Source: a virus
Direction: 5' to 3' (one strand)
IMG/VR virus record: IMGVR_UViG_3300025154_000049
Span: 1-64,000 of that record
Length of the DNA: 64,000 nucleotides
This document shows, piece after piece, positions 1 through 64,000 of the stretch (position 1 is the stretch's first letter; each line of letters begins with the position of its first letter). The translations under genes and the position numbers were made by a program. The notes beneath the pieces were generated by a model. That model saw nothing but the letters and a program-made list of their open reading frames with translations, was not told the origin of the DNA and did no database searches.

Positions 1-540
1 AGGAAGAAGACCTTGAACTTCTTCTCCTCCAGTTAGCATTACTTTAGTGGGATTGAATCCTAAAGCATTATGTTTGTGTATCTGAAGGTCGTCCTGAGTT
101 ACATAAACCGTAGAAGCACTCAAATTTATTGTTACTTCGGGTAAATTTACTATTTCTATTAATAACTTCTCCCTAAAATCATATACGGCTCCTTCGCTCG
201 GTACATTTTTATACACCTCTGGGTGAGCTGCTACACAGAATAGTTCATTGTTATCTGTAAATATTCCTACTTCTCTTATATAGAATCCTCCAACACTAGC
301 AGGAACTATAGTTAAAATTTCTAACCATATAGCTACATTGCTATTAATATATAATGAAGTTATATTTTGTCTATATACTTCATTAACTAAATTTTGTTGG
401 GATTGACTAGGATTTACATTAAATCCTCCTCCGTCGCCCCAAGCAAAGTATTTTAAATTGATAGGAGTTCCGTGAGCCAAACTTTCTAAAACTAAGGTTT
501 GTCCTACAGTAGTAAGTATTGGATTATAAATAGTAACCAT
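1..540 (-). CDS. tail fibre protein, N-terminal part (cut by window edge)
   Basis: The frame is open from an ATG at 540 to the left edge, so the 3' part is missing. The visible 180 residues begin MVTIYNPILTTVGQ and contain LKYFAWGDGGG and GGFYIREVGIF, a pattern typical of the N-terminal attachment domain of P2 gpH-type tail-fibre proteins that dock on the baseplate. It follows genes resembling P2 J and I in the same order as in P2 (J-I-H), which supports the call. A ribosome site, AGAGGAT, sits 7 bases before the start. The distal receptor-binding part lies outside the window, so host specificity cannot be judged. Confidence 0.8.
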   Translation of the reverse strand, partial: MVTIYNPILTTVGQTLVLESLAHGTPINLKYFAWGDGGGFNVNPSQSQQNLVNEVYRQNITSLYINSNVAIWLEILTIVPASVGGFYIREVGIFTDNNELFCVAAHPEVYKNVPSEGAVYDFREKLLIEIVNLPEVTINLSASTVYVTQDDLQIHKHNALGFNPTKVMLTGGEEVQGLLP

Positions 541-597
541 AATTTGTATCCTCTATATGTAAATAACTTTTATAATATATATATAAAAACCGTCCGC
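541..597 (-). promoter_or_regulatory. AT-rich spacer with degenerate late-promoter-like element
   Basis: The spacer between the gpI-like gene and the fibre gene contains, on the minus strand, a run of TATATATATATTATA. This resembles the TTATATTATA element found before other virion genes but is not an exact copy. It lies about 25-45 bases before the fibre start. Weak call. Confidence 0.35.
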
Positions 598-1305
598 TCA
601 CCAATTCCATTTGGATGTATCCCAATCTGAAATATCCCAAATCATAAAATCTATTCCGAAATACCATTTTTTCTCATCCCAGTTAAACACGTCCCATATA
701 AGGTATTCGGTGTCTGGATAAGCTGTATACATTAACGTACCCTGACTCGCAATTCCTATATAGTATGTAGACTTGTCTAAAGCGAATTCTAAGGTAAGTT
801 TATTTATAATAGGATAAATATAATTCCTAGCAAAATTTACTATCTTATCTACAACTTCAAAACCTCTAACTTTAGTAGGGCTAAAAGATACTAAATCCAA
901 AGAAATGGTATGAGGCTCTCCTACTGGAGTTTGTTCATACCAATCAGATAATTCAAAATCTATATCTAAAAGTTTTAAAGCAAACTCAAAACCTTTTCTG
1001 CTCCCCTTATTGATATGTATAAAATTTATAAAAGATAAAAATGTCCTTACTGACTCTTCCTCTAAGTAAAGAGTATCTATTATATACCCGTAACCAAATT
1101 CATTAATCAGAGAATACACATCCTCCAAAGGAATATCTTTTAAACTTCTATATTTACTCTTAACAGAGTAAAATCTTTGAGCTAATTTATCAGAGTATGG
1201 ATAATCAACACTAAGAAGCCAATCTACAGAGTCTGCAAATTGTTGCATAGTTTCTTCTTCTCTTCTATTTTCGGGTATCCATTTTCTTATTGAATGATTA
1301 AACAT
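598..1305 (-). CDS. baseplate protein, P2 gpI-like
   Basis: A 235-residue protein matching the size and layout of the tail protein I family, which links the J baseplate subunit to the tail fibre. The middle part (about residues 80-115, FINKGSRKGFEFALKLL-like) has the family's characteristic conserved block. Its position between a J-like and an H-like gene supports the call. The last 45 residues are unusual: IWDVFNWDEKKW and IWDISDWDTSKW form two tryptophan-rich copies of one short motif, not part of the standard family. A terminator and a late-type promoter lie immediately upstream (1340-1380). Confidence 0.75.
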   Translation of the reverse strand: MFNHSIRKWIPENRREEETMQQFADSVDWLLSVDYPYSDKLAQRFYSVKSKYRSLKDIPLEDVYSLINEFGYGYIIDTLYLEEESVRTFLSFINFIHINKGSRKGFEFALKLLDIDFELSDWYEQTPVGEPHTISLDLVSFSPTKVRGFEVVDKIVNFARNYIYPIINKLTLEFALDKSTYYIGIASQGTLMYTAYPDTEYLIWDVFNWDEKKWYFGIDFMIWDISDWDTSKWNW

Positions 1306-1339
1306 GTCTTTATAAAATCCACCCTCCCGAATTCCTACC

Positions 1340-1349
1340 TATAATATAA
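1340..1349 (-). promoter_or_regulatory. late-type promoter element TTATATTATA
   Basis: Exact 10-base element, followed by GGTAGG, 35 bases before the gpI-like start. It adjoins the U-tract of the terminator at 1351-1380. Confidence 0.65.
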
Positions 1350-1350
1350 A

Positions 1351-1380
1351 TAAAAAACCGTTGATTGATGGTTCAACGGT
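1351..1380 (-). terminator. rho-independent terminator after gpJ-like gene
   Basis: On the minus strand ACCGTTGA pairs with TCAACGGT around an 8-base loop and is followed by six T residues. Confidence 0.8.
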
Positions 1381-1395
1381 CAAAACCTTTATACA

Positions 1396-1416
1396 TCTCT
1401 TACCTTTGGTAAGAGA
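1396..1416 (-). other. 9-bp perfect stem-loop directly after the J-like stop codon
   Basis: TCTCTTACC and GGTAAGAGA form a perfect stem with a 3-base loop, abutting the stop codon at 1417. It has no U-tract of its own and precedes the canonical terminator, so it may protect the transcript 3' end. Function is inferred. Confidence 0.5.
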
Positions 1417-3528
1417 CTATACTATGGCTACATTGGTTTTAATTTTTATATATTCATTCCAATTATATTGGAATAAGATATTATCACTATCATAGTACTT
1501 CCAAAGGATACCTCCATCCTTAGTAAGAGTATCTTCCATAACTAAATCTCCTCCCACATTACTAGTAGGAATAGGATTAGATACTTGTACTACGGTGTTA
1601 CCACTAGATATTGTAGCTGAAATAACATTATAATATCCATCATTTCCGTTAGAACTCTGAACCCTCACTACGTCATTAGGTAGAAAATGAGATGTCTTAT
1701 CTCCAGAAACAGTAAAAGTATACGGACTAGAATTATTAACAGCTATTATAGAGTACCTATCTGTGGTTTTAAATAAGGGTAAAGAACTATTGGAAGAATC
1801 TAAAAACCCTACGCACTCATAAGAGAAATTACCAGACAACACCGAATCCCCTATTTGATAGTGATGATTAGCTTGCCAGTTTGGGTCTCCCTCTACCTTG
1901 GTCTTACATACCCATATTATGTCGTTGTCCTCGGTAAAATCACCTAGTGTGGTAGTAAATGTAGGAATAGAAGAACCAGAATACTTAACAATATCTACAA
2001 GCTCAAACATAACATCTATAGATAAAGCATTTATTAAAGTACCTTGAACTAAATCGCCCAATTTATAATATCTGCTAGGGTACCATGTAGGAACTAGCTT
2101 ACCGTATCTTTGTATACATTTCCATGTCATTCCATTATCTATAATTAAATCTCCATCAACATAAGACCAAGCGGGTTCTGTAGCTCCCGATTGTTGTATA
2201 AAATCAGAAGCCATATATATTTTTCCGTTATCTGGGGAGAGAGTTATGAAATCTCCCAATCTGTATTTAGTACTATTGTCTCTAACTGTGGTATTAACAG
2301 TTACTCTGGTTCTTTTTATATAAGAAAAATTATCCATATCGTGTTCTAATTGTTCTAAATCAAATTCAGTACTTAGAGATTTCTCATAAGCAGACATTAA
2401 AGAAGCTACATCACTTTCTACATCAGTTATGGCTATTACATTATTAAGATACTTTCTTAAGTTAAAATTCAATTCTAATTTAAAATGTCTGGGGTCTGAT
2501 ATTCTAGGCATAGGAACTCCCATAGCCCTTCTTATATCCAAAGAACTAAGAACACTAGACTTCTCATCATCTGTCATAATAGTATAGTCATTCTTAATAT
2601 AAGTCAAATTTACTATAGCTGGAGAAAAATCAGTACTATTAGTATCTGCAAAGTTATATCCTAAATTTCTAAATTCTTTCAAATAGTCATTTCTAGCTCT
2701 TATAAGTACTTGTGTTTCGTGATACAAAGGAGCATTTACCCTTATACTATCGTTACTCTCTGGAGCTATATATGGAAAAGTACTAGTTACTGAAGTTACG
2801 GAACCAAAGTCAAATTTAATATCTGATAGAGAATAAGATACGGTAGCTAACTCTATGTACTGAAGCGTTAATGTATCTGAGGGAGAATATAAATAGCTAC
2901 CCTCTTGTATGTATGAAACATCTACAGCTCCTAGAGGATTAGACAAAGCTACATACATATCGTTAAATAAGTCTTTAAGATTGCTACTGAGAGGAACTAT
3001 TGTTCCATTCAATAGTATCCTTATGTAATCACTCACATTTTCAGATATAAATCTAAAAACTTTCAATTTGTCTGTGTCTACTATCAAATCTTCTGTTTTT
3101 AAATTACCTATATATACTTTGATAGTGGAAGCTACGTTTTTATTTAATTGTGTTTTATCTACTGTTATGATTTCTAAGTTTTGTATAGTTCCCACTTGAG
3201 TGTATTCTGGAATAAATCCAGTAGTATTAGGTATTATATTTAATTCTATTATCTCATTCTTACCCCTGATTACAGAATATCCTAAGTTCTGAGATATTCC
3301 TACCAAAGAAGTTCTATTTTGTGCATAAGTAATATAGTTCTCTCGTCTAGCTATGGTAACTAGATAAGATATAAATGAAGCAAAAGCTGATAACAGTCTT
3401 ATTAACAACCTACCTGTAGAAGATTCGTAAAAATCTTTCCACTTCTGAGATTGGGCTTGACTATTATAGTACTCAGTCAAACTATCAAATATCTGAGAAA
3501 ACGATAATGAATCTAATTTAATAACCAT
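1417..3528 (-). CDS. baseplate J-like protein with added carbohydrate-binding-like modules
   Basis: A 703-residue protein. The N-terminal two thirds resemble baseplate J/gp6-like wedge proteins: early FYESSTGRLLIRLLSAFASF, then a long beta-rich part with a DIRRAMGVPMPRISDPRHFK segment. Residues about 420-590 contain three repeats of the form Y-x-LGD/IGD ... W-x-C, as in type-3 chitin-binding (CBM5/12-like) modules. Residues about 595-670 (NGNDGYYNVISATI) match a beta-module also present in the sheath protein and in the 310-aa neck/tail protein. It lies directly downstream of the gp25-like gene, the usual wedge order. Confidence 0.75.
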   Translation of the reverse strand: MVIKLDSLSFSQIFDSLTEYYNSQAQSQKWKDFYESSTGRLLIRLLSAFASFISYLVTIARRENYITYAQNRTSLVGISQNLGYSVIRGKNEIIELNIIPNTTGFIPEYTQVGTIQNLEIITVDKTQLNKNVASTIKVYIGNLKTEDLIVDTDKLKVFRFISENVSDYIRILLNGTIVPLSSNLKDLFNDMYVALSNPLGAVDVSYIQEGSYLYSPSDTLTLQYIELATVSYSLSDIKFDFGSVTSVTSTFPYIAPESNDSIRVNAPLYHETQVLIRARNDYLKEFRNLGYNFADTNSTDFSPAIVNLTYIKNDYTIMTDDEKSSVLSSLDIRRAMGVPMPRISDPRHFKLELNFNLRKYLNNVIAITDVESDVASLMSAYEKSLSTEFDLEQLEHDMDNFSYIKRTRVTVNTTVRDNSTKYRLGDFITLSPDNGKIYMASDFIQQSGATEPAWSYVDGDLIIDNGMTWKCIQRYGKLVPTWYPSRYYKLGDLVQGTLINALSIDVMFELVDIVKYSGSSIPTFTTTLGDFTEDNDIIWVCKTKVEGDPNWQANHHYQIGDSVLSGNFSYECVGFLDSSNSSLPLFKTTDRYSIIAVNNSSPYTFTVSGDKTSHFLPNDVVRVQSSNGNDGYYNVISATISSGNTVVQVSNPIPTSNVGGDLVMEDTLTKDGGILWKYYDSDNILFQYNWNEYIKIKTNVAIV

Positions 3529-3537
3529 TTTATATAT

Positions 3538-3900
3538 CTAACCCCTAACTGTTTCTACAACTGAAAATTTTTCAGTAAATCCTTTTATCTTGAAATAGAT
3601 AAAAGCTTTATAAGCATTATTATCTATGTCTGTAACAACCCTAGACATATTCATATCTAACAATACTCTATCATCCCAAAAAGTTATATTATTTACTATA
3701 TCCTGAAAAAGTATTATAGCATTTGTATCATCTATAACATCAAAAAGATAATCATCCCTCTCAAATCCAAAATCTGGAAGATACAGTACTTCCGTCTTTC
3801 TGGTTTTTATTATACTACTAATACTCTGAATTACAGAATCTAAATCTATAACTTCAGGTCTTTTGTAGGAATCATTAGCATTTATATCAGAATACAACAT
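3538..3900 (-). CDS. baseplate wedge protein, gp25/gpW-like
   Basis: A 120-residue protein whose size, position and sequence pattern (LDSVIQSISSIIKTRKTE..., LLDMNMSRV) fit the gp25-like baseplate wedge family that nucleates sheath contraction. It sits between the spike gene and the J-like gene, as in many myoviruses. Its own late-type element is 29 bases upstream of the start. Confidence 0.8.
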   Translation of the reverse strand: MLYSDINANDSYKRPEVIDLDSVIQSISSIIKTRKTEVLYLPDFGFERDDYLFDVIDDTNAIILFQDIVNNITFWDDRVLLDMNMSRVVTDIDNNAYKAFIYFKIKGFTEKFSVVETVRG

Positions 3901-3928
3901 TTATTTTCTCTTTCGTTAAACTTCTACA

Positions 3929-3938
3929 TATAATATAA
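3929..3938 (-). promoter_or_regulatory. late-type promoter element
   Basis: Exact TTATATTATA on the minus strand, 29 bases before the gp25-like start; downstream flank TGTAG. Confidence 0.6.
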
Positions 3939-3940
3939 AT

Positions 3941-4657
3941 CTATAGAGGGGGAGAAGTTGTACCGCCTTGAGGGTCGATGTGTATATGACTTTTTCCAGA
4001 TTTACCACTAGAAATATTATCATTGGCTGTAACAGTTCCAACAACATTAACAGCTCCTCCTATGTTGACATCTCCCGATATATTAGTAGTGGTAGCTGTT
4101 ATATTATATACAGTAGTTATTAAATCGGTGGTTCCATCAGGATTCATCCTCAAAACATTACCAGAGACTTGAAAAATATCTATCGTAGTATCTTGATGAA
4201 TTTTAACATAGTTACCCGAAGGATGTAAAAATTCCCAAGTTTGTTTTTGTTTGTTGATTCTAAAGGTGGTTCCAGTAGGGTCAACAAACCCATAAGAATG
4301 AGGGTAGTCCTCATCAAAGGCAGTAGTTCTAGTTTCTAAAGAAGTAACCCCTCCTTTATAATATCCGAAATAGGGGTCTGAGGTAGGATATTCAACAGTT
4401 ACTTTAGTTCCTATATCTGGTACTGAAAACATTCCAGAGTTAGTACTATTGCCTAAAAATGAAGAGGGTACCTGATTTATCCAAGGTAAGTCGTCGTCTG
4501 GAATATACTCAGACGTTCCTACAAATCCGTGATACTGAGGAACTCTAACTCTAACTCTACCTAATTTTAAAGGGTCATTATTGTCTGTTATAGTTCCCTC
4601 AAACGAAGATGTCTTTCTATTTTTATCTTTAAGCCATATAAGAGGTTTAGCTAACAT
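3941..4657 (-). CDS. baseplate spike protein (gp5/gpV-like, OB fold)
   Basis: A 238-residue protein. Residues about 18-90 (GTITDNNDPLKLGRVRVRVP, then DLPWINQVPSSF and VEYPTSDPYFGYYKGG) are the typical OB-fold of gp5/gpV/VgrG spike proteins. The C-terminal part has valine- and threonine-rich repeating strands (GDVNIGGAVNVVGTVTAND), the expected beta-helix needle, and ends with SHIHIDPQGG, an HxH motif like those that hold metal at spike tips. No lysozyme domain is present, unlike T4 gp5. Start chosen for GGAGAT at the usual spacing. Confidence 0.88.
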   Translation of the reverse strand: MLAKPLIWLKDKNRKTSSFEGTITDNNDPLKLGRVRVRVPQYHGFVGTSEYIPDDDLPWINQVPSSFLGNSTNSGMFSVPDIGTKVTVEYPTSDPYFGYYKGGVTSLETRTTAFDEDYPHSYGFVDPTGTTFRINKQKQTWEFLHPSGNYVKIHQDTTIDIFQVSGNVLRMNPDGTTDLITTVYNITATTTNISGDVNIGGAVNVVGTVTANDNISSGKSGKSHIHIDPQGGTTSPPL

Positions 4658-4658
4658 A

Positions 4659-6713
4659 CTAAATTATCTCCAGTGTTATTTTGTTTGAAAATTTTACATT
4701 ACTACGATATATTATATAATCGTAATATTTGTTATTTATTTTTATACTCTTATAATTAACCTTAAAACTTTTCTTATCCACGATATCTTCGTCTGGAAGA
4801 TAAACTTTATAGTCTTCCCCATCAACCCTAACAGTTCCTACTTCCATATAAGATGGATAGGCTATGTACACATATCCTTTAGGAACGAATATTTTATGTA
4901 TATATCTTCTTATGCTTTCATCACTGTACAGTTGTTTTAATTCATCTTCATTGATATTAATATCATTATAGGAGCCCCAATATCTTCTGAATACTGCTGA
5001 ATCCTGTTGATTTATTATAGCTCCGTCTTTAAGATATGCTAATGTTTCTAATAAAAGATTATTCAAACTAGCATTTCCTGTCTCTACAGTATCTGTTAAT
5101 TTATCCTGTACATACCACCCGAAGGTACTAGCAGTATATTCGGTTGCTTTCAAGGAGGTAGCTCCCATATTAGGTATAACTAAATAACCCATATCTATGA
5201 AACTATCGTAAGTTCCTGAAGTTAGTTCTAATATGATAGAATTATCCTCTGAAAGATATACCGTCTCTCCTCTAGTCGATAAATAATCAAAGGTAGTCTT
5301 AAGTATATCAAATATTAAACTATCCGATAAAGAGCTTAAAACATGTTCTAACTTAATCCAAATTCCATTATCATCAAATCCAAATAAAGTGGAGGTTAAA
5401 CTTTCTAACTCCTGAGCAAGTATTCTTATATTAGGTAAATTTAATTTTAGTCCTTTTAAGGATAATAAGTCTTTTATTTGATTCATTACATCATTTATTT
5501 TAGATATAGCTTGTGTATAATCATTATTCTCTTGTACCTCCAAAGACACGCTATTCACCTCCCTAGTATAATCAATTAATTCATTAAAAGACTCTCTAGT
5601 AAGAACTAGATGAGTTTGAAAATTTTTATTTTCTCCTATAGTTCTAACAACTTTAGATATTAGATATTTCCCAGAATATAATCCCTCTGTTATATTAATA
5701 TTACTATCGGTACCCTCTAGGTACTCTACCATATCTAAAACATGTAAATCCTCTATATATTTACCAATAAAGGATACGGTTAATCTAGCAGTCGACAAGT
5801 TAATCAAACTTGATATATTATGTAGATAGTTATTCCAATATCCAGAAAAAACATTATCGTTAGAAAGAAAATCATAACCATCTTTTCTTTCTACATTAAA
5901 AGAATCTAAATCAGAGGTCATGGCTATAATAGGGGATTGGGTAAACTTTACCTCTTGATAACCTCCCTTAATCATATCATAAACCCTGTTTATTCTATTT
6001 TGAACCATACTATTAACTGCCCCAGCATCGTTAGTTATTTCTGGAGTACCATTTATCCGTATATCATTTGAGTTAATTGCAGGTCTGTTACTTAACCTAT
6101 ACTTGGGTTTACTTTTCACTTGAGTATCAGAATTAAATAATCTGAATGCTCCGTTCTTAGTAATAGCTACCAAAGGAATAGCCTTATTAGATAATCCCAT
6201 CCTATACCAAATATCGGTTATAAATTCCCTATAACTTTTTCTACAGCATAACCATTTTTGTAATCCTGAATCTTCCCCATCTATATTTGTTTCAAAAGTG
6301 AAAAACCTAGATACTACTTGTTTTATGGCTCCAAATCCAGATACTTCAGTATTTGAGTCAGAAGTAACAGATTCTGTATGGCTTCCCTTCATATATCCTA
6401 AAGCATCGTAGAATCCAGATATCTCTATATAAAATCTATTCTGTCCGTAATTCTGTAAATCTTTTTTAAATATTCTTAGGGGTATCGAGACTTTATCCTC
6501 GTCAGAACTTCCTATAGTTATTCTTATAACATTATTTTCTATTAAATAACTTCTTAGTTCTGGAATAGAAAAACGGAACTTCAAGTCAAAACTAGGAAGA
6601 GTGTTACCTGCTTCCTCTATTAAAGTAAATTCTACAAGGTCTCTGGATTCTATAAAATCCTTATAGTTACCTACTTGCATATCAAAAATATATTGTCCTT
6701 GAATTTCTATCAT
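4659..6713 (-). CDS. large baseplate hub-like protein
   Basis: A 684-residue protein overlapping the tail spike region. The N-terminal 130 residues (VEFTLIEEAGNTLPSFDLKFRF, IRITIGSS) look like the first beta domain of gp27/gpD-type hub proteins that form the collar on which the spike sits. The middle contains a helical stretch (about 390-450), and the C-terminal 200 residues are unassigned. The gene lies one base upstream of the spike gene, the expected hub-spike pairing. Exact family was not established from sequence alone. Confidence 0.6.
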   Translation of the reverse strand: MIEIQGQYIFDMQVGNYKDFIESRDLVEFTLIEEAGNTLPSFDLKFRFSIPELRSYLIENNVIRITIGSSDEDKVSIPLRIFKKDLQNYGQNRFYIEISGFYDALGYMKGSHTESVTSDSNTEVSGFGAIKQVVSRFFTFETNIDGEDSGLQKWLCCRKSYREFITDIWYRMGLSNKAIPLVAITKNGAFRLFNSDTQVKSKPKYRLSNRPAINSNDIRINGTPEITNDAGAVNSMVQNRINRVYDMIKGGYQEVKFTQSPIIAMTSDLDSFNVERKDGYDFLSNDNVFSGYWNNYLHNISSLINLSTARLTVSFIGKYIEDLHVLDMVEYLEGTDSNINITEGLYSGKYLISKVVRTIGENKNFQTHLVLTRESFNELIDYTREVNSVSLEVQENNDYTQAISKINDVMNQIKDLLSLKGLKLNLPNIRILAQELESLTSTLFGFDDNGIWIKLEHVLSSLSDSLIFDILKTTFDYLSTRGETVYLSEDNSIILELTSGTYDSFIDMGYLVIPNMGATSLKATEYTASTFGWYVQDKLTDTVETGNASLNNLLLETLAYLKDGAIINQQDSAVFRRYWGSYNDININEDELKQLYSDESIRRYIHKIFVPKGYVYIAYPSYMEVGTVRVDGEDYKVYLPDEDIVDKKSFKVNYKSIKINNKYYDYIIYRSNVKFSNKITLEII

Positions 6714-6720
6714 GATTATC

Positions 6721-7053
6721 CTATTGAAGACTTTTTAAACTATAGTATAAAGATTCTAAGTCAGATACACTAAAATAGTTTAACAATCTCCCCGTTTTTA
6801 ATTCTGATAAATCTATTATATTATTATACAACATTATTAAATGAGTATATATTACAGTATCATATATTCTATACGATATTAAGTCTGGTCTTTCCTCTTC
6901 TACGGTTATAGTAAAAACTCCTTTTACTGGAAGATTTTTAAAATTTTCTAAAAAATAAGAATCCAATACGTCAAAATTATCATCTTTCCAAGGAAGAAGT
7001 TTTCCTAAATCATATCTCTCCTTACTTATATATTCTGGGTTGACAAAAAACAT
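6721..7053 (-). CDS. small tail/baseplate protein, unknown
   Basis: A 110-residue acidic-aromatic protein with no motif I recognise. It lies between the hub-like gene and the 227-aa tail protein and overlaps the latter's stop codon by one base, so it is translationally coupled within the baseplate operon. A structural or assembly role in the baseplate is inferred from context only. Confidence 0.45.
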   Translation of the reverse strand: MFFVNPEYISKERYDLGKLLPWKDDNFDVLDSYFLENFKNLPVKGVFTITVEEERPDLISYRIYDTVIYTHLIMLYNNIIDLSELKTGRLLNYFSVSDLESLYYSLKSLQ

Positions 7054-7736
7054 TATTGTATCTCCATATTTGGTGTTTGTAAAAACATAGACTGCATTTC
7101 ATCATAGTAGGGAAGTCTGGTAGGACTTAAAGTAACTGTAAGTTTAGTCCAATATGGCTGACCATCAGGAGTAAGGGTAGTGGAGTATTCTGGTCTAAAA
7201 CCTTTAATTAAAAGATTCATAGCTCTAAACCATTGACCTATAGTCAATATCACTGTTCCTTTTAATGGTTTCCTATTAATACCTATATTATTACCATATT
7301 GTGCTAAGTTGACTGGTTGGTACCCCCAATGATATTTAACAGCTACAGGAACTCCTAATACTGGAGAATTCTCTGGATAAATAGCTTGGTATAGTTTATT
7401 AACTATCTCTGTTGGTTTAATAGTACTGTTAGTTGCTATGATATAAAAGCTAAGATTGAATACAGGTATATTGGCTCCAGTCCACTGCTGAGTAGTGTCT
7501 AGGTGATTCAATATTTGAATGTCGCTTCCTAGCCTAGCTAACCATTGATTAGCTTTAGTAGAATATTCTCTTCCGAATAACTGGTCAGACCAGTTAGCTT
7601 CGTTTTGAAAATCAAAAGGTCCCTCAAGATACCCCAAAATAACATTACCTTGGTCTGGTTCTCCTCCAGTTTGTTTTGGTAGTATTAATTTTACCTTTAG
7701 TCTATCATCATTTATAACTCTATCGAAAATATTCAT
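7053..7736 (-). CDS. tail-tube/baseplate junction protein, tentative
   Basis: A 227-residue protein, beta-rich with many aromatic residues (FNLSFYIIATNSTIKP, VKYHWGYQPVNLAQYG). It occupies the slot between tape measure and hub, where myoviruses encode tail-tube initiator or hub adaptor proteins (LysM-type gpX or gp48/gp54 analogues). No diagnostic motif was seen, so the exact role is inferred from order. Overlaps the tape-measure stop by one base. Confidence 0.45.
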   Translation of the reverse strand: MNIFDRVINDDRLKVKLILPKQTGGEPDQGNVILGYLEGPFDFQNEANWSDQLFGREYSTKANQWLARLGSDIQILNHLDTTQQWTGANIPVFNLSFYIIATNSTIKPTEIVNKLYQAIYPENSPVLGVPVAVKYHWGYQPVNLAQYGNNIGINRKPLKGTVILTIGQWFRAMNLLIKGFRPEYSTTLTPDGQPYWTKLTVTLSPTRLPYYDEMQSMFLQTPNMEIQ

Positions 7737-9901
7737 TATGCTATATCCCCATAATCTATATGATGATTAAGTAATTCGTTGTCTGATTTTAATTTTCTAG
7801 TTGATTTATCTTTAGCTGGCTGAGGAATAGGTATCATCTGAGCTTTATTATCCGCTATATTTCCTACTGTCTGAGATATGGATTTTTGTTCTGGCATAGT
7901 AGCTACTTCGTTACCTATGTTTGAAAACTCGGCAGGATTTTTCACCCATTTATTTTGACCCCCTACATCGTAAGTTAATACGTCAGATGCGTTTAAGCTC
8001 TTCATCTCTCCTGTAGTTTTATTGGAGGCTAAAACTTTATAATTACCATCTTTATCCTGAGTTATGTTCTTAATATTGTATTTATTTTTAAAGTTATCGT
8101 AGTTAGTTGTATCTACTGCCTGTCCTTTATTAGATAATGCTAATTTTGTAGTATCCACGTTACTGGCATCCATCATAAATTTTTGTCTTTGCTCCCAAAT
8201 AGACGGACTAGCAGAGGATAATTTATCCCCCAATGAACTAACAGTACTTTTATTCTTTTGATAGGCTGGAATTACCTTTGTGGGGTCTATAGCTTTTCCA
8301 GAAGTATCCCTTACTTTATAATGTAGAACAGATTGACCCTTTCCTACTCCCACAACTCTACCAGTAGTCCCAGTCTCTCCTACAACCCCTCCAGTAGGTA
8401 CTATGTCTCCGAGTTTAACATTCTGTTTACTTAAGTGAGAAAAAGATTCAGTAGTTCCTTTGGGATTTTTAACAAAGACATAGTTACCTGAAAGTTTATC
8501 GCTTCCTATTTTTGTAACTTTCCCGCCCCCCAAAGATGATTTAACTGGACTTCCATAAGGCTGTGCTAAATCTAGGGCACCATGTATTCCATAGTCTCTA
8601 GGCGAACTAAAAGTATCTGTTATTTTTCCTTTAGTGGGTAATAGCCCTTTTAACCCCTTAAGAATTCCAGCACCCACTCCAGTATACTCACTTTGTACTT
8701 GAGCTGGGGTTTTGCCCTGTCTTTTAGCCATGGCATCTATTCCCTTACCAGCAGTATTAGTAGCATTACTTAGAGCTATTCCTCCTCCCACCACTAGAGC
8801 TCCTCCCGCTAAATAAGGAAGTAATGGAGCCAATGCTCCAGCAGCAGCGGTTAATTTAGGTAAATCTGTAGCTGGATTAAAATTCTTTACCATATCCCCA
8901 ACACCTTTACCCATCATTTCAGCAGAGGAGAAAACAGCGGGACTAGCTCCTCTTAACATTGGATTTTCAGCCATGCCTAAAGCAGCGGTTTTCCCTGTCA
9001 TTACTACTGCAAAATCTGCTAAATCAGCAGTAGTCTTTTTAAGCTCTCTAGCTAAATGTGATACTGCTCCCCCTTCATCTTTGCCTTTTCCTCCCTTGCC
9101 TCCAGTTTCCCCCTGTTCTTCCAGATAACCTTCTATCTTATCATTACTTCTTTGATTATCGGTTAATAGTCTAACTACCTCTTCTAAAGATACGTTAGCT
9201 TCTTTCAAATCAGTATCTAATTTCTTATAAGGGGCAAAGGTAGCAGTTTTAAATTCCTTCTCGTTTTCTGCATAATATTCTAAATTTTTATCTAGCTCCA
9301 TTAAAATATTTACAATCTTCTCATCATTAACTTTACCCGTCTTTAAAGTACTATCTAACAATCCTTTGAGTTCTTTGCTCAAAGCTAAATCCTCATCAGA
9401 ATAATCTCTGAGAAAACTAAACAGGTCTAATTTAAAATCATTACTAATCTTCTCATCTTTAACCATCTTCTTAAAATTAGTCAAGATATCTTTTATAGGC
9501 ACTCCTATCTGTTCTTGACTATCCGACAAAGCATCTTTCATAGTCTGTACAAATTTAGCTAGTTCTTTTTTCTCTTCTAACTGTAATCTCTGTCCAGATA
9601 CATATCTATCCATAGTTTTTTTAAAGTTACCGTCTATCTTAGTCATGAGGTCTATTAACTTTAAAAATCCCTTATCGTCATTAAGACTCTCTTCTCTTCC
9701 CTTTTTACTAGAAACTTTATCTTTATTGTAAGAATTCTCCAATAATTTATAATAGAGAACCATTTGTTTTATAAGTTTGTCTAATTTATCATTAGTGGCT
9801 TTCTCCCTTTGTTCCATGCCAGAAAACATCTTCGACATTGAAGATGTTAAATCCAAAAATGGATTATTCTTTATTGGTTCTTTTGGTTCGTTTAAAGCCA
9901 T
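7736..9901 (-). CDS. tail tape-measure protein with M23 peptidase-like domain
   Basis: A protein of about 721 residues from the ATG at 9901 (MALNEPK); a GTG at 9940 is possible but has no ribosome site. The first 300 residues are charged coiled coil; a hydrophobic glycine/alanine-rich segment (about 360-385, LAPLLPYLAGGALVVGGGIAL) is typical of tape measures. Residues about 440-550 form an M23 (LytM-like) endopeptidase domain: HGALDLA supplies the zinc His and Asp, SHLS the active His, LHYKVR the third zinc ligand. The first His of the usual HxH is Val here, so activity is uncertain. Likely cuts or binds host peptidoglycan during DNA entry. Confidence 0.85.
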   Translation of the reverse strand: MALNEPKEPIKNNPFLDLTSSMSKMFSGMEQREKATNDKLDKLIKQMVLYYKLLENSYNKDKVSSKKGREESLNDDKGFLKLIDLMTKIDGNFKKTMDRYVSGQRLQLEEKKELAKFVQTMKDALSDSQEQIGVPIKDILTNFKKMVKDEKISNDFKLDLFSFLRDYSDEDLALSKELKGLLDSTLKTGKVNDEKIVNILMELDKNLEYYAENEKEFKTATFAPYKKLDTDLKEANVSLEEVVRLLTDNQRSNDKIEGYLEEQGETGGKGGKGKDEGGAVSHLARELKKTTADLADFAVVMTGKTAALGMAENPMLRGASPAVFSSAEMMGKGVGDMVKNFNPATDLPKLTAAAGALAPLLPYLAGGALVVGGGIALSNATNTAGKGIDAMAKRQGKTPAQVQSEYTGVGAGILKGLKGLLPTKGKITDTFSSPRDYGIHGALDLAQPYGSPVKSSLGGGKVTKIGSDKLSGNYVFVKNPKGTTESFSHLSKQNVKLGDIVPTGGVVGETGTTGRVVGVGKGQSVLHYKVRDTSGKAIDPTKVIPAYQKNKSTVSSLGDKLSSASPSIWEQRQKFMMDASNVDTTKLALSNKGQAVDTTNYDNFKNKYNIKNITQDKDGNYKVLASNKTTGEMKSLNASDVLTYDVGGQNKWVKNPAEFSNIGNEVATMPEQKSISQTVGNIADNKAQMIPIPQPAKDKSTRKLKSDNELLNHHIDYGDIA

Positions 9902-9906
9902 GATTC

Positions 9907-10020
9907 CTATTTCTTTTTCTCTTTTATTAAGGATTCCCACATATATAATATTTCTGAATAAGGTATATCCATAATATTTACAATATCTGCTACTTCATTT
10001 CTAGCCAAATGATATTTCAT
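9907..10020 (-). CDS. small ORF / frameshift extension next to tape measure (tail assembly chaperone GT-like)
   Basis: A 37-residue frame (MKYHLARNEV...ending WESLIKEKKK) overlaps the end of the 241-aa gene by 20 bases and ends 5 bases before the tape-measure ATG. It is in the +1 frame relative to the upstream gene and stays open upstream through a CCC-T site at about 10048-10051. This is where tailed phages encode the frameshifted chaperone extension (G/GT). It may be translated alone, from here or from the ATG at 10032, or as a fusion. Homology not recognised. Confidence 0.55.
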   Translation of the reverse strand: MKYHLARNEVADIVNIMDIPYSEILYMWESLIKEKKK

Positions 10021-10726
10021 TTCTAATATCATATTCCTGTCCACGAAAGGGTCTGGTTATTTCTGCCTCCGCATAATTCGCAGGATTAACAAGATATTCA
10101 AAATGACAATCAGAACATTTGAATGGTATCTTAGATAATCCATGATAAAGTAATTTATTGATATATTCTACTTTTTCTACATCATCTCCTACTAGGCTAT
10201 ATATTAAGTTATAGGCTTCTCCCGAAGGTAAGTTATCCACGTGTTTAGCAAAAACATATATGACATCTCTTATTTTATCTAACTTTAATATCTCCAAGTA
10301 ATCCCTAATAGTTAAAAATTTAAAAGAAACTTCTGTTTCTTTAATTCTAATTCTTATAGGCATCTTAGGAATCTCAGTATCCTCAAAATCCATATCTTTT
10401 AATTCTAGGGTTCTCGAGTTTTTTAAATCACAGTTAGGACAGAAAGCTTGCATTTGAAACAAAGGAGTTCCAAGACTTGCTATCTTTCTTAACCATCCAA
10501 TATAAACAACATCATAGAAAGTTAATTCATATTTATCCATTCCAGTAGCCCTTACACCCTGTAAAAGATATTCATATAATTGTACAGCATCCATATTAGA
10601 GTTATTTATCTTTTGTAAATCTCCCAATGTATAAGGATTATAATAAATCCTAGTAGCTTCTGGGTAAGATAGTTTTTTAGAAGGTAGATTCTTAATCTCC
10701 ACTTCTGGTAAAAATTTGTTTTCCAT
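10001..10726 (-). CDS. tail assembly/baseplate hub protein with zinc-binding cysteines
   Basis: A 241-residue protein with two CxxC pairs far apart (FCPNC near 93 and KCSDC near 204) that could bind one zinc. N-terminal RIYYNPYTLGDLQKI resembles T4-type baseplate hub proteins of the gp26 kind. The position, between the tail-tube genes and the tape measure and just before an overlapping +1 frame, equally fits a tail assembly chaperone G protein. Strong AGGAGAGG ribosome site. Confidence 0.55.
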   Translation of the reverse strand: MENKFLPEVEIKNLPSKKLSYPEATRIYYNPYTLGDLQKINNSNMDAVQLYEYLLQGVRATGMDKYELTFYDVVYIGWLRKIASLGTPLFQMQAFCPNCDLKNSRTLELKDMDFEDTEIPKMPIRIRIKETEVSFKFLTIRDYLEILKLDKIRDVIYVFAKHVDNLPSGEAYNLIYSLVGDDVEKVEYINKLLYHGLSKIPFKCSDCHFEYLVNPANYAEAEITRPFRGQEYDIRNEISFG

Positions 10727-10742
10727 CCAACAACCTCTCCTG

Positions 10743-11411
10743 TTATCCTAAATAATCAATTACTAAAAAATTAACTGTTAATTCTCTAGCAGAGGAATCC
10801 CGAGAGGACATTTCTACTTTAACATCCCCCCTAGGAATTACTTTATATTTAGTTTCTAATACGATATTTCTCTCAAAATTTAATTTATACACAGATAAAT
10901 CTCGATAGGAATCTTCTAAATAGTTACAAGTAACTCCATCATGCACCTCTAAAAACCAAGCACGTAATGATTTTTCTATTATACATTCTTCTGTATCATA
11001 TATTGTCATACTTATTTCTGGTATACCTTTTTGAGAAGGTATCCTGAAATTATTATAGTTTGGTAATGCTATATCTTGGGTAACTATCTCTGGTAAGTTT
11101 TCTGTAACGGTACTAGCGGGAATGATGTAATTATCCAAAGGACTATTTATACCCCCCTGAAGTCTTACCATGAATAGATATTTAGCTCCCCAAGTAATAT
11201 CGAAAACGGTGGATAAATCGTCCCTCGAAGAATTATTAACAACTCCAGAAGAAAGAAGTCTTTGAATATCGCCTACCTTATCTGACAATGCTCCTAGAGA
11301 GGATATCTTACCTAAGCTATCCTTAGCATTTTGAATTCCTTCTTTAGCTACAGAATCCGCTGTCTGAGATATCGCTCCAGTTAATAATTTAGGAGTGTAT
11401 TTATCAACCAT
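10743..11411 (-). CDS. second tail-tube-like protein
   Basis: A 222-residue protein. Residues 70-220 (YLFMVRLQGG, then RIPSQKGIPEISMTIYDTEE and SLRAWF) have the arrangement of gp19-like tube proteins, preceded by a 65-residue helical extension. Tube paralogues such as T4 gp54 cap the baseplate and start tube growth; that is a likely role here, since the main tube gene lies upstream. Own late-type element 26 bases before the start. Confidence 0.6.
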   Translation of the reverse strand: MVDKYTPKLLTGAISQTADSVAKEGIQNAKDSLGKISSLGALSDKVGDIQRLLSSGVVNNSSRDDLSTVFDITWGAKYLFMVRLQGGINSPLDNYIIPASTVTENLPEIVTQDIALPNYNNFRIPSQKGIPEISMTIYDTEECIIEKSLRAWFLEVHDGVTCNYLEDSYRDLSVYKLNFERNIVLETKYKVIPRGDVKVEMSSRDSSARELTVNFLVIDYLG

Positions 11412-11436
11412 AATTAAATCCTACCTCATTCCTATT

Positions 11437-11446
11437 TATAATATAA
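11437..11446 (-). promoter_or_regulatory. late-type promoter element
   Basis: Exact TTATATTATA on the minus strand followed by AATAGG, 26 bases before the 222-aa tube-like gene. Confidence 0.6.
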
Positions 11447-11472
11447 ATTATCTTGAGGTAGTATTTTTAAAT

Positions 11473-11847
11473 TTAAACTCGGTAGATAGCTAAGATACGT
11501 TCTATTGATGGGTCGCTTTTAGCTAAAGCACTCGCTTCATTAACACAAGTAGCGTAAACAAATTTCTTAGATTGAGCAAAACCTTTAATAGTACAGTCTA
11601 TTCTATATTGATAATAGTTACTCCCATAAATATTATTGCTAACAGTTTCTTCTTTCGTTTCCTTGGAACAAGAAATTGCTGGAGGAGTATTAAACATAAC
11701 CCAAACTACAAAAGCTATGAAAGCTACTACTAAAATAACAACTGGATTAATCATCATAGCTATTAAAGAACCCATAACTAGGATACCTATCAAGATATTA
11801 GAAACAAAATTGTCTTCCTTGGTTTGGTATCTTTCTATATCTAACAT
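11473..11847 (-). CDS. small membrane protein in tail operon
   Basis: A 124-residue protein with two adjacent hydrophobic segments (about 18-33 and 36-52, ILIGILVMGSLIAMM and VVILVVAFIAFVVWVMF), then a polar C-terminal domain with cysteines (SCSK, DCTI, TCVN). Topology could be a hairpin with a C-terminal domain. Holin, superinfection exclusion and virion membrane protein are all possible; I cannot decide. It has its own terminator-promoter pair upstream. Confidence 0.5.
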   Translation of the reverse strand: MLDIERYQTKEDNFVSNILIGILVMGSLIAMMINPVVILVVAFIAFVVWVMFNTPPAISCSKETKEETVSNNIYGSNYYQYRIDCTIKGFAQSKKFVYATCVNEASALAKSDPSIERILAIYRV

Positions 11848-11881
11848 AATTCAGTCCTCTATCTTAACCTTATATAATTAG

Positions 11882-11891
11882 TATAATATAA
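11882..11891 (-). promoter_or_regulatory. late-type promoter element fused to terminator U-tract
   Basis: Exact element whose first T residues are the U-tract of the hairpin at 11891-11916; 35 bases before the small membrane protein start. Confidence 0.65.
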
Positions 11892-11916
11892 AAGAGGGTT
11901 GTTGTCAACCCTCTTT
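11891..11916 (-). terminator. terminator after tail-tube gene
   Basis: AAAGAGGGTTG pairs with CAACCCTCTTT with a 4-base loop; on the minus strand it runs directly into TTTATATTATA. Confidence 0.75.
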
Positions 11917-11943
11917 AAGCGTATTATGAACTTTTGTAACGTA

Positions 11944-12480
11944 TTATACCTTTTGTCCATCTGCCAAGAAATAATCGAATCTCAAAGTTATTTCTGGGTT
12001 TATTGTAGCATTAGAATCTCCCGCAGGGCTTCCTATGGTATGAGACTGCATCCAGCAATTTTTAAGAGTATACTCAAATATCTTAGCATTTTCACTGGCT
12101 AGAGGTCTTAATACTATAGTAGGACAAATATACTCAGGTTTTCTTTTTTGGGTACCTGCCCCTGGTTTCCAAAGTAACTCTCCCCAGTCTCTGATAAATC
12201 TTTCAATGATACCATTATCACTTTCAACAAATGTTAAAGTGATGGGGTCATACGTCCTTAATCCTGCTTGGTATACTTTGTGTCCATGAATACCAACCTC
12301 TATTTCTTCATTAGAAAATTTAGGGTATTCTGAAGAAAGAGCACGAGCGTTCAAAGAATCGCTGTTGTAATTTCCAGCATTAGCTATAGCCGATGGAAGG
12401 GTAGGTATAATAACTTCCCATCTATACAGAACAGCAAAATCCTGATTGTTGATGATTTGAATTATGTCTGGTCTAGTCAT
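11944..12480 (-). CDS. major tail tube protein (gp19-like)
   Basis: A 178-residue protein of typical gp19 size. It begins with LYRWEVIIPTLP and contains the conserved middle block VYQAGLRTYDPITLTFVES and a C-terminal LKNCWMQSHTIG. It lies immediately downstream of the sheath gene, the invariant sheath-tube pair. Forms the inner tube of the contractile tail. Confidence 0.85.
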   Translation of the reverse strand: MTRPDIIQIINNQDFAVLYRWEVIIPTLPSAIANAGNYNSDSLNARALSSEYPKFSNEEIEVGIHGHKVYQAGLRTYDPITLTFVESDNGIIERFIRDWGELLWKPGAGTQKRKPEYICPTIVLRPLASENAKIFEYTLKNCWMQSHTIGSPAGDSNATINPEITLRFDYFLADGQKV

Positions 12481-12500
12481 CTAAAAGACTCCTATCTATA

Positions 12501-14558
12501 TTATCCTAGTAAGTTCTGAGCTAAATTTAAGTCAAATCCAGTTCTTGTGATAACCACTGACAGTGTAATAAATTCTGCTGTTTTAGTTGGTTGCACAAAT
12601 AACCAGACGTTCATTATGTTATTGTCTATATCGGCTGGAGTATTGTTTGTTTCATCACAAACAACTTTATAATCATAGACACCTTTTCTGGATTTTATGT
12701 TATCCATATAAGATTCCATACCTGTTCTTATTAATAATCTTGTGAAGTCGTCATTAAATTCAAACAGATAATCTTCTAAGAAAGCTGCTAAAGCTGGTTC
12801 TATGGTTATTAAAAGTAATCTCACGTTCAATCTATCTAGTGCTGAAGGTCTAGCAGATAATGTTTTTTGACCCCAGATAGCTATCCCTTTTCCCACAGAA
12901 AATTTAATAGGGTTAATTCCTGAATCATAGAGTAAATCCAATTCCCCTTCAGTAAATCTTCTTTTGGTGTCAAGTACATTAATCATACCTCTTTTGAAAC
13001 CTGCTGGAGCGAACCATATTTCGTAATTTGAAGAGGTATCTGATATAGCTGCTGCTGCGTATCCGTCAGGTGCCACGAATATATCTCTATCATTAAACCT
13101 GTCTCTAATTTTAACGTGGGGTGAGTATAGAGCAGAGTATGAAGAATTCAGGTTAAGAGTGGTTTTTCTATAAGTAACTATGTCCGTCATATAGTTACTT
13201 GAATCTTCAGTATAATATGGAGTAGACAATATACCAACACAGTCTTTTCTGCTTTGGCACAAACTATCTATAGCTTGTTGATATGCTACGGTAGCCCATC
13301 CTCCGTCCATTATTACTGTTAAAGGTATCTCTGCTTTGTTATTCAATGTATTAAGAGCACTAATCATATTAGTATCAGTTACTGATAATCCGTCTAATGC
13401 TCCAGTTAATGTCAAGAAGGTAGTTTGTTCTTTTATAGTCTCAGTACTGACAAGAGAAGTATTATCTATTGCCCTAATATAACTAGAACCTAATAGAACA
13501 TCTTCTATGTAGATGTTTTTACCATATCCATCTTTAGCATTTACATCTCTCGAACATGTAAATACCTCTAAAGTTTCTCCAGTAGATTGTTTATACACTT
13601 GAATCTGAAACGCATCTGGTTCTTTTACAACGTCTGGACTATTAGCATAAGTAAATAATTTTATCTCAATATCATTAGCCCAAGAACCTTGATTAGCTCC
13701 TGTTATAAGGAATAAGTCATCTGATTGAAATTCATAAGTTTGTGGATTTACTAAACTGTTTCTAAAAATGGTACCGTCTACTACGTTACTAGCTAATGTT
13801 TCGGATACTACAACTTCTGTATCTCCTGCTACTAAAGTAGCACTTACTACTGTATAAACTCCATCATTTCCCGTAGAGCCTTGAACTCCTATTTTATCTC
13901 CAACATGACAAAAAGATGTTAAATCTGTAGCCATTGTGAATTTTTTGTTAGGTTGGTCTACTGCTGTAATAGCTCCTATCTCAACATCAGTTAATTGGAT
14001 GTTGGTATTAATAGTAGATACCTCTTTGTATATGCTACCGTCTGCTGTAGCATCGGGAACAACTTCGGATACTACAACTTCTGTATCTCCTGCTACTAAA
14101 GTAGCACTTACTACTGTATAAACTCCGTCATTTCCAGTAGAGCCTTGAACATTTATAGAAGTAACTCCTGTAAAGGAAGCTGTTAAATCTCCAGTTAATG
14201 TGAATTTTTTGTTAGGTTGGTCTACTGCTGTGATAGCTCCTATTAGAGTATTAACTAATATAGGAGTTTTTCTCACAACTAAACCACCGTATGTGGAACC
14301 ATTATCGGCTCTTACAACCCATAATCTATTAGCTTTTGATAAATAGGCTAAGGCAGAATAAAAAGCCATATTATATCCCACTTCTACTCTTTGATTAGGA
14401 GTAAAATAGTTTAATAAGTCTGTATCCGAAGTTACAAATATAGGCTTATTAATATCACCTTTTGGTGCTGGGATAGCTATAGCTGCATAAGTTCCTAAGG
14501 AACTTGGAACTCTTGTAGAGATATCAATCTCTTTTACATTTATGCGAGGTGCTGTCAT
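12501..14558 (-). CDS. tail sheath protein (gp18-like) with two inserted beta-modules
   Basis: A 685-residue protein. The C-terminal part (NVWLFVQPTKTAEFITLSVV, FDDFTRLLIRTGMESYM) and GYAAAAISDT/WFAPAG are classic sheath features; the N-terminus starts SSLGTYAAIAIPAPKG. Between about 100 and 245 there are two tandem copies of a module (GAITAVDQPNKKFT ... GSTGNDGVYTVVSATLVAGDTEVVVSE) that are nearly identical to each other at DNA level and are not part of a standard sheath. A third and a fourth relative occur in the 310-aa and J-like proteins. These probably project from the sheath surface. Confidence 0.9.
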   Translation of the reverse strand: MTAPRINVKEIDISTRVPSSLGTYAAIAIPAPKGDINKPIFVTSDTDLLNYFTPNQRVEVGYNMAFYSALAYLSKANRLWVVRADNGSTYGGLVVRKTPILVNTLIGAITAVDQPNKKFTLTGDLTASFTGVTSINVQGSTGNDGVYTVVSATLVAGDTEVVVSEVVPDATADGSIYKEVSTINTNIQLTDVEIGAITAVDQPNKKFTMATDLTSFCHVGDKIGVQGSTGNDGVYTVVSATLVAGDTEVVVSETLASNVVDGTIFRNSLVNPQTYEFQSDDLFLITGANQGSWANDIEIKLFTYANSPDVVKEPDAFQIQVYKQSTGETLEVFTCSRDVNAKDGYGKNIYIEDVLLGSSYIRAIDNTSLVSTETIKEQTTFLTLTGALDGLSVTDTNMISALNTLNNKAEIPLTVIMDGGWATVAYQQAIDSLCQSRKDCVGILSTPYYTEDSSNYMTDIVTYRKTTLNLNSSYSALYSPHVKIRDRFNDRDIFVAPDGYAAAAISDTSSNYEIWFAPAGFKRGMINVLDTKRRFTEGELDLLYDSGINPIKFSVGKGIAIWGQKTLSARPSALDRLNVRLLLITIEPALAAFLEDYLFEFNDDFTRLLIRTGMESYMDNIKSRKGVYDYKVVCDETNNTPADIDNNIMNVWLFVQPTKTAEFITLSVVITRTGFDLNLAQNLLG
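13760..14240 (-). repeat. tandem duplicated module inside sheath gene
   Basis: Two copies, roughly 13800-13980 and 14040-14240, share long identical stretches, for example the block encoding VVSATLVAGDTEVVVSE at about 13800-13855 and 14060-14115. This marks a recent intragenic duplication. Confidence 0.8.
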
Positions 14559-14579
14559 TATTAATTCTCCCGTATCAAA

Positions 14580-14741
14580 TTATATTAATTTTTGTATTTT
14601 TAACAGAGGATTAAGTGCTCCTTCTATATCGGAGATTTTCTCAACAAAGAAACTTTCCCTAGGAGATACTACTTTAGATTCTCCTTTAAGAACTATATTT
14701 ATAGGGTAATCTGCTCTGGAAACGATTTTTGCTTCAAACAT
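14580..14741 (-). CDS. small tail-region protein, unknown
   Basis: Start set at the ATG at 14741 (MFEAKIVSRADYP, 53 residues), because a late-type element at 14778-14787 lies inside any longer version and TTAGGAG precedes this ATG. The sequence looks like a single small beta domain (INIVLKGESKVVSPRESFFVEKI). Function unknown; location suggests a virion component. Confidence 0.55.
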   Translation of the reverse strand: MFEAKIVSRADYPINIVLKGESKVVSPRESFFVEKISDIEGALNPLLKIQKLI

Positions 14742-14777
14742 TTTATTATAACTCCTAATTAATACTTCAATCCTATT

Positions 14778-14787
14778 TATAATATAA
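14778..14787 (-). promoter_or_regulatory. late-type promoter element that fixes a start codon
   Basis: Exact TTATATTATA followed by AATAGG, 37 bases before the ATG at 14741. Confidence 0.6.
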
Positions 14788-14791
14788 ACTA

Positions 14792-15724
14792 TCAACCATC
14801 TATATTTATTTCCTCGTATGGTTGGTTCATAATTAAATTTCCCATATCTGGAACATTTTTTATCTTTAAAGATATATGTTTTATTAGCTTAGAACTTGCA
14901 ATTCCAGAAGGACCCCCTGAAGCATTTTCTTTTTTTATGACGGGATACTCTAAATTAAACGAATTAACTAAAAAGCATATTTCCCCTCTTGATTGGTCGT
15001 TATAGTTTTCAAATTGGTTAGATTCAATATCTTTTAAAAATATTGTAGCTGGAACTTCCATTATCGTATTTTGTTTAATCATGATTCCATCAGCTATAGC
15101 AGAATTTATAGATTCTTGAACTATTATTTCTGTGGTTCCCGCTACTATGATTGAACTTACTACGGTATAAGAACCGTTATTACCAGTAGAGTTTATAAGT
15201 AACAGAGAGTTTAGAGGTTCTAAAGTAAATTCTGCATTCAAAGTAAATTTTTTAAGTCCTTGGTCTACTCCAATTACAGTATCCAAATCCAAATAATCTG
15301 TTGGAACTTGATAAGTAGTCTGATAATGTTTGGTTCTGTCGTAAGCCATTAAAAAATATTCTTCAAACTCCATTAAATAGGTAGGGTCGTTAGATACCCA
15401 ACAAATATTAGTTTGAGCTTGCACATTCTTAACAGTATATAAATCTGCCGATAATGCTCCTACGTTTCTATGAGATGCTTTAAATTGTCTTGGTTGTGTG
15501 GGAACAGCATTTAAAACTCCTCTATTATACATAGCAAAAATAAAAGGTTCCCCCCTATCCTCATAAACAAATTGAGATAATCTTTTGTATACCTTGTCTT
15601 CAAAGCTAAAATTAATATTATAAAAATAATGCTTGTTCCCTATATCTGGAAACTCTAAAAAATTAAAGCCAGAATTAACTTTCATATCTATAAAGAATCT
15701 TTGTACTGCAAACTGATAAAACAT
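14792..15724 (-). CDS. neck/tail completion protein with sheath-type beta-module
   Basis: A 310-residue protein between the sheath and a 153-aa neck-like protein. Residues about 140-210 (VIGVDQGLKKFTLNAEFT, NGSYTVVSSIIVAGTTEIIV) match the module duplicated in the sheath gene. The rest (FNFLEFPDIGNKHYFYNINF, NICWVSNDPTYLMEFEEYFLM) is not assigned to a family. Gene order suggests a tail terminator or completion protein (T4 gp3/gp15-like role); this is inference. Confidence 0.5.
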   Translation of the reverse strand: MFYQFAVQRFFIDMKVNSGFNFLEFPDIGNKHYFYNINFSFEDKVYKRLSQFVYEDRGEPFIFAMYNRGVLNAVPTQPRQFKASHRNVGALSADLYTVKNVQAQTNICWVSNDPTYLMEFEEYFLMAYDRTKHYQTTYQVPTDYLDLDTVIGVDQGLKKFTLNAEFTLEPLNSLLLINSTGNNGSYTVVSSIIVAGTTEIIVQESINSAIADGIMIKQNTIMEVPATIFLKDIESNQFENYNDQSRGEICFLVNSFNLEYPVIKKENASGGPSGIASSKLIKHISLKIKNVPDMGNLIMNQPYEEINIDG

Positions 15725-15734
15725 ATTCTTTCCT

Positions 15735-16196
15735 TTAAGTAAGTGGACGTAAGTATTGTTTAATCATAATAGTGCTGTGGTCTCCAGTAACAACTCCATT
15801 AGCATCTGTAGCTAAGGCACCAGTAACCACTTTATCTATTTCTGTTTGGAAAGACATCTTAGCCCCTCCTAAGAAAGCATCTATCCTAGCTCTTGGGGGT
15901 ATCCTTTTCTGTTCATGAGTTATTATGTAAGGTCTTTCGTCTCCAAAGAAGCTTTCAAACTGAGTTAAATTTCCTCTCATAGCATCTGGTTTTATAAAAT
16001 TAACTATAAGGATTTTTCTATTCGTTTCATCTGGAATAGCCTTATATCTTACTTTTCCAAAATCATCAAACATATCATCCAACTTATCTGGTAAGTATAC
16101 ACTACAAGGGAGTCCAAACAAATCTTCGTATATGTCTAAAATATCTGGTGTTAAATCCGTAAAAATCTGCAATAAATCTGTAAGAATTGACGACAT
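15735..16196 (-). CDS. neck or head-tail connector protein, tentative
   Basis: A 153-residue protein, LTDLLQIFTDLTPDILDIYEDLFG at the start, then a mixed domain with RKILIVNFIKPDAMRG and RARIDAFLGGAKMSF. Size and position just above the sheath-tube operon fit a neck or tail-completion protein. No firm motif. Late-type element 23 bases upstream. Confidence 0.45.
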   Translation of the reverse strand: MSSILTDLLQIFTDLTPDILDIYEDLFGLPCSVYLPDKLDDMFDDFGKVRYKAIPDETNRKILIVNFIKPDAMRGNLTQFESFFGDERPYIITHEQKRIPPRARIDAFLGGAKMSFQTEIDKVVTGALATDANGVVTGDHSTIMIKQYLRPLT

Positions 16197-16218
16197 CTAA
16201 TAATCCTCTCAATCTAAA

Positions 16219-16228
16219 TATAATATAA
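16219..16228 (-). promoter_or_regulatory. late-type promoter element
   Basis: Exact element followed by TTTAG, 23 bases before the 153-aa gene and directly after the terminator at 16238-16260. Confidence 0.65.
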
Positions 16229-16237
16229 AACAAAAAT

Positions 16238-16260
16238 GGGACAGACCTCTCGGTTGTCCC
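16238..16260 (-). terminator. terminator between head-region and tail-region operons
   Basis: GGGACA and TGTCCC form the stem; on the minus strand ATTTTTG follows. Confidence 0.7.
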
Positions 16261-16268
16261 TTAGTAAT

Positions 16269-16278
16269 TATAATATAA
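16269..16278 (-). promoter_or_regulatory. extra late-type promoter element upstream of terminator
   Basis: Exact TTATATTATA lying between the stop at 16281 and the terminator at 16238-16260. A transcript from it would meet the terminator almost at once, so its use is unclear. Confidence 0.45.
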
Positions 16279-16280
16279 AA

Positions 16281-16859
16281 TTATCTTTCGTTTATGAGAT
16301 TATCTAAATGTTTACTAAAATAGAAGAGAACTTCTCTTTTATCAGACTCTGTAGCGTGGTGGTATTTCTGTATCTCTTTCCATACCTCTTCTTTGCTCAA
16401 ATCCTTCCATCTATTTTTTATGTTGTTCTCTATCCGTTCTATAGTTCCAGTATAACCTGTTTTATGATTTCCTCCTCCAAAGTCTCCTACCCCTTCATGT
16501 TTCTTTTTCTTTTTAGTCGATTTCATTTTCTTAGAGGCACCAGCACCCGATAAGTTATAATTCTGACCTCTGGCATCTACTACGCTCAAAGGAAGTTTAG
16601 GAAGTGCTCCTAAGTCAGCTACCGTTCCGTCCTCTTGTATTTTTGCTCTTCCTACATTTATAGCTTGTATTAAATGTTCTTTTACCTGTTTAGCTCTTTC
16701 TACTACATCGTCGGATGCTCCGTAGGACATTCCTTCGTCTTTTATTATGCTGTCTAAGGTCTCGAGAGAATTGTGTATATCGTCAAGAGTACTTTGTAGA
16801 GTATCTTCATATATATCATAGTTTTCGTTTATTACTTTTTTTATTCTCTTGAAAGACAT
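16281..16859 (-). CDS. probable internal head protein with N-terminal capsid-targeting-like peptide
   Basis: About 192 residues from MSFKRIKKVINE; an ATG four codons earlier is possible. The N-terminus resembles the short amphipathic KI-x-K-L...E peptide found on several neighbours. Residues 105-125 are very basic (KKMKSTKKKKKHEG), suitable for DNA contact inside the capsid. The C-terminal 60 residues are helical and charged. Unknown family; internal head protein is inferred from peptide, charge and location. Confidence 0.45.
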   Translation of the reverse strand: MSFKRIKKVINENYDIYEDTLQSTLDDIHNSLETLDSIIKDEGMSYGASDDVVERAKQVKEHLIQAINVGRAKIQEDGTVADLGALPKLPLSVVDARGQNYNLSGAGASKKMKSTKKKKKHEGVGDFGGGNHKTGYTGTIERIENNIKNRWKDLSKEEVWKEIQKYHHATESDKREVLFYFSKHLDNLINER

Positions 16860-16864
16860 TTTTA

Positions 16865-17098
16865 TTACCATCCATCTTCTTCGTTATCGTAATCATCGTA
16901 ACTGTCTTCTTCTGACTGTTCAAAATGGATACATCCAAAGTTCATACCAACCATGTGGTTTCCTTCTTCTACATACACTCCAGCACCATCTATGTTTAGT
17001 TCATTATGTTCATTGACATCTTCGCTAGTACATTCACCCATCAGTCTGGAAGATTCATTCTCTTTATAAAATTTACACTCGTGGCAATACCCAGTCAT
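16865..17098 (-). CDS. small cysteine-containing acidic protein, unknown
   Basis: 77 residues. Cysteines at CHEC (near 5-8), ECTS and GCIHFE are spaced like a small zinc-binding fold. The tail SEEDSYDDYDNEEDGW is very acidic. It overlaps the DUF3293-like gene's stop by one base, so the two are co-translated. Function unknown. Confidence 0.45.
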   Translation of the reverse strand: MTGYCHECKFYKENESSRLMGECTSEDVNEHNELNIDGAGVYVEEGNHMVGMNFGCIHFEQSEEDSYDDYDNEEDGW

Positions 17099-18243
17099 TA
17101 TTCTTCCTCGTCTCCAGATAATTCTTTGTGTAGTTGTACATAGTGGTCATAGTTATCTAAATCTGCTTTAGACACTGAGCCAACACCCATACGTCTTCCT
17201 TCTTTTTGAGCTTGCATAGCTTTAACCTTAGCTATAAATTTAGCTTTCTCTATCTGTTCTGGAGTTCCTGCTCCGACAGCACCTCCAGTTCCACCCTGAA
17301 CATCTATCGCATGGAGTTTAGGAATGTTATTTTTTATATTATCCATAAAGCCTTCACTTTTTTCTGGACGGAATTTAACTTTAAGTTTATCCATGAGAGC
17401 ATCAGCTTTATTACCAATCTCTGGGTCTTCCGATTTATGCCAAACTTTAATATTGTTTAAAGCTCTTATTACCTTGGCATACCCTTTTTTATCTACTAAG
17501 TCAACATAATGTTTAAAAGGAACTTGCCAGAAGTTTTTATCCTCTGGTATCTCTAATAAATCACTATGTTTAACTTTAATCTTGACTTTGGCTTTTTCGT
17601 CGAGTTTTAGAGAATCAATCAATTGATTAATTCGTCCGAAATTTTTACTCTCCATCTTATTTTCCCCATTATCTTTATTATCAATTCTATCCATTTTATC
17701 TTTAGGAGATTCTTCTTCTCCCCCTTTATCTTCCGTAGATAATTGATTCCATTTTTTATTTACATATTCATCGTCAAAAAAAGGTATTACAAACTTCACT
17801 CCCTTATAAGAAGAATAATTTTCTTCTGCTTTGTCTCTAAAAACAAAAGTTCTTCTTACTTGAGTACTGTTATAATTTCCATCATCGTCTACTTCCATAT
17901 AATGAAATATCATATTGTCATCAACACCATTTCCATATATAAAAGAAAGTTGTCCGAATTCCTTAGCTAACTCTTCTAATTCATCTAAAGATAATCCAGT
18001 AACTAAATAAGAATTTTCCAAAACTCCTTCAAAATTTCCTTGAAGGGGAAATACCCTCGTATTGGGATGAGTTTTAAATTTCTTTAAAAGAGTATAATTT
18101 CTTTTATTATTAACAGAGTCGGGTAATCTTTTACCCATACTATTTTCAGCAGTAATAATACCAATACTTAAATTCTTTCCAGACTTTCCTCTTAGTACTT
18201 TTTCCACATCTGAAAAAATAGTTCTTTGCTCTGAGGTTAGCAT
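17098..18243 (-). CDS. DUF3293-like protein with long C-terminal extension
   Basis: A 381-residue protein. Residues about 20-140 (IGIITAENSMGK...NNKRNYTLLKKF, ENSYLVTGLS, AKEFGQLSFIYG) follow the pattern of DUF3293, small proteins of unknown role. After an acidic linker, residue 193 on (MESKNFGRINQLIDSL) resembles the N-terminal peptide seen on other head-region proteins, as though two proteins had been fused. Late-type element 30 bases upstream. Virion localisation is inferred. Confidence 0.5.
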   Translation of the reverse strand: MLTSEQRTIFSDVEKVLRGKSGKNLSIGIITAENSMGKRLPDSVNNKRNYTLLKKFKTHPNTRVFPLQGNFEGVLENSYLVTGLSLDELEELAKEFGQLSFIYGNGVDDNMIFHYMEVDDDGNYNSTQVRRTFVFRDKAEENYSSYKGVKFVIPFFDDEYVNKKWNQLSTEDKGGEEESPKDKMDRIDNKDNGENKMESKNFGRINQLIDSLKLDEKAKVKIKVKHSDLLEIPEDKNFWQVPFKHYVDLVDKKGYAKVIRALNNIKVWHKSEDPEIGNKADALMDKLKVKFRPEKSEGFMDNIKNNIPKLHAIDVQGGTGGAVGAGTPEQIEKAKFIAKVKAMQAQKEGRRMGVGSVSKADLDNYDHYVQLHKELSGDEEE

Positions 18244-18272
18244 TTTTAATCTCCGAATTTAGTTTTCCTAAA

Positions 18273-18282
18273 TATAATATAA
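18273..18282 (-). promoter_or_regulatory. late-type promoter element
   Basis: Exact element followed by TTTAGG, 30 bases before the DUF3293-like gene. Confidence 0.6.
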
Positions 18283-18285
18283 ATA

Positions 18286-18456
18286 TTACAACCTTGTTTT
18301 TCTAAACTCAAACTTTTTATCGTTTATTAATCCATATAATATAATAGACTCTTTATCACAATCACAAGAAGTTTCCTTACTTCCTAGTTCCAAAGTATTA
18401 GATACTAGTTTAATATTTCCACAAGAATGACATTCTAAGATAGAATAAGTATTCAT
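18286..18456 (-). CDS. small zinc-ribbon-like protein
   Basis: 56 residues from the ATG at 18456, which has a GGAG site; the longer frame overlaps the upstream gene. Cysteines CHSCG and CDCD suggest zinc binding. Role unknown. It is the second gene of a two-gene unit driven by the promoter at 18695-18723. Confidence 0.5.
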   Translation of the reverse strand: MNTYSILECHSCGNIKLVSNTLELGSKETSCDCDKESIILYGLINDKKFEFRKTRL

Positions 18457-18458
18457 GG

Positions 18459-18668
18459 TTAAACTCCTAATTCGTTCCATACTTGTAATATAGTGCCATA
18501 ACAAGAATATTCTTTTCCTATCTTATTTCCATCCTTAGTCAAATTCATCACATCTACTAAAATAGAAAAAGGTAACTGTTTTATCTGAACTTTATAAGAA
18601 AGTTGTTTTAACAATTTAACTTTATCTTTTTTATTTAAACTTATTGACCCGTCTTTCAATATTCTCAT
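18459..18668 (-). CDS. small hypothetical protein
   Basis: 69 residues, basic N-terminal half (SLNKKDKVKLLKQLSYKVQIKQLPFSILVDVMNLTKDG), no known motif. Strong AAAGGAG site and a host-type promoter directly upstream suggest early or middle expression inside the late gene block. Confidence 0.45.
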   Translation of the reverse strand: MRILKDGSISLNKKDKVKLLKQLSYKVQIKQLPFSILVDVMNLTKDGNKIGKEYSCYGTILQVWNELGV

Positions 18669-18694
18669 AGTATCTCCTTTAACAATATAATTTT

Positions 18695-18723
18695 ATAATA
18701 ACAAAAAGAAGACTATATTTCAA
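18695..18723 (-). promoter_or_regulatory. host-type promoter TTGAAA-N17-TATTAT
   Basis: Minus-strand -35 at 18718-18723 and -10 at 18695-18700 with TGT before the -10. The -35 lies in the loop of the terminator at 18706-18730, so stop and restart signals overlap. Confidence 0.55.
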
Positions 18724-18730
18724 GTCTTCT
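18706..18730 (-). terminator. terminator after zinc-ribbon gene
   Basis: AGAAGACT pairs with AGTCTTCT and is followed on the minus strand by TTTTG. Confidence 0.7.
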
Positions 18731-18762
18731 TCTATAAGTTTGTTACAATACTTATTATTGAT

Positions 18763-18972
18763 TTATTCTTCTTCCCCCCTAAACGTGGGACAAACCTCCC
18801 AAGACATATCTTCAACACCACAGGTAATTTTAGTTTTACTACAAGTTCCATTAACTTGTTTTTGAGGACAAGTTAATATAGTTCCCAAACTAAAACCGCA
18901 GGAACCACAGGTGTCCTCTTTTATATCTATCTCACCGCAACTGGGACAGAAAGCTCTCGTATCTTCTGACAT
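18763..18972 (-). CDS. small double zinc-ribbon protein
   Basis: 69 residues with four cysteine pairs or singles: FCPSCG, TCGSCG, TCPQ, TCGV/VCPT. The first two CxxC pairs form a classic zinc ribbon. Ends acidic. Followed by a terminator. Possibly binds nucleic acid or protein; function unknown. Confidence 0.55.
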   Translation of the reverse strand: MSEDTRAFCPSCGEIDIKEDTCGSCGFSLGTILTCPQKQVNGTCSKTKITCGVEDMSWEVCPTFRGEEE

Positions 18973-18998
18973 GTTATCCTCCCCTTAAACTTTATATA

Positions 18999-19643
18999 CT
19001 ATAAAGATAATCCATTATTCTGTAACATGGCTGCAAACTGAGCTAGGTGCTTACAAAGACCTTGATATTTTCTAACATCTGGATTTCTGGGGGCATGAGT
19101 TTTTGTTTTCCTGACATAAGGTTTAAATCTTCCTCCAAATTGAATACCAGCAAGCATATTAGACCAAGACCATGTGAAGTAATAATCGCTACAGGAGCAA
19201 CGCACCAATACAGATTGTCTTTTCATATCAAACTTCTTTATCCAATAAAACTTATTTTGATACTGTATCCTAAAATGTGTATTGGGGTCATAGGTAGGAT
19301 TAACATTAGTATTAACTATAGGTTTTCTTACAGGTATCTGAGGTTTCTCTGAATCTATTATAGTAGGTTCTTGAGTTTCTTCTTCTGCCTGTACTGTTTC
19401 CGCTACCTCTTCTATTATTTCACAATTCATAAATAATATATTGGATAAGTGAACTGAGTTTTCAGTCAATCCCCAGAAAGAAGCGGATATAAGAACCGTC
19501 TTAGTTCCTAAAAAAGGAACTATCTGGTTTATTTGTCTCTTAGGAGATTGAGAATAATTTCTTCTCCAAACCGCTGGTTGCCCTTTAGCATTGGGTATTT
19601 GTGTAGCCTTTATCCATATTTGTTCTAGCGTTAATCTAGCCAT
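18999..19643 (-). CDS. SWIM-type zinc-finger protein
   Basis: A 214-residue protein. The C-terminal part has CSCSDYYF followed about 35 residues on by GLCKHLAQF, the CxC...CxH pattern of SWIM zinc fingers. The N-terminal RLTLEQIWIKATQIPNAKGQPAVWRRNYSQ is an unassigned domain that may handle DNA or another protein; the middle (75-110) is an acidic/proline linker. A host-type promoter lies 30 bases upstream, so it is likely expressed before the late genes. Confidence 0.6.
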   Translation of the reverse strand: MARLTLEQIWIKATQIPNAKGQPAVWRRNYSQSPKRQINQIVPFLGTKTVLISASFWGLTENSVHLSNILFMNCEIIEEVAETVQAEEETQEPTIIDSEKPQIPVRKPIVNTNVNPTYDPNTHFRIQYQNKFYWIKKFDMKRQSVLVRCSCSDYYFTWSWSNMLAGIQFGGRFKPYVRKTKTHAPRNPDVRKYQGLCKHLAQFAAMLQNNGLSL

Positions 19644-19672
19644 TTAATTTTCCCCGACAACTTATTACTAAT

Positions 19673-19701
19673 ATTATATCATAAATTAATTAAAATATCA
19701 A
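19673..19701 (-). promoter_or_regulatory. host-type promoter TTGATA-N17-TATAAT
   Basis: Minus strand, -35 at 19696-19701, -10 at 19673-19678, TGA before the -10; 30 bases before the SWIM gene. Confidence 0.7.
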
Positions 19702-19985
19702 TAGTCTTCCCTATTGCGTATTAAGTTTATTATATCTACATTATTATTCAGTAAGTCTTTTTTATCTATTGATATAGAATTAATCTTATCTCCTCCCTTA
19801 AATACATCCAATAAAAATTTATTAGGATATTCTTTAACAGTCTTTATGTCGTAACCTTTTTCTCTAGCTAATTTAATTACATTATCCAATTCATAGTTAG
19901 GTGTGGGTTTGGAATAAGTATCCAATATACCCACTTCTTCTGGACTTAAAACTCCTTCTACTAATTTTAATATCCTTTTCATCAT
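19698..19985 (-). CDS. small head-region protein with N-terminal targeting-like peptide
   Basis: About 95 residues. It starts at one of two adjacent ATGs (19985/19982), giving MKRILKLVEGVLSPEEVG, close to the N-terminal peptide shared by several head-region proteins. The rest (LDNVIKLAREKGYDIKTVKEYPNKFLLDVFKGG) looks like a small alpha/beta domain. It overlaps the upstream stop codon, suggesting coupled translation. Confidence 0.45.
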   Translation of the reverse strand: MMKRILKLVEGVLSPEEVGILDTYSKPTPNYELDNVIKLAREKGYDIKTVKEYPNKFLLDVFKGGDKINSISIDKKDLLNNNVDIINLIRNREDY

Positions 19986-20563
19986 GATTTTAATTCCCAT
20001 AATTCATTTAAATATTCTACTACAAAACTAGCCTCATCTTCCGTATCCATGTTTTCCAACCATGCTACGGGTATTGGAAATACTCTGGGATTTCTTTTAG
20101 TATCTAATATAGGTTTTCTATTAGACAATATAAATAACTGAGCTAAATAAAAACTAGGGCTTCTAAGTTTACCCGTAACTTGAACTAAGTACCCTTTTTT
20201 ATTAAAGGCTGGTAATAGTAACTTATTCACCTTATCCACTACTTCATAAGTAATAGGTAATTTAGGTAATTCTCTATAATATAATTTATTACCATAGTAC
20301 CAATTTCTTATTTCATTTCTATCTTTTTCATGTATCTTTTCTATAAAAGTTTTAGAGATAGTTTTTCCTATCATATCTGAAAAAGCGTTTACTAGAGGCA
20401 GGGGGACTGCTCTTAAAAATCCAGTAGCTAATCCTCCCAAAACATCAGCTAATTCGTTTCCTACCGTGGATAAAACACTTTTTCCTACTCCCTTCAATAA
20501 GGACAAAGCAGGATTTTCTTCATTTATTTTATTACTCAATTCTATTATTTTATTAAACTTCAT
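19982..20563 (-). CDS. head-region protein with targeting-like peptide and amphipathic segment
   Basis: 193 residues from the ATG at 20563 (MKFNKIIELSNKINEE), chosen because AAGG precedes it and the longer frame runs into the upstream gene. The N-terminal peptide fits the shared head-region motif, with an INEE|N candidate cleavage site. Residues 20-65 (GVGKSVLSTVGNELADVLGGLATGFL) are glycine-rich and hydrophobic, possibly membrane-active. The C-terminus is unassigned. Candidate packaged and injected protein. Confidence 0.45.
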   Translation of the reverse strand: MKFNKIIELSNKINEENPALSLLKGVGKSVLSTVGNELADVLGGLATGFLRAVPLPLVNAFSDMIGKTISKTFIEKIHEKDRNEIRNWYYGNKLYYRELPKLPITYEVVDKVNKLLLPAFNKKGYLVQVTGKLRSPSFYLAQLFILSNRKPILDTKRNPRVFPIPVAWLENMDTEDEASFVVEYLNELWELKS

Positions 20564-22634
20564 TATTACTAACCTTATTTTCATTAATAAGTTTATTAAA
20601 AATATCAAACAGGGGAACTTTCTTGTCCCCCAACTCAAAAACTCTAGTCCTGAAGTACTCTCCTAGAGTCATTTCTTTCTGACCATCATTTATTATAGTA
20701 TCCTCGTTAAACATCCTCTCAAGTAATCTTCTGAATTGTTCTATCTGAGGCTCATTAAAAGATACTCTATCTTGGAGATACTTATCATAATGGTATTTAT
20801 CATCACTAGACGTTTTTATGCCATTCAAAGTTTCAGTGAATAATTGATTACTGTAAGGTTTCTCCTCTGTAGCAAAGTGAATTCTTGTAAATAATAAATA
20901 AAGTAGGAACAAGGTAGACTTATCGCTAGTGGGTGTAAAAGAAAATCCATAATGTATACATAACTCAATAATAGATTTTAACTGTGTCTCAAACCACTGT
21001 ACTAATTTATTAATACTAGCTTCACTTCTAGCCACTTCTTCTTTACTTAAATAAGATTGTTGATTTTCTGGTTTGAAATCTGGATTATCTGGGGAAGTAT
21101 CCCAATCACTAGCTATCTGTCTAGCTATTTCCTCAAAAGTAGTATCTTTAGAAAAAGTGATAGTTAGAAATTTCTTTTCGGCATATATCATAATCTTAGG
21201 TCTGTGATAATCTGACCATTTGTTTTCCTTATGTGTTTTTTCTCCCCAAGATTTATTTTTATAATAATCGTCATCTACATCAAATTTTATCGCTATTCTC
21301 CTGCCTTTATTAGTCCAGTACACACTATAGCCGTTTTGATTAGTTCTTAAAGCTTCTTGAGATAACAATTTATCCCCATCTATCATAGCAAGTATCATAG
21401 ATGCTAATTTTCTGGATAACCTTTCTTCGTCTTGAGAAGACATACTGCCAGCTATATAGTCCTCTTTTCCTCCCCTTAACTCATAGATATCTACAATTTT
21501 AAAAGAATCTCTAGTTAAAAATATGGTTTGTTGAGGTTCCCTAGGATTAATAACAGCACCTTTTTGATTCTTAGCATTATCTATTATACAATCAAAACCT
21601 GCTTTCAGAAATAAACCTGTCTGCTCTTTTCCAGAACGCATCTCCAATTTTACTTTCTCATCACTACTCCAAAAAGGTTTCTTTCCCGATAATTCATTTA
21701 CATTTTTTATCTGAACTACGGACATAAAAGCTTTTCTCATAGCATTAGACCCTGTATATCCAAAATACTTCTTAGCTCTTTTCAAAAGGTCTTCGATTTG
21801 AGAAGGCTTAAACCCCATGTTATTTAAAATTATCTCTATTTGCCTATCAGTCATCTCTGTTATATACAGGGGATTCTTAGAATTATCTTGAATAACCCTA
21901 AGATATTTAGCGTTTCTTCCATACCATATATCAGCAGGGTAATCTATAACATACTTTAAAGGATACCCATATATGCCTACGGGGTCTGTGTGGTTAGGAT
22001 TGTCGTAGGGATTCTTATCTATAGTGTTATCATTAAAATTTGAAAAATTAACATATACTCCATAATCGTCTTTCTTCTTAGTATAGTCTTTTCTGAATTT
22101 AATAAAATCTTTGGGATATAAATCAGTCCAAGATATTTCATTAATAATATCTTTTATATCTTTTAAAGATTTATTTTCATTTTTAGGAAAGCTATTGAAT
22201 AAATTTATGGTAGATAAATCCAAAACAACTACTTCCATTATATGACTATCTTCATCCTTAGTTATAACAGAAGTATAACCTTCTCTCATAATTCTTTTAG
22301 CTAATATTTTCCCATTAGTAGTCTTGTACTTACCATGAAGATAATCTTTCCAAAACTTACCATCAGTATAGAATCCTAATTCTAACGGGTTAGCTTTAGA
22401 GTTAAATTTAGCATATATAGTAGCAGTTTTACCTAAACCTTTCCATGACAAGGTTTCTTCGTCGTAGGGTTCATTGGTAACAGAAAAACTAATACCGTAT
22501 AAATCTTTCTTATAGTCCATACCCCAAACTTTGGAAGTTTCTCCAAACTTATTTAAATTAAAGCCACTTCCTAATATGTTAATCTTTGCTTCCTTGGTAG
22601 TGTTATGTGCTAATATCAATTTAGAATAATTCAT
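20553..22634 (-). CDS. large protein with two ADP-ribosyltransferase-like domains
   Basis: A 693-residue protein. Residues 1-150 (LILAHNTTKEAKINILGSGFNL ... GISFSV ... SVITKDEDSHIMEVVVLDLSTINL) have the order of an ADP-ribosyltransferase fold: early H-x-T and IL-x-GF, a mid strand, and a final V-x-D/L-x-I strand. Residues about 280-395 (NAMRKAFMSV ... GLFLKAGFDCIIDN ... QTIFLTRDSFKIVDI) look like a second, more degenerate copy. The C-terminal 290 residues are unassigned. By analogy with T4 Alt it could enter with DNA and modify host proteins; that is inference. Confidence 0.5.
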   Translation of the reverse strand: MNYSKLILAHNTTKEAKINILGSGFNLNKFGETSKVWGMDYKKDLYGISFSVTNEPYDEETLSWKGLGKTATIYAKFNSKANPLELGFYTDGKFWKDYLHGKYKTTNGKILAKRIMREGYTSVITKDEDSHIMEVVVLDLSTINLFNSFPKNENKSLKDIKDIINEISWTDLYPKDFIKFRKDYTKKKDDYGVYVNFSNFNDNTIDKNPYDNPNHTDPVGIYGYPLKYVIDYPADIWYGRNAKYLRVIQDNSKNPLYITEMTDRQIEIILNNMGFKPSQIEDLLKRAKKYFGYTGSNAMRKAFMSVVQIKNVNELSGKKPFWSSDEKVKLEMRSGKEQTGLFLKAGFDCIIDNAKNQKGAVINPREPQQTIFLTRDSFKIVDIYELRGGKEDYIAGSMSSQDEERLSRKLASMILAMIDGDKLLSQEALRTNQNGYSVYWTNKGRRIAIKFDVDDDYYKNKSWGEKTHKENKWSDYHRPKIMIYAEKKFLTITFSKDTTFEEIARQIASDWDTSPDNPDFKPENQQSYLSKEEVARSEASINKLVQWFETQLKSIIELCIHYGFSFTPTSDKSTLFLLYLLFTRIHFATEEKPYSNQLFTETLNGIKTSSDDKYHYDKYLQDRVSFNEPQIEQFRRLLERMFNEDTIINDGQKEMTLGEYFRTRVFELGDKKVPLFDIFNKLINENKVSNNEV

Positions 22635-23251
22635 TATTCTATAACCTCATAGGTTACATTGTTATCATTTAGATATTTTATAAAAGCATCATAAAATTGA
22701 TTAGCTATTAAAATATTGGGAGAATCTAGTTCTCCATTCTCTATATTCAAATTAAGCTCATCTCTTAAGTCTCTTCTTTCAGACCTAAGCATGCCCCCTA
22801 CTCTCATCTCTTGTAGAAATTTATCTCTATATATTATAATCTTTGTTACATAATCTAAAAAATTAGGTATTTCTATACCCTCTATAGCATAAATACCTTT
22901 ACCTACTACTCTTTCCTCTGCTTCTACACGTTCTGGGTTACTTTTATCTGCATAGTTATAGTAATTAAAAGGTTCTATTTTATACTTATTAGATAATTTA
23001 TCCCCATCCACTATAAAAACTATAGCTGTACCAGATATACTTCCCCTAGGTACTTTGTTAAAATTTTTATCCCTAGTAAAAGATATGTACCCATAACCAC
23101 CATAACCGCTATCTGGTTGTCTCCTACTAGATTTAAGAGAATTCTCTTTAAGAATATGTATAAATTTATCAGCATTAGTAAAATGATAAAGAGTTCCTAC
23201 CTGTTTACCTTCTAACATCTCTATCAAATTTTTAATCTTTTTAATGGACAT
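22634..23251 (-). CDS. ADP-ribosyltransferase-like protein with targeting-like N-terminus
   Basis: 205 residues. It starts MSIKKIKNLIEMLEGKQ, matching the shared head-region peptide, and is followed at once by TLYHFTNADKFIHILKENSLKSS and YISFTRD, the YH-x-T ... IL-x-x-x-x-L ... SFTR arrangement of DarT/ART-like enzymes (NAD-binding His and first strands). Region 100-125 (ERVEAEERVVGKGI) contains glutamates that could be catalytic. It overlaps the 693-aa gene by one base, so the two are coupled. A packaged effector is plausible. Confidence 0.5.
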   Translation of the reverse strand: MSIKKIKNLIEMLEGKQVGTLYHFTNADKFIHILKENSLKSSRRQPDSGYGGYGYISFTRDKNFNKVPRGSISGTAIVFIVDGDKLSNKYKIEPFNYYNYADKSNPERVEAEERVVGKGIYAIEGIEIPNFLDYVTKIIIYRDKFLQEMRVGGMLRSERRDLRDELNLNIENGELDSPNILIANQFYDAFIKYLNDNNVTYEVIE

Positions 23252-23258
23252 AATACAC

Positions 23259-23690
23259 CTAATATACTAACTTACTCATAGGAACCCCGTGAACTAACTT
23301 TTGTCTTAGTAAGTTATCATGAAAGTCTTTATCCAGAACATTCATTATTTTGCTACTCTCCACTTCTGGATATACTCTCTCTGGTGTTTTAACCTTAAAA
23401 AATTCAATATAATCAGGATTATAGTAAACACCCTTTACTTTATAGTTCTTCTTTAATTGATTAGCTACTTCATCATGTTCTGCATCATCAAAAGCCCATA
23501 CGTAAAAGTCTCCGTTAAGAGCTATAAAAAATCTAACAGGAGTTTTACCTCCTCTAGTCATTTTTAATATCTCCCCTTTACTGGGATTAACAAAAACATC
23601 TATGAGGGCATCTTTTTTCCAACTGGTTTTTACAGAACCCGCCCACTCTTCTTTAACATTATTACATAGTTTTAATATTTTGTCAAACAT
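23259..23690 (-). CDS. head-region protein with targeting-like peptide, unknown
   Basis: 143 residues beginning MFDKILKLCNNVKEEWAG, a good match to the shared N-terminal peptide with a possible KEE|W processing site. The body (PVRFFIALNGDFYVWAFDDAEHDEVA) looks like a compact alpha/beta domain of the kind found in phage polyproteins. Last of the 23.2-24.6 kb head genes and followed by the ART-like genes. Confidence 0.45.
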   Translation of the reverse strand: MFDKILKLCNNVKEEWAGSVKTSWKKDALIDVFVNPSKGEILKMTRGGKTPVRFFIALNGDFYVWAFDDAEHDEVANQLKKNYKVKGVYYNPDYIEFFKVKTPERVYPEVESSKIMNVLDKDFHDNLLRQKLVHGVPMSKLVY

Positions 23691-23696
23691 GTCGAA

Positions 23697-24569
23697 TCAA
23701 TACCCGAACTCGTACCACTTATCATTGTTATTAAGCATCGTTTGTAACTGGTCTTCTAATACTCTAGCACGGTCTAGCATGGTATCCGCTTGCAGAGAGA
23801 AAGGAAGTCCCGCAGAAGGGTCTAATGTTGCTTGATATTTCAAGCTACCGAATGACCTTAGTACAGCTACAGTGAAAGCTAACATAAAGGGTCTATTACT
23901 TATATCAAAGTCTCTTATAGCTTTTCTTTTATTGTACATAGTAACAGTTATATTACCCGCACTTGTATCAGTAAGGGTCATATTTACTTTCAAAGTACTC
24001 AAATCTATAGTTCCAGAGCCTAAAGTACCTCCTAGTGTAACAATATTACCTACACGTGATACTTCCGTAGCTATATGTTTAACATTAAGAACATCCGTTT
24101 TAGATATTTCTAAGCTACCTTGTTTATAATTACATCTTAAAAAGAAATCTATAACAGATTCCCCGTCAATGGTATATGTGGGAGTATCACTTATCTGAAA
24201 ATTACCTATTACATACTCTCTAAGATATACTACGTTAAAAGTAGATGAAAAAATAGACTTTAATATCCTAGTATGAGGGTCAAACCACCACAAATTACGT
24301 GCTATGGGAGCACTATTTCTGTCAAGATTTGGGTATAGTGGATATTTTAAAGCTAAAACAGATAAAGCATTAGGAATGCTAACACCATTTTGATTTACAT
24401 TCACATTTAAAATATCTCTAACAGGTCTCTTGTTCTGCAATTGTTTAGCAGTGTATACAAATAGTTGTTCTAAATTATCATCATCAAGTCTTAAAGCTTG
24501 TAAAGGTATAAGAAGTTGACCTTCACTTATCTTAACTTGCTTTATAGCTTCTTCAAAAGTCAAAACCAT
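23697..24569 (-). CDS. head completion/neck protein with inserted beta-module
   Basis: 290 residues, two genes below the major capsid gene; a gp13/gp14-like head completion role fits position. Residues about 170-210 (VTLGGTLGSGTIDLSTLKVNMTLTDTSAGNITVTMY) form a short beta-module with the same GT-L-G-x-GTI-x-Y/L-x-T pattern as a segment of the major capsid protein. The rest is helical at both ends. A variant late-type element (TTATATTTTA) lies 30 bases upstream. Confidence 0.55.
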   Translation of the reverse strand: MVLTFEEAIKQVKISEGQLLIPLQALRLDDDNLEQLFVYTAKQLQNKRPVRDILNVNVNQNGVSIPNALSVLALKYPLYPNLDRNSAPIARNLWWFDPHTRILKSIFSSTFNVVYLREYVIGNFQISDTPTYTIDGESVIDFFLRCNYKQGSLEISKTDVLNVKHIATEVSRVGNIVTLGGTLGSGTIDLSTLKVNMTLTDTSAGNITVTMYNKRKAIRDFDISNRPFMLAFTVAVLRSFGSLKYQATLDPSAGLPFSLQADTMLDRARVLEDQLQTMLNNNDKWYEFGY

Positions 24570-24629
24570 ATAAATACTCCAAAGATAGTTTTATCCTACT
24601 TAAAATATAAACTATCTTTGTTAAAAATA

Positions 24630-25376
24630 TTATGATTTAGGAGTATTCTTCTTAGAACCTTTCTTCTTAGCAGGTAATGTATTTTCCGACTCTTTTATTT
24701 CTAGGTTAGGGTCTATCGTAACATCTCCTACTAACTCTTCATCTTCTGGATAATTATTATCTGATAATTCGTCTGCATCTAATACAGAAGCATCGTCGTG
24801 ATTAAAATCTTTTAATTTATCTAATAGCTCTATATTCTTTTTACTAAATGCTATTTCTTCTTTAATCCCTTTAACTATGGCTAAGTTAGGTTCACTATCT
24901 TCAAAATTAAATGTAGTCTTCAAGTAAGTTTCTATTTCTTCTTCAGATAAGGGCATCAGTTCAGATTTTATATCCTCAGAGGAATCAGTTTTCAAAGAAA
25001 CATATAGTTCGTTTAAATCCTCATTTACATTTTTATTTATATTAATAGCCACATCTCCAGTTACTCTCCTATTAATAGGAATTAACTTTCCCTCGTCAGT
25101 AACTTGGTTGAATAAAGATTCTTCTGGTTCCTCGTCGTACAATCCCATCTCTTGGGAAAGCCTTGAAAGTTTACTCAATCCATCTTCTTCTATAATTTCT
25201 TCTAAAATTATATCGCCTTTAAATATTCTTATAGTCTCAGTAAGATGATTTATATAATAGTTATCTAATAATTCCTCTTCACCGTCTGGAGGAATATTAA
25301 ATACTTGTTTCATTCCATTAACACTCACACCGATAACCCTATTAGATTTATTTATTAATTTATATCTTTTATCCAT
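24630..25376 (-). CDS. acidic virion-region protein, unknown
   Basis: 248 residues. The N-terminal 65 (YKLINKSNRVIGVSVNGMKQVFNIPPDGEEELLDNYY) look like a small beta domain; the rest is strongly acidic with a lysine-rich tail (KKKGSKKNTPKS). It lies directly downstream of the capsid gene but has its own host-type promoter, so it can be made independently of late transcription. Decoration or assembly factor is a guess. Confidence 0.4.
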   Translation of the reverse strand: MDKRYKLINKSNRVIGVSVNGMKQVFNIPPDGEEELLDNYYINHLTETIRIFKGDIILEEIIEEDGLSKLSRLSQEMGLYDEEPEESLFNQVTDEGKLIPINRRVTGDVAININKNVNEDLNELYVSLKTDSSEDIKSELMPLSEEEIETYLKTTFNFEDSEPNLAIVKGIKEEIAFSKKNIELLDKLKDFNHDDASVLDADELSDNNYPEDEELVGDVTIDPNLEIKESENTLPAKKKGSKKNTPKS

Positions 25377-25405
25377 TAAAAAACTCCTTATCGAACTACT
25401 AATAT

Positions 25406-25434
25406 ATTATAACATACCTAATTTAAAAAGTCAA
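25406..25434 (-). promoter_or_regulatory. host-type promoter TTGACT-N17-TATAAT
   Basis: Minus strand, -35 at 25429-25434, -10 at 25406-25411 with TGT before the -10; 30 bases before the acidic protein. Confidence 0.7.
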
Positions 25435-25499
25435 CATTAGGATATCTTAGATTATGCCTATAGTATACCATGATTATTATATAATGTCAATATAGAAAT

Positions 25500-25523
25500 A
25501 GAGATGGTTTTTAAACCATCTCT
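25500..25523 (-). terminator. terminator after major capsid gene
   Basis: AGAGATGGTTT pairs with AAACCATCTCT with a short loop, then ATTTCTAT on the minus strand, 30 bases after the capsid stop. Confidence 0.7.
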
Positions 25524-25552
25524 ATTATTGATTCTATGTTTATTACAGAGTC

Positions 25553-26965
25553 TTATACTAAGTTCTGCACGTCAATCTTAGTAATAAACCTGTTCACGAT
25601 GACCTTCATGGCTGACCAAACCAATGCGTACCCTTGGGTTTTTAACACATTGTTTAATACTGGTAAACTTCCGTTTACAACTAAAGGCATATATGGACAG
25701 TAAACAGCAGGAGCATCGAAGTTGCCTGTACCTTTGTAGATACAATATACAGCACTGTCGTCTATTACGTCTATCGCTCTGATTACTGGAATATTTTTGT
25801 TGTACATACCATAAAGTGTAGGTCCTGAAGAAGCAAATCCAGTTCTTTCAAATAAGGTTCCTAATTGGTCAAACAAGGCTGCTGCTTTAACACCACAGAT
25901 AATAGCTGTTACTTCACCACGACCTGCGTTTTGAGCAATGTGGGAAGAAGCTTCAGCGATTCTGTTTCTGAAAGCAAGTTTGTGTTCGACTTCGGAGGTT
26001 CCTGCTGGAGCTGCTGAATCCCATACGATAGGAGTACCGAAAGAAGCATTAGCTATTCTGCTAATAAGAGTGTTTCCCAATTCAGCGTTTATTTCCATTG
26101 TAAGGTCGTTAATCATTTCTGTTTCAGCATCCTTACCAAAGGTTTGTTTTAATTCAAACGCTTTCAAGCTACCCATTTCACTTCTTAATGCGAACACTTC
26201 GGCTCTAACATCAGCGGAATCGAAACTTGATTGAATCGTAGGAAGGTTTCCGTTTTCTTCGTATTCTGTACCAAACTCAGCTCTAGCAACTTCTACACCA
26301 GTAATAGGGGTGATGAAGTCGATAGTTACTAAACCTGTAGCATAGTTAATAGTACCTGTACCTAATGCTCCACCAACTGGAACAATGTTTCCATTACCAT
26401 CATCTATTAAGGTTTGGGTTGTCGTGGAAAGACTGATTGTTAATTGTCTTTCTCTAACAGGTGCTGGAGTTAAGTTGAAAGTATAACTTTGTTGAGCAGC
26501 TATCAATGTTCCTAAGTTCTGATAAACTTTCTCACCAGCGAAACCTACTGCTTGTACTTGAGGTTTAGCAATAGCATTTCTAAGGATGTCATTTTCACTA
26601 ACATTTCCTCTAGTTGTTCTAGCTTTGATTTGTTTGAAATAAACAATACCTTGTTGACCTTTAATAGGTTGAACTGAAGCTAGTAAAGGAAGAATGGAAG
26701 CTGCGTAGTTAGCTGTGATAACATCATAAGCGTATTTAGGTAATTGACCTAAATCTTTTAATGTACCAAATGTTTCACTTACCATTTTTTTGTAGTTTTC
26801 AAACTGTCTAAATTGTTTTCCTAAGATTACATAATCCATAGGGGAAATAGCTCTTACTCTTGCAAGTGGTGATTCTTCCAAGGATTCCATGTAAGGCTTG
26901 TAGGTAGGGTTCTTTAAGAAGTATTCCGCACCTCTTAATACTTTTTCATTCTGAGTCATCTTCAT
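25553..26965 (-). CDS. major capsid protein (gp23-like)
   Basis: 470 residues, between prohead protease and head-completion genes. It has the myovirus capsid order: a short N-terminal segment ending YMESLEESPLARVRAISPMDY, a possible protease cleavage region; LPLLASVQPIKGQQGIVYFKQIKARTTRG, the typical N-arm strand; GEVTAIICGVKAAALFDQLG; and the C-terminal VNGSLPVLNNVLKTQGYALVWS. Residues about 190-225 hold a small beta-module with GTINYATGLVTIDF. Codon choice is less AT-biased than in neighbours, as expected for a highly expressed gene. Confidence 0.9.
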   Translation of the reverse strand: MKMTQNEKVLRGAEYFLKNPTYKPYMESLEESPLARVRAISPMDYVILGKQFRQFENYKKMVSETFGTLKDLGQLPKYAYDVITANYAASILPLLASVQPIKGQQGIVYFKQIKARTTRGNVSENDILRNAIAKPQVQAVGFAGEKVYQNLGTLIAAQQSYTFNLTPAPVRERQLTISLSTTTQTLIDDGNGNIVPVGGALGTGTINYATGLVTIDFITPITGVEVARAEFGTEYEENGNLPTIQSSFDSADVRAEVFALRSEMGSLKAFELKQTFGKDAETEMINDLTMEINAELGNTLISRIANASFGTPIVWDSAAPAGTSEVEHKLAFRNRIAEASSHIAQNAGRGEVTAIICGVKAAALFDQLGTLFERTGFASSGPTLYGMYNKNIPVIRAIDVIDDSAVYCIYKGTGNFDAPAVYCPYMPLVVNGSLPVLNNVLKTQGYALVWSAMKVIVNRFITKIDVQNLV

Positions 26966-27032
26966 AATTTTAAATCACTCCTGTGGTCTGACGTTACTTA
27001 TATCTTACAAACTATCTAACAATACATCTATA

Positions 27033-27042
27033 TATAATATAA
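27033..27042 (-). promoter_or_regulatory. late-type promoter element of capsid gene
   Basis: Exact element followed by TATAG, 68 bases before the capsid start; GGAGTG ribosome site lies between. Confidence 0.65.
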
Positions 27043-27046
27043 AGAA

Positions 27047-28474
27047 CTATTTTGATTTTTCATTTTTGTACTGTCTGAACAAATTATAGACAGGTGGTTT
27101 ATCCTCTTTCAAAGACTGTTGCTGTTTTTTATCAACAACTTTTTTCTCTTCCATTCTAACTTCTTCTTTAACAATTTTTTTGTTTTTAAGGTTAAGTGAT
27201 TGAAGAATACCAACTGTTTGAACTTCTCCCAATGTTTCTAACATGCTTCTTACGTTTTCTATAGGAGCATTGTATTCTCTCGAAATAGAAAGAACTAAAT
27301 TTTCATTTTGTTTTTCTTTTTCTTCATTTACTAAATGTTCCGCTCTTGAAATTATTTCTTTAACTTCACTAAGAGGAATACCTAAATTAACAGTTTCTTC
27401 AAGAACATATTCAATAACAGGTATAGCTTCTACGATAGAATCTAACTCACCAAGTTCTGACCACTTTTCATTGTCTTCTGTTAATTTTTTAACTTTTCTT
27501 TCAATCTGTTCAGGTCTTCCTAATTTAGCATAAGCTTCGAGTAATGAACCAGACTTCTCTAAATCTTCTTTAAGAGTGGTAATATCTTCTATTTCACACT
27601 CTTTCAAATGATTCTCAATAACTGCTAATTTTTCTGAAATCTGATTTTTTTCTGTTTCTACTTCTTCTGCTTTAGCTAATTTTTCTGTAAGACTAGCTAT
27701 CTCAGCATTTTTCTTAATAACTTCTTCATCTAATTGTTTTGCTTTAGCTTCAGAAATAGCTTTCTCTTCCCTAAGTTTCATAACTTCTTCGTTAAGAGAA
27801 TTCTTTTCTGTTCTTAAGTCTTCATAAATTTTTTGGGTAAATTCCATCTCTAGTCTCCTCATGTCTTCTTTTATCTTTTTGATATTTTCTTTAATCAAAG
27901 GATTAGTTTCTGTAAAACCTGGATTCAATACGAAGTCAAAAGTTTCCAAATAATAACTATTTTCGTCAACTATTGGCATACCTTCGTGAGTCTCGTTGGA
28001 TTTATAGTCCCCAGATGCTCTGGAAGATACTTTTATTCTCGAACCTGCTTTCATAACAACATAAAGGTTTCTTCCAGCAGGAGTACCTAGAATATATGCC
28101 TCGCCCATACCCATCTTAGTTTCTTCGTCAATCCATAATTTAGTAACAATATGAGAAACTTTGCCATCCGTTATATCTGATTCAGTTATACCTCTATCTT
28201 CATGACCTATACAACCAAACATAACTTTATCGTCCAGTCTTCTTCTTAAATCTGGATGACCTATAATAGTTTCCCAAAATACTTTAGGATAATATCTTTC
28301 ATTTCTTGAAACACCGTCTGGAACAAAGAAAACACCTTGAACAACTGCCAAGATATTTCTACCGTCTGCAACAGATTTATTAGAAGATTCATTTAAATAA
28401 TCTTCTTTTAATTCCCATTTATTATCGGGTATGTCCCAAAGCTCATATTGAAAATTTTTACTCATTACTTTCAT
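27047..28474 (-). CDS. prohead protease fused to scaffold-like coiled coil
   Basis: About 475 residues; start at the ATG at 28474 or 28465, since the longest frame needs a TTG. Residues about 30-200 are the gp21-type serine protease: FGCIGHEDRG gives the catalytic His and KVSSRASGDY the catalytic Ser, and the domain ends FDFVLNPGFTETNP. Residues 200-400 are a long glutamate/lysine coiled coil, like a scaffold core protein; the tail is basic. T4 keeps protease (gp21) and scaffold (gp22) on separate genes; here one chain seems to hold both. Confidence 0.8.
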   Translation of the reverse strand: MKVMSKNFQYELWDIPDNKWELKEDYLNESSNKSVADGRNILAVVQGVFFVPDGVSRNERYYPKVFWETIIGHPDLRRRLDDKVMFGCIGHEDRGITESDITDGKVSHIVTKLWIDEETKMGMGEAYILGTPAGRNLYVVMKAGSRIKVSSRASGDYKSNETHEGMPIVDENSYYLETFDFVLNPGFTETNPLIKENIKKIKEDMRRLEMEFTQKIYEDLRTEKNSLNEEVMKLREEKAISEAKAKQLDEEVIKKNAEIASLTEKLAKAEEVETEKNQISEKLAVIENHLKECEIEDITTLKEDLEKSGSLLEAYAKLGRPEQIERKVKKLTEDNEKWSELGELDSIVEAIPVIEYVLEETVNLGIPLSEVKEIISRAEHLVNEEKEKQNENLVLSISREYNAPIENVRSMLETLGEVQTVGILQSLNLKNKKIVKEEVRMEEKKVVDKKQQQSLKEDKPPVYNLFRQYKNEKSK

Positions 28475-28880
28475 ACTCTCCAAAATTTATTGTTTTTGAA
28501 TAGATGACTTGATTAGTTGTTTCCGTTTTTTTCCAAGATGCTAAATTAAATAAATTTTTAATTTGTTTATTGTGAGGCTCGAATTGTTGAAGAGCATGTA
28601 CCAAATCTGAAAAACTTTCATTATTCTTAATTGATTTTAATACATATTCTTCTATTTCTGTATCCTCGTCCATAGCTCTTTTGTCTATTGTTATCTTTAC
28701 TTTTATAGTTTTATTCTGATTTTCTGATGTTATATCCCAGATAAGAGGTGCTGTGGTAGAATTTAAATCGTATTTAAAGTGTCTTAAACTTAAGGAAACT
28801 AGAGGACTTTCTATATTTACATCTCTGGGTATCCCTACTTTTTCAGTCAACTCTAATACTTTTTGTAATTTACCTTTCAC
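28458..28880 (-). CDS. prohead core-type protein, unknown
   Basis: 140 residues with a probable GTG start (MKGKLQKVLELTEKVGIP), matching the shared head-region N-terminal peptide. The rest (FKYDLNSTTAPLIWDITSENQNKTIKVKITIDKRAMDED) is a beta-then-helix domain with no known match. Overlaps the next gene upstream by 11 bases and the protease gene downstream, all in one assembly operon. Confidence 0.45.
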   Translation of the reverse strand: MKGKLQKVLELTEKVGIPRDVNIESPLVSLSLRHFKYDLNSTTAPLIWDITSENQNKTIKVKITIDKRAMDEDTEIEEYVLKSIKNNESFSDLVHALQQFEPHNKQIKNLFNLASWKKTETTNQVIYSKTINFGEYESNE

Positions 28881-29202
28881 CGTCTACTTTCCTTCTTCTT
28901 ATTAATAGTGAATGTTTTTTGGCTAATTTTGCTTGGGGGGTTCTCGATTTCAACCTAGCTTTTATTAAAGTAGCTTTATTGTGTAAATCGTCTACCTCTT
29001 CCACATCCCCCAACTTATTTCTAATGTTCTTAACTCTTCCGTGTTCAACTTTTTTAGTGAAAAGTTCCTCCTTTAACTCGTCCTCCTCGTCTTCAGAGTT
29101 GGTCTCTTCACCATCATGGCGACGTGGTGATTCTGTTATCTCCACAGCAGACCCACCACCTTCGCAAATTATTCTAACTAGTTCATTAATTCTTTTAAAC
29201 AT
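28870..29202 (-). CDS. prohead core-type protein, charged
   Basis: 110 residues. Starts MFKRINELVRIICEGGG, a targeting-like peptide with a plausible CEG|G cleavage site. The middle is acidic (EETNSEDEEDELKEEL) and the last 30 residues very basic (RLKSRTPQAKLAKKHSLLIRRRK), like small T4 prohead core proteins gp67/gp68. Lies between the acidic 210-aa protein and the protease operon. Confidence 0.5.
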   Translation of the reverse strand: MFKRINELVRIICEGGGSAVEITESPRRHDGEETNSEDEEDELKEELFTKKVEHGRVKNIRNKLGDVEEVDDLHNKATLIKARLKSRTPQAKLAKKHSLLIRRRKVDGER

Positions 29203-29204
29203 TA

Positions 29205-29837
29205 TTAATCCAATAAATCAAACATGTCGAATTCATCAGCTACTATAGACTCGTTAGTAAAATAAGTACTTCTACTTGATTCAAACAACTCATTTTTAAA
29301 TTCGTTATATTCTTCATCTTCGTCGCTTAAGGATTCATTTGGCTCTTCTTCATCTTCTTCTGAACTTTCTTCGCCTTCTTCATCCTCTTCGCCATACATA
29401 TCATCTTCGTTGTCGAAACCTTCACCGTCATCTTCGTAATCTTCTTCGCTTTCTTCCTCTTCGCCCTCATCTACATCGTCTATAAATTGTTGAAGAGTGT
29501 CTATGTCTACGTTTGTATCTATCATAATTCTAGTAAACATTATTAAAGCATGCTGAACTTCTTCTGGAGATGATTCAAAAGCATTTGTTAATTTAGATAA
29601 AGCATGAACATTATCCTCATCTCCATCTCCGTCAACATCTTCTCCATTTTCGTCATCTTCTTCGTGGTCTGAATGTTCTTCATCATCCAAACTTTGACTA
29701 TCCAAAGATTCTTCATCGTCTTCTTCTGGTTCTGCTATAGCTCTAACAGATAAATCTTCCAACTCGTCGTCTTTTTCATATTTAAAACTAGGAGTTAGTT
29801 CTCTAAGACTTTCTAAAAGTGATTTTTTCTTATCCAT
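29205..29837 (-). CDS. highly acidic prohead core/scaffold protein
   Basis: 210 residues from the ATG at 29837 (MDKKKSLLESLRELTPSF), which has GGAG upstream; the longer frame needs TTG. Aspartate and glutamate dominate from 30 to 190 (EEDDEESLDSQSLDDEEH). The N-terminus resembles the shared head-region peptide. Position between portal and protease matches the T4 order portal-gp67-gp68-gp21. Two repeats of the form FE-S/SS-x-x-E mark possible protease sites. Confidence 0.55.
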   Translation of the reverse strand: MDKKKSLLESLRELTPSFKYEKDDELEDLSVRAIAEPEEDDEESLDSQSLDDEEHSDHEEDDENGEDVDGDGDEDNVHALSKLTNAFESSPEEVQHALIMFTRIMIDTNVDIDTLQQFIDDVDEGEEEESEEDYEDDGEGFDNEDDMYGEEDEEGEESSEEDEEEPNESLSDEDEEYNEFKNELFESSRSTYFTNESIVADEFDMFDLLD

Positions 29838-29889
29838 CTTCAATTCTCCAAACTTATATAATATACATATTATGTATTAAGCCTCTAAT

Positions 29890-29899
29890 TATAATATAA
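29890..29899 (-). promoter_or_regulatory. late-type promoter element
   Basis: Exact element followed by ATTAG, 53 bases before the acidic core protein. Confidence 0.6.
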
Positions 29900-29922
29900 A
29901 TTAGACTTAATTAATTATAAAA

Positions 29923-31647
29923 TTAAAACGTATCAGCTACATTAACACTACCACCACTAGGGGTTTCTGGAGGTGTTGGAGCCTCTGCTGTTATAGTTGG
30001 AGTTTCTCCTGTAGGAGTACTAGAAGTACTAGGAGCTCCTTGAGGAGATTGAGTAGATAATTGAGGACCTTGGAAAGAAGTATTTCCTCTGCTAGGAGTT
30101 CCAGAAGGAGTCATAAGTTCTCCCCCCCTATCGGGTAATGATACCCTACCCTTACCATCAGCATATAATTTTAAAACTTTTTGCATTTTAGGGAAAGCAG
30201 CGGTATACATTTTAAAGAATTCAAGTAACTCTTTACTGTCTACTTCTAAAGCTATCTGGTCAGATGAAGAAATCTCGTTTAATAAAGCTACAAAATCTTT
30301 AAGTGTAGTCATTACTGCTACTATTACTTCCATATCGTCCATTAAATCCACATTAGTAACAGATTTAAATTTTACTTTTATATCATTTTTCTCAACATAA
30401 TACCCCTTATGGAATAAATGTTTCCACATTATATCTTTGATACCATTACCGTAACATGTTTGAATATTTACTAGCTTGGTAGAGTAAGCAGAATAAACTT
30501 TTAGCATATCTGTCTTACCTAATAATTGGTCTCCGTATGCTAAATAAAAAGAAGGAACTCCCATAGCCAAAGCTATGTTTTTCCTTACATCGTTTATTCT
30601 ATTATTTAAATCAGAACTATCAAAATTAAACTGTATTTGTTCTATACCACCCTTACCGTCTGAGAATCTTGGGATAACTTTAAACCTAGAAGCTGTCTGT
30701 AGAATATCTCCTACGTTAAGATTTTCCATATTTAAGGCTTCAGTGTTCATACTGTTAAGTATGTTCTCGTATCTGTCTATAGCTTCTGAAGTATTAGTAT
30801 TATCCATATCTGCGTTCATGTCTACAGATACTATAATGGGGGCTAATACCCTTTTCAACTCTGAGGCTAGGGCAGTAGTCTCTAATACACTTAATTTTTT
30901 AACTGAAGATAATACGGGATATATTACCGATGTTCCAACTCTTACAGACTCTGGAACATCTATAATATCTGTATCTGTTTCTACTTTTACTCTCAGTCTG
31001 TTGTTATTTAAACAGAAGTGTACTATCTCGTCCTTATCTATAAGCTCAAACTTAGAAGCCTTTCTGTTAAATCTGAAAAATGAATCAATATCTCTTCCCT
31101 TATAAATAGCCAAGTAATCGTCTAAATCACAATTATCTGTAATTTCTACTACTCCAACACCTTTTACTATCTTAGTCTTAAGGAAGTATTCTCCCATTAG
31201 CATAAAGTCTGGAAGAATATCCGAAGAGAGACCAGCTAAATCATGCTGGTCTACAAACCCGTCCATTATTTTTTGTATATCTTCATCTGTTTTATATCTT
31301 TTTTCTCTATTAGGAGAATATTCTATGGATATAAATTTATCATCAGATACACTACTGAAAGCATCGTTATATAAAGAAGTCAATAAAGTTTGTACAAGTT
31401 CATTATCTCGTACAGTCATTAAATTTTTTATTAAATCTTCCCTAGACTTGAAACTAGCCCCCATCTGTTTCATTATCTGACCGATAACATTACTTCTGGA
31501 ATAGTCCCCATAAGAGTCCACGGGTAAATTATATCTGTTAGTTAAATCAAACGTCTTAGTACTGTCGGGTTTTAAATCATAATGTCCCGTTAGTCCTCTA
31601 AATATGTTCATTGCTTGACTTAATTCAAAACCGCCACCAAAAGGCAT
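29923..31647 (-). CDS. portal protein (gp20-like)
   Basis: 574 residues. Typical myovirus portal features are SVKKLSVLETTALASELKRVLAPIIVSVD, NVGDILQTASRFKVIPRFSDGKGGIEQIQF, and the crown region IALAMGVPSFYLAYGD, seen in gp20-like portals as GVP...L. The C-terminal 70 residues are a proline/threonine-rich disordered tail. It sits directly below the terminase gene and above core proteins, the conserved T4 order. Confidence 0.88.
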   Translation of the reverse strand: MPFGGGFELSQAMNIFRGLTGHYDLKPDSTKTFDLTNRYNLPVDSYGDYSRSNVIGQIMKQMGASFKSREDLIKNLMTVRDNELVQTLLTSLYNDAFSSVSDDKFISIEYSPNREKRYKTDEDIQKIMDGFVDQHDLAGLSSDILPDFMLMGEYFLKTKIVKGVGVVEITDNCDLDDYLAIYKGRDIDSFFRFNRKASKFELIDKDEIVHFCLNNNRLRVKVETDTDIIDVPESVRVGTSVIYPVLSSVKKLSVLETTALASELKRVLAPIIVSVDMNADMDNTNTSEAIDRYENILNSMNTEALNMENLNVGDILQTASRFKVIPRFSDGKGGIEQIQFNFDSSDLNNRINDVRKNIALAMGVPSFYLAYGDQLLGKTDMLKVYSAYSTKLVNIQTCYGNGIKDIMWKHLFHKGYYVEKNDIKVKFKSVTNVDLMDDMEVIVAVMTTLKDFVALLNEISSSDQIALEVDSKELLEFFKMYTAAFPKMQKVLKLYADGKGRVSLPDRGGELMTPSGTPSRGNTSFQGPQLSTQSPQGAPSTSSTPTGETPTITAEAPTPPETPSGGSVNVADTF

Positions 31648-31672
31648 ATAAAAACCTCCGAATAAATCTACT

Positions 31673-31682
31673 TATAATATAA
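31673..31682 (-). promoter_or_regulatory. late-type promoter element of portal gene
   Basis: Exact element followed by AGTAG, 26 bases before the portal start. Confidence 0.6.
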
Positions 31683-31683
31683 A

Positions 31684-33579
31684 TTATTTAAAGTTCCATG
31701 TTTTATTTATCTGTTCTTTTTGTTGTTGTGTCCTAGCCTGTCTCATTAACTGAGATAAACCAAGTCCTAAATCTGGAGTCAGTCCATCTTTATTAGACAG
31801 GTCTACGTAAACCTGATTTCTGTTCATATAATCTTTAGAATTGATACATTTCCAGATACCCCCACACACAGAGTCAGCAATATCTTTGCTGTTATTTGAT
31901 ATATGGTCTATCTTCTTTTCTAAATCTCTTAGCCCTAACAGTTCTGTTATTAGTAGTTCGTTTTTAACCCCTATTAGTTTATTAGTATACATTAATTCTC
32001 TTAAAGTGTAATAAGGTTCCTTAGTTCTATCCACAGATAAATATTCTGTTTCTACATTACTTGTTCTAAGTAACTGACGAGTAACATCTCCTTGAAACAT
32101 GTCAGTAGTTATAACTTTAATAGGGTATCCCATTTTTATCAATAAAAATAAAAAATCTATGACTTTAATTATATTTATTTCTTCCCCTTTTTTGGCTTCT
32201 ATCCCTATAGCAAAATCTACATAGAACATTCTTTCTCTTTTTTTAGTTACAGGAATACTAGGATTCTCTATAGTAGGTCTTATTTCAAATTCCTCTAGTG
32301 TGCTATATACTGAAGATAGTCCAAATCTATCTTTCTTAGTAGCTATATCTAAATGAACAAACCTGTAACTATCCTGATGAAGAGGTTTTTTAAAATAATC
32401 TAAACTATGAACATAATTCTCTAACTTATCGTTTGGGTCATTAAAACTCATGCTAATAATATCATTTTTGAATCTGTTTGGATTAACAAATAAGTTCCTA
32501 ACGAGTTGTTTAGATTTAAACAAAGATATATCTGCATGAACCCTACGTCCAGCTACATCCCTTATACTCCCTATTAATCTAGTACCACTAAAATCTTCAT
32601 AATAAGTATAAGGAACATCTATTGTATTTTCTTCCATCTCTGGAGAAATTATTTCTTCATCATCAACTAATCGGGGGTCTCTTTTAGAATCCCCTAAGAA
32701 AACCCTAAAAGTATCTTTTGTAAAAGTACCCTTAACTTGCCAAGCTGACAAGTTATCCCTAAAATTTCCGAATGGGTTAGTCTGTATTTCTTCAATAGCA
32801 GTATTTAAATAGTCTTGTTCGTCTATGGGGGAACTTACTAACCATAAAATACCAGGCATAAAATCGCTAAATTTATCAAACCTAGATTTTCTTCTCGTCT
32901 TGAACAGGTTATGAATATCTTGAGCTTTTTTTATAGACTCCTTCCCTAAGTAATAAGAAACTTCGTCCATTAAACACCCGAAATTCATCTTACCTAATAA
33001 ATGGTTAATATTTGAACCAATATTAACTAGGATGATATCGTTAATTATAACACCCTCGTCTGAAGCAGTGGTTCTAGCTTTTGGAGTTGCTTTTCTCTCT
33101 ATAAAATAGGGAGAAGTATTAACCATCCCCAAAAACTTAGAGAAAGCAACAGAACTTCCCTGAGCTTTATCTGGTGTCATTATTGTAAAAGCAAAAGGGT
33201 CTAAGCGTTTTGTCTGTAAATAATAGGTATAGGGGTCTTTTAAACACATCAATTTGTACATTTCATATACCATAGAGGCTATTGCTATAGTCGTCTTACC
33301 TACTCCTATTGCAGTTGAGAGAATAAATTCGTTATACATGTTAATACAAGGGTGCGGATGTACTTCTTGAAGTAGTTCTAACCAGTAATCGTATATCTCG
33401 TCCCCTAAAGAATTTCCTAAATAATAAGGGTCTTTTATAAAAGTAACTATATCTACAGGTTTCTCCGTATAAGAATCTTCTTCAGCATAATAAATAGCCT
33501 CCCCTTTATCCCAAATGGAAAGGTCTTTGTAATTGGTAAAAACATCTTCAGTATAATTAATCCTCTGAAGGTAAGTCAT
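31684..33579 (-). CDS. terL: terminase large subunit
   Basis: 631 residues. The ATPase half has Walker A STAIGVGKTTIA (about 90-100) and Walker B GCLMDEVSYY (about 200). The nuclease half shows RFVHLDIATKKDRFGLSS (first metal Asp), VITTDMFQGDVTRQLL (second) and NNSKDIADSVCGGIWK (third), the RNase H-like series of TerL. It packages DNA through the portal encoded next door. Overlaps the upstream 148-aa gene by 23 bases. Confidence 0.92.
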   Translation of the reverse strand: MTYLQRINYTEDVFTNYKDLSIWDKGEAIYYAEEDSYTEKPVDIVTFIKDPYYLGNSLGDEIYDYWLELLQEVHPHPCINMYNEFILSTAIGVGKTTIAIASMVYEMYKLMCLKDPYTYYLQTKRLDPFAFTIMTPDKAQGSSVAFSKFLGMVNTSPYFIERKATPKARTTASDEGVIINDIILVNIGSNINHLLGKMNFGCLMDEVSYYLGKESIKKAQDIHNLFKTRRKSRFDKFSDFMPGILWLVSSPIDEQDYLNTAIEEIQTNPFGNFRDNLSAWQVKGTFTKDTFRVFLGDSKRDPRLVDDEEIISPEMEENTIDVPYTYYEDFSGTRLIGSIRDVAGRRVHADISLFKSKQLVRNLFVNPNRFKNDIISMSFNDPNDKLENYVHSLDYFKKPLHQDSYRFVHLDIATKKDRFGLSSVYSTLEEFEIRPTIENPSIPVTKKRERMFYVDFAIGIEAKKGEEINIIKVIDFLFLLIKMGYPIKVITTDMFQGDVTRQLLRTSNVETEYLSVDRTKEPYYTLRELMYTNKLIGVKNELLITELLGLRDLEKKIDHISNNSKDIADSVCGGIWKCINSKDYMNRNQVYVDLSNKDGLTPDLGLGLSQLMRQARTQQQKEQINKTWNFK

Positions 33580-34003
33580 TATTTTCTCTAGCCCTTCGTT
33601 TCATTTCATTAACAAATTCTCTTATTCGGGCATCCTGTGGAAGATTTCCTCCTTTAGCAGGAGGACTATCTTGAAAATAAGCTCTTATTATCTCATTTTT
33701 TGTTGAAATATCATACAGTTTAGTCAAAAAACCAAGACTAGCGTACTTAGACTTAACCACGCTATTCAATAGCTGTATTAAATCTTTAGGTTCTAACGCA
33801 AAGATAAATTCATCGGAACACAAATACTTCTCTATCTTTCTAATTATCCTGTTACATTTTCTAATACATCCCATTTCGTTTGAAACAAGACTCATAAACT
33901 TGTCAGGTGTCAAATTCCTCTTAATACGAGTTTTATTCTCAACTAAAGATTTTACCTCAGAAGTGATATCTATTATTTTATCTTTATTGTCGTTAGAATC
34001 CAT
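33557..34003 (-). CDS. candidate terminase small subunit
   Basis: 148 residues, helical and charged, directly upstream of and overlapping the large terminase gene. Position and size suit a small terminase; the sequence (LTPDKFMSLVSNEMGCIRKCNRIIRKIEKYL) shows no clear HTH, so the call rests on context. Confidence 0.45.
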   Translation of the reverse strand: MDSNDNKDKIIDITSEVKSLVENKTRIKRNLTPDKFMSLVSNEMGCIRKCNRIIRKIEKYLCSDEFIFALEPKDLIQLLNSVVKSKYASLGFLTKLYDISTKNEIIRAYFQDSPPAKGGNLPQDARIREFVNEMKRRARENNDLPSED

Positions 34004-34026
34004 CTTAACCCCGTACCCTTAATCAA

Positions 34027-34374
34027 CTAAATGTTTATTTCCATAGAATCGTTGTCGATTATTTCTATAAATTCTTGATAAATATCTAAAGTCTTAGCTT
34101 TATCTATTTTCTTTTTAGGATTGACAGTAACCTTAGAGAATATCTCTTCAGCTTCTTGTATAAACCCATATAACTTTTCTTCTTTAGGAAAACTTACCTT
34201 CTTACCAGCACACATAAAAAAGAACTTAAAGATATCTACTCCAACATCTTTGTATATAGAATATAAAGTAGGAAAGTCTATATTCATGTTCCTACTAATA
34301 TAGAACAAGATACAAGTGGTTCTATTCACTGGTATTTTTAACGATGGTTGAACTGTTGTTTCAGCATGTTCCAT
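34027..34374 (-). CDS. small hypothetical protein in packaging/sigma operon
   Basis: 115 residues, starting MEHAETTVQPSLKIPVNRTT. Residues 30-60 (RNMNIDFPTLYSIYKDVGVDIFKFFFMCAGKKVSFP) are a compact helical part. It overlaps the sigma-like gene by 37 bases, a long overlap that suggests coupled expression. It could be a co-activator for late transcription (T4 gp33-like) or a packaging factor; no motif decides this. Confidence 0.35.
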   Translation of the reverse strand: MEHAETTVQPSLKIPVNRTTCILFYISRNMNIDFPTLYSIYKDVGVDIFKFFFMCAGKKVSFPKEEKLYGFIQEAEEIFSKVTVNPKKKIDKAKTLDIYQEFIEIIDNDSMEINI

Positions 34375-34934
34375 AATAAATCTTTCCTCACCACATCTAG
34401 CTTATGTAACTCATTTATATCAACATTTTCTAATTCTTTTAACTTTTCATATTGCTTTACGATATCACAATAGTATTCTATATCCTCATAAGCATCGTCA
34501 TACTTTAGCTTACCACAATAATTTTCTACGTTGTCTAAATTATCGTCTTCTATTTCCTCATCTTCTAACGAGTCGTTAGCCTTTAGCCTTAACTCATCTT
34601 TATTTATATATTCAAAGTCTAAAGATATAGGATTTTGATTATTTATCAAACGATAATTAACCTTAGTACAGTAATTCCTAACTATTGTATGAATAAAAGT
34701 CCCTAAACATCCTTTATTAACATCATAGTTTTGGGAAACTTTCTCATAAATAACTACAAAACAATCATTGATATTATCCTCATTGAATTGTTTTTGTAAC
34801 AGATATTTATTTAAAAGTCTTTTAACATAAGCAATTATTTGAAAATAGAACTCTCTACTACAGAGACCTTCGTTATCATAGATATCCTGTATCTTTTTAT
34901 AATTGCCGTATAATTTTTTTGGTGTTTCAGACAT
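34338..34934 (-). CDS. sigma-factor-like protein, candidate late transcription factor
   Basis: 198 residues. The segment from about 55 to 100 (NINDCFVVIYEKVSQNYDVNKG then CLGTFIHTIVRNYCTKVNYR) follows sigma-70 region 2: an acidic helix with D-x-V/F-x-E/K, a K-G-x-F/L-x-T/S-W/F-I turn and the R-N-x-C/x-x-x-x-R helix that binds the -10 strand. The following segment is acidic; the C-terminal 50 residues may be region-4-like but lack a clear HTH. Size is close to T4 gp55. It likely directs host polymerase to the 20 TTATATTATA elements; this is inference. Confidence 0.6.
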   Translation of the reverse strand: MSETPKKLYGNYKKIQDIYDNEGLCSREFYFQIIAYVKRLLNKYLLQKQFNEDNINDCFVVIYEKVSQNYDVNKGCLGTFIHTIVRNYCTKVNYRLINNQNPISLDFEYINKDELRLKANDSLEDEEIEDDNLDNVENYCGKLKYDDAYEDIEYYCDIVKQYEKLKELENVDINELHKLDVVRKDLLWNMLKQQFNHR

Positions 34935-34943
34935 ATAGTTTCC

Positions 34944-35111
34944 TTAATCATTCAAATTGAAGTTATGTGAATTATCTATATTATCATTTAAATTCATTTT
35001 TTTATCTTCTGTTTTATTTTCTTTTTGGGGTTCTTCTGGAACCACTTTCAGCTTGCATTTACAATTAGGACATTCTAACTCTAATTCCTCGTGTTTATGG
35101 TCTTCTCCCAT
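34944..35111 (-). CDS. small zinc-ribbon-like acidic protein
   Basis: 55 residues from the ATG at 35111, since the longer frame overlaps the gene above and GGAGG precedes this ATG. CPNCKCKLKV provides CxxCxC; the remainder is charged and Asn-rich. Probably a small nucleic-acid or polymerase-binding protein next to the sigma-like gene. Confidence 0.4.
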   Translation of the reverse strand: MGEDHKHEELELECPNCKCKLKVVPEEPQKENKTEDKKMNLNDNIDNSHNFNLND

Positions 35112-35112
35112 T

Positions 35113-36048
35113 CTAGTATCCCTCCTGAAAGTCTTGTATAAAATCCACATTAGGTAGTTTATTGTGTTTCAATAAAATGGAATAGATAACATCATGTTTA
35201 AATTTAAATTTAGAACTGTATGTTCTTAAATTAGGTAAAAATAAATTACTTAATTCTACAAGTTCTAACACATTTAATAATTGAAGTTCTTCTTTTTCTA
35301 TGTACCTTCTTATTTTCTTACTCTGAGATTTATTTATGAGTTTATCTTTCTCGAAGGATAATAAAAGATTGATGCAGGATTCAGAATCAGTATTAATATT
35401 TTGTAAATGTTGAATAGTTTTGTCAATATTAGTTTTCTTAGTATTGTCGATTAAATCTAAAAAATATCTATTATGGTCTGTCTCTGGAAGAACTTCATTT
35501 TTTAATTTTATCTTCGTATCTGGAATCAATATTTCAGAATTTTTCTCCGAATCCACCGAACTAATTTTGTAGAAACCTACATTAACCACCATCGATTTAG
35601 AGAATAAAATAGGATAGTCAATAAAAGTTCCGAGCATATAGGTATCATTAACCACCTTATCCGCAGTCATAAAATATCTTTGATATCCCGCTTTTAAATC
35701 CTCCTCTATAAAAATCCAATCATTGCTAATAGGAACCCTATCTCCCAACTCAGTAAAATAATCAGAATCTAACAAAGTAACAAATTCCACTATATCATTT
35801 CTTTTTAAAATTATTAATTCCTTGTCTTGAGGAGTAAATAGCTGTTTCTGATTTAATAATAATTCCATCTGAGTTTCTACGGGCTGTTTTATAAAATAAT
35901 TTACAGGTATTTTTAAGGTTTTAAGAAAGGTTTCAATACCTGAATTAGACATTTTAAAAGGATAATTGTCCTCGAAAAATTTATCAATCTCCTTAACACT
36001 TAAATTATAGATTTCCCCGTTTAAGTATTTATCCCTAATTAGTTTCAT
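35113..36048 (-). CDS. DUF932-like phage protein, tentative
   Basis: 311 residues. The middle (YFTELGDRVPISNDWIFIEEDLKAGYQRYFMTADKVVNDTY...GTFIDYPILFSKSMVVNVGFYKISSV) resembles the beta-core of DUF932 proteins found on phages and plasmids. The C-terminal half is helical with charged repeats. Overlaps the Toprim gene by 14 bases. Function unknown. Confidence 0.4.
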   Translation of the reverse strand: MKLIRDKYLNGEIYNLSVKEIDKFFEDNYPFKMSNSGIETFLKTLKIPVNYFIKQPVETQMELLLNQKQLFTPQDKELIILKRNDIVEFVTLLDSDYFTELGDRVPISNDWIFIEEDLKAGYQRYFMTADKVVNDTYMLGTFIDYPILFSKSMVVNVGFYKISSVDSEKNSEILIPDTKIKLKNEVLPETDHNRYFLDLIDNTKKTNIDKTIQHLQNINTDSESCINLLLSFEKDKLINKSQSKKIRRYIEKEELQLLNVLELVELSNLFLPNLRTYSSKFKFKHDVIYSILLKHNKLPNVDFIQDFQEGY

Positions 36049-36760
36049 ATATTCCTCCTAAATCTTCTATAGCAAATTTTAGTTTATCTAAAAAAATATT
36101 TAATCCCGAAGGATTACTTAAAAACATAGCACAATCTTTATGTGCTGGAGTAACAACTTTATGCTGAACATGCCAATCTGTGGAAGTAGTTAAAATTCTA
36201 TGTATTCTATTTTCTTCTTTATTTACAGATTTCTTACCTACGTTGTCTATTTTATCTTCATCATTATCGTAACAAAATATTATCTTAGAGACAGTATTCT
36301 TAAATATTTCTAAATTGCTAATAGTTATCTCAGAGCCATTTAAAGCTAGGCAATATTTGTAATATTGTTTTAACCATATAGCATCTTTAACACCTTCACA
36401 AATTATAACAGGTTTGGTATAGTCAAAATCAGAAAAATCCTCCCACCCAAATATAGGGGGAATGTTGTTTTTATAATCAAAAATAGTTCTATACTCTTTT
36501 TTATCATAACTTCTCAAAACAAAACCTATGATTTTTTTACTGGGGGTAGCTAAAGGAATCATCCAAAAACAAGGATTTTCTTCAAAATACTTCCAAAAAC
36601 TTTTAATAGGATACTGATATTTTATAGTATCCTTAACAAAAACTAAACCCACAGGTAATCCCTTCTTCAATTGAAAACATGTATAGTTTTCATTAGTTTC
36701 TGGAACTAACCCACACACAGGTATAGAATGTTTATAAAGTTTTATAAAATCCTCTAACAA
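36035..36760 (-). CDS. Toprim-domain primase-like protein
   Basis: About 241 residues; start taken as TTG at 36760 because GAGGA lies 6 bases upstream, and the TTG at 36766 would be too close. Residues 130-190 form a Toprim core: VIICEGVKDAIWLKQ (catalytic Glu) and IIFCYDNDEDKIDNVGK (DxD). Upstream it has the FVLRSYDKKEYRTIF pattern of DnaG/T7-like primases, but no clear N-terminal zinc finger or helicase domain. Single-gene primase-like or regulatory protein. Confidence 0.6.
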   Translation of the reverse strand: MLEDFIKLYKHSIPVCGLVPETNENYTCFQLKKGLPVGLVFVKDTIKYQYPIKSFWKYFEENPCFWMIPLATPSKKIIGFVLRSYDKKEYRTIFDYKNNIPPIFGWEDFSDFDYTKPVIICEGVKDAIWLKQYYKYCLALNGSEITISNLEIFKNTVSKIIFCYDNDEDKIDNVGKKSVNKEENRIHRILTTSTDWHVQHKVVTPAHKDCAMFLSNPSGLNIFLDKLKFAIEDLGGIYETN

Positions 36761-36790
36761 ACCCAATCCTCAATATTCACCCATAACAAC

Positions 36791-36819
36791 ATTATAACAT
36801 AACACAAAGGATATGTCAA
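36791..36819 (-). promoter_or_regulatory. host-type promoter TTGACA-N17-TATAAT
   Basis: Consensus match: -35 at 36814-36819 and -10 at 36791-36796, TGT before the -10. Drives the Toprim-DUF932-sigma-terminase direction. Confidence 0.8.
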
Positions 36820-36926
36820 TACCGTTACAAGATTAAATTTTAATTAAAATGAGGCAAGTATTACAAAACGCTAAGATGACAGAGTGTGGTCAATGAGCAA
36901 AAGTAATTTAGCCTAAAGTCAGTGAT

Positions 36927-36988
36927 GACAAGATACAATTACTACTATGTAAGTTTGTATAGTTTCATTTCTTGTTATTAAGATTAAT
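36927..36988. repeat. 62-bp direct repeat, copy 1
   Basis: Identical over all 62 bases to 37345-37406. Each copy can fold into a hairpin: inner stem ACTATGTAA/TTTGTATAGT (with G-U pairs) and outer ACAAGA/TCTTGT. Confidence 0.9.
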
Positions 36989-37167
36989 GATAGTAGTTTT
37001 CCATATACAATCCAAGCTTACTCTTCTTAACAGGTATTAATAACCTATTCTCCTCAAAGAGAGATAACTGTGAACGTGCTTTTTAACCTATTATTATAAC
37101 AGGTTAGGGCTTTAAAAGAACAACTGTATGGGAAACTTCTGTAACTATTTAAGTGAGATTGCTTTTT

Positions 37168-37297
37168 TTATCAGCGTTTCACCCAGTACATTCATCTCTA
37201 CGAGATGGTTTAACAATTTACTTACAGGGAGATTTCGTTGTTGCATACAGAAGAGTATTAACCATTTCTTCAGCATTTTACCCATCTGATAACATTT
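37168..37297 (-). ncRNA. putative structured RNA downstream of a strong promoter
   Basis: On the minus strand a closing helix TTATCAG/CTGATAA (37286-37292 with 37168-37174) encloses a second helix ATGGTT-AA/TTA-AACCAT and a hairpin CATCTC-TAC-GAGATG (37193-37207). A promoter-like element lies just before it. No known RNA family was recognised. Confidence 0.4.
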
Positions 37298-37322
37298 TAG
37301 CATATTATAACAATTATGTCAA
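37294..37322 (-). promoter_or_regulatory. host-type promoter inside non-coding region
   Basis: TTGACA at 37317-37322, then TAAAAT at 37294-37299 after 17 bases. A TGTTATAAT extended -10 at 37304-37309 is an alternative; its start site would include the whole structured segment. Confidence 0.65.
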
Positions 37323-37344
37323 GATTTTAATTCCTTCAGTTTCC

Positions 37345-37406
37345 GACAAGATACAATTACTACTATGTAAGTTTGTATAGTTTCATTTCTTGTTATTAAG
37401 ATTAAT
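37345..37406. repeat. 62-bp direct repeat, copy 2
   Basis: Second copy, 418 bases from the first, lying just upstream of a minus-strand promoter. Confidence 0.9.
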
Positions 37407-37446
37407 TCTCTAAAGAGAAAAGAAATATAAATATATTTATATAATA

Positions 37447-37851
37447 TTAAACTCTATAATAAGGAGTTTTATAAACTCCCATATCTCCAAATAAGTCTAA
37501 CTTATAATTTCTTTTATCTGCTATTCTTTTTTTAAAATTATTACTAATATTTAACTCTGCTAATTCATTGAAAAGATTCTGAATAAATTCAGAATTAAAT
37601 AGGTTATGTAATCTATCTGTTTTCTTAAGATTGTTAAAACTAACTATTAAGCATATAGAATTACCGTCTCTATGATAATCAAATTTTGCTTTATACAACT
37701 TTCCTAAAGCTTCCTCTTTTTTATACCTGTCTAAAATTTTCATGACATCGTAGATATCTGATTTAATTATTTCCTCTTCTTCGTCATGAAGAACATCTTC
37801 TTTTTCTAAATCTAACTTATCCATTATCTGTTTTATAAAATCTAAAGACAT
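37447..37851 (-). CDS. hypothetical late protein
   Basis: 134 residues: an acidic N-terminal helix (MDKLDLEKEDVLHDEEEEI) and a C-terminal mixed domain (FDYHRDGNSICLIVSFNNLKKTDRLHNLF). No motif recognised. A terminator-promoter pair precedes it, so it is late expressed and possibly a virion component. Confidence 0.4.
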   Translation of the reverse strand: MSLDFIKQIMDKLDLEKEDVLHDEEEEIIKSDIYDVMKILDRYKKEEALGKLYKAKFDYHRDGNSICLIVSFNNLKKTDRLHNLFNSEFIQNLFNELAELNISNNFKKRIADKRNYKLDLFGDMGVYKTPYYRV

Positions 37852-37882
37852 AAATCCACCCTGACGTATTATGTTTTCTAAA

Positions 37883-37892
37883 TATAATATAA
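37883..37892 (-). promoter_or_regulatory. late-type promoter element
   Basis: Exact element followed by TTTAG, 32 bases before the 134-aa gene. Confidence 0.65.
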
Positions 37893-37896
37893 AAAT

Positions 37897-37921
37897 ATCC
37901 GTCGATTTAGGGTCGACGGAT
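37897..37921 (-). terminator. terminator after 172-aa gene
   Basis: ATCCGTCGA pairs with TCGACGGAT; minus-strand tail ATTTTTATA continues into the late element. Confidence 0.75.
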
Positions 37922-37943
37922 ACAAACTTATTATAGTTAATTA

Positions 37944-38462
37944 TTATACGCTAGGTTTAATTGAAGGGTTGCCTCCAGATTGTACATTTTTGTCTACTTT
38001 ATCAGCAGTACTTTTCCTTGTTATGATACCCATAATGTTATCAATATACTGTTGAAGTTGTGGGTCCATCTGACCTCCCATAGCAGATTTAAGATATTCA
38101 GCAACTCCTAGAGCCCCTTCTTTTCCAGTTGAGTTAGGATTCATAATTTTTTCCAAAGCACTCAACATAAGAATATTTTCATTCATTAATTCTTCTGACT
38201 TAGCCTTAGCTTTACCTTCTCCAGATATACTTTTAGGAACAGTGTGTTCAATGTCTGGAGCTTTATCGTCTTTAGATTTAGCTAGTTGAGCTTTATCCAC
38301 TCTTTTTTTAACTCTCTTAAGGTCTACTTTTTGAGTAGTACCTTCCCCAGATATATCACTAGGGGTAGTGTGTTGTATTTCTACTTCTTTAGCTGATTCT
38401 TGCATCTTTCTTAATTGCAGTCTAGCTATAAAGTCATAAGAGCTGTCGAATCTTTCGTTCAT
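37944..38462 (-). CDS. late protein with repeated ISGEG motifs
   Basis: 172 residues. Two copies of a 12-residue motif (QHTTPSDISGEG and EHTVPKSISGEG) are separated by a basic segment. The motif ends in GE|G, which fits the general preference of gp21-type proteases for a glutamate before the cut, so processed internal head protein is possible. The C-terminal 70 residues have a helical GGQMDPQLQQYIDNIMGI part. Same operon as the 76-aa protein. Confidence 0.45.
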   Translation of the reverse strand: MNERFDSSYDFIARLQLRKMQESAKEVEIQHTTPSDISGEGTTQKVDLKRVKKRVDKAQLAKSKDDKAPDIEHTVPKSISGEGKAKAKSEELMNENILMLSALEKIMNPNSTGKEGALGVAEYLKSAMGGQMDPQLQQYIDNIMGIITRKSTADKVDKNVQSGGNPSIKPSV

Positions 38463-38476
38463 TTTAATACTCCTGT

Positions 38477-38707
38477 TTAATAATTATAACTTGTGTCTTT
38501 ATTTTTTAAAACTCTCTTTAGTTCTTGTTCCAACTCCATATTATCTATTACTTCAAGAGCTTTGGATAAAGTAATTAAAGTTGGGTCAAATTTTCTAGCA
38601 AAGTTTATAATGTCTTGTACTTTATAGTTATCCCCATAAACATTACAAGTCTCTTTTTCATTAAGAACACTACAAAATTCTATTATTTTTTGAAATTTAC
38701 TAATCAT
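38477..38707 (-). CDS. small protein with targeting-like N-terminus
   Basis: 76 residues, MISKFQKIIEFCSVLNEKETC, among the best fits to the shared head-region peptide although it lies 9 kb from the capsid genes. The remainder is helical. Late-type element 27 bases upstream. Confidence 0.45.
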   Translation of the reverse strand: MISKFQKIIEFCSVLNEKETCNVYGDNYKVQDIINFARKFDPTLITLSKALEVIDNMELEQELKRVLKNKDTSYNY

Positions 38708-38733
38708 AGTGAGTTCCTTATAATATATCTATT

Positions 38734-38743
38734 TATAATATAA
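38734..38743 (-). promoter_or_regulatory. late-type promoter element
   Basis: Exact element followed by AATAG, 27 bases before the 76-aa gene. Confidence 0.6.
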
Positions 38744-38754
38744 ACTAATGTCTT

Positions 38755-39534
38755 CTACAGTTTATATTCCTTTATGTATTTTATTTTTTTACTAGATACT
38801 CTACTTTCGGAATGTTTAAATTCATGGGAACATTCAATACATTTAATAATTTTTGAAGTTACTATTACTTCAAAACAAGTTATTTTACATTTGTTCTCTA
38901 AAACATCTATTTTTTTATCTATTGTTTCTTTTATATTTTTTGTAATTGTCCTAAAAGTTAGGTTACTTCTACATTTAGGGCAATTGTGAACATAAGTATC
39001 TTTTAACCTCTGTGTCAGCTTATTAGAGACCTCTTCTAAAGTTATTTTACCTATTAACTGATTCAATAAAGTTTCTTTTAATAAATTATTTATCTTCAAA
39101 TTTTTATTTTTACATAAATCTAATAAATCTTCTTGTTTTAAATTTCTTAGTTTACTATGTAACTTATTTATTTTATCATTTATAAGAGCTTCCCTGCTTA
39201 TTTCAAAAGATAAATCATCCTTAACTGAAACAATCCCCACCTTATTTAATTTATATCTCTTTAAAACGCTACAAACTTCTTCAGAATGTTTATGATGTAT
39301 AATTAAGTAGATGTAGTCAAAAAATTTAAGATATGTCCTTAGCTGAGGTATAAATCTCTTTAGATTATCTGCCTCGGACTTTATTTCATATCCTATAAAA
39401 TGCTCATCTTTAAGTAATGCGAAGTCAACTCTATTCTTCCCATTTATATCATATTCGTTAATAAAAATTCCCTGATTAAAAAATTCTTTATTTTCTAAAA
39501 TATACTTTAATCTTATATCTTTATCTTTAATCAT
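38755..39534 (-). CDS. PD-(D/E)XK nuclease-like protein (sce7726/MmcB-like) with zinc ribbon
   Basis: 259 residues. Residues 20-75 (FINEYDINGKNRVDFALLKDEHFIGYEIKSEADNLKRFIPQLRTY) show the PD-(D/E)XK core: RVDFAL, GYEIKS with the E-x-K pair, then the Q-x-x-x-Y helix. The C-terminal part has CPKC and CIEC pairs forming a zinc ribbon. Likely a DNA repair or recombination nuclease. A late-type element lies upstream, unusual for such an enzyme and hinting at use during packaging or late recombination. Confidence 0.6.
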   Translation of the reverse strand: MIKDKDIRLKYILENKEFFNQGIFINEYDINGKNRVDFALLKDEHFIGYEIKSEADNLKRFIPQLRTYLKFFDYIYLIIHHKHSEEVCSVLKRYKLNKVGIVSVKDDLSFEISREALINDKINKLHSKLRNLKQEDLLDLCKNKNLKINNLLKETLLNQLIGKITLEEVSNKLTQRLKDTYVHNCPKCRSNLTFRTITKNIKETIDKKIDVLENKCKITCFEVIVTSKIIKCIECSHEFKHSESRVSSKKIKYIKEYKL

Positions 39535-39563
39535 ACCCTTATACTTGATTATCTAAGCCTAAA

Positions 39564-39573
39564 TATAATATAA
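39564..39573 (-). promoter_or_regulatory. late-type promoter element
   Basis: Exact element followed by TTTAGG, 30 bases before the nuclease-like gene. Confidence 0.6.
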
Positions 39574-39576
39574 ACC

Positions 39577-39912
39577 TTACTTAGATATAAAATATTCGTA
39601 AACTATATAATCTTTCTCATATCTTTTCCAATTTATCGGGTTAAAAAATCCTTTGAAGAATGACCCAGAATCTTGAATAAATTTATAATCGTTTAATAAT
39701 TTTTTTAAAATTCCCCCTAACTTAGTACTGTTTCTTTTATCCTGAAAAAATTTTCTAAAATTGTTATCTAATAGTTCACTTTCTTTTTTAATATATAATT
39801 TAAATGAAAGCCTGTTTTTACTGTAGTATCTAATCTCTGCCACTCTTTTTGGATTGTAGTAATTAGTTAAGTTCTTGTTCCAGAGGGTTATTTGGCAATC
39901 TAAATCATTCAT
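39577..39912 (-). CDS. small hypothetical protein
   Basis: 111 residues from the ATG at 39912 (MNDLDCQITLWNKN), chosen for AAGGAG. Basic, with no known motif (NPKRVAEIRYYSKNRLSFKLYIKKE). A host-type promoter upstream points to early or middle expression. Confidence 0.45.
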   Translation of the reverse strand: MNDLDCQITLWNKNLTNYYNPKRVAEIRYYSKNRLSFKLYIKKESELLDNNFRKFFQDKRNSTKLGGILKKLLNDYKFIQDSGSFFKGFFNPINWKRYEKDYIVYEYFISK

Positions 39913-39936
39913 AATTAACTCCTTAATATAGTGTAT

Positions 39937-39965
39937 ATCATACCACCAATAATCAATTATATCAA
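39937..39965 (-). promoter_or_regulatory. host-type promoter TTGATA-N17-TATGAT (divergent pair, minus)
   Basis: -35 at 39960-39965, -10 at 39937-39942, TGG before the -10. Its -35 is six bases from the -35 of the plus-strand promoter. Confidence 0.6.
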
Positions 39966-39971
39966 TACATC

Positions 39972-40000
39972 TTGACAAAACATTAACAATATGTTACAAT
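39972..40000 (+). promoter_or_regulatory. host-type promoter TTGACA-N17-TACAAT (divergent pair, plus)
   Basis: -35 at 39972-39977, -10 at 39995-40000 with TGT before the -10; 33 bases before the 218-aa gene. Confidence 0.75.
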
Positions 40001-40032
40001 GTATATATAATAAATAAGGAAATATTAAAATT

Positions 40033-40689
40033 ATGATTTATTTTTTAGACAATAATCCAGAATTAGCAGGAATCTATTTGTCGGATAAACATCTATCTTG
40101 TCAACTGGGAAGTGCTTGTACTGTAATTTGTACGGTATTGGAAAATTACACCGATTCTTCTATGCCTCAAAAAGTAATAAATAAAAGTAACGCTGTAGTT
40201 AGTTGGGCTAGTATCTCTAAATCTAATTTTGAATGGTTAGTAGAATACGCTCAATCCGTGCAACGTCATTTTTATACCATTTATGGTAAATATCATAATA
40301 CTACTATAGATTTATCTTCCATTATAGTTCCTGAATTACCCAAAGGAGGACTTATGGAATTTCCTCAGTTACTTCCAGATAGGTATAAAATGGAAGGAAA
40401 TTCTGTAGAAGCCTATAGAAATTATTATGTTATGGAAAAAGCTAAAATATCCAATTATAGACAAAAAGCTCCAGATTGGTTTTTAAATAAATTAGACGAG
40501 ACCCAGAGAACTCTATACATGGATTATTTTGAACACATAGGTACCAATTTAAGAATATACAGGGATAGTGATACAGGTATTGTTATACAAAAAAAATTAG
40601 AGGATAGTTGGGTATCCTTAGGTAACTTAACTTTAGAAGAGCAAATACTGATTGAGAGGATACTGGATAATGGGTTTAGGGAAGGATAG
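40033..40689 (+). CDS. conserved phage protein of unknown function (DKH family)
   Basis: 218 residues. The N-terminus MIYFLDNNPELAGIYLSDKHLSCQLGSACT, followed by SKSNFEWLVEYAQ and YGKYHNT, then EFPQLLPDRYK ... AYRNYYVMEKA, matches a widespread but uncharacterised phage family that starts with DPxxAAxxLxDKHVVK-type sequence. Transcribed from a strong host-type promoter, so probably made early. No catalytic function is known to me; the conserved D-K-H and downstream W-N-Y residues would be the site. Confidence 0.55.
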   Translation: MIYFLDNNPELAGIYLSDKHLSCQLGSACTVICTVLENYTDSSMPQKVINKSNAVVSWASISKSNFEWLVEYAQSVQRHFYTIYGKYHNTTIDLSSIIVPELPKGGLMEFPQLLPDRYKMEGNSVEAYRNYYVMEKAKISNYRQKAPDWFLNKLDETQRTLYMDYFEHIGTNLRIYRDSDTGIVIQKKLEDSWVSLGNLTLEEQILIERILDNGFREG

Positions 40690-40855
40690 CCTAGAGGAGC
40701 TGGTTTTTGAACTTTACCAGTCTGGGGAAAATAGGGAAGAGTTATTGAAGTCTTTAATCTGTACTTTTATTAATCTAGCAAATATTGATAAAGATTCAGA
40801 AGTACAATTAACAGCAAAAAGTTTATTAGAAACAGCAAAAAATTTAATAATATAA
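40670..40855 (+). CDS. small helical protein, unknown
   Basis: 61 residues from the ATG at 40670 (MGLGKDSLEELVFELYQSG), overlapping the upstream gene by 20 bases; an upstream ATG in frame at 40652 is less likely. All helical and acidic. Followed by a plus-strand terminator, so it closes this two-gene operon. Confidence 0.45.
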   Translation: MGLGKDSLEELVFELYQSGENREELLKSLICTFINLANIDKDSEVQLTAKSLLETAKNLII

Positions 40856-40911
40856 GAAATTGTATTTTATATTATAATTGAATACTATATACAATTTACT
40901 ATGAAGTTTTT

Positions 40912-40948
40912 CTGAGCAGGTTTCCTCCTTTACTGCTCAGTTTTTATT
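40912..40948 (+). terminator. plus-strand terminator after early pair
   Basis: CTGAGCAG pairs with CTGCTCAG around a 13-base loop and is followed by TTTTTATTT. Confidence 0.85.
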
Positions 40949-40971
40949 TGTTATATTTTGAATATAGAAAT

Positions 40972-40990
40972 AGAGCCTCATAAAGGCTCT
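40972..40990 (-). terminator. minus-strand terminator after membrane protein gene
   Basis: AGAGCCT pairs with AGGCTCT; minus-strand tail is TATTTCTATATT, only moderately U-rich. It faces the plus-strand terminator, so the two convergent units end back to back. Confidence 0.6.
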
Positions 40991-41037
40991 ATAACGACTA
41001 CGTATTTCGATTTATACAGATGATATACGAGTAATGA

Positions 41038-41493
41038 TTAATCTGTTAATTTTAACAATATCTGATTACATGTATTTCTTATCTCAGATATAGATATCTC
41101 TAATTTTTCATTAGTTTTTGCTTGACTGTCTAAGAACATTTTGAACTCTTGTCTCAATAGATATCTTTGGTCATTGTGTTCTAAGTTAGTATTTTTACAT
41201 TTAATAGTATGGTTCTCTATTAAATTCTCTGTTTCTTCAAATATTTCTTCTTTTAATTCTTCTTTTAATTCTTCTTTACAGTCTTTTACTTTTTTATCTA
41301 TCTCAGAGCTTACCCCTTTTTGCAAATTGTCCTCATAATATTTTTTAATTATATCTTCTACTACTTTCTTAAATATCCACTTACCTGCATATTTTATAAT
41401 TAATACTATGATACCAATGCTACTGGCATAGTAAGCTGGTATACTTAAAAAGGATAAACAATCTTTTAATGTAGTAGCACCTAAATCTATCAT
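41038..41493 (-). CDS. membrane-anchored coiled-coil protein, holin-like
   Basis: 151 residues from the ATG at 41493 (MIDLGATTLKDC), because a late-type element at 41527-41536 falls inside any longer version and GAGGAAAT precedes this ATG. One transmembrane segment (about 20-34, YASSIGIIVLIIKYA), then a long charged coiled coil with repeated KEELKEE. Downstream of the fibre genes, a common holin position, but a coiled coil this long also fits a virion or superinfection protein. Confidence 0.45.
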   Translation of the reverse strand: MIDLGATTLKDCLSFLSIPAYYASSIGIIVLIIKYAGKWIFKKVVEDIIKKYYEDNLQKGVSSEIDKKVKDCKEELKEELKEEIFEETENLIENHTIKCKNTNLEHNDQRYLLRQEFKMFLDSQAKTNEKLEISISEIRNTCNQILLKLTD

Positions 41494-41526
41494 ATTTAAT
41501 TTCCTCGTAAAATACCATTCCCTAAA

Positions 41527-41536
41527 TATAATATAA
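41527..41536 (-). promoter_or_regulatory. late-type promoter element that fixes a start codon
   Basis: Exact element followed by TTTAGG, 34 bases before the ATG at 41493. Confidence 0.6.
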
Positions 41537-41601
41537 ATCAACCATAATAAAACAAGAGGGCTTTTTACACCCTCTTGTTTATTTATTTTTTAGATTAACT
41601 A

Positions 41602-43926
41602 TTATGCTAAAGGAGCTTCTACGTATTCGATAAGTACCGTAGCAGAACCTATAACAGGAGAACCAGCTACTACGACTCTAGCAACACCTACGTTAGTTGC
41701 ACCTACTGTCAAGAAAGGTCTTGATTCGTATGCGTTAGCTGTTTCAGCATCATTATCTCCAGTAGCTTGAATTTCTAAGTCGGTAGCACCGTCTACGATA
41801 ACTTGAAGAGTAGCACCTGCTGAATAAACTGAGTTTATTCTAGTTGTTACTGATTTAACAATAGCATTTTCAGGGATTGATGTAGTGGAACTTACGCTCG
41901 AAGTACCAACTGTTATCGCTATGTGTTTTGCTAAACCGTTAGATGTAGCGATACCAGAAAGTAAGTTAGCTTTTGTTATTTTCTTGTTAGTGCCAGAATC
42001 GTTAATTAACAATTCATCACTGTCGTCTGCTGATGTTGCAGCCGTTAGACTAGCGATGTCTACATAACTACCAGAAACTTTACTATCTTTAAGTAAAACA
42101 CCGTCTATGCTAACACCATTAGCAGGTGTTAATTCAGAGATAGTGTCCACTTTAACAGCTCCAGAGAAGGATTTGTCTCCTGTTACTGTTTCAGTACCAG
42201 CTAAATGGACAACTGCTGAATCTGTAGCTAATGTTGAAACGTCTTTACCATCGACTAAACCATCTTTAATAAGAACTGTTTCAATGGTAACACCAGCATC
42301 AAGAGTAGATTCTACGATATCATCAGTTTTTATACCACCCGAGAAATCTTTTTGACCTGTAACAACTTCAGCACCTGATAAATGGACAACTGCTGAATCT
42401 GTAGCTAATGTTGAAACATCCATACCATCGACTAAACCGTCTTTGATAAGAACTCCATCAACAGTAACACCAGCGTTAAGGGTAGATTCTAAGATATTAT
42501 CTGTTTTAAGGTCATCTTGGAAATCTTTTTGACCAGTTATTGCTTCAGCACCAGCTAAGTGGACAACTGCGGAATCGACTGCCAAGCCAGCAACCAAGTT
42601 TGATTTTTGCATTTTTCTATAAGCTGTAGCAGAAGCATCGTATATAGGTAAGAAATCTCCATCTGCTATGCTTGTTTCTTCTGTTAATGTATTAAAGTTA
42701 TCGTCAGCAGGTCTTCCAGTTAAATCAGTATAAGCTTTTGTAGCTAAATCTGCTAAGGAAGAACCTGTTTTGTCTATTTTAGACCATGCTATAGCTGCTG
42801 TAGCAGAAACCTCGTTGTTTGTGATTCCGCCAGCTTTAACTCTTAATATATCTGTATTTATTTCAATGGTAGAATCGTCGACTTTAACTTCTAAAGAACC
42901 GTCGACATTTTGACCTAAACCAGAACCCGCCACATCAGCGTTAATTTTATCTTTATCTACTGAATCGTTTGCTAATTTTGCTGTAGATATTCCTAAGTCT
43001 TTAACTCTTAACGTATCTGTATTAATTTCTATAGTAGTAGCATCTACGTTTACACTTAGGGTATTACCTGTTTTTGAAAGTCCATCACCAGCCAGAACTT
43101 GACCAGCACCAGAGAATTGAGCAAATGCTAACGCTGTTGTATCAACTGTGATAGGATTATCTGTAGTTAATACAAAACCTGCATCGGCTAAGGTACTACC
43201 TGCTTCTACGAAGAAGAATGAACCCGATACTACTTCGGATGCAGGGCTTCCATCAAAATCTGTAGCTCTTGTTAATACGAATGGATTGGATACATCACCG
43301 ACAGCAGTTACAACATAAATACCGTTATCTACTCCTGCTACTTGGTTTTTAACTAATATTCTATCACCTGCCACAACAGCAATACCATCTATAGATAAAG
43401 CACCATTAGCATCTGCTGTTAAAGTCTTACCAACTTGAGAACCAGAAGGTGTACAAGCAGGTAACACGTCCACACTAGCTAGTCTAACAGGAGCATGTAC
43501 TGTTAAACCCTGAGCTACTGAGTCTACGTATGCTTTTGTGGCTGCATCTTGAGCTACTGTAGGGTCTGCCACACTTGTTAATTTAAAACCACCCATTGAT
43601 TGAGCTGCCGTAAATGCAACCGTACCATCTTTTTTAATAACTGTGGAGTCAACTGCTAATGTTGAAACATCCATACCATCTACTAAACCATCTTTAATAA
43701 GAACTGTTTCAATGGTAACACCAGCATCGGTTGTTTTTTCTGTGATAGTATCTGTTAAAACTGAAGTATTGGCTGTTAAACTGTCTACTGTAAGATTTTT
43801 TAAAGCCGAACCATCAAAACTTCTAACTTCAAAACCGTTGGTTACTTTTCTAAGCATAATGCCTTTAGGACCACCGATTAAGAAATCAGTTTTCATAGTA
43901 CCTAATAACACTGAAAATAATGACAT
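41602..43926 (-). CDS. long tail fibre protein with internal repeats
   Basis: 774 residues. The central region repeats a unit of about 50-60 residues containing VLIKDGLVDGMDVSTLATDSA then VTGQKDFSG, at least four copies, typical of trimeric phage fibre shafts. Another block (AAQSMGGFKLTSVADPTVAQDAATKAYVDSVAQG) is the widespread tail-fibre repeat ending in AATKAYVD. The C-terminal 110 residues form a separate domain, a possible receptor tip. Codon use is balanced, as for a strongly expressed gene. Late-type element 69 bases upstream. Confidence 0.8.
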   Translation of the reverse strand: MSLFSVLLGTMKTDFLIGGPKGIMLRKVTNGFEVRSFDGSALKNLTVDSLTANTSVLTDTITEKTTDAGVTIETVLIKDGLVDGMDVSTLAVDSTVIKKDGTVAFTAAQSMGGFKLTSVADPTVAQDAATKAYVDSVAQGLTVHAPVRLASVDVLPACTPSGSQVGKTLTADANGALSIDGIAVVAGDRILVKNQVAGVDNGIYVVTAVGDVSNPFVLTRATDFDGSPASEVVSGSFFFVEAGSTLADAGFVLTTDNPITVDTTALAFAQFSGAGQVLAGDGLSKTGNTLSVNVDATTIEINTDTLRVKDLGISTAKLANDSVDKDKINADVAGSGLGQNVDGSLEVKVDDSTIEINTDILRVKAGGITNNEVSATAAIAWSKIDKTGSSLADLATKAYTDLTGRPADDNFNTLTEETSIADGDFLPIYDASATAYRKMQKSNLVAGLAVDSAVVHLAGAEAITGQKDFQDDLKTDNILESTLNAGVTVDGVLIKDGLVDGMDVSTLATDSAVVHLSGAEVVTGQKDFSGGIKTDDIVESTLDAGVTIETVLIKDGLVDGKDVSTLATDSAVVHLAGTETVTGDKSFSGAVKVDTISELTPANGVSIDGVLLKDSKVSGSYVDIASLTAATSADDSDELLINDSGTNKKITKANLLSGIATSNGLAKHIAITVGTSSVSSTTSIPENAIVKSVTTRINSVYSAGATLQVIVDGATDLEIQATGDNDAETANAYESRPFLTVGATNVGVARVVVAGSPVIGSATVLIEYVEAPLA

Positions 43927-43994
43927 TCTAATTCTCCTACTCTTTTCTACTACGTATGTATAATTATATTAATTTTTGGCAACAAGCCTTCATA

Positions 43995-44004
43995 TATAAT
44001 ATAA
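43995..44004 (-). promoter_or_regulatory. late-type promoter element of fibre gene
   Basis: Exact element followed by TATATG, 69 bases before the fibre start. Confidence 0.6.
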
Positions 44005-44019
44005 ATTAAAAAATTTGTA

Positions 44020-44625
44020 CTAACTTGAAAATATTACAATCTTTCCAGAACCAGTTATAGGATTTCCTGTAAAGTATATTTTTACTGTAGTATCTGCTGG
44101 GTATACATATTCGCTTCCAACTATGTAGCTACTTGCATAGGTTACATCATTATCGGTAGAAGTCATTAATCTTGAATTGTCTCCAGCATCCCCAACTGTT
44201 ATACTTCCCACATCGAAAGGATTATCTATTATAAGTTTTATTTCTTCTATATTTAAATTAGCTTTTAATATCCCGATATCTAAGGAACCAGAGATAAAAT
44301 CAGAATATATGAAATCTAACTCTATTGAAGGGTTTCCTCCAGATAAAGCAACTTCAGCTTCGTCTACTATGTTATTTAAGTTAGCATCGTAAACGTCTTT
44401 AACCATGATACCGTCATGACCAAGTTGTTTACCGTCCAATATATCGTCCTGACTTACAACATACCCATCCAATAAAACTAAGTCTGGGAAAGGAGATATG
44501 GCTTCCCTTACCTGAGCTTCTGTAAATTGTAAAGGTACGTTTATAGTCGTATCTTCTGCTATCTTTAGATTTCCTAATAGGTACACATAAGCTGTATTTT
44601 TTAATGATTTATTTTTAATTCTCAT
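44020..44625 (-). CDS. fibre-associated or structural beta-rich protein
   Basis: 201 residues. Starts MRIKNKSLKNTAYVYLLGNLKIAEDTTINVPLQFTEAQVREAISPFPDLVLLDG, an N-terminal domain for which no family was recognised. Its C-terminal half (SYIVGSEYVYPADTTVKIYFTGNPITGSGKIVI) is an all-beta domain ending with the same style of strands as the long fibre C-terminus. Sits directly upstream of the fibre and downstream of a double late promoter. Confidence 0.5.
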   Translation of the reverse strand: MRIKNKSLKNTAYVYLLGNLKIAEDTTINVPLQFTEAQVREAISPFPDLVLLDGYVVSQDDILDGKQLGHDGIMVKDVYDANLNNIVDEAEVALSGGNPSIELDFIYSDFISGSLDIGILKANLNIEEIKLIIDNPFDVGSITVGDAGDNSRLMTSTDNDVTYASSYIVGSEYVYPADTTVKIYFTGNPITGSGKIVIFSS

Positions 44626-44646
44626 TATTTATTCCTCTCTACTATT

Positions 44647-44656
44647 TATAATATAA
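44647..44656 (-). promoter_or_regulatory. late-type promoter element
   Basis: Exact element followed by AATAG, 22 bases before the 201-aa gene. Confidence 0.6.
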
Positions 44657-44679
44657 ATGAAATAGAGTCAGTTCTCAAA

Positions 44680-44689
44680 TATAATATAA
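44680..44689 (-). promoter_or_regulatory. second late-type element adjoining terminator
   Basis: Exact element starting in the U-tract of the terminator at 44691-44711, 33 bases above the other copy. Confidence 0.6.
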
Positions 44690-44690
44690 A

Positions 44691-44711
44691 CCCAATCCTT
44701 TTGGGATTGGG
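44691..44711 (-). terminator. terminator after 120-aa gene
   Basis: CCCAATCC pairs with GGATTGGG; on the minus strand TTTATATT follows. Confidence 0.7.
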
Positions 44712-44744
44712 TAGAAATAAATACGTATTTATGGCTGACAATTT

Positions 44745-45107
44745 TTAGTCTTTATATAATTTCATAGTAGTAAGTTGGGGTAATTTTGTACCTTGAGTTT
44801 GTTCTAATAAACCTTCTTTTAGGGTATATATTTTTTCAACAGATTCAAAATTATTTATATAATAGGGTTCTGGAAACAGAGCTCCCATAACTATCAGAAG
44901 TTCTTTATACATATCTTTATATAAAGACTTAGCTTCTTCTGAGGTATCTAAAATCATAGCATATATAGAAAATATTGGAAGTATTCCCACCTCTCCTGTT
45001 AAATCTTCGGAGTCCACCACTCTTTCAAAATTAAGATAGGCATTTATAGCTACTTTTTTATCTTCAGTAGATATTAATATAGTATTTTTAACTACGTTTA
45101 CTATCAT
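44745..45107 (-). CDS. small hypothetical protein
   Basis: 120 residues, mixed alpha/beta (VGILPIFSIYAMILDTSEEAKSLYKDMYKELLIVMGALF). No motif recognised. Overlaps the GGCT-like gene's stop by 20 bases, so likely co-translated. Ends at the terminator before the 201-aa gene. Confidence 0.4.
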   Translation of the reverse strand: MIVNVVKNTILISTEDKKVAINAYLNFERVVDSEDLTGEVGILPIFSIYAMILDTSEEAKSLYKDMYKELLIVMGALFPEPYYINNFESVEKIYTLKEGLLEQTQGTKLPQLTTMKLYKD

Positions 45108-45522
45108 TTTTAATTCTCCATGATAAACTATTATCTATGTCGGGTAATATCTTTTTATTATTTAATTTTATAGATGCTATATAGGATTCACATATAGTTC
45201 CATCGTTTAATTTTATCTCCGTCCTATTGCAAATATGGTGTATTTTATCTAGGTATAATAATATCTCTGAATTGACTTCATAGAGTTCTCCTTTTATGGG
45301 ATAGTCAGAAGGTTCTAAATCTGACATTATAGGGTAATCTCCCAAATCATACATGGTATAATTAGACTCAGTAATTCTTTCACCGAAGAAAAAACAATCG
45401 GGATTATTAAATATATCCGACCTACTAAACTCCGATTTAAGAAAATTATATATAAATATCTTAAATTTCTTATCTTTATTATTTTCTATGAATAATAAAT
45501 CTTGGATATTAAGATTGTTCAT
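45088..45522 (-). CDS. gamma-glutamylcyclotransferase-like (GGCT/AIG2) fold protein, tentative
   Basis: 144 residues from the ATG at 45522. The segment YPIKGELYEVNSEILLYLDKIH, then a short gap and ICESYIASI, follows the GGCT family order (x-V-x-G-E-L-Y-E-V-x...L-D-x-x-E). The N-terminal KIFIYNFLKSEF replaces the usual Y-G-T/S-L-x-x-G, so the substrate loop is altered. Enzymatic activity is doubtful. Overlaps the upstream gene. Confidence 0.45.
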   Translation of the reverse strand: MNNLNIQDLLFIENNKDKKFKIFIYNFLKSEFSRSDIFNNPDCFFFGERITESNYTMYDLGDYPIMSDLEPSDYPIKGELYEVNSEILLYLDKIHHICNRTEIKLNDGTICESYIASIKLNNKKILPDIDNSLSWRIKNDSKRS

Positions 45523-45523
45523 T

Positions 45524-45829
45524 TTATAGAAAAAACCTCGAATATTCATTTAAGTGCATTATAGTTTCTGATAAACTATCTTCAGATAATCCGTCATAAT
45601 GTTCTCTGTCTTTATCTGTATATGAAAAGAAATCTTCATCTACATTATCTAAAGCATACTGAACATCTTCTAAGCTTATAATACGTTCAGAAACTTTTTC
45701 TTCCTTCTTATTATAGAATAGAGTTTCTCCCGTATAGGAATTACGTACTACTCCGTGTTCATATAGGCTTATTTCAGGAGAGGTATTTTCCACACAATCA
45801 TCATAGTTGTAGAGTTGTTCATTAATCAT
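45524..45829 (-). CDS. small acidic hypothetical protein
   Basis: 101 residues, acidic (EDVQYALDNVDEDFFSYTDKDREHYDGLSEDSLSE), no motif. One of three overlapping small genes ahead of the 44.7 kb terminator. Confidence 0.35.
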   Translation of the reverse strand: MINEQLYNYDDCVENTSPEISLYEHGVVRNSYTGETLFYNKKEEKVSERIISLEDVQYALDNVDEDFFSYTDKDREHYDGLSEDSLSETIMHLNEYSRFFL

Positions 45830-46097
45830 TTTTTGGTTCTTCCTTCTTTTTGCTCTTTTTACTTTCTTTTTTTATTCTAATTTCTTCTGAAACAATGCCC
45901 TTTTTTAATTCTTGTAATTTTCTAATAACTAAGGATATGGCACCTGAATCAAAAAATATAATATCTACTCCTTCTTCAGTTATTTTATCTTCTATCCTTA
46001 AAGTATTATTAACTTTAGTTCTACAAATACCCAAGGATACTTGTAGTTCATGAAGACCAAATAAAACTTGACTATTCTTTTCTGCTCTTTTAATCAT
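45822..46097 (-). CDS. small basic hypothetical protein
   Basis: 91 residues with a charged C-terminal tail (KKESKKSKKKEEPKND). The middle (LGICRTKVNNTLRIEDK) could be helix-turn-helix-like, but this is weak. Overlaps the next gene by 8 bases. Confidence 0.35.
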   Translation of the reverse strand: MIKRAEKNSQVLFGLHELQVSLGICRTKVNNTLRIEDKITEEGVDIIFFDSGAISLVIRKLQELKKGIVSEEIRIKKESKKSKKKEEPKND

Positions 46098-46100
46098 TTT

Positions 46101-47153
46101 TTAAACTCCCATTTCTACATTACTTATTCTTGTTTGTTTATTATCTTTATATATACTATGTTCTTTTATCTTTCCTTTTATAGGATAAAAACTACCTGCT
46201 GTTAAATCTAAAAACGTATTAGACATGTATGTTAAATCATTACCTTCATGTTGAAATTTATAAATGTTACATAACCCAAATCTTGTTTCTGTTTGTATTC
46301 TAGTTAAGAATTTTACGGTACCTTGAAAGTCTTTACCTACCTCCCCCACAAAACTTTGATTATTTCTATCCAAGAAATCTCTAACACTTTTATAAAGAAA
46401 GGATACTGTATTTATATCTTGGTATGACACAAATTTTTTATCGGATAATAATTTTATACTGGCTAAAAACTCGGATACCCTTCCAGACATTATATTTGTA
46501 TTGTACAAATTAATATAATTTTTAGCTTCTTCAATATATTCCTCACGAGGGATATCATTTTTCATTAATTTATTCCATGCTATTATAGGAGTATTATTAG
46601 AAGTATCTTCTTTATTATATGTCCATCCCCCAAAAGCACTTTCTTCTTCACATACCTGTATAACACTGGCTAAAAATATTTCTATAGGAAAATAGTTAGC
46701 TATACTACTTGTTCTATCTTGTAAACTATTTATCATTTTATTATCTAAGATATCTACTTTAATAGTCTTCAAACAGTCTTTACAGTATAAAGCAGTAGTA
46801 CATTTTTTCCTAGATACTTCGTTCACTAAAAGGTACGATTTTTTAATTTCTTTCAAACCACAACACATTTTTATTTCATTTACGTCTAATATATTAGATA
46901 TCTTACCACCAGTCAAATCGTAGTCTATCTTAAAATTTTTCAAATTTTCAAATTTGGATAGTTTTGCTAAAATAACTAAATCTTTTTCTTTATTAGGAAT
47001 AAATATTGGTTTATTTTGTAGCATTACCTCGTATATTTTTCTGTACCTTTCACTATTGCAATCCTTTTCATAATAGCTGTTTAATATATTATAAGATATA
47101 TTGGATTCTTGCAATTCTATTAATTTATTTTTTGTTACAGCTATTTGAATCAT
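46101..47153 (-). CDS. hypothetical protein with cysteine pairs
   Basis: 350 residues. CC at about 98-99 and KKCTTALYCKDC around 117-128 might bind zinc. The rest is helical and not assigned. Lies between the MoxR gene terminator and the small 44.7-46.1 kb genes; no strong promoter was identified upstream. Function unknown. Confidence 0.35.
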   Translation of the reverse strand: MIQIAVTKNKLIELQESNISYNILNSYYEKDCNSERYRKIYEVMLQNKPIFIPNKEKDLVILAKLSKFENLKNFKIDYDLTGGKISNILDVNEIKMCCGLKEIKKSYLLVNEVSRKKCTTALYCKDCLKTIKVDILDNKMINSLQDRTSSIANYFPIEIFLASVIQVCEEESAFGGWTYNKEDTSNNTPIIAWNKLMKNDIPREEYIEEAKNYINLYNTNIMSGRVSEFLASIKLLSDKKFVSYQDINTVSFLYKSVRDFLDRNNQSFVGEVGKDFQGTVKFLTRIQTETRFGLCNIYKFQHEGNDLTYMSNTFLDLTAGSFYPIKGKIKEHSIYKDNKQTRISNVEMGV

Positions 47154-47169
47154 ATCACACTCCGAAGTT

Positions 47170-47199
47170 AAAATAGGGAAGGTAGGTTAGTACCTTCCC
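47170..47199 (-). terminator. terminator after MoxR gene
   Basis: GGGAAGGTA pairs with TACCTTCCC and is followed on the minus strand by TATTTT. Confidence 0.75.
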
Positions 47200-47210
47200 A
47201 TATTTATAAT

Positions 47211-48371
47211 TTATCCTCTAGTTGCACCAAGAATGAACTTATATTTTTTACTGAAGTCTAAGAAAGTTTGAGTAGAAGCCATTATAGTTTGAATGTTAGC
47301 GTCTAATCTTAGGATATCTCTAGCCAACAATACTGCATATTCACCAACGAAACCGTCTTGTAGTGTATATCTAAATATATTTTCCAATTGTTGTTTATCT
47401 GCTTTCAGTGCTTTAGCTGTTAAGCTAGAACAAAGAGCAAACATTACATCAGGGGAATTAGGGATAGGGGCTTGTTTGAAATTACCTTCTAAAATGTATT
47501 CTGGATTAGGAAGTTTAGAATACAATTTAGTGTATTGATAAAAGTCAAAACTATTTCCTTCTCCTATTAATCCAGAGATTAAAGGCATAGCATCTTCTAC
47601 ACTTAAATAGTTAAGAACTTCGGATACTTTTTCCCAAGAACGAGGTGTGGGGAATGCGTTATCATCAGAATTAGCATCAAATTTATGTAACATAGAATTT
47701 TGATAGTTAAGATATCCTACTACTTTTTCAGAGATGCCATTAGGTAAAGCCCAAGCTTTCCAGTCATCAATTTCTACGGTTATTTTAAGATGGGCTAATC
47801 TATTAGCTAATGCTTTAGGCATTTTATAAGCTACAGACTTATCGGTTACTTCGTTACCAGCACACATAACTAAACAGTTATCAGGTAATTTGTGCTCTCC
47901 TATCTGTCTATCTAAAGTTATCTGATAAGCTGCTGCTTGTACAGTGGGAGGTGCTGCTGATATTTCATCCAAGATTAAAAAGTTCATGTATTCGTTAGAA
48001 GGATTCATGTTGAATAATTGAGGTCTTAACCATTTAGCCACAGTTGGTTTTAATTTATCAATATTTTCTTGAGATGGATTATCTAGTATGTCTTGGTCAT
48101 CCACAGATGGAACAGGGATACCTCTTAAATCCACTGGATTAAATAATAATAATCTTACATCACTCGTATGAGTTTTTTTACTAAATTTTTTACCCAGTTT
48201 TTCAACTACTTGACCCATAGCTTGAGATTTACCTATACCAGGGCTTCCCCACAACATGATAGGTTGTACTTTTTTAAATGAGCCTGTTTTTGTGTAAACA
48301 TTTCCTGCATAATTAACCATAAGATTAATTAATTCATTCACTTTGAGTTTTTGTCCTAAGTTTTCAGCCAT
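47211..48371 (-). CDS. MoxR-type AAA+ ATPase
   Basis: 386 residues. Walker A is WGSPGIGKSQ (about 44-53); Walker B is FLILDEISAAPP (about 150-161), followed by QAAAYQITLDRQIGEHKLP with the sensor-1 Asn in CLVMCAGNEV. The overall order is that of MoxR/YeaC-like chaperone ATPases. It sits upstream of a VWA-domain partner, the usual MoxR-VWA pairing that remodels metal-containing or other target complexes. Confidence 0.85.
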   Translation of the reverse strand: MAENLGQKLKVNELINLMVNYAGNVYTKTGSFKKVQPIMLWGSPGIGKSQAMGQVVEKLGKKFSKKTHTSDVRLLLFNPVDLRGIPVPSVDDQDILDNPSQENIDKLKPTVAKWLRPQLFNMNPSNEYMNFLILDEISAAPPTVQAAAYQITLDRQIGEHKLPDNCLVMCAGNEVTDKSVAYKMPKALANRLAHLKITVEIDDWKAWALPNGISEKVVGYLNYQNSMLHKFDANSDDNAFPTPRSWEKVSEVLNYLSVEDAMPLISGLIGEGNSFDFYQYTKLYSKLPNPEYILEGNFKQAPIPNSPDVMFALCSSLTAKALKADKQQLENIFRYTLQDGFVGEYAVLLARDILRLDANIQTIMASTQTFLDFSKKYKFILGATRG

Positions 48372-48490
48372 AAATAAAGTTCTCCTTTTTAAATAAATTT
48401 TCTACTTGAATTCTTTTCATATTATTATACTAACAATATAATTTAATTAAGTCAATACTTTTTCTTTTTATGTTAAGTTATTTGTTACAA

Positions 48491-49903
48491 TTATTTCTTA
48501 CCATCGTTTAGATATACAGAACGTCCAAAGGGAGCTTCTTGTATATGATTTTGAGTGAATATCCAAAGGGTAGGGATGCCCTCTGCGAGTTCCTCACATT
48601 CGTCATAGTAACATTCACCGTCTGTCAATAGAACTATACCAGCTATGTCTTCAGTTCTAAAATCATCCCTTTTATGGATAGCTTCAAAACATACCCTGAA
48701 GCATGTTCCTCCGCCAGACCTAGGTTTATTTTGAAGGACATCTTGAACATCCTCGAACTTCTGTAAACTATGTACTGCTGTATCAAAATATCCCAACCAA
48801 CCTGTCATAGATGCAAATTGTTGAATAGCTCCTACAACCTCAGAATATACGTCTTCTATTTCTTTATCACTCATAGAACCTGAGATATCTATAAAGAATA
48901 ATATATTTTTTACTTCATTCTCGGTATCATTAAAATCAGGAAGCATACAATCAGTTATAGAATACAATCTTTTATCTGGAGGATTAAATGAATAATCATT
49001 TACAATGGGGCTTACAAATTCATTTAATAATTGTCTCCAATCCTTTTTAGGGGGTTTTAATTTAATTAAAAGTTCTTGTAAGAAAGCTGGAAGGTTACCA
49101 CAGGATTTATCTTGATGTTGTTTAGCTGCACTAATCATAAGTTGTTCCCATTCTTGTTGAGACATTTTAACTTCTTCCATACCTTCACCAGAAATACATT
49201 GTTGTCCTTGTCCTTTATTTTTGTCTTTTCCGTCTTTACTATCTTTATCGTCTCCCTGACCTTTATCTTTATCCCACATACCGTGGTCATCGAGAAGTTT
49301 TTCTGTTAATTTTTCCAGTTTTGATTTACCGTTCCCATCTTGGTCTTGTTGGTCATTCTGATTTTGCTGATTTTGTGAGGACTTCCCACTTTTACTACTC
49401 TGTCCTCGTCCCTGTCCTTGTCCACAAGAGGAAGAAGAGGATTGTTGACTAATAAATTGTTTTAATAATATATCATAAATTTCTTCCGCTGACATTTTAG
49501 CATATTTAGGGTCGTACAATCCTTCATTTTTACCAGAAGGCATACGAAAATCACTATTCTCGAATTGTTTTAAAATATCATGTATTGCATAATCACAAGC
49601 TAAGTTAAAAACCGTAGCATTTCTTGAATCTCTTCTACGAATATGTCCATTAGATACGTGCATAATTTCATGAGCTATCAACCATTTTAATTCGGGTAGT
49701 GAAAGCTGTTCTAAAAATTCTGGATTAAATATAATTTTGGAGCCATCCGTACCTGCTGTGGGAATTTCTTCATCGACTAGGTATTTAAATTTTAATGCAA
49801 GTATCCCAAAGAAAGGAAATTCTTTGATAAGTTTCCATTTACATAAAGTTATTTTTTCTTTTAATTTTTCGATATCTACTTTTGATTTAGTCATAGATGT
49901 CAT
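48491..49903 (-). CDS. VWA-domain protein with metallopeptidase-like HExxH
   Basis: 470 residues. Residues about 80-95 contain LIAHEIMHVSNGH, a zinc-binding HExxH-xxx-H. A low-complexity linker (about 155-255, rich in Gln, Lys, Asp, Gly and Ser) is followed by a VWA domain starting ILFFIDISGSMSDKEI, with the D-x-S-x-S metal-binding site, and ending with LLTDGECYYDEC. This DUF2201-like architecture pairs with MoxR ATPases. The linker also contains CISGEG, recalling the motifs in the 172-aa protein. Confidence 0.8.
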   Translation of the reverse strand: MTSMTKSKVDIEKLKEKITLCKWKLIKEFPFFGILALKFKYLVDEEIPTAGTDGSKIIFNPEFLEQLSLPELKWLIAHEIMHVSNGHIRRRDSRNATVFNLACDYAIHDILKQFENSDFRMPSGKNEGLYDPKYAKMSAEEIYDILLKQFISQQSSSSSCGQGQGRGQSSKSGKSSQNQQNQNDQQDQDGNGKSKLEKLTEKLLDDHGMWDKDKGQGDDKDSKDGKDKNKGQGQQCISGEGMEEVKMSQQEWEQLMISAAKQHQDKSCGNLPAFLQELLIKLKPPKKDWRQLLNEFVSPIVNDYSFNPPDKRLYSITDCMLPDFNDTENEVKNILFFIDISGSMSDKEIEDVYSEVVGAIQQFASMTGWLGYFDTAVHSLQKFEDVQDVLQNKPRSGGGTCFRVCFEAIHKRDDFRTEDIAGIVLLTDGECYYDECEELAEGIPTLWIFTQNHIQEAPFGRSVYLNDGKK

Positions 49904-49993
49904 TCTTAGCTCCTTGATTAAGTGTTATTCGTATGATTATTAATTTTATTATTAACCCAATTTTATTAAATGTCAACCCTTTATTAAGAAATA

Positions 49994-50350
49994 TTAAATA
50001 TTATCTGTAAGTTCTAGCATCATTTTTATACGGTCTATTATATCTTTATCTATAGTAGGTAATTGATGTATGAATAAATAATATTCATATTTGTCTACTT
50101 TTTTAACGTCTACCTCATATATCTTAAATATTCTAACTATTTCTTCTATAGTTAATATTTGATGAGTAAGAATTTGTTCTAAGTTAAAATATCCACTAAA
50201 AGTTTCTATCAAATCTAAAGGAAGTTTATAATTTTCCACTAAAGATTTAAAATTTACTTTATACTGTAGACAAGCTAATAAATCCCCATCTAAAATTTTA
50301 TAATTATTCATGAATATATCGTTATATTCATTATTAAGAAAACCACTCAA
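49994..50350 (-). CDS. small helical-repeat protein
   Basis: 118 residues with a TTG start that has AAAGGA at 7 bases. Built of short helical units like LPLDLIETFSGYFNLEQILTHQILTIEEI, a repeat also seen in the proteins at 50428 and 60124. Function unknown; possibly a protein-binding scaffold. Driven by the promoter at 50382-50410. Confidence 0.45.
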   Translation of the reverse strand: MSGFLNNEYNDIFMNNYKILDGDLLACLQYKVNFKSLVENYKLPLDLIETFSGYFNLEQILTHQILTIEEIVRIFKIYEVDVKKVDKYEYYLFIHQLPTIDKDIIDRIKMMLELTDNI

Positions 50351-50381
50351 TACAAATTCCTTTAAATAATCTAATATTTAA

Positions 50382-50410
50382 AGAATAGCATAGTAGTTTA
50401 TATAATGCAA
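50382..50410 (-). promoter_or_regulatory. host-type promoter TTGCAT-N17-TATTCT
   Basis: -35 at 50405-50410, -10 at 50382-50387 with TGC before the -10; 32 bases before the helical-repeat gene. Confidence 0.55.
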
Positions 50411-50427
50411 GCTCTTGTAAAGATATA

Positions 50428-50817
50428 TTAAGATATTAATTCATAGAAGGTTTGGAGTCTTAATTTAGCATTTAGAGTTAATTTCTGAGTTTGTACTATT
50501 ACAGGTATATATTCTCTTAATAGTACCATATTATCTATTAAAAATTTTTGAGGATAATTATTTCTACATAGAACAGAGGATACATTTAATTTATGTTTGA
50601 AATTTATTAAAATATCTTCAGTTATTATTCCAGTTAGAGAATAAGCTTCCCAGTGCATCTGATATTCAAACTCTTTTAGGAATGCCACTGTCAATTTATG
50701 GGTAGAACTTATACTTATGTTAAAAAAAGAAACATTAGCACTAAGAGCTTTTCTTTCTCTCTTGTTAAGTTTCTTCCAGTTCTTTATAAAATATTCTTCT
50801 TTAGGATTCTTATACAT
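50428..50817 (-). CDS. small helical-repeat protein
   Basis: 129 residues. MHWEAYSLTGIITEDILINFKHKLNVSSVL is one of the same short helical repeats as in the 118-aa and 196-aa proteins. Second gene of a pair overlapping the zinc-finger-like gene by 8 bases. Function unknown. Confidence 0.45.
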   Translation of the reverse strand: MYKNPKEEYFIKNWKKLNKRERKALSANVSFFNISISSTHKLTVAFLKEFEYQMHWEAYSLTGIITEDILINFKHKLNVSSVLCRNNYPQKFLIDNMVLLREYIPVIVQTQKLTLNAKLRLQTFYELIS

Positions 50818-50959
50818 TTTTCTTACTTAGTATTTTTAATGATAATTCCCCACATCTAAGACATTCTGAAAAGCATACTAAGTCAAATCCTTTCTCGTTT
50901 TCTATCTTACGAGCATGTATAATTATTTTTCTATGCTCCTCGCAATAATTTTTTCCCAT
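50810..50959 (-). CDS. small cysteine-containing protein
   Basis: 49 residues from the ATG at 50959 (MGKNYCEEHRKIII), which has GGGGG upstream. Cysteines at YCEEH, VCF, ECLRCG suggest a zinc-binding fold. Promoter at 50976-51004. Confidence 0.45.
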   Translation of the reverse strand: MGKNYCEEHRKIIIHARKIENEKGFDLVCFSECLRCGELSLKILSKKNV

Positions 50960-50975
50960 AAAACCCCCATAGATT

Positions 50976-51004
50976 ATTATAACATATTTTAAAAAATTAC
51001 GCAA
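50976..51004 (-). promoter_or_regulatory. host-type promoter TTGCGT-N17-TATAAT (divergent pair, minus)
   Basis: -35 at 50999-51004, -10 at 50976-50981 with TGT before the -10; faces away from the plus-strand promoter 8 bases further on. Confidence 0.65.
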
Positions 51005-51011
51005 TACCCTA

Positions 51012-51040
51012 TTGACAAAACATTTACAAAATGTTATAAT
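51012..51040 (+). promoter_or_regulatory. host-type promoter TTGACA-N17-TATAAT (divergent pair, plus)
   Basis: Full consensus on the plus strand: -35 at 51012-51017, -10 at 51035-51040, TGT before the -10. Confidence 0.85.
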
Positions 51041-51087
51041 GTATATGTAAAGTGGTAAATTTATAATCGTAACTTGGGAGGAATAGG

Positions 51088-52002
51088 ATGTCAGAGGACA
51101 AAAGACAAGAAGTTATTTTAAGGGATGAGCGTGGTAATAATATTATAGAAGTAAATCCAGACAATATTGCGAAAAATCTTGTGGCAATGACTAACAGGGC
51201 AGATATAATGACCCCAGAGGATAAGAAGTTCTTTATAGAGAACACTGAGCGTTGGAGCATGGTACAACAGAATTGTCATATATGGAGAACTAATACAGAA
51301 AAACGTAGTATTTTATCTGAGTTGCCAACTACTCATCTTAAATTTCACCAAGCTATACTAGAAAATAAAGTATTTGTTGATGAAACTGTAAGATTAGCTA
51401 AAGATGCAGAAATTCAAAAGTTAGATGCAGAAGAGTTATATGTAGATATAGAGAATCTAAAAGAAGAAATAGCAGATTTAACAGAACAAAGAAGTGAATA
51501 TGAAGAAGATAGTAGTGAATATAAACAATTTTCTTATAGAATAAGAAAAAAAGATATAGAAATAAGAAAAAAGACAGTAGAATTACAAGAAAAAGCTTAT
51601 CAAATACAACAATCTGCTATTGCCATGGGGTACAGAATGGCTGAAAATCGTGCGTGGAAACAATTTGAAGATGAAATGATAGATGAAATGAGAGCAGACG
51701 GTCTTTCAGACGAAGAAATATGGGATAAAAATTCCGCTCAACTCCTTGGGTATTTCTATTTATTCTTAACTAAGTTTAATGCTGTTAAAAGTTCTACGGA
51801 TAGTGGAGAAGTTCACAATTTAACTTACTTAGCAAGATTCGCTGTAGATGAAATAATAAAGATAGGTAGCTTTGAGGATGCAGTTATTAGATGTGATAGG
51901 ACTCAGATTCAATCTTTGGTAGAATTAGGTTATATAGGAGTTAAAGAAGAGAATGGTAAATTATCAATAATGATACCTGAGCAATATAAAAAGAAAATAT
52001 AA
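51088..52002 (+). CDS. hypothetical protein with coiled coil
   Basis: 304 residues. Residues 115-200 form a long coiled coil (DIENLKEEIADLTEQRSEYEED...), and the C-terminal 100 residues are helical (YLARFAVDEIIKIG). No motif recognised. A consensus promoter and GGGAGGA ribosome site suggest abundant early expression. Followed at once by the HNH gene. Confidence 0.45.
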   Translation: MSEDKRQEVILRDERGNNIIEVNPDNIAKNLVAMTNRADIMTPEDKKFFIENTERWSMVQQNCHIWRTNTEKRSILSELPTTHLKFHQAILENKVFVDETVRLAKDAEIQKLDAEELYVDIENLKEEIADLTEQRSEYEEDSSEYKQFSYRIRKKDIEIRKKTVELQEKAYQIQQSAIAMGYRMAENRAWKQFEDEMIDEMRADGLSDEEIWDKNSAQLLGYFYLFLTKFNAVKSSTDSGEVHNLTYLARFAVDEIIKIGSFEDAVIRCDRTQIQSLVELGYIGVKEENGKLSIMIPEQYKKKI

Positions 52003-52013
52003 TTTTTAGTCTA

Positions 52014-52042
52014 TTGACAAATTTTTAATCTCCTTGTATACT
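52014..52042 (+). promoter_or_regulatory. host-type promoter TTGACA-N17-TATACT
   Basis: -35 at 52014-52019, -10 at 52037-52042. The -10 sits in the loop of the hairpin at 52027-52057. Confidence 0.7.
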
Positions 52043-52057
52043 ATGTATAAGGAGATT
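52027..52057 (+). promoter_or_regulatory. Shine-Dalgarno-masking hairpin
   Basis: AATCTCCTT pairs with AAGGAGATT (plus five inner pairs) around a 3-base loop. In read-through RNA this would bury the AAGGAG at 52049-52054; RNA started at the local promoter lacks the left arm and leaves it free. Confidence 0.75.
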
Positions 52058-52062
52058 TTTTA

Positions 52063-52677
52063 ATGATAAAGATATGTGTTATATGTAAAAAAGAATTTGA
52101 AGCTAAAAAGTCAGCTATTACCTGTAGCTCAGAATGTTCTAAAATACAAAAATACAATAAAAGAAAGATATATAAAGAGAAGAACAAAGATTTTATAAAT
52201 AAACAAGCTAGAGAATGGTTTTCCAACAATAAAGAGAAAACTTCAGAATGCCATAAGAAGTATAGAGATGCCAATAAAGATAAAATTAAAAAATATCGGG
52301 ATACTTGGTATAATAAGAATAAAAATTATAAATTTAGAATACAGAACGATTTATCTTTTAAATTTGTTTTCAATATCAGACAGTGGTTTAATAGAGCCTT
52401 TAGACACAATAAGAAAAGTAATAAAACTTTTCAATACGTAGATTATACTTTTGAAGAATTTAGAGAGCATATAGAAAAACAGTTTAAAGAGGGAATGTCT
52501 TGGGATAATTGGACTAATAGGGGATGGCACGTAGACCACATAAAGCCTATCTCTAAATTTAATTTCTTTAATGAAGATGGAACAGAGAACATAGAGCAAG
52601 TTAAAGAATGTTTCTCCTTAAATAATTTACAACCTTTATGGGCTAAAGATAATTTAAGTAAGGGCAATAGGTATTAA
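52063..52677 (+). CDS. free-standing HNH endonuclease (probable homing type)
   Basis: 204 residues. An N-terminal zinc knuckle (CVICKKEFEAKKSAITCSSECSK) is followed by basic helical linkers and an HNH core: WHVDHIKPISKF, then FSLNNLQPLWAKDNLSKGNR, with the H-D-H and N-L/Q-P-L-W hallmarks. This is the architecture of phage homing endonucleases. Flanked by its own promoter, a masking hairpin and a terminator, so it looks like a self-contained mobile cassette. Confidence 0.8.
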   Translation: MIKICVICKKEFEAKKSAITCSSECSKIQKYNKRKIYKEKNKDFINKQAREWFSNNKEKTSECHKKYRDANKDKIKKYRDTWYNKNKNYKFRIQNDLSFKFVFNIRQWFNRAFRHNKKSNKTFQYVDYTFEEFREHIEKQFKEGMSWDNWTNRGWHVDHIKPISKFNFFNEDGTENIEQVKECFSLNNLQPLWAKDNLSKGNRY

Positions 52678-52681
52678 GTAC

Positions 52682-52708
52682 AAAAACCTCCTATAATGGG
52701 AGGTTTTT
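52682..52708. terminator. bidirectional terminator after HNH gene
   Basis: AAAAACCTCC pairs with GGAGGTTTTT; A and T runs flank both sides, so it can stop both the HNH transcript and any from the right. Confidence 0.8.
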
Positions 52709-52737
52709 GATATGTGAAAACACATGGATTTATTCTA

Positions 52738-53007
52738 TTAAGCAGGAGGTAATTCTGCTTGTAATTCTTCTAATGTTTTAAGAACTACCGCATTGTCTAC
52801 TACTTTAATAATGGAATTAATAAAGTTATTGACTTGCATAAAAGTTGTTAGTTCTTCAGTAGGCTGAGGTATAGTATCGAAAATAAAATTACACCATACT
52901 CCTACGTCATTGTAGTTATCCCCACCTTGATTTTCGTCTATTCCTATACATAGGATAGAACCGCTTATTCCATCTGATGTTACGCATCTGTAAACAGTAT
53001 TTGACAT
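52738..53007 (-). CDS. fibre-associated small protein
   Basis: 89 residues, starting MSNTVYRCVTSDGISGSILC. Located directly downstream of the propeller fibre genes; possibly a fibre chaperone or tip cap. No motif recognised. Confidence 0.4.
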   Translation of the reverse strand: MSNTVYRCVTSDGISGSILCIGIDENQGGDNYNDVGVWCNFIFDTIPQPTEELTTFMQVNNFINSIIKVVDNAVVLKTLEELQAELPPA

Positions 53008-53049
53008 TTTGTTTCTCCTATCTAATTATAATTTAAAGAAGTAGTAAAT

Positions 53050-55290
53050 TTAAAAATATGATATTTCCGCTATCTTGGTTGAAGTTACTGGTAATGTTAT
53101 TTGGGTATTAAACTTTTCAGTTGTGCTGAGAAAGCTACCGTTAAAACCGCCAAAAGATAATCCTCCATTTTGTGAACCCGAAGAAGCTAAATCTCCCCTA
53201 GCAGTATTTAAATTACCTGTGTTAGTCCAAGTAGCTCCGTTAAACTTTTCAGTACTTACTATATAGGTAGGCACACTACCTCCAAAAACCAAAGCTGAGT
53301 TTTGAGTCCCACAAGCACTAGGAGCATTTCTTCCTACGTTTAGACCGCTGGTATTAGACCAAGTAGCTCCGTTAAACTTTTCAGTAGTAGGTTGGTAAGA
53401 ATACCCTCCAGTATTACCTCCAGTACTTAACCCAGAGTTCTGAGTTCCGCATCCAGTTAGATAATATCTACCCGTATTTAAATTACCTGTGTTAGTCCAA
53501 ACAGAGCCATTAAACTTCTCAGTCTTATCATAAGGAGATACTATACCCCCAAAACTCAACCCTGCATTCTGAGTTCCACAACCCGCTAGATTATAATTAG
53601 CAGTATTTAAGTTTCCAGTACCCGTCCAAGTAGAACCATTAAACTTTTCAGACACTGAGGAAAGAGTGCTACCGTCAGGAGTACCCCCAGAAGCCAATCC
53701 GCCATTTTGTGTTCCACACCCAGCCAATTTGTGTCTAGGAGTATTTAAAGAGCCTGTATTACTCCAAGAAGAGCCATTAAACTTTTCAGCTATTGCAATA
53801 TTAGAAGCTCCGCTATACCCCCCAAAAATTAATCCAGAGTTCTCAAACCCTGCCCCTGCTGGGAATCTTCTTCCGTATGTTAAGTTCCCACTAGAAGTCC
53901 ACACACCACCTATTACATCATCTAAGAAGCCCAGTGTTGCTAGGTCATTCTGTTCTTCTTCTGTTAATCCATTAGATGAAGGTCTTACTTCTACTGATAG
54001 ATAACAAGGAGCCGTTATTTTTATATTTTTAGCATTAAAAGAAGTTATCTCTTTAAAATCAGTATCATTTTTTAAATTTATATATTGAGAGAACAAAGGT
54101 TCCCCTATAAATTTCTCTGTTATGGCAGAAACAGAACCTACTGTTCCTCCAAAGCTCAATCCAGAATTCTGAGTTCCACAAGCCCCTAAAGAATTTCTAG
54201 CAGTATTTAAATTACTAGATAAAATCCAAGTAGCACCATTAAACTTTTCTGTTATATCTAAATAGGCAGTAGTTCCAGCACCTCCAAAGCTCAATCCAGA
54301 ATTCTGAGTTCCACTTCCTCCTAGGGTAGTTCTGGCGGTATTTAAGTTACCAGAAGCAGTCCAAACAGAGCCATTAAACTTTTCAGTAGTGTTAGAAGCC
54401 ACAGAGCCATCAATACTCCCCCCAAAACTTAATCCCGAATTTTGGGTTCCGATTCCTTTAGAATAGCTTTTATTATTGATTAGGGAACCAGTAGTAGCCC
54501 AAGTAGAACCATTAAATTTCTCTGCTGTATTGACGGGAGTGTTTACACCTACTGTTCCTCCGATGCTTAATCCAGAGTTCTGAGTTCCACATCCTGCTAT
54601 ACGAGCCCTAGCGGTAACTAAATTACCAGTGTTAGACCAAGTAGAACCGTCAAACTTCTCCGTTTTGTTTAAAGGGGTTCCAGCAACCACTAATCCACCA
54701 AAACTTAATCCACTGTTTTGAGTTCCACAACCTGCTAAACTTTGTCTAGCAGTAACTAAATTACCAGTAGCTGTCCAAATAGAGCCATTGAATTTTTCTG
54801 TTACGGCTGATGCTGTTCCAGTATTACCTCCGAAACTTAATCCACTGTTTTGAGTTCCACAACCAGAAAGGGCTACTCTGGCAGTATTTAAGTTACCAGA
54901 AGCAGTCCATATATTTTTTACAAAACTACTTATCAAATTAGTCATGTTAAAATATTTATCTCCAGTAGAAGAGATATAGAATTCTTTATACATATCATCC
55001 ATACTTAATATGGTGGCACTTCCACCGCCAGAACCTCCCCCAGTACCAGTTATTTCTAACCATCCAGTATTTCCAGAGCTAGTACTCTTTCTGTATAATT
55101 TTCCTGTTCCAGAAGTATTAATATCTTGATATAGTACACCGATAGTAGAAGCAACAACTCCTTCGGGAGAACCGCTTCCTTGTATAACTACAGCGTTATA
55201 AGCATTATAAATAATATTAAAATTAGCATTGACTTCAGGAGCTACCGCTAATGTCCCAGATGTAAATGTATAAGGTTTATTAATTGTCAT
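53050..55290 (-). CDS. propeller-type tail fibre protein 1
   Basis: 746 residues. An N-terminal 110 residues (YTFTSGTLAVAPEVNANFNIIYNAYNAV..., TGKLYRKST) probably attach to the virion. Then come six kelch-like repeats of the form W-T-x-TGNLNTAR...GCGTQNSGLSFGG...TEKFNG, a linker (about 400-450, LTEEEQNDLATLGFLDDVIGG) and six more, that is, two six-blade propellers. Such propellers often bind carbohydrates. Shares linker DNA with the next gene; a likely receptor-binding pair. Confidence 0.75.
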   Translation of the reverse strand: MTINKPYTFTSGTLAVAPEVNANFNIIYNAYNAVVIQGSGSPEGVVASTIGVLYQDINTSGTGKLYRKSTSSGNTGWLEITGTGGGSGGGSATILSMDDMYKEFYISSTGDKYFNMTNLISSFVKNIWTASGNLNTARVALSGCGTQNSGLSFGGNTGTASAVTEKFNGSIWTATGNLVTARQSLAGCGTQNSGLSFGGLVVAGTPLNKTEKFDGSTWSNTGNLVTARARIAGCGTQNSGLSIGGTVGVNTPVNTAEKFNGSTWATTGSLINNKSYSKGIGTQNSGLSFGGSIDGSVASNTTEKFNGSVWTASGNLNTARTTLGGSGTQNSGLSFGGAGTTAYLDITEKFNGATWILSSNLNTARNSLGACGTQNSGLSFGGTVGSVSAITEKFIGEPLFSQYINLKNDTDFKEITSFNAKNIKITAPCYLSVEVRPSSNGLTEEEQNDLATLGFLDDVIGGVWTSSGNLTYGRRFPAGAGFENSGLIFGGYSGASNIAIAEKFNGSSWSNTGSLNTPRHKLAGCGTQNGGLASGGTPDGSTLSSVSEKFNGSTWTGTGNLNTANYNLAGCGTQNAGLSFGGIVSPYDKTEKFNGSVWTNTGNLNTGRYYLTGCGTQNSGLSTGGNTGGYSYQPTTEKFNGATWSNTSGLNVGRNAPSACGTQNSALVFGGSVPTYIVSTEKFNGATWTNTGNLNTARGDLASSGSQNGGLSFGGFNGSFLSTTEKFNTQITLPVTSTKIAEISYF
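53880..53996. repeat. 117-bp repeat shared by both fibre genes, copy 1
   Basis: Identical to 56117-56233 over 117 bases, inside otherwise diverged paralogues; encodes the linker between the two propellers. Confidence 0.9.
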
Positions 55291-55307
55291 AATATATTAT
55301 TCCCTTA

Positions 55308-57518
55308 TTATCCGTAAATAATTTCAAAACTTTTTTGCCCGACAGTAGGAAGAGAAATTTGTGTATTAAACTTTTCAGTAATAGCTAATTTGCTACCATT
55401 GGAGCCTCCGAAACTTAATCCACTGTTTTGAGTTCCAGCACCAGCTAAATCAACTCTACCAGTATTTAGGTTAGACGTGTAACTCCAGATAATTCCATTA
55501 TATTTCTCACTAATGATACTGTTAAGTTCTCCTCCGAAGCTTAATCCAGAGTTTTGAGTTCCCGCACCACTAGCATACGCTCTACCAGTATTTAGGCTAG
55601 ACGTATAACTCCAGATAATTCCATTATATTTCTCACTGGTACTAAGGCTACTCTGTCCTCCAGCAGTTAGAGCATTGTTAGAATTTCCAAATCCGATTAT
55701 ATATGCTCTAGCAGTACTCAGATTGCCCCCATAACTCCATGAAGTACCGTTATACTTTTCTGTAGTATTTAAGGTTCCCGTACCTAAACCCCCAAAACAT
55801 AAACTAGCTGTTTGTGTTCCGCATCCCCCTCCGTAACCTCTAGCAGTGCCTAAGTTTCCCCCAGAACTCCATGAAGTTCCGTCGTATTCTTCTGTTAGGG
55901 ATAGATATGATGTATTATATCCTCCAAAGTTTAACCCAGAGTTTAGTATCCCACATCCTAATGATATGTTCTTTACTACACTTGTGTTACCCCCAGAACT
56001 CCAAGAGGAGCCATTGAATTCCTCTGTTATATTCGTTCTACCGATAGAATCTATACCCGCCACCGAAACCGCTGAATTTTGAAATCCAAAACCAGCTAAT
56101 TGTTGCCTAGCAGTATTTAAGTTCCCACTAGAAGTCCACACACCACCTATTACATCATCTAAGAAGCCCAGTGTTGCTAGGTCATTCTGTTCTTCTTCTG
56201 TTAATCCATTAGATGAAGGTCTTACTTCTACTGCTAAATAACAAGGAGTATTAAATATAAACGATTTTGATTCTTTAAATTGGTCTTCTACTACTTTTGT
56301 GTCATTCTTTAAATTTACATATATATTTAATAGAGGTTCCCCAACAAATTTCTCTGTTATGGCGGAAGAGGCACTAATATAACCTCCAAAAGACAGTCCA
56401 CTATTTTGAGTGCCACACCCAGATAAATAATTTCTAGCAGTGTTCAAAGAACCAGTAGTAGCCCAAACAGAACCATTAAATTTCTCTGCAACGGCAGAAT
56501 TAGAACCCGTATTTCCTCCGAAGGATAAACCTGAACTAGAAGTACCTCCCCCCTTTAAACCGTGTCTAGCTGTATTCAAAGAACCAGTAGTAACCCAAAC
56601 AGAGCCATTAAATTTCTCGGTAACAGCAGAAACAGAACCTGTGTTACCTCCAAAAGATAAACCACTATTCTGAGTTCCGCATCCAGATAGAATATACCTA
56701 GAAGTATTTAAGTTTCCAGAAGTAGCCCAAGTAGAACCGTTGAATTTTTCTGTTACTACTATGGTAGTTGATGTGAACCCTCCAGCACATACACCAGAAT
56801 TTTGGGTTCCAAAATCTGCAAATGCCCTCTTGGCAGTATTTAGTGAACCTGTAGCAGTCCAAGTAGCCCCATTAAACTTTTCAGTAACGGCAGAGTTTAC
56901 TGTAGTAAACCCCCCAAAACTCAAACCAGAGTTCTGAGTTCCACATCCCCCTATTACAAATCTAGCAGTATTTAATGAACCTGTAGCAGTCCAAGTAGCT
57001 CCATTAAACTTTTCAGTAGTTCCAGAGGGATTAGTTCCATCGGTACTTCCCCCAAAAGATAATCCAGAATTTTGAGTTCCACATCCACCCAACTGTAGTC
57101 TAGCTGTATTTAAGTTTCCAGAGGCAGACCAAACATTTTTTACTAAGTTAGTTCCTATAAAATTAGATACATTGAATATTTTATTTCCAGTAGTAGATAT
57201 ATAAAATTCTTCGTACATATCATTACCGTCAAGAATAGTTGCTGAGAATCCTCCGCCTCCTCCAGAGCCAGAGTCTATAACAGTCTGCCATCCAGTATTT
57301 CCAGAGCCAGATATTTTCACGTATACTAAACCTGTTCCACCTGCATTCTGGTCTTCATATAAAGTACCTATGTTAGCAGTAACAACTCCTTCAGGAGAAC
57401 CACTTCCATATAATACGATAGAATTAAATGCTGAGTATATAGTATCAAAGTTTGAATTAGCTTGTGCTGATTGAGCTAATGTGTTACTCGTAAAGTTATA
57501 AGGTTTATTTACTGTCAT
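55308..57518 (-). CDS. propeller-type tail fibre protein 2
   Basis: 736 residues, paralogue of the preceding gene with the same layout: an N-terminal domain with GTGLVYVKI, six kelch-like repeats, the same linker, then six repeats that diverge more (NSALTAGG, SIISEKYNG). It has a late-type element 51 bases upstream and an 18-base gap to the other fibre. Different repeat faces suggest different receptors. Confidence 0.75.
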   Translation of the reverse strand: MTVNKPYNFTSNTLAQSAQANSNFDTIYSAFNSIVLYGSGSPEGVVTANIGTLYEDQNAGGTGLVYVKISGSGNTGWQTVIDSGSGGGGGFSATILDGNDMYEEFYISTTGNKIFNVSNFIGTNLVKNVWSASGNLNTARLQLGGCGTQNSGLSFGGSTDGTNPSGTTEKFNGATWTATGSLNTARFVIGGCGTQNSGLSFGGFTTVNSAVTEKFNGATWTATGSLNTAKRAFADFGTQNSGVCAGGFTSTTIVVTEKFNGSTWATSGNLNTSRYILSGCGTQNSGLSFGGNTGSVSAVTEKFNGSVWVTTGSLNTARHGLKGGGTSSSGLSFGGNTGSNSAVAEKFNGSVWATTGSLNTARNYLSGCGTQNSGLSFGGYISASSAITEKFVGEPLLNIYVNLKNDTKVVEDQFKESKSFIFNTPCYLAVEVRPSSNGLTEEEQNDLATLGFLDDVIGGVWTSSGNLNTARQQLAGFGFQNSAVSVAGIDSIGRTNITEEFNGSSWSSGGNTSVVKNISLGCGILNSGLNFGGYNTSYLSLTEEYDGTSWSSGGNLGTARGYGGGCGTQTASLCFGGLGTGTLNTTEKYNGTSWSYGGNLSTARAYIIGFGNSNNALTAGGQSSLSTSEKYNGIIWSYTSSLNTGRAYASGAGTQNSGLSFGGELNSIISEKYNGIIWSYTSNLNTGRVDLAGAGTQNSGLSFGGSNGSKLAITEKFNTQISLPTVGQKSFEIIYG
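56117..56233. repeat. 117-bp repeat shared by both fibre genes, copy 2
   Basis: Second copy, in fibre protein 2. Identity beyond what neighbouring sequence shows suggests gene conversion or recombination at the linker. Confidence 0.9.
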
Positions 57519-57568
57519 GTTTTTAACCTTTATATCATAATTAGTATAATTTCATAGTTCATCCTAAA

Positions 57569-57578
57569 TATAATATAA
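57569..57578 (-). promoter_or_regulatory. late-type promoter element
   Basis: Exact element followed by TTTAGG, 51 bases before fibre 2. Confidence 0.65.
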
Positions 57579-57583
57579 AAGAA

Positions 57584-57603
57584 ACGAGGGTTTTAACCCT
57601 CGT
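57584..57603 (-). terminator. terminator after small basic gene
   Basis: ACGAGGGTT pairs with AACCCTCGT; followed on the minus strand by TTCTTTTAT running into the late element. Confidence 0.75.
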
Positions 57604-57638
57604 AAGAAATATCCTCCAACCGCCCTTCTAGTAGCCTA

Positions 57639-57731
57639 TTATTTACTAGATAGCCCTCTCGATATAAGATAAGATTCTACATATTTATCTTTTGGCACTT
57701 CTATTGCTTTCTTATTTTTCTTTCCACTCAT
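57639..57731 (-). CDS. 30-residue basic peptide
   Basis: MSGKKNKKAIEVPKDKYVES, then 10 more residues ending LSSK. AAAGGAG lies 7 bases before the ATG and a consensus promoter is 27 bases further up, so expression is well supported although the frame is tiny. Very basic N-terminus. An early host-takeover peptide is plausible but not demonstrated. Confidence 0.6.
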   Translation of the reverse strand: MSGKKNKKAIEVPKDKYVESYLISRGLSSK

Positions 57732-57757
57732 TTGTATCTCCTTTAATCTATACTACA

Positions 57758-57786
57758 ATTATAGCATGTTTCATTAACCATGTCAA
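57758..57786 (-). promoter_or_regulatory. host-type promoter TTGACA-N17-TATAAT
   Basis: Consensus on the minus strand: -35 at 57781-57786, -10 at 57758-57763, TGC before the -10. It overlaps the stop region of the thymidine kinase gene. Confidence 0.85.
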
Positions 57787-58370
57787 GTATAATATTGCCT
57801 AATGTAACAACAATTACATATAGGAAGGTATTCTAAATCGTCTCCCTCCAATATATTTACATCTTCCCAAACTTCACTAGGAAGTCCATTTACTCTTCTT
57901 AGAATCTTAGTAGCTCTTTTATCTCCACAAAAAAGACATTCAGAAAATAACCTAGTAATCTTATCTGCTCGCTCCATGAACATGTTCATTTTATTAAAGG
58001 AAGAACCTTTAAAATCAAATTCTAATCCAGAAGCTATTATACTTATATTATTCTCTAAACAATAATTAACAATATCCCTAAAGAAGACTACCCAATCTGT
58101 TATAAACTGTACTTCGTCTATATAGATAGTTTCTAACCTGTATAAACTATCACTGCTCTCATGCTCTTTTATTGTTCTTAAGATATCTTGGGAGTTATCT
58201 ATCTTTATCGCTGGATATTTTAATCCGCTCCTTGAAGTAATAAACCCGTCTTCTGTTCTTATATCTACTGAAGGGTAAAAAACTCTAAACTCTCCTTCGT
58301 CTTCAGATATTTTTCTGATAAGTAATTCACTCTTTCCACTCGCCATTGTCCCCGTGATAATCTCAATCAA
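57783..58370 (-). CDS. tdk: thymidine kinase
   Basis: 195 residues with a TTG start and GGAG ribosome site. P-loop ITGTMASGKSELLI at the N-terminus, the D-E-V-Q-F motif in IYIDEVQFI (about 84), and C-terminal zinc pairs CLFCG and CNCC with RADKITRLFSECLFC: the full set of a type II thymidine kinase. Supplies dTMP by salvage. Overlaps the 122-aa gene by 4 bases. Confidence 0.88.
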   Translation of the reverse strand: MIEIITGTMASGKSELLIRKISEDEGEFRVFYPSVDIRTEDGFITSRSGLKYPAIKIDNSQDILRTIKEHESSDSLYRLETIYIDEVQFITDWVVFFRDIVNYCLENNISIIASGLEFDFKGSSFNKMNMFMERADKITRLFSECLFCGDKRATKILRRVNGLPSEVWEDVNILEGDDLEYLPICNCCYIRQYYT

Positions 58371-58735
58371 TCAACTAACTCCTTTAATGTCAAATATTTA
58401 TTTCTATAGTCAATTTCACTAAAAATCTTTAGGTCTAAATAATTTAAATCTATTTTAGATAAGTTATTGGATATGAATTTATCTAATAAATGATTACGAT
58501 TCTCTAATAAGTCTAGTTTAACTACAGATTCTTGTTGAGAATTGTTTGCCCAGTATCTAACTACAAGATAATAGCCAGATTTTTTAATTTCCATAAAAGA
58601 TTCAATATGTTCACATCTCTCGTCATAGTATTTAAAATCAAAACAATCTAGTATATGTTCTATATATGAAACTGTTCCTATATCAAGTCTTCTTAGTTCT
58701 GTCTTATCTTCACTAAACTTCCAAAATTTTCCCAC
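58367..58735 (-). CDS. small hypothetical protein upstream of thymidine kinase
   Basis: 122 residues with a GTG start. Mixed alpha/beta (YIEHILDCFDFKYYDERCEHIESFMEIKKSGYYLVVRYW), no motif recognised. Coupled to the kinase gene by a 4-base overlap. Confidence 0.4.
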   Translation of the reverse strand: MGKFWKFSEDKTELRRLDIGTVSYIEHILDCFDFKYYDERCEHIESFMEIKKSGYYLVVRYWANNSQQESVVKLDLLENRNHLLDKFISNNLSKIDLNYLDLKIFSEIDYRNKYLTLKELVD

Positions 58736-58765
58736 TTGATTTCTTTCGTATTAACTATTATAATG

Positions 58766-58794
58766 ATTATACCACATGTTACCAGTTAAGTCAA
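58766..58794 (-). promoter_or_regulatory. host-type promoter TTGACT-N17-TATAAT
   Basis: -35 at 58789-58794, -10 at 58766-58771 with TGG before the -10; drives the 122-aa and thymidine kinase genes. Confidence 0.7.
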
Positions 58795-58820
58795 TATTGT
58801 TATTTAAACACTTAAAAGTA

Positions 58821-58850
58821 TTGATATTATTGGGTTTAAGGCTTTATATT
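58821..58850 (+). promoter_or_regulatory. weak host-type promoter TTGATA-N18-TATATT
   Basis: Plus strand, -35 at 58821-58826, -10 at 58845-58850; 54 bases before the secreted glycosidase-like gene. Confidence 0.4.
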
Positions 58851-58903
58851 ATAAGTACAAGAGGCTAGTAATCTGTTATTTTAATATAAGGACAATTAAA
58901 TAT

Positions 58904-59590
58904 ATGATTAAGAAAATTATTAGCCTAATTATGACCCTCACATTAGTTTTATTTATCTCTAATCCCATATCTTCTTGTGAAAATAAATATAGTTCTATGA
59001 TTATTAATGGAACAAGAGTTCACGTTTTAAAAGCAGATGCTAAAAATATAAAAATTATAAAAGAACAAGGTAAAATAAAATATCTTAGAACCGTAGTTAA
59101 AGAAAATAATGGATGGGGAGCTATAAATGCTTCCTTCTACAATATGAATAACCGTAAACCCTGTGGTCTTTTAATTATAGAAGGTAAGGTTATCTCTAAA
59201 AATGTGTATAACAGACCCTACATAGTCATAGGTGATAAAACTTATATATCAGATGACAAGAATATAAGCTCTGATGCTAAATTAGCAGTAGGGGGAGGAA
59301 GTTATCTATTAAAAGACGGAAAAAAATATTTTACCAATAATCACTTTAGTAAACAATTCACAAATTCAGTGGTTAGAAGAACATGTATAGGCATAAATAA
59401 AGAAGGGAAAGTTCTTTTAGTAGTTATTAGAGGGTCAAATATCTGGGGATGTGCTGATATAATGAAAAAGTTAGGAGCAGTAGATGCTATATCTTTAGAT
59501 GGGGGAACTTCTTCGCAAATGTACTATGAGGGTAAGTATATAGTAGCATCTAATAGGATAGCCCCAGTAGTTATTGTTGCGGGATACTAA
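58904..59590 (+). CDS. secreted phosphodiester glycosidase-like protein (NAGPA/DUF2233)
   Basis: 228 residues. An N-terminal signal (IKKIISLIMTLTLVLFISNP) is followed by ISSC, a possible lipobox cysteine. The body has INASFYN (about 75), the typical N-G/A-x-F-F/Y turn, and ends SLDGGTSSQMYYEGKY, the DGG-x-S/T signature of phosphodiester glycosidases. It would act on cell-envelope glycans outside the membrane. Faces the other genes and its 3' end overlaps a minus-strand gene by 20 bases. Confidence 0.75.
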   Translation: MIKKIISLIMTLTLVLFISNPISSCENKYSSMIINGTRVHVLKADAKNIKIIKEQGKIKYLRTVVKENNGWGAINASFYNMNNRKPCGLLIIEGKVISKNVYNRPYIVIGDKTYISDDKNISSDAKLAVGGGSYLLKDGKKYFTNNHFSKQFTNSVVRRTCIGINKEGKVLLVVIRGSNIWGCADIMKKLGAVDAISLDGGTSSQMYYEGKYIVASNRIAPVVIVAGY

Positions 59591-59873
59591 AACACTCTTC
59601 TAAATTTTTTATAGTTTCTCGTCTTTTATTTAATAAAAAATATAAATAATTTAATATATTAATATCCTCTGAAACGATATCTAATTTTATAGATATTTCC
59701 AACATACCTTTATCTGCCTTATTATTCTTTAATGCAAAATAAGTATTCTTTTCATCTGGTTTTACTTTAACTGTTTGATTTTCAATACTTATCTTTAACT
59801 CAGAACAAACTTCGGAGATAATTAAAAAGTCAACCTCACTTAAATTACAAAGAGTTTTCCTGAATTCCGCCAC
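59571..59873 (-). CDS. small hypothetical late protein, convergent with glycosidase
   Basis: 100 residues with a GTG start. Composition is mixed, no motif (LSEVDFLIISEVCSELKISIENQTVKVK). Its last 20 bases overlap the 3' end of the glycosidase-like gene. Late-type element 30 bases upstream. Confidence 0.4.
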   Translation of the reverse strand: MAEFRKTLCNLSEVDFLIISEVCSELKISIENQTVKVKPDEKNTYFALKNNKADKGMLEISIKLDIVSEDINILNYLYFLLNKRRETIKNLEECFSIPQQ

Positions 59874-59899
59874 GTATCCCCACCACCCTCTTAATGAAT

Positions 59900-60127
59900 C
59901 TAAATATAATATAAATTATTTATAATGAGTAAATCATGTAGATTTTTACCTAATCCACAAGACCAACAACCAGTATAATATGTATGTGGAATGGGAGATT
60001 GGTTATCTCTAGTACTTATAACCTCCTCGACACTTATTACACAATTAGTGTCTATATTTCTAATAACTTTGAATAGTATTGTCCTACAATTGGGACAACA
60101 TAAATAAGAACCCTCGTAGATAATCAT
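59900..60127 (-). CDS. zinc-ribbon protein
   Basis: 75 residues. Two CxxC pairs, CCPNC and CWSCG, about 40 residues apart, form a zinc ribbon. Overlaps the helical-repeat gene by 4 bases. Could bind DNA or RNA polymerase; unknown. Confidence 0.5.
   Translation of the reverse strand: MIIYEGSYLCCPNCRTILFKVIRNIDTNCVISVEEVISTRDNQSPIPHTYYTGCWSCGLGKNLHDLLIINNLYYI
59903..59912 (-). promoter_or_regulatory. late-type promoter element
   Basis: Exact element followed by TTTAG, 30 bases before the 100-aa gene; it lies within the end of the zinc-ribbon gene. Confidence 0.55.
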
Positions 60128-60714
60128 AAAGACCCTCTGAGTTCATTCAACATTTCTATTTTATATATAAAATCTTTATCTTTTTTATATAGTTTTTTAA
60201 GATTACTATATTCTAAAAGAGTGTCTAAATCAAAACTAGCTAAATATTTTTCTATAAATTCTTTAGTTAAATCGTCTCTTTCAGATATCCATTCCCAGTC
60301 TATTATAGAATGTTTATCCACTATAAGTTTTTCTAGCCTAGGCAAAGAAGCTCTTTTGTTAATACCTCTAACTATGTTATTATCTTTCCAAATCATTTGA
60401 GGTCTATTTAGAAAATGGTCAAGTATGTTATCTGTTAATAATATAGTATGTTCTATCAGTATGTCATAGTTCCAATATTCTTTTAATTCTTCACACTCTA
60501 AAAGTTCTTTGCTATAGTTTTTTCTCTTAGACAGTTCCCAGAAATGTAACTGGTTTCTATATTTTAAGATAAAATCCTCTGGTAGCCTATATCTCCATTG
60601 GCAACTGAGGAAACCCCACATTATATAATGTAGGTTTAAAGTACCATCATCCATTTCTTTGTAATCTCTAAGAAATCTTTCAGTATATTTATATCTATGT
60701 CTTTCTGTATACAT
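60124..60714 (-). CDS. helical-repeat protein
   Basis: 196 residues of tandem short helical units (LPEDFILKYRNQLHFWELSKR, DLTKEFIEKYLASFDLDTLLEY), a repeat also present in the 118- and 129-residue proteins at 50 kb. Function unknown. Expressed from a consensus-like promoter with a Shine-Dalgarno-masking hairpin. Confidence 0.5.
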   Translation of the reverse strand: MYTERHRYKYTERFLRDYKEMDDGTLNLHYIMWGFLSCQWRYRLPEDFILKYRNQLHFWELSKRKNYSKELLECEELKEYWNYDILIEHTILLTDNILDHFLNRPQMIWKDNNIVRGINKRASLPRLEKLIVDKHSIIDWEWISERDDLTKEFIEKYLASFDLDTLLEYSNLKKLYKKDKDFIYKIEMLNELRGSL

Positions 60715-60717
60715 AAA

Positions 60718-60749
60718 AACTCCTTAAGTATATGATACCACAAGGAGTT
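60718..60749 (-). promoter_or_regulatory. Shine-Dalgarno-masking hairpin
   Basis: On the minus strand AACTCCTT pairs with AAGGAGTT around a 16-base loop that contains the -10. Read-through RNA would hide the ribosome site; locally started RNA would not. Confidence 0.65.
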
Positions 60750-60760
60750 ATAACTGTCAA
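60732..60760 (-). promoter_or_regulatory. host-type promoter TTGACA-N17-TATCAT
   Basis: -35 at 60755-60760, -10 at 60732-60737 with TGG before the -10. Confidence 0.7.
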
Positions 60761-60767
60761 TACTGAA

Positions 60768-61469
60768 TTACTTAATTGTGTATTTACGTAACAATTCGGG
60801 ATTAATCAGTTCTAGTCCCGCAACGTGTATAAATTCATTATTAAATATTGTCAATGAATCTTTAATATGATATATTAACGGTTTTTCTTCCACTAAATCA
60901 ACGGTATATATGTCTCTTGAGGGAATCCTACTGGAATGGAATAATAAATCCCCTTCTAAAGTATCCCCTATGAATCTTAAACTTGTATTATCTATAGTAG
61001 GTTGAATAGGATAGTTTAAATCTAGTACATCATTACCTATTATGATAACTCTTGTATTTTCTCTTTTTTCAAAAACAGCTTTCTTGGATAAATTGACTGT
61101 TATGTTTATATCGGATAAGATATAATTCATAAAATTGTTATTAATGATAGCAGAGACTTTATTGGAAGCTTCGTTTATTTTATCCATTCTAGGGACTTGT
61201 TTATAAACAAGCTCATTAAGAACTTCTAAATCACAAGGGAGTTTTATTTTAATAGGAATATATTTATTAGTTTTAATGTTAATGTCTGCTTCATGAAGTT
61301 TAAAGGCGGGAGTATTTTCCGTTATTCTTATTTCAGCTATAAGACTTATAATACTATTACTAATTATATTTCTAAGTACTGCTTCCCCATATTTTTCTAA
61401 TTGTGTTTTATAACCACTTGGAGGTAATTCTGATAGTTGTTTAAGAAATAATTCTATATGATTTTGCAT
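60768..61469 (-). CDS. hypothetical protein
   Basis: 233 residues from the ATG at 61469 (MQNHIELFLKQ), with GGAG at 6 bases. Residues 60-200 form a beta-rich part (NKYIPIKIKLPCDLEVLNELVY, RVIIIGNDVLDLNYPIQPTIDNTSLRFIGD). No family recognised. A variant late-type element (TTATATTTTA) lies about 30 bases upstream. Confidence 0.4.
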   Translation of the reverse strand: MQNHIELFLKQLSELPPSGYKTQLEKYGEAVLRNIISNSIISLIAEIRITENTPAFKLHEADINIKTNKYIPIKIKLPCDLEVLNELVYKQVPRMDKINEASNKVSAIINNNFMNYILSDINITVNLSKKAVFEKRENTRVIIIGNDVLDLNYPIQPTIDNTSLRFIGDTLEGDLLFHSSRIPSRDIYTVDLVEEKPLIYHIKDSLTIFNNEFIHVAGLELINPELLRKYTIK

Positions 61470-61514
61470 AGTATTCTCCAATTGAAATTAACTCTTTCAT
61501 TTAAAATATAAAAT

Positions 61515-61540
61515 AAGACCCTCTTTAACTGAAGGGTCTT
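61515..61540. terminator. bidirectional terminator after small peptide gene
   Basis: AAGACCCT pairs with AGGGTCTT; A and T runs on both sides. Confidence 0.75.
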
Positions 61541-61582
61541 ATTTAATTCGTATTATCTGGACTCTCCCAGAAGTATTAACCA

Positions 61583-61660
61583 CTAAGGCAGGTTTCGCAC
61601 TTTATTAAAATTACTAAAGATAGTATTCGGGTTGTGGGGTTTAGACACCCACGTAATCAT
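61583..61660 (-). CDS. 25-residue peptide in its own transcription unit
   Basis: MITWVSKPHNPNTIFSNFN and six more residues. AAAGGA lies 8 bases before the ATG; the unit has a consensus promoter (61725-61753) above and a terminator (61515-61540) below. A GTGGG/CCCAC stem-loop sits inside the coding part, so the RNA itself could instead be the product. Low but real support. Confidence 0.45.
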   Translation of the reverse strand: MITWVSKPHNPNTIFSNFNKVRNLP

Positions 61661-61724
61661 AACTATCATCCTTTCAAATAAAACTAAAACTTTTATAATT
61701 TAAATAAAATATATGTATAATTGT

Positions 61725-61753
61725 ATTATCTCACAAAACAGTTAAGTTGTCAA
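61725..61753 (-). promoter_or_regulatory. host-type promoter TTGACA-N17-GATAAT
   Basis: -35 at 61748-61753, -10 at 61725-61730 with TGA before the -10; drives the small 61.5-61.7 kb unit. Confidence 0.7.
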
Positions 61754-61754
61754 G

Positions 61755-61955
61755 TTAAAAATTGTTAAGAAATAAAAGATTTAATTTATCCTGAGCTTCT
61801 AAAAATTCTTTCATTTTCTTTATTTTGAAATCATCTTCATTTAAATAGAACATAGACTGTTTTATAAAATTCTCAGAAATAACATATAGCTCATTATTTA
61901 CATCTATTACTTTATTTCTAAACACTTCTTTACTATCAGTTAGATGTTCAAACAT
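61755..61955 (-). CDS. small hypothetical protein
   Basis: 66 residues, mainly helical (NELYVISENFIKQSMFYLNEDDFKIKKMKEFLEAQDKLN). AAGGAG ribosome site. No motif recognised. Confidence 0.4.
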   Translation of the reverse strand: MFEHLTDSKEVFRNKVIDVNNELYVISENFIKQSMFYLNEDDFKIKKMKEFLEAQDKLNLLFLNNF

Positions 61956-61968
61956 ATAGTCTCCTTAA

Positions 61969-62238
61969 TTAATCAGTATAAATTAGAACTCTGTAACATT
62001 TTTTAGATTCATTATTAGTGTAAGGCTCTACTGTTCCTCCATAATGTCTAGCCACTAAATCATCAAACCTGCATCCATTATCACAGAAAGCTATCAGATT
62101 TAATAAATCTCCGTTTAATTTTTCCAATAACTTTTCTTCCGCTCCCCTATATAAAGTAACATGGTATTCTTTCATGGTTTTATATCTTGAGGGAATTCTT
62201 TTTATCTTAAGGGAGCCATTTATTTCCGATATCTTCAT
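61969..62238 (-). CDS. small hypothetical protein
   Basis: 89 residues from the ATG at 62238 (MKISEINGSLKIKRIP), with AAGGAG at 6 bases; the ORF's own TTG would be poorer. Contains KEYHVTLYRGAEEKLLEKL and a cluster CDNGC. Function unknown. Confidence 0.45.
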   Translation of the reverse strand: MKISEINGSLKIKRIPSRYKTMKEYHVTLYRGAEEKLLEKLNGDLLNLIAFCDNGCRFDDLVARHYGGTVEPYTNNESKKCYRVLIYTD

Positions 62239-62254
62239 GCACAACTCCTTAACT

Positions 62255-62277
62255 AATCTATATTATTAGTATAGATT
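62255..62277. promoter_or_regulatory. inverted repeat over a -10, operator-like
   Basis: AATCTATA and TATAGATT, seven bases apart, form a perfect inverted repeat that covers the -10 at 62268-62273; a repressor site is possible. Confidence 0.4.
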
Positions 62278-62296
62278 ATAATGAAAAATAATTCAA
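62268..62296 (-). promoter_or_regulatory. host-type promoter TTGAAT-N17-TATACT
   Basis: -35 at 62291-62296, -10 at 62268-62273. A 20-base element immediately upstream (62291-62310) is shared with the 63480 promoter. Confidence 0.6.
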
Positions 62297-62313
62297 GCAT
62301 TTGTAACGAAGGA

Positions 62314-62592
62314 TTACATAAAAATACGTTGTTTTTTATGTAACATAGTCTTTTCATCCAACTCGTAAAATATCGACCTTCTGTAGTTTTCTATGATATT
62401 AGGATATCTGTCCTTCAATCTCATTAACTCTATCCCTGTTATGTTTTTTCCATCAGAAGAAAGAGAGTTAATCTGGAATCCAAATACTCTAAGAATAGGA
62501 TTTAATATTATTTTAAGGATACTTCTATGATTACATATATTATAATCACCAGTAACTCCTTTTTTATATATAACTCCCAGATACCACTTCAT
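62314..62592 (-). CDS. small hypothetical protein
   Basis: 92 residues, basic, with LKDRYPNIIENYRRS and YELDEKT. Directly follows the SANT-repeat gene and probably shares its transcript. Function unknown. Confidence 0.4.
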   Translation of the reverse strand: MKWYLGVIYKKGVTGDYNICNHRSILKIILNPILRVFGFQINSLSSDGKNITGIELMRLKDRYPNIIENYRRSIFYELDEKTMLHKKQRIFM

Positions 62593-62593
62593 A

Positions 62594-63445
62594 TTATTTT
62601 TTATCCCTTAGTTTATTTTTTAGTTTATTTTTTAGTTTTTCTATCTTAATAGCGTATTTGGTTTCTTGTTTTTCTAAGACAGTGTTAAATTTATTATCTG
62701 CTTTATCAAGTTTCTTTACATAGTTCTCTTTTTCTTTTTCTAAGTTATTTATAACTTTATTTTTCTTAGTCAAATTTGATTTTAGAGATTTTATTTCTTG
62801 ATGTAATTGTTTTTTATCTTTAACACTTACTTTAGATTCTGTAATTATGCTCCCAGAAATAAAGCCTAGATGGATAGCTTTTTGGAATACTTGAGATGGG
62901 GTTAATTGAAGCTCTTTCGCTATGGTTTCTACAGTTACTTTAGAAGCAACTTTTTCTCTTACTACGTTAAGTTGCTCTGGAGTCCAGACATGTCCCCGAG
63001 ACTTTCTCCTACCAACAGCACTCTCTGTGGATAATCTACCTATTACTGAATTAAGAGGTCTCCCTAGGATAACTGAAATCTCATAATTAGTATACTTGTC
63101 TTTTTTAAGAGCCTTTAAAGTATCAATTTCACTCTCTTTCCAAGAATTTTTAAATTGTTGGACTCCCATTATGCCTCTTATCTCCCCACGTTTAGCTGTT
63201 ATAGCACTGAAGGTTCTATCGGGTAATATTTTCATTAGTTCAAAAACAGACATTCTAGGACTTGTTTTTATGACATTTAATTCTTCATCTGTCCATTTGT
63301 CAAAAGAACTTCCCCTATATAGTACTTTTATCTTTTCTAATATCTGGTCTTCCGTTCTTTCTGGAAGTAGTTTCTTAAGAGTTATTAGGGTACTGCCCAT
63401 ATTTTGTTTTAATAATTCTGTTTCTTGTTTAGTCCATTTTTTCAT
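62594..63445 (-). CDS. protein with four SANT/Myb-like repeats and coiled coil
   Basis: 283 residues. Four tandem repeats begin WTKQE, WTDEE, WKESE and WTPEQ, each followed after about 30-35 residues by a R-T/P-x-x-x-I-x-x-R/K helix, the pattern of SANT/Myb DNA-binding domains as used by phage homing proteins. Residues 210-283 are a lysine-rich coiled coil (KKLDKADNKFNTVLEKQETKYAIKIEKLKNKLKNK). It could be a transcriptional regulator or a DNA-bridging protein. Its own TTGAAT/TAAAAT promoter is upstream. Confidence 0.6.
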   Translation of the reverse strand: MKKWTKQETELLKQNMGSTLITLKKLLPERTEDQILEKIKVLYRGSSFDKWTDEELNVIKTSPRMSVFELMKILPDRTFSAITAKRGEIRGIMGVQQFKNSWKESEIDTLKALKKDKYTNYEISVILGRPLNSVIGRLSTESAVGRRKSRGHVWTPEQLNVVREKVASKVTVETIAKELQLTPSQVFQKAIHLGFISGSIITESKVSVKDKKQLHQEIKSLKSNLTKKNKVINNLEKEKENYVKKLDKADNKFNTVLEKQETKYAIKIEKLKNKLKNKLRDKK

Positions 63446-63479
63446 AAATATATTTTTCTCCTTTTATAATACTATCTTA

Positions 63480-63508
63480 ATTTTATCATTACTTAATTAG
63501 ATATTCAA
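63480..63508 (-). promoter_or_regulatory. host-type promoter TTGAAT-N17-TAAAAT
   Basis: -35 at 63503-63508, -10 at 63480-63485 with TGA before the -10; shares a 20-base upstream element with the promoter at 62268. Confidence 0.6.
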
Positions 63509-63539
63509 GTATTTGTAACGAAACATTTACATACCAAAA

Positions 63540-63573
63540 AAACCCGCCTAACTTAATAGGGGGGGTTTCTTAG
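63540..63573. terminator. terminator below the Zn-finger peptide gene
   Basis: AAACCC pairs with GGGTTT-type sequence (63541-63546 with 63564-63570); followed by a T run on the minus strand (TTTTTTTGG). Separates these genes from the SANT-repeat operon. Confidence 0.6.
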
Positions 63574-63606
63574 AGCTAAGATATACCGATTTATACAGTA
63601 GGTACT

Positions 63607-63762
63607 CTAGTGTTTATCTATATTCATTTTCTTTTCCATATCTTCAAGATAATCATAATATTGTTTAACGGAGATATTATGTACTTGTCTGACATGGGAA
63701 GACAAACTTTTATTATTTTTAAAAAGATATCCACATAAAGAACAATTAGTCTTGGCATCCAT
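63607..63762 (-). CDS. small C2H2 zinc-finger protein
   Basis: 51 residues beginning MDAKTNCSLCGYLFKNNKS. The spacing CxxC-x12-H-x4-H (CSLC...HVRQVH) is a textbook C2H2 finger, followed by NISVKQYYDYLEDME. Fingers of this type with a Y-Y-D-x-L tail are found at the start of phage HNH proteins, so this may be a cut-down remnant or a stand-alone finger. Overlaps the upstream 75-aa gene by 17 bases in another frame. Confidence 0.6.
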   Translation of the reverse strand: MDAKTNCSLCGYLFKNNKSLSSHVRQVHNISVKQYYDYLEDMEKKMNIDKH

Positions 63763-63973
63763 GTTCTTTTTCCATATCTTTTAAATAGTCGTAATACCTA
63801 TCACATGATGCGAGGTGTGCTTTAGCAATAGCTTTAGCTATATCTGGGTGATTTGTATGTTCACTTTCTACTTCTACCCCTTTTTTTAATTGACCCTCAT
63901 CGAAATCAGAATCTGGGTCTTGACTGTGTTTTAATAGTTTAACCAAGTCTGTTATTCTACCCATTTTACCCAT
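63746..63973 (-). CDS. small hypothetical protein at right edge
   Basis: 75 residues (MGKMGRITDLVKLLKHSQD...). Its end, YYDYLKDMEKEHG, repeats the YYDYLEDMEKK of the Zn-finger peptide next to it, so the two share a C-terminal motif. Any promoter would be beyond the window. Confidence 0.45.
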   Translation of the reverse strand: MGKMGRITDLVKLLKHSQDPDSDFDEGQLKKGVEVESEHTNHPDIAKAIAKAHLASCDRYYDYLKDMEKEHGCQD

Positions 63974-64000
63974 AATGATATTATCTCTTTCTAAATGTTA

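Follow-up and report, generated by a model that had tools for sequence, protein, structure and literature searches.

To our knowledge, there is no consensus on what ROOL, GOLLD, the ICP1 RNA and other large phage RNAs do. A homo-oligomeric RNA nanocage is a characteristic of both ROOL and GOLLD. ROOL is usually, but not always, found beside phage tRNA genes, and many GOLLD RNAs exceed 800 nt and are located near tRNAs, the RNA presented here being ~450 nt long. ROOL is a large structured phage RNA harboring an AU-rich linker without conserved sequence (nt 414-464), and in both ROOL and GOLLD a disordered linker of ~40-50 nt with no conserved sequence can be found between ordered parts (PMC12286853). 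In the virulent phage ICP1, the ncRNA located in the ORF-less space between gp139 and gp140 is the most abundant transcript of the phage (PMC7567579). Finally, extrachromosomal mycobacteriophage prophages exhibit RNA-based origins with an ncRNA region needed for replication (PMC7157519).

The locus considered here belongs to a large, distant T4-like phage of metagenomic origin. The window, i.e., the whole stretch of 64,000 nucleotides that was analyzed, corresponds to the first 64 kb of a source record of 158,517 bp. This phage encodes a Gp23 major capsid protein matching phrog_138, whose relatives in named phages reach at most ~37% identity. The gap of 680 bp (36767-37446) reported in the initial annotation separates a 134-aa gene from a primase-like gene; described in that annotation as the only long gene-free stretch, it is indeed the longest clear one in the window, although a stretch of 755 bp (18244-18998) also appears at an 80-aa ORF threshold. 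All elements are on the minus strand: the 134-aa gene comes first, then repeat A and promoter P1, followed by the predicted structured RNA with repeat B inside it, and finally promoter P2 and the primase (Toprim) gene (Table 1). The protein encoded by the 134-aa gene has no Pfam/PHROG match, and alignment with the distant relative L014 makes a TTG near 36760 the more likely start of the primase gene.

Table 1. Coordinates of the features described in the text (window positions unless a contig or the record is named).
Feature	Position	Strand	Details
Upstream 134-aa gene	37447..37851	-	conserved, 43% in L014
TATAAATA, T4-type late-promoter-like motif	37434..37441	-	in the window clade, ~28 bp before repeat A; candidate from sequence
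Repeat copy A, DNA copy upstream of P1	37345..37406	-	62/62 identical to B
P1, extended -10 sigma70 type, proposed RNA promoter	37294..37322	-	TTGACA-17-TAAAAT + TG, 11/12
Predicted structured RNA, ~450 nt	36836..37288	-	5' end from P1; 3' end estimated, last conserved helix
RNA 5' domain, ~300 nt	36989..37288	-	central sub-domain 37116-37246; alifold z -4.4 and -3.6 vs column shuffles
Repeat copy B, AU-rich segment in RNA between 5' and 3' domains	36927..36988	-	
RNA 3' domain, ~90 nt	36840..36926	-	alifold z -3.85
P2, extended -10 sigma70 type	36791..36819	-	TTGACA-17-TATAAT + TG, 12/12
DnaG-type primase/Toprim gene, downstream	36035..36766	-	
Permuted tmRNA	L026:851-1175 (record ~124.85-125.18 kb); L107:11204-11527 in relative G002		
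Intein-like insertions	L014:7992-11972; L010 between 6971 and 8001		L014 apparently with two, L010 with a single insert (residue 96)

Both promoters announced by the initial annotation, one between the repeats and the other at the far end of the gap, are present on the minus strand, the former being near consensus and the latter matching it at every position. With a strict pattern (TTGACA-16/18-TAWAMT), 17 matches are found in the record vs 0 for the reversed pattern used as a control, which indicates that such promoter sites are real features of this phage. P1 and P2 are both kept in the close relatives L004 and L005, and a counterpart of P1 exists in L014, placing a promoter at the same position in four genomes.

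Regarding the transcript expected from P1, the locus very probably carries a structured RNA, as predicted from sequence comparison. L004 and L005 can be aligned with the window across the entire gap, the layout being kept, and the fold was evaluated on these three sequences only. Their RNA alignment is better than column shuffles (z -4.46, 0/200 as good), and the 5' domain, the central domain, the P5-P7 part and the 3' domain each stand out from such shuffles. By strand, the fold z is -4.8 in sense and -2.6 in antisense, with -2.3 and -2.2 for primase coding controls, the column-shuffle baseline being biased in that coding sequence itself scores around -2.3. Six compensatory pairs are observed vs a mean of 1.4 in column shuffles, mostly in one hairpin, and they may represent few events; one hairpin displays four both-side changes with 100% of cells paired. 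Taken as a single sequence, the window RNA has an ordinary folding energy (z -0.94). A coding function was rejected, the 52-aa frame found in the RNA being broken by 1-2-nt indels in the relatives.

The initial annotation had proposed, as one possibility, an ornate phage RNA similar in size to GOLLD and ROOL, to be checked by covariance across relatives and to be abandoned if conservation were lacking. The L004/L005 alignment provides such conservation, with a conserved fold and compensatory changes, and as a kind the proposal is supported: a conserved promoter, a sense-strand fold, compensatory changes and the lack of a kept frame, in three sequences only, agree with a large structured phage ncRNA. 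Gathering and permissive Rfam scans of the window and of L014 return only chance matches, in line with the earlier statement that no known family could be matched, and the RNA is thus not a recognizable ROOL or GOLLD. The ROOL covariance model (RF03087), which detects true ROOLs, gives no match above its gathering score in the window or L014. With the GOLLD model (RF02032), no match is found in the window, in L014 or in whole records, the whole-record control genomes also being empty.

In its architecture, the RNA resembles both families, since repeat B is reminiscent of the variable AU-rich linker between the ordered parts of ROOL, and in GOLLD a variable linker likewise lies between distinct 5' and 3' domains (PMC12286853). 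It differs from ROOL by its length (~450 nt vs 574 positions in the ROOL model) and by not being beside tRNAs, none being found in the window and the phage tRNA cluster starting near 123.8 kb of the record. Furthermore, in none of three ROOL loci (pMP118, a Bacilli chromosome and Aerococcus phage AVP) is the linker repeated in the DNA upstream of the RNA. With the ICP1 ncRNA, the locus shares a near-consensus extended -10 promoter and a second promoter after the RNA, but the ICP1 ncRNA is ~800 nt long, has a terminator-like hairpin and harbors no direct repeat > 11 nt; a search with the window-RNA model does not find it. The window RNA can thus be considered as of the same broad kind without being a member, and with an added feature, namely the paired repeat.

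Some additional observations were made on these comparison loci. Aerococcus phage vB_AviM_AVP has a strong unannotated ROOL RNA (L175:2783-3361, 254.7 bits) and several unannotated tRNAs, and the motif GCTACC occurs several times in the ICP1 ncRNA (L130:5000-6200, gp139-gp140). The window phage and its relative G002 both encode a tmRNA of the circularly permuted type (RF04321; tag GNNTVSLDFGRKMALVA; score of 93.8 bits in the record of the window) beside a cluster of tRNAs.

The two repeats are, as first described, perfect 62-bp direct repeats (62/62 identical, chance expectation ~2e-28). Exactly two copies exist in the whole 158.5-kb record, degenerate copies elsewhere do not rise above shuffled controls, and the pair is the sole fully non-coding near direct repeat of at least 40 bp in the record. 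An assembly artefact was rejected, the repeats being found in the separate assemblies L004, L005, L013 and L014. The repeats are AT-rich (17-23% GC), repeat B having 23% GC vs 33-34% in the two RNA domains that flank it, and repeat A precedes P1 by 22 bp. When the window is compared with L004, 2/120 repeat sites are changed vs 72/556 elsewhere (p = 7e-5), and the single repeat change is present in A and B alike. The hairpins attributed to the repeats by the initial annotation were not borne out: in the window sequence they fold no better than chance (z of -0.76 on one strand and -0.93 on the other), and hairpin formation was rejected as their function. A P4-like antisense pairing was also rejected, the region having no inverted repeat copy.

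Perfect direct repeats bounding a 418-bp segment could also mark the ends of a mobile or recombining cassette, generated by target duplication or site-specific recombination. Such a cassette is highly improbable: the position is the same in all relatives of both clades, neither empty nor multiplied copies are seen, the RNA runs beyond repeat B, and the record encodes no reverse transcriptase. A retron or diversity-generating retroelement was rejected, no RVT_1 being present in the 158.5-kb record.

The distant relatives L014/L013 share the gene order of the window phage, with neighboring and head proteins 42-74% identical. The syntenic gap of L014 harbors its own perfect 63-bp direct repeat, with copies before and after the P1-like promoter, which is the longest near direct repeat of its record but differs in sequence from the 62-bp pair without significant similarity; in both the window and L014 records, the A/B-type pair is the standout short-range non-coding repeat. 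Local alignment of the window and L014 repeats reveals no homology, whereas global alignment gives p = 0.03, which makes a very old common descent possible. Since the L014 RNA is not recognized by the window-RNA model, the case for homology between the two RNAs is based on their position and layout. In L014, a 119-aa open frame with no window counterpart spans the RNA and its repeat B, only two near-identical sequences being available for comparison. Layout and A/B identity are thus kept while the sequence is not, and it seems that the identity between A and B itself matters.

Identical copies around a promoter, changing together and diverging between clades as operators would, could also be explained if A and B, on either side of P1, were DNA operators recognized by a phage regulator that acts by two-site repression or looping, with a specificity that diverged between lineages and an incidental RNA. 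This is unlikely considering that no strong internal dyads are found, that the whole 60 bp is conserved and not short half-sites, and that the A-B spacings in the window and its relatives (418, 419, 421, 559, and 565 bp) ignore helical phase. Repeat B is also within the folded RNA, between two conserved domains, and the genomes contain no further copies.

Beyond these relatives, no equivalent paired non-coding repeat around a promoter was found near the capsid genes of four distant phages of the Gp23 type (Rhizobium TM21B, E. coli IME392, Vibrio 1.031.O and Acinetobacter Ab1), or in the viral contigs G005, G010, G014, G018 and G019. A search of 1.3 Mb with the window-RNA model gives matches only in the window and in the record of L004; a weak match in G005 was discarded as antisense to a coding gene, probably nrdG-like. 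In G005, the primase gene is kept and the RNA is absent upstream. In the record of the related contig G019, a 1.9-kb non-coding region with many direct repeats (75424-77284, L087) lies a few kb from a primase-like gene and is a possible origin.

In both clades, the DnaG-type primase gene comes directly after the RNA locus, ~160 bp downstream of repeat B. The RNA could therefore be mainly a cis-acting long 5' leader of the primase operon and not a free RNA, P2 giving a leaderless transcript in the window clade. In agreement with a leader, no intrinsic terminator is found to close the RNA in any of the window, L004 and L014, although the same rule yields ~27 terminator-like sites elsewhere in the window, and P2 was not found in L014. 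Nevertheless, in the window clade P2 lies immediately behind the RNA, so that transcription could do without the leader there, and repeat A is left unexplained; a leader as the main function is rather doubtful.

The neighboring primase gene, the AT-rich repeats and P1 would also suit a transcription-primed replication origin, the other possibility named in the initial annotation, where the P1 RNA, via B, would form an R-loop at the AT-rich repeat A or in cis and prime synthesis. RNA-dependent origins are known in mycobacteriophage prophages (PMC7157519) and the putative origin of phage K is marked by two direct repeats (PMC9241854). Those of mycobacteriophages differ in serving prophage maintenance in temperate phages and in being beside parABS, with no such repeat pair mentioned in the passages describing them (PMC7157519). 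At the present locus, no initiator iterons are seen and GC skew shows no inflection, being monotonic in G000, G001 and G002, which is a weak test as genes are mostly co-directional. Such an origin is considered quite unlikely.

The explanation tentatively preferred is that of a structured ncRNA of ~450 nt, from an undescribed family, transcribed early from P1 ahead of the primase operon, or less probably serving as a long leader of that operon, with A and B being a shared recognition or pairing unit by which it acts on its own locus. The host-type promoter P1 would give an early transcript in which B, together with A in the DNA, would constitute one recognition unit, the identity of the two copies being functional. 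Either the same phage factor would bind both A and B, or the pairing would be direct, B being complementary to the template strand at A. By acting back on its own locus, the RNA might control early expression of the primase operon or the initiation of replication at this site. The match between A and B, the early type of P1 and the position of the primase gene immediately after the locus, seen in both clades, are suggestive of a function in early control or in starting replication, and it is possible, with some reservation, that such a mechanism operates via A and B as one recognition unit. A more specific and improbable version is that a guide-like RNA segment of 60-63 nt must match the DNA site before its own promoter, where an R-loop would start replication or switch the operon, conversion or selection maintaining the identity of the copies even as their sequence is entirely replaced from one lineage to another.

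With regards to large phage RNAs, the locus would provide an RNA with a built-in clue, as its AU-rich segment is linked with a DNA site at the locus encoding it, and this in two lineages too diverged for RNA alignment. The A/B pair would be a direct handle on the function of such an RNA, and identical segments, one upstream of a promoter and one inside the RNA, represent a signature for finding more of them.

A few further features of the record and its relatives can be mentioned. Near-identical terminator-like hairpins (AAGAAGACTATATTTCAAGTCTTCT) occur at record positions 18698, 136983 and 137199. Long arrays of coding repeats, each of ~132 bp, are present at 53109-57019 of the window and at 67828-68700 of the record; they resemble a receptor-binding or tail repeat protein, and some of the repeats are identical over ~30 bp at a distance of 11-14 kb. 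In relatives, the gene for the large terminase subunit contains in-frame insertions that resemble inteins (Table 1), whereas that of the window phage has none.
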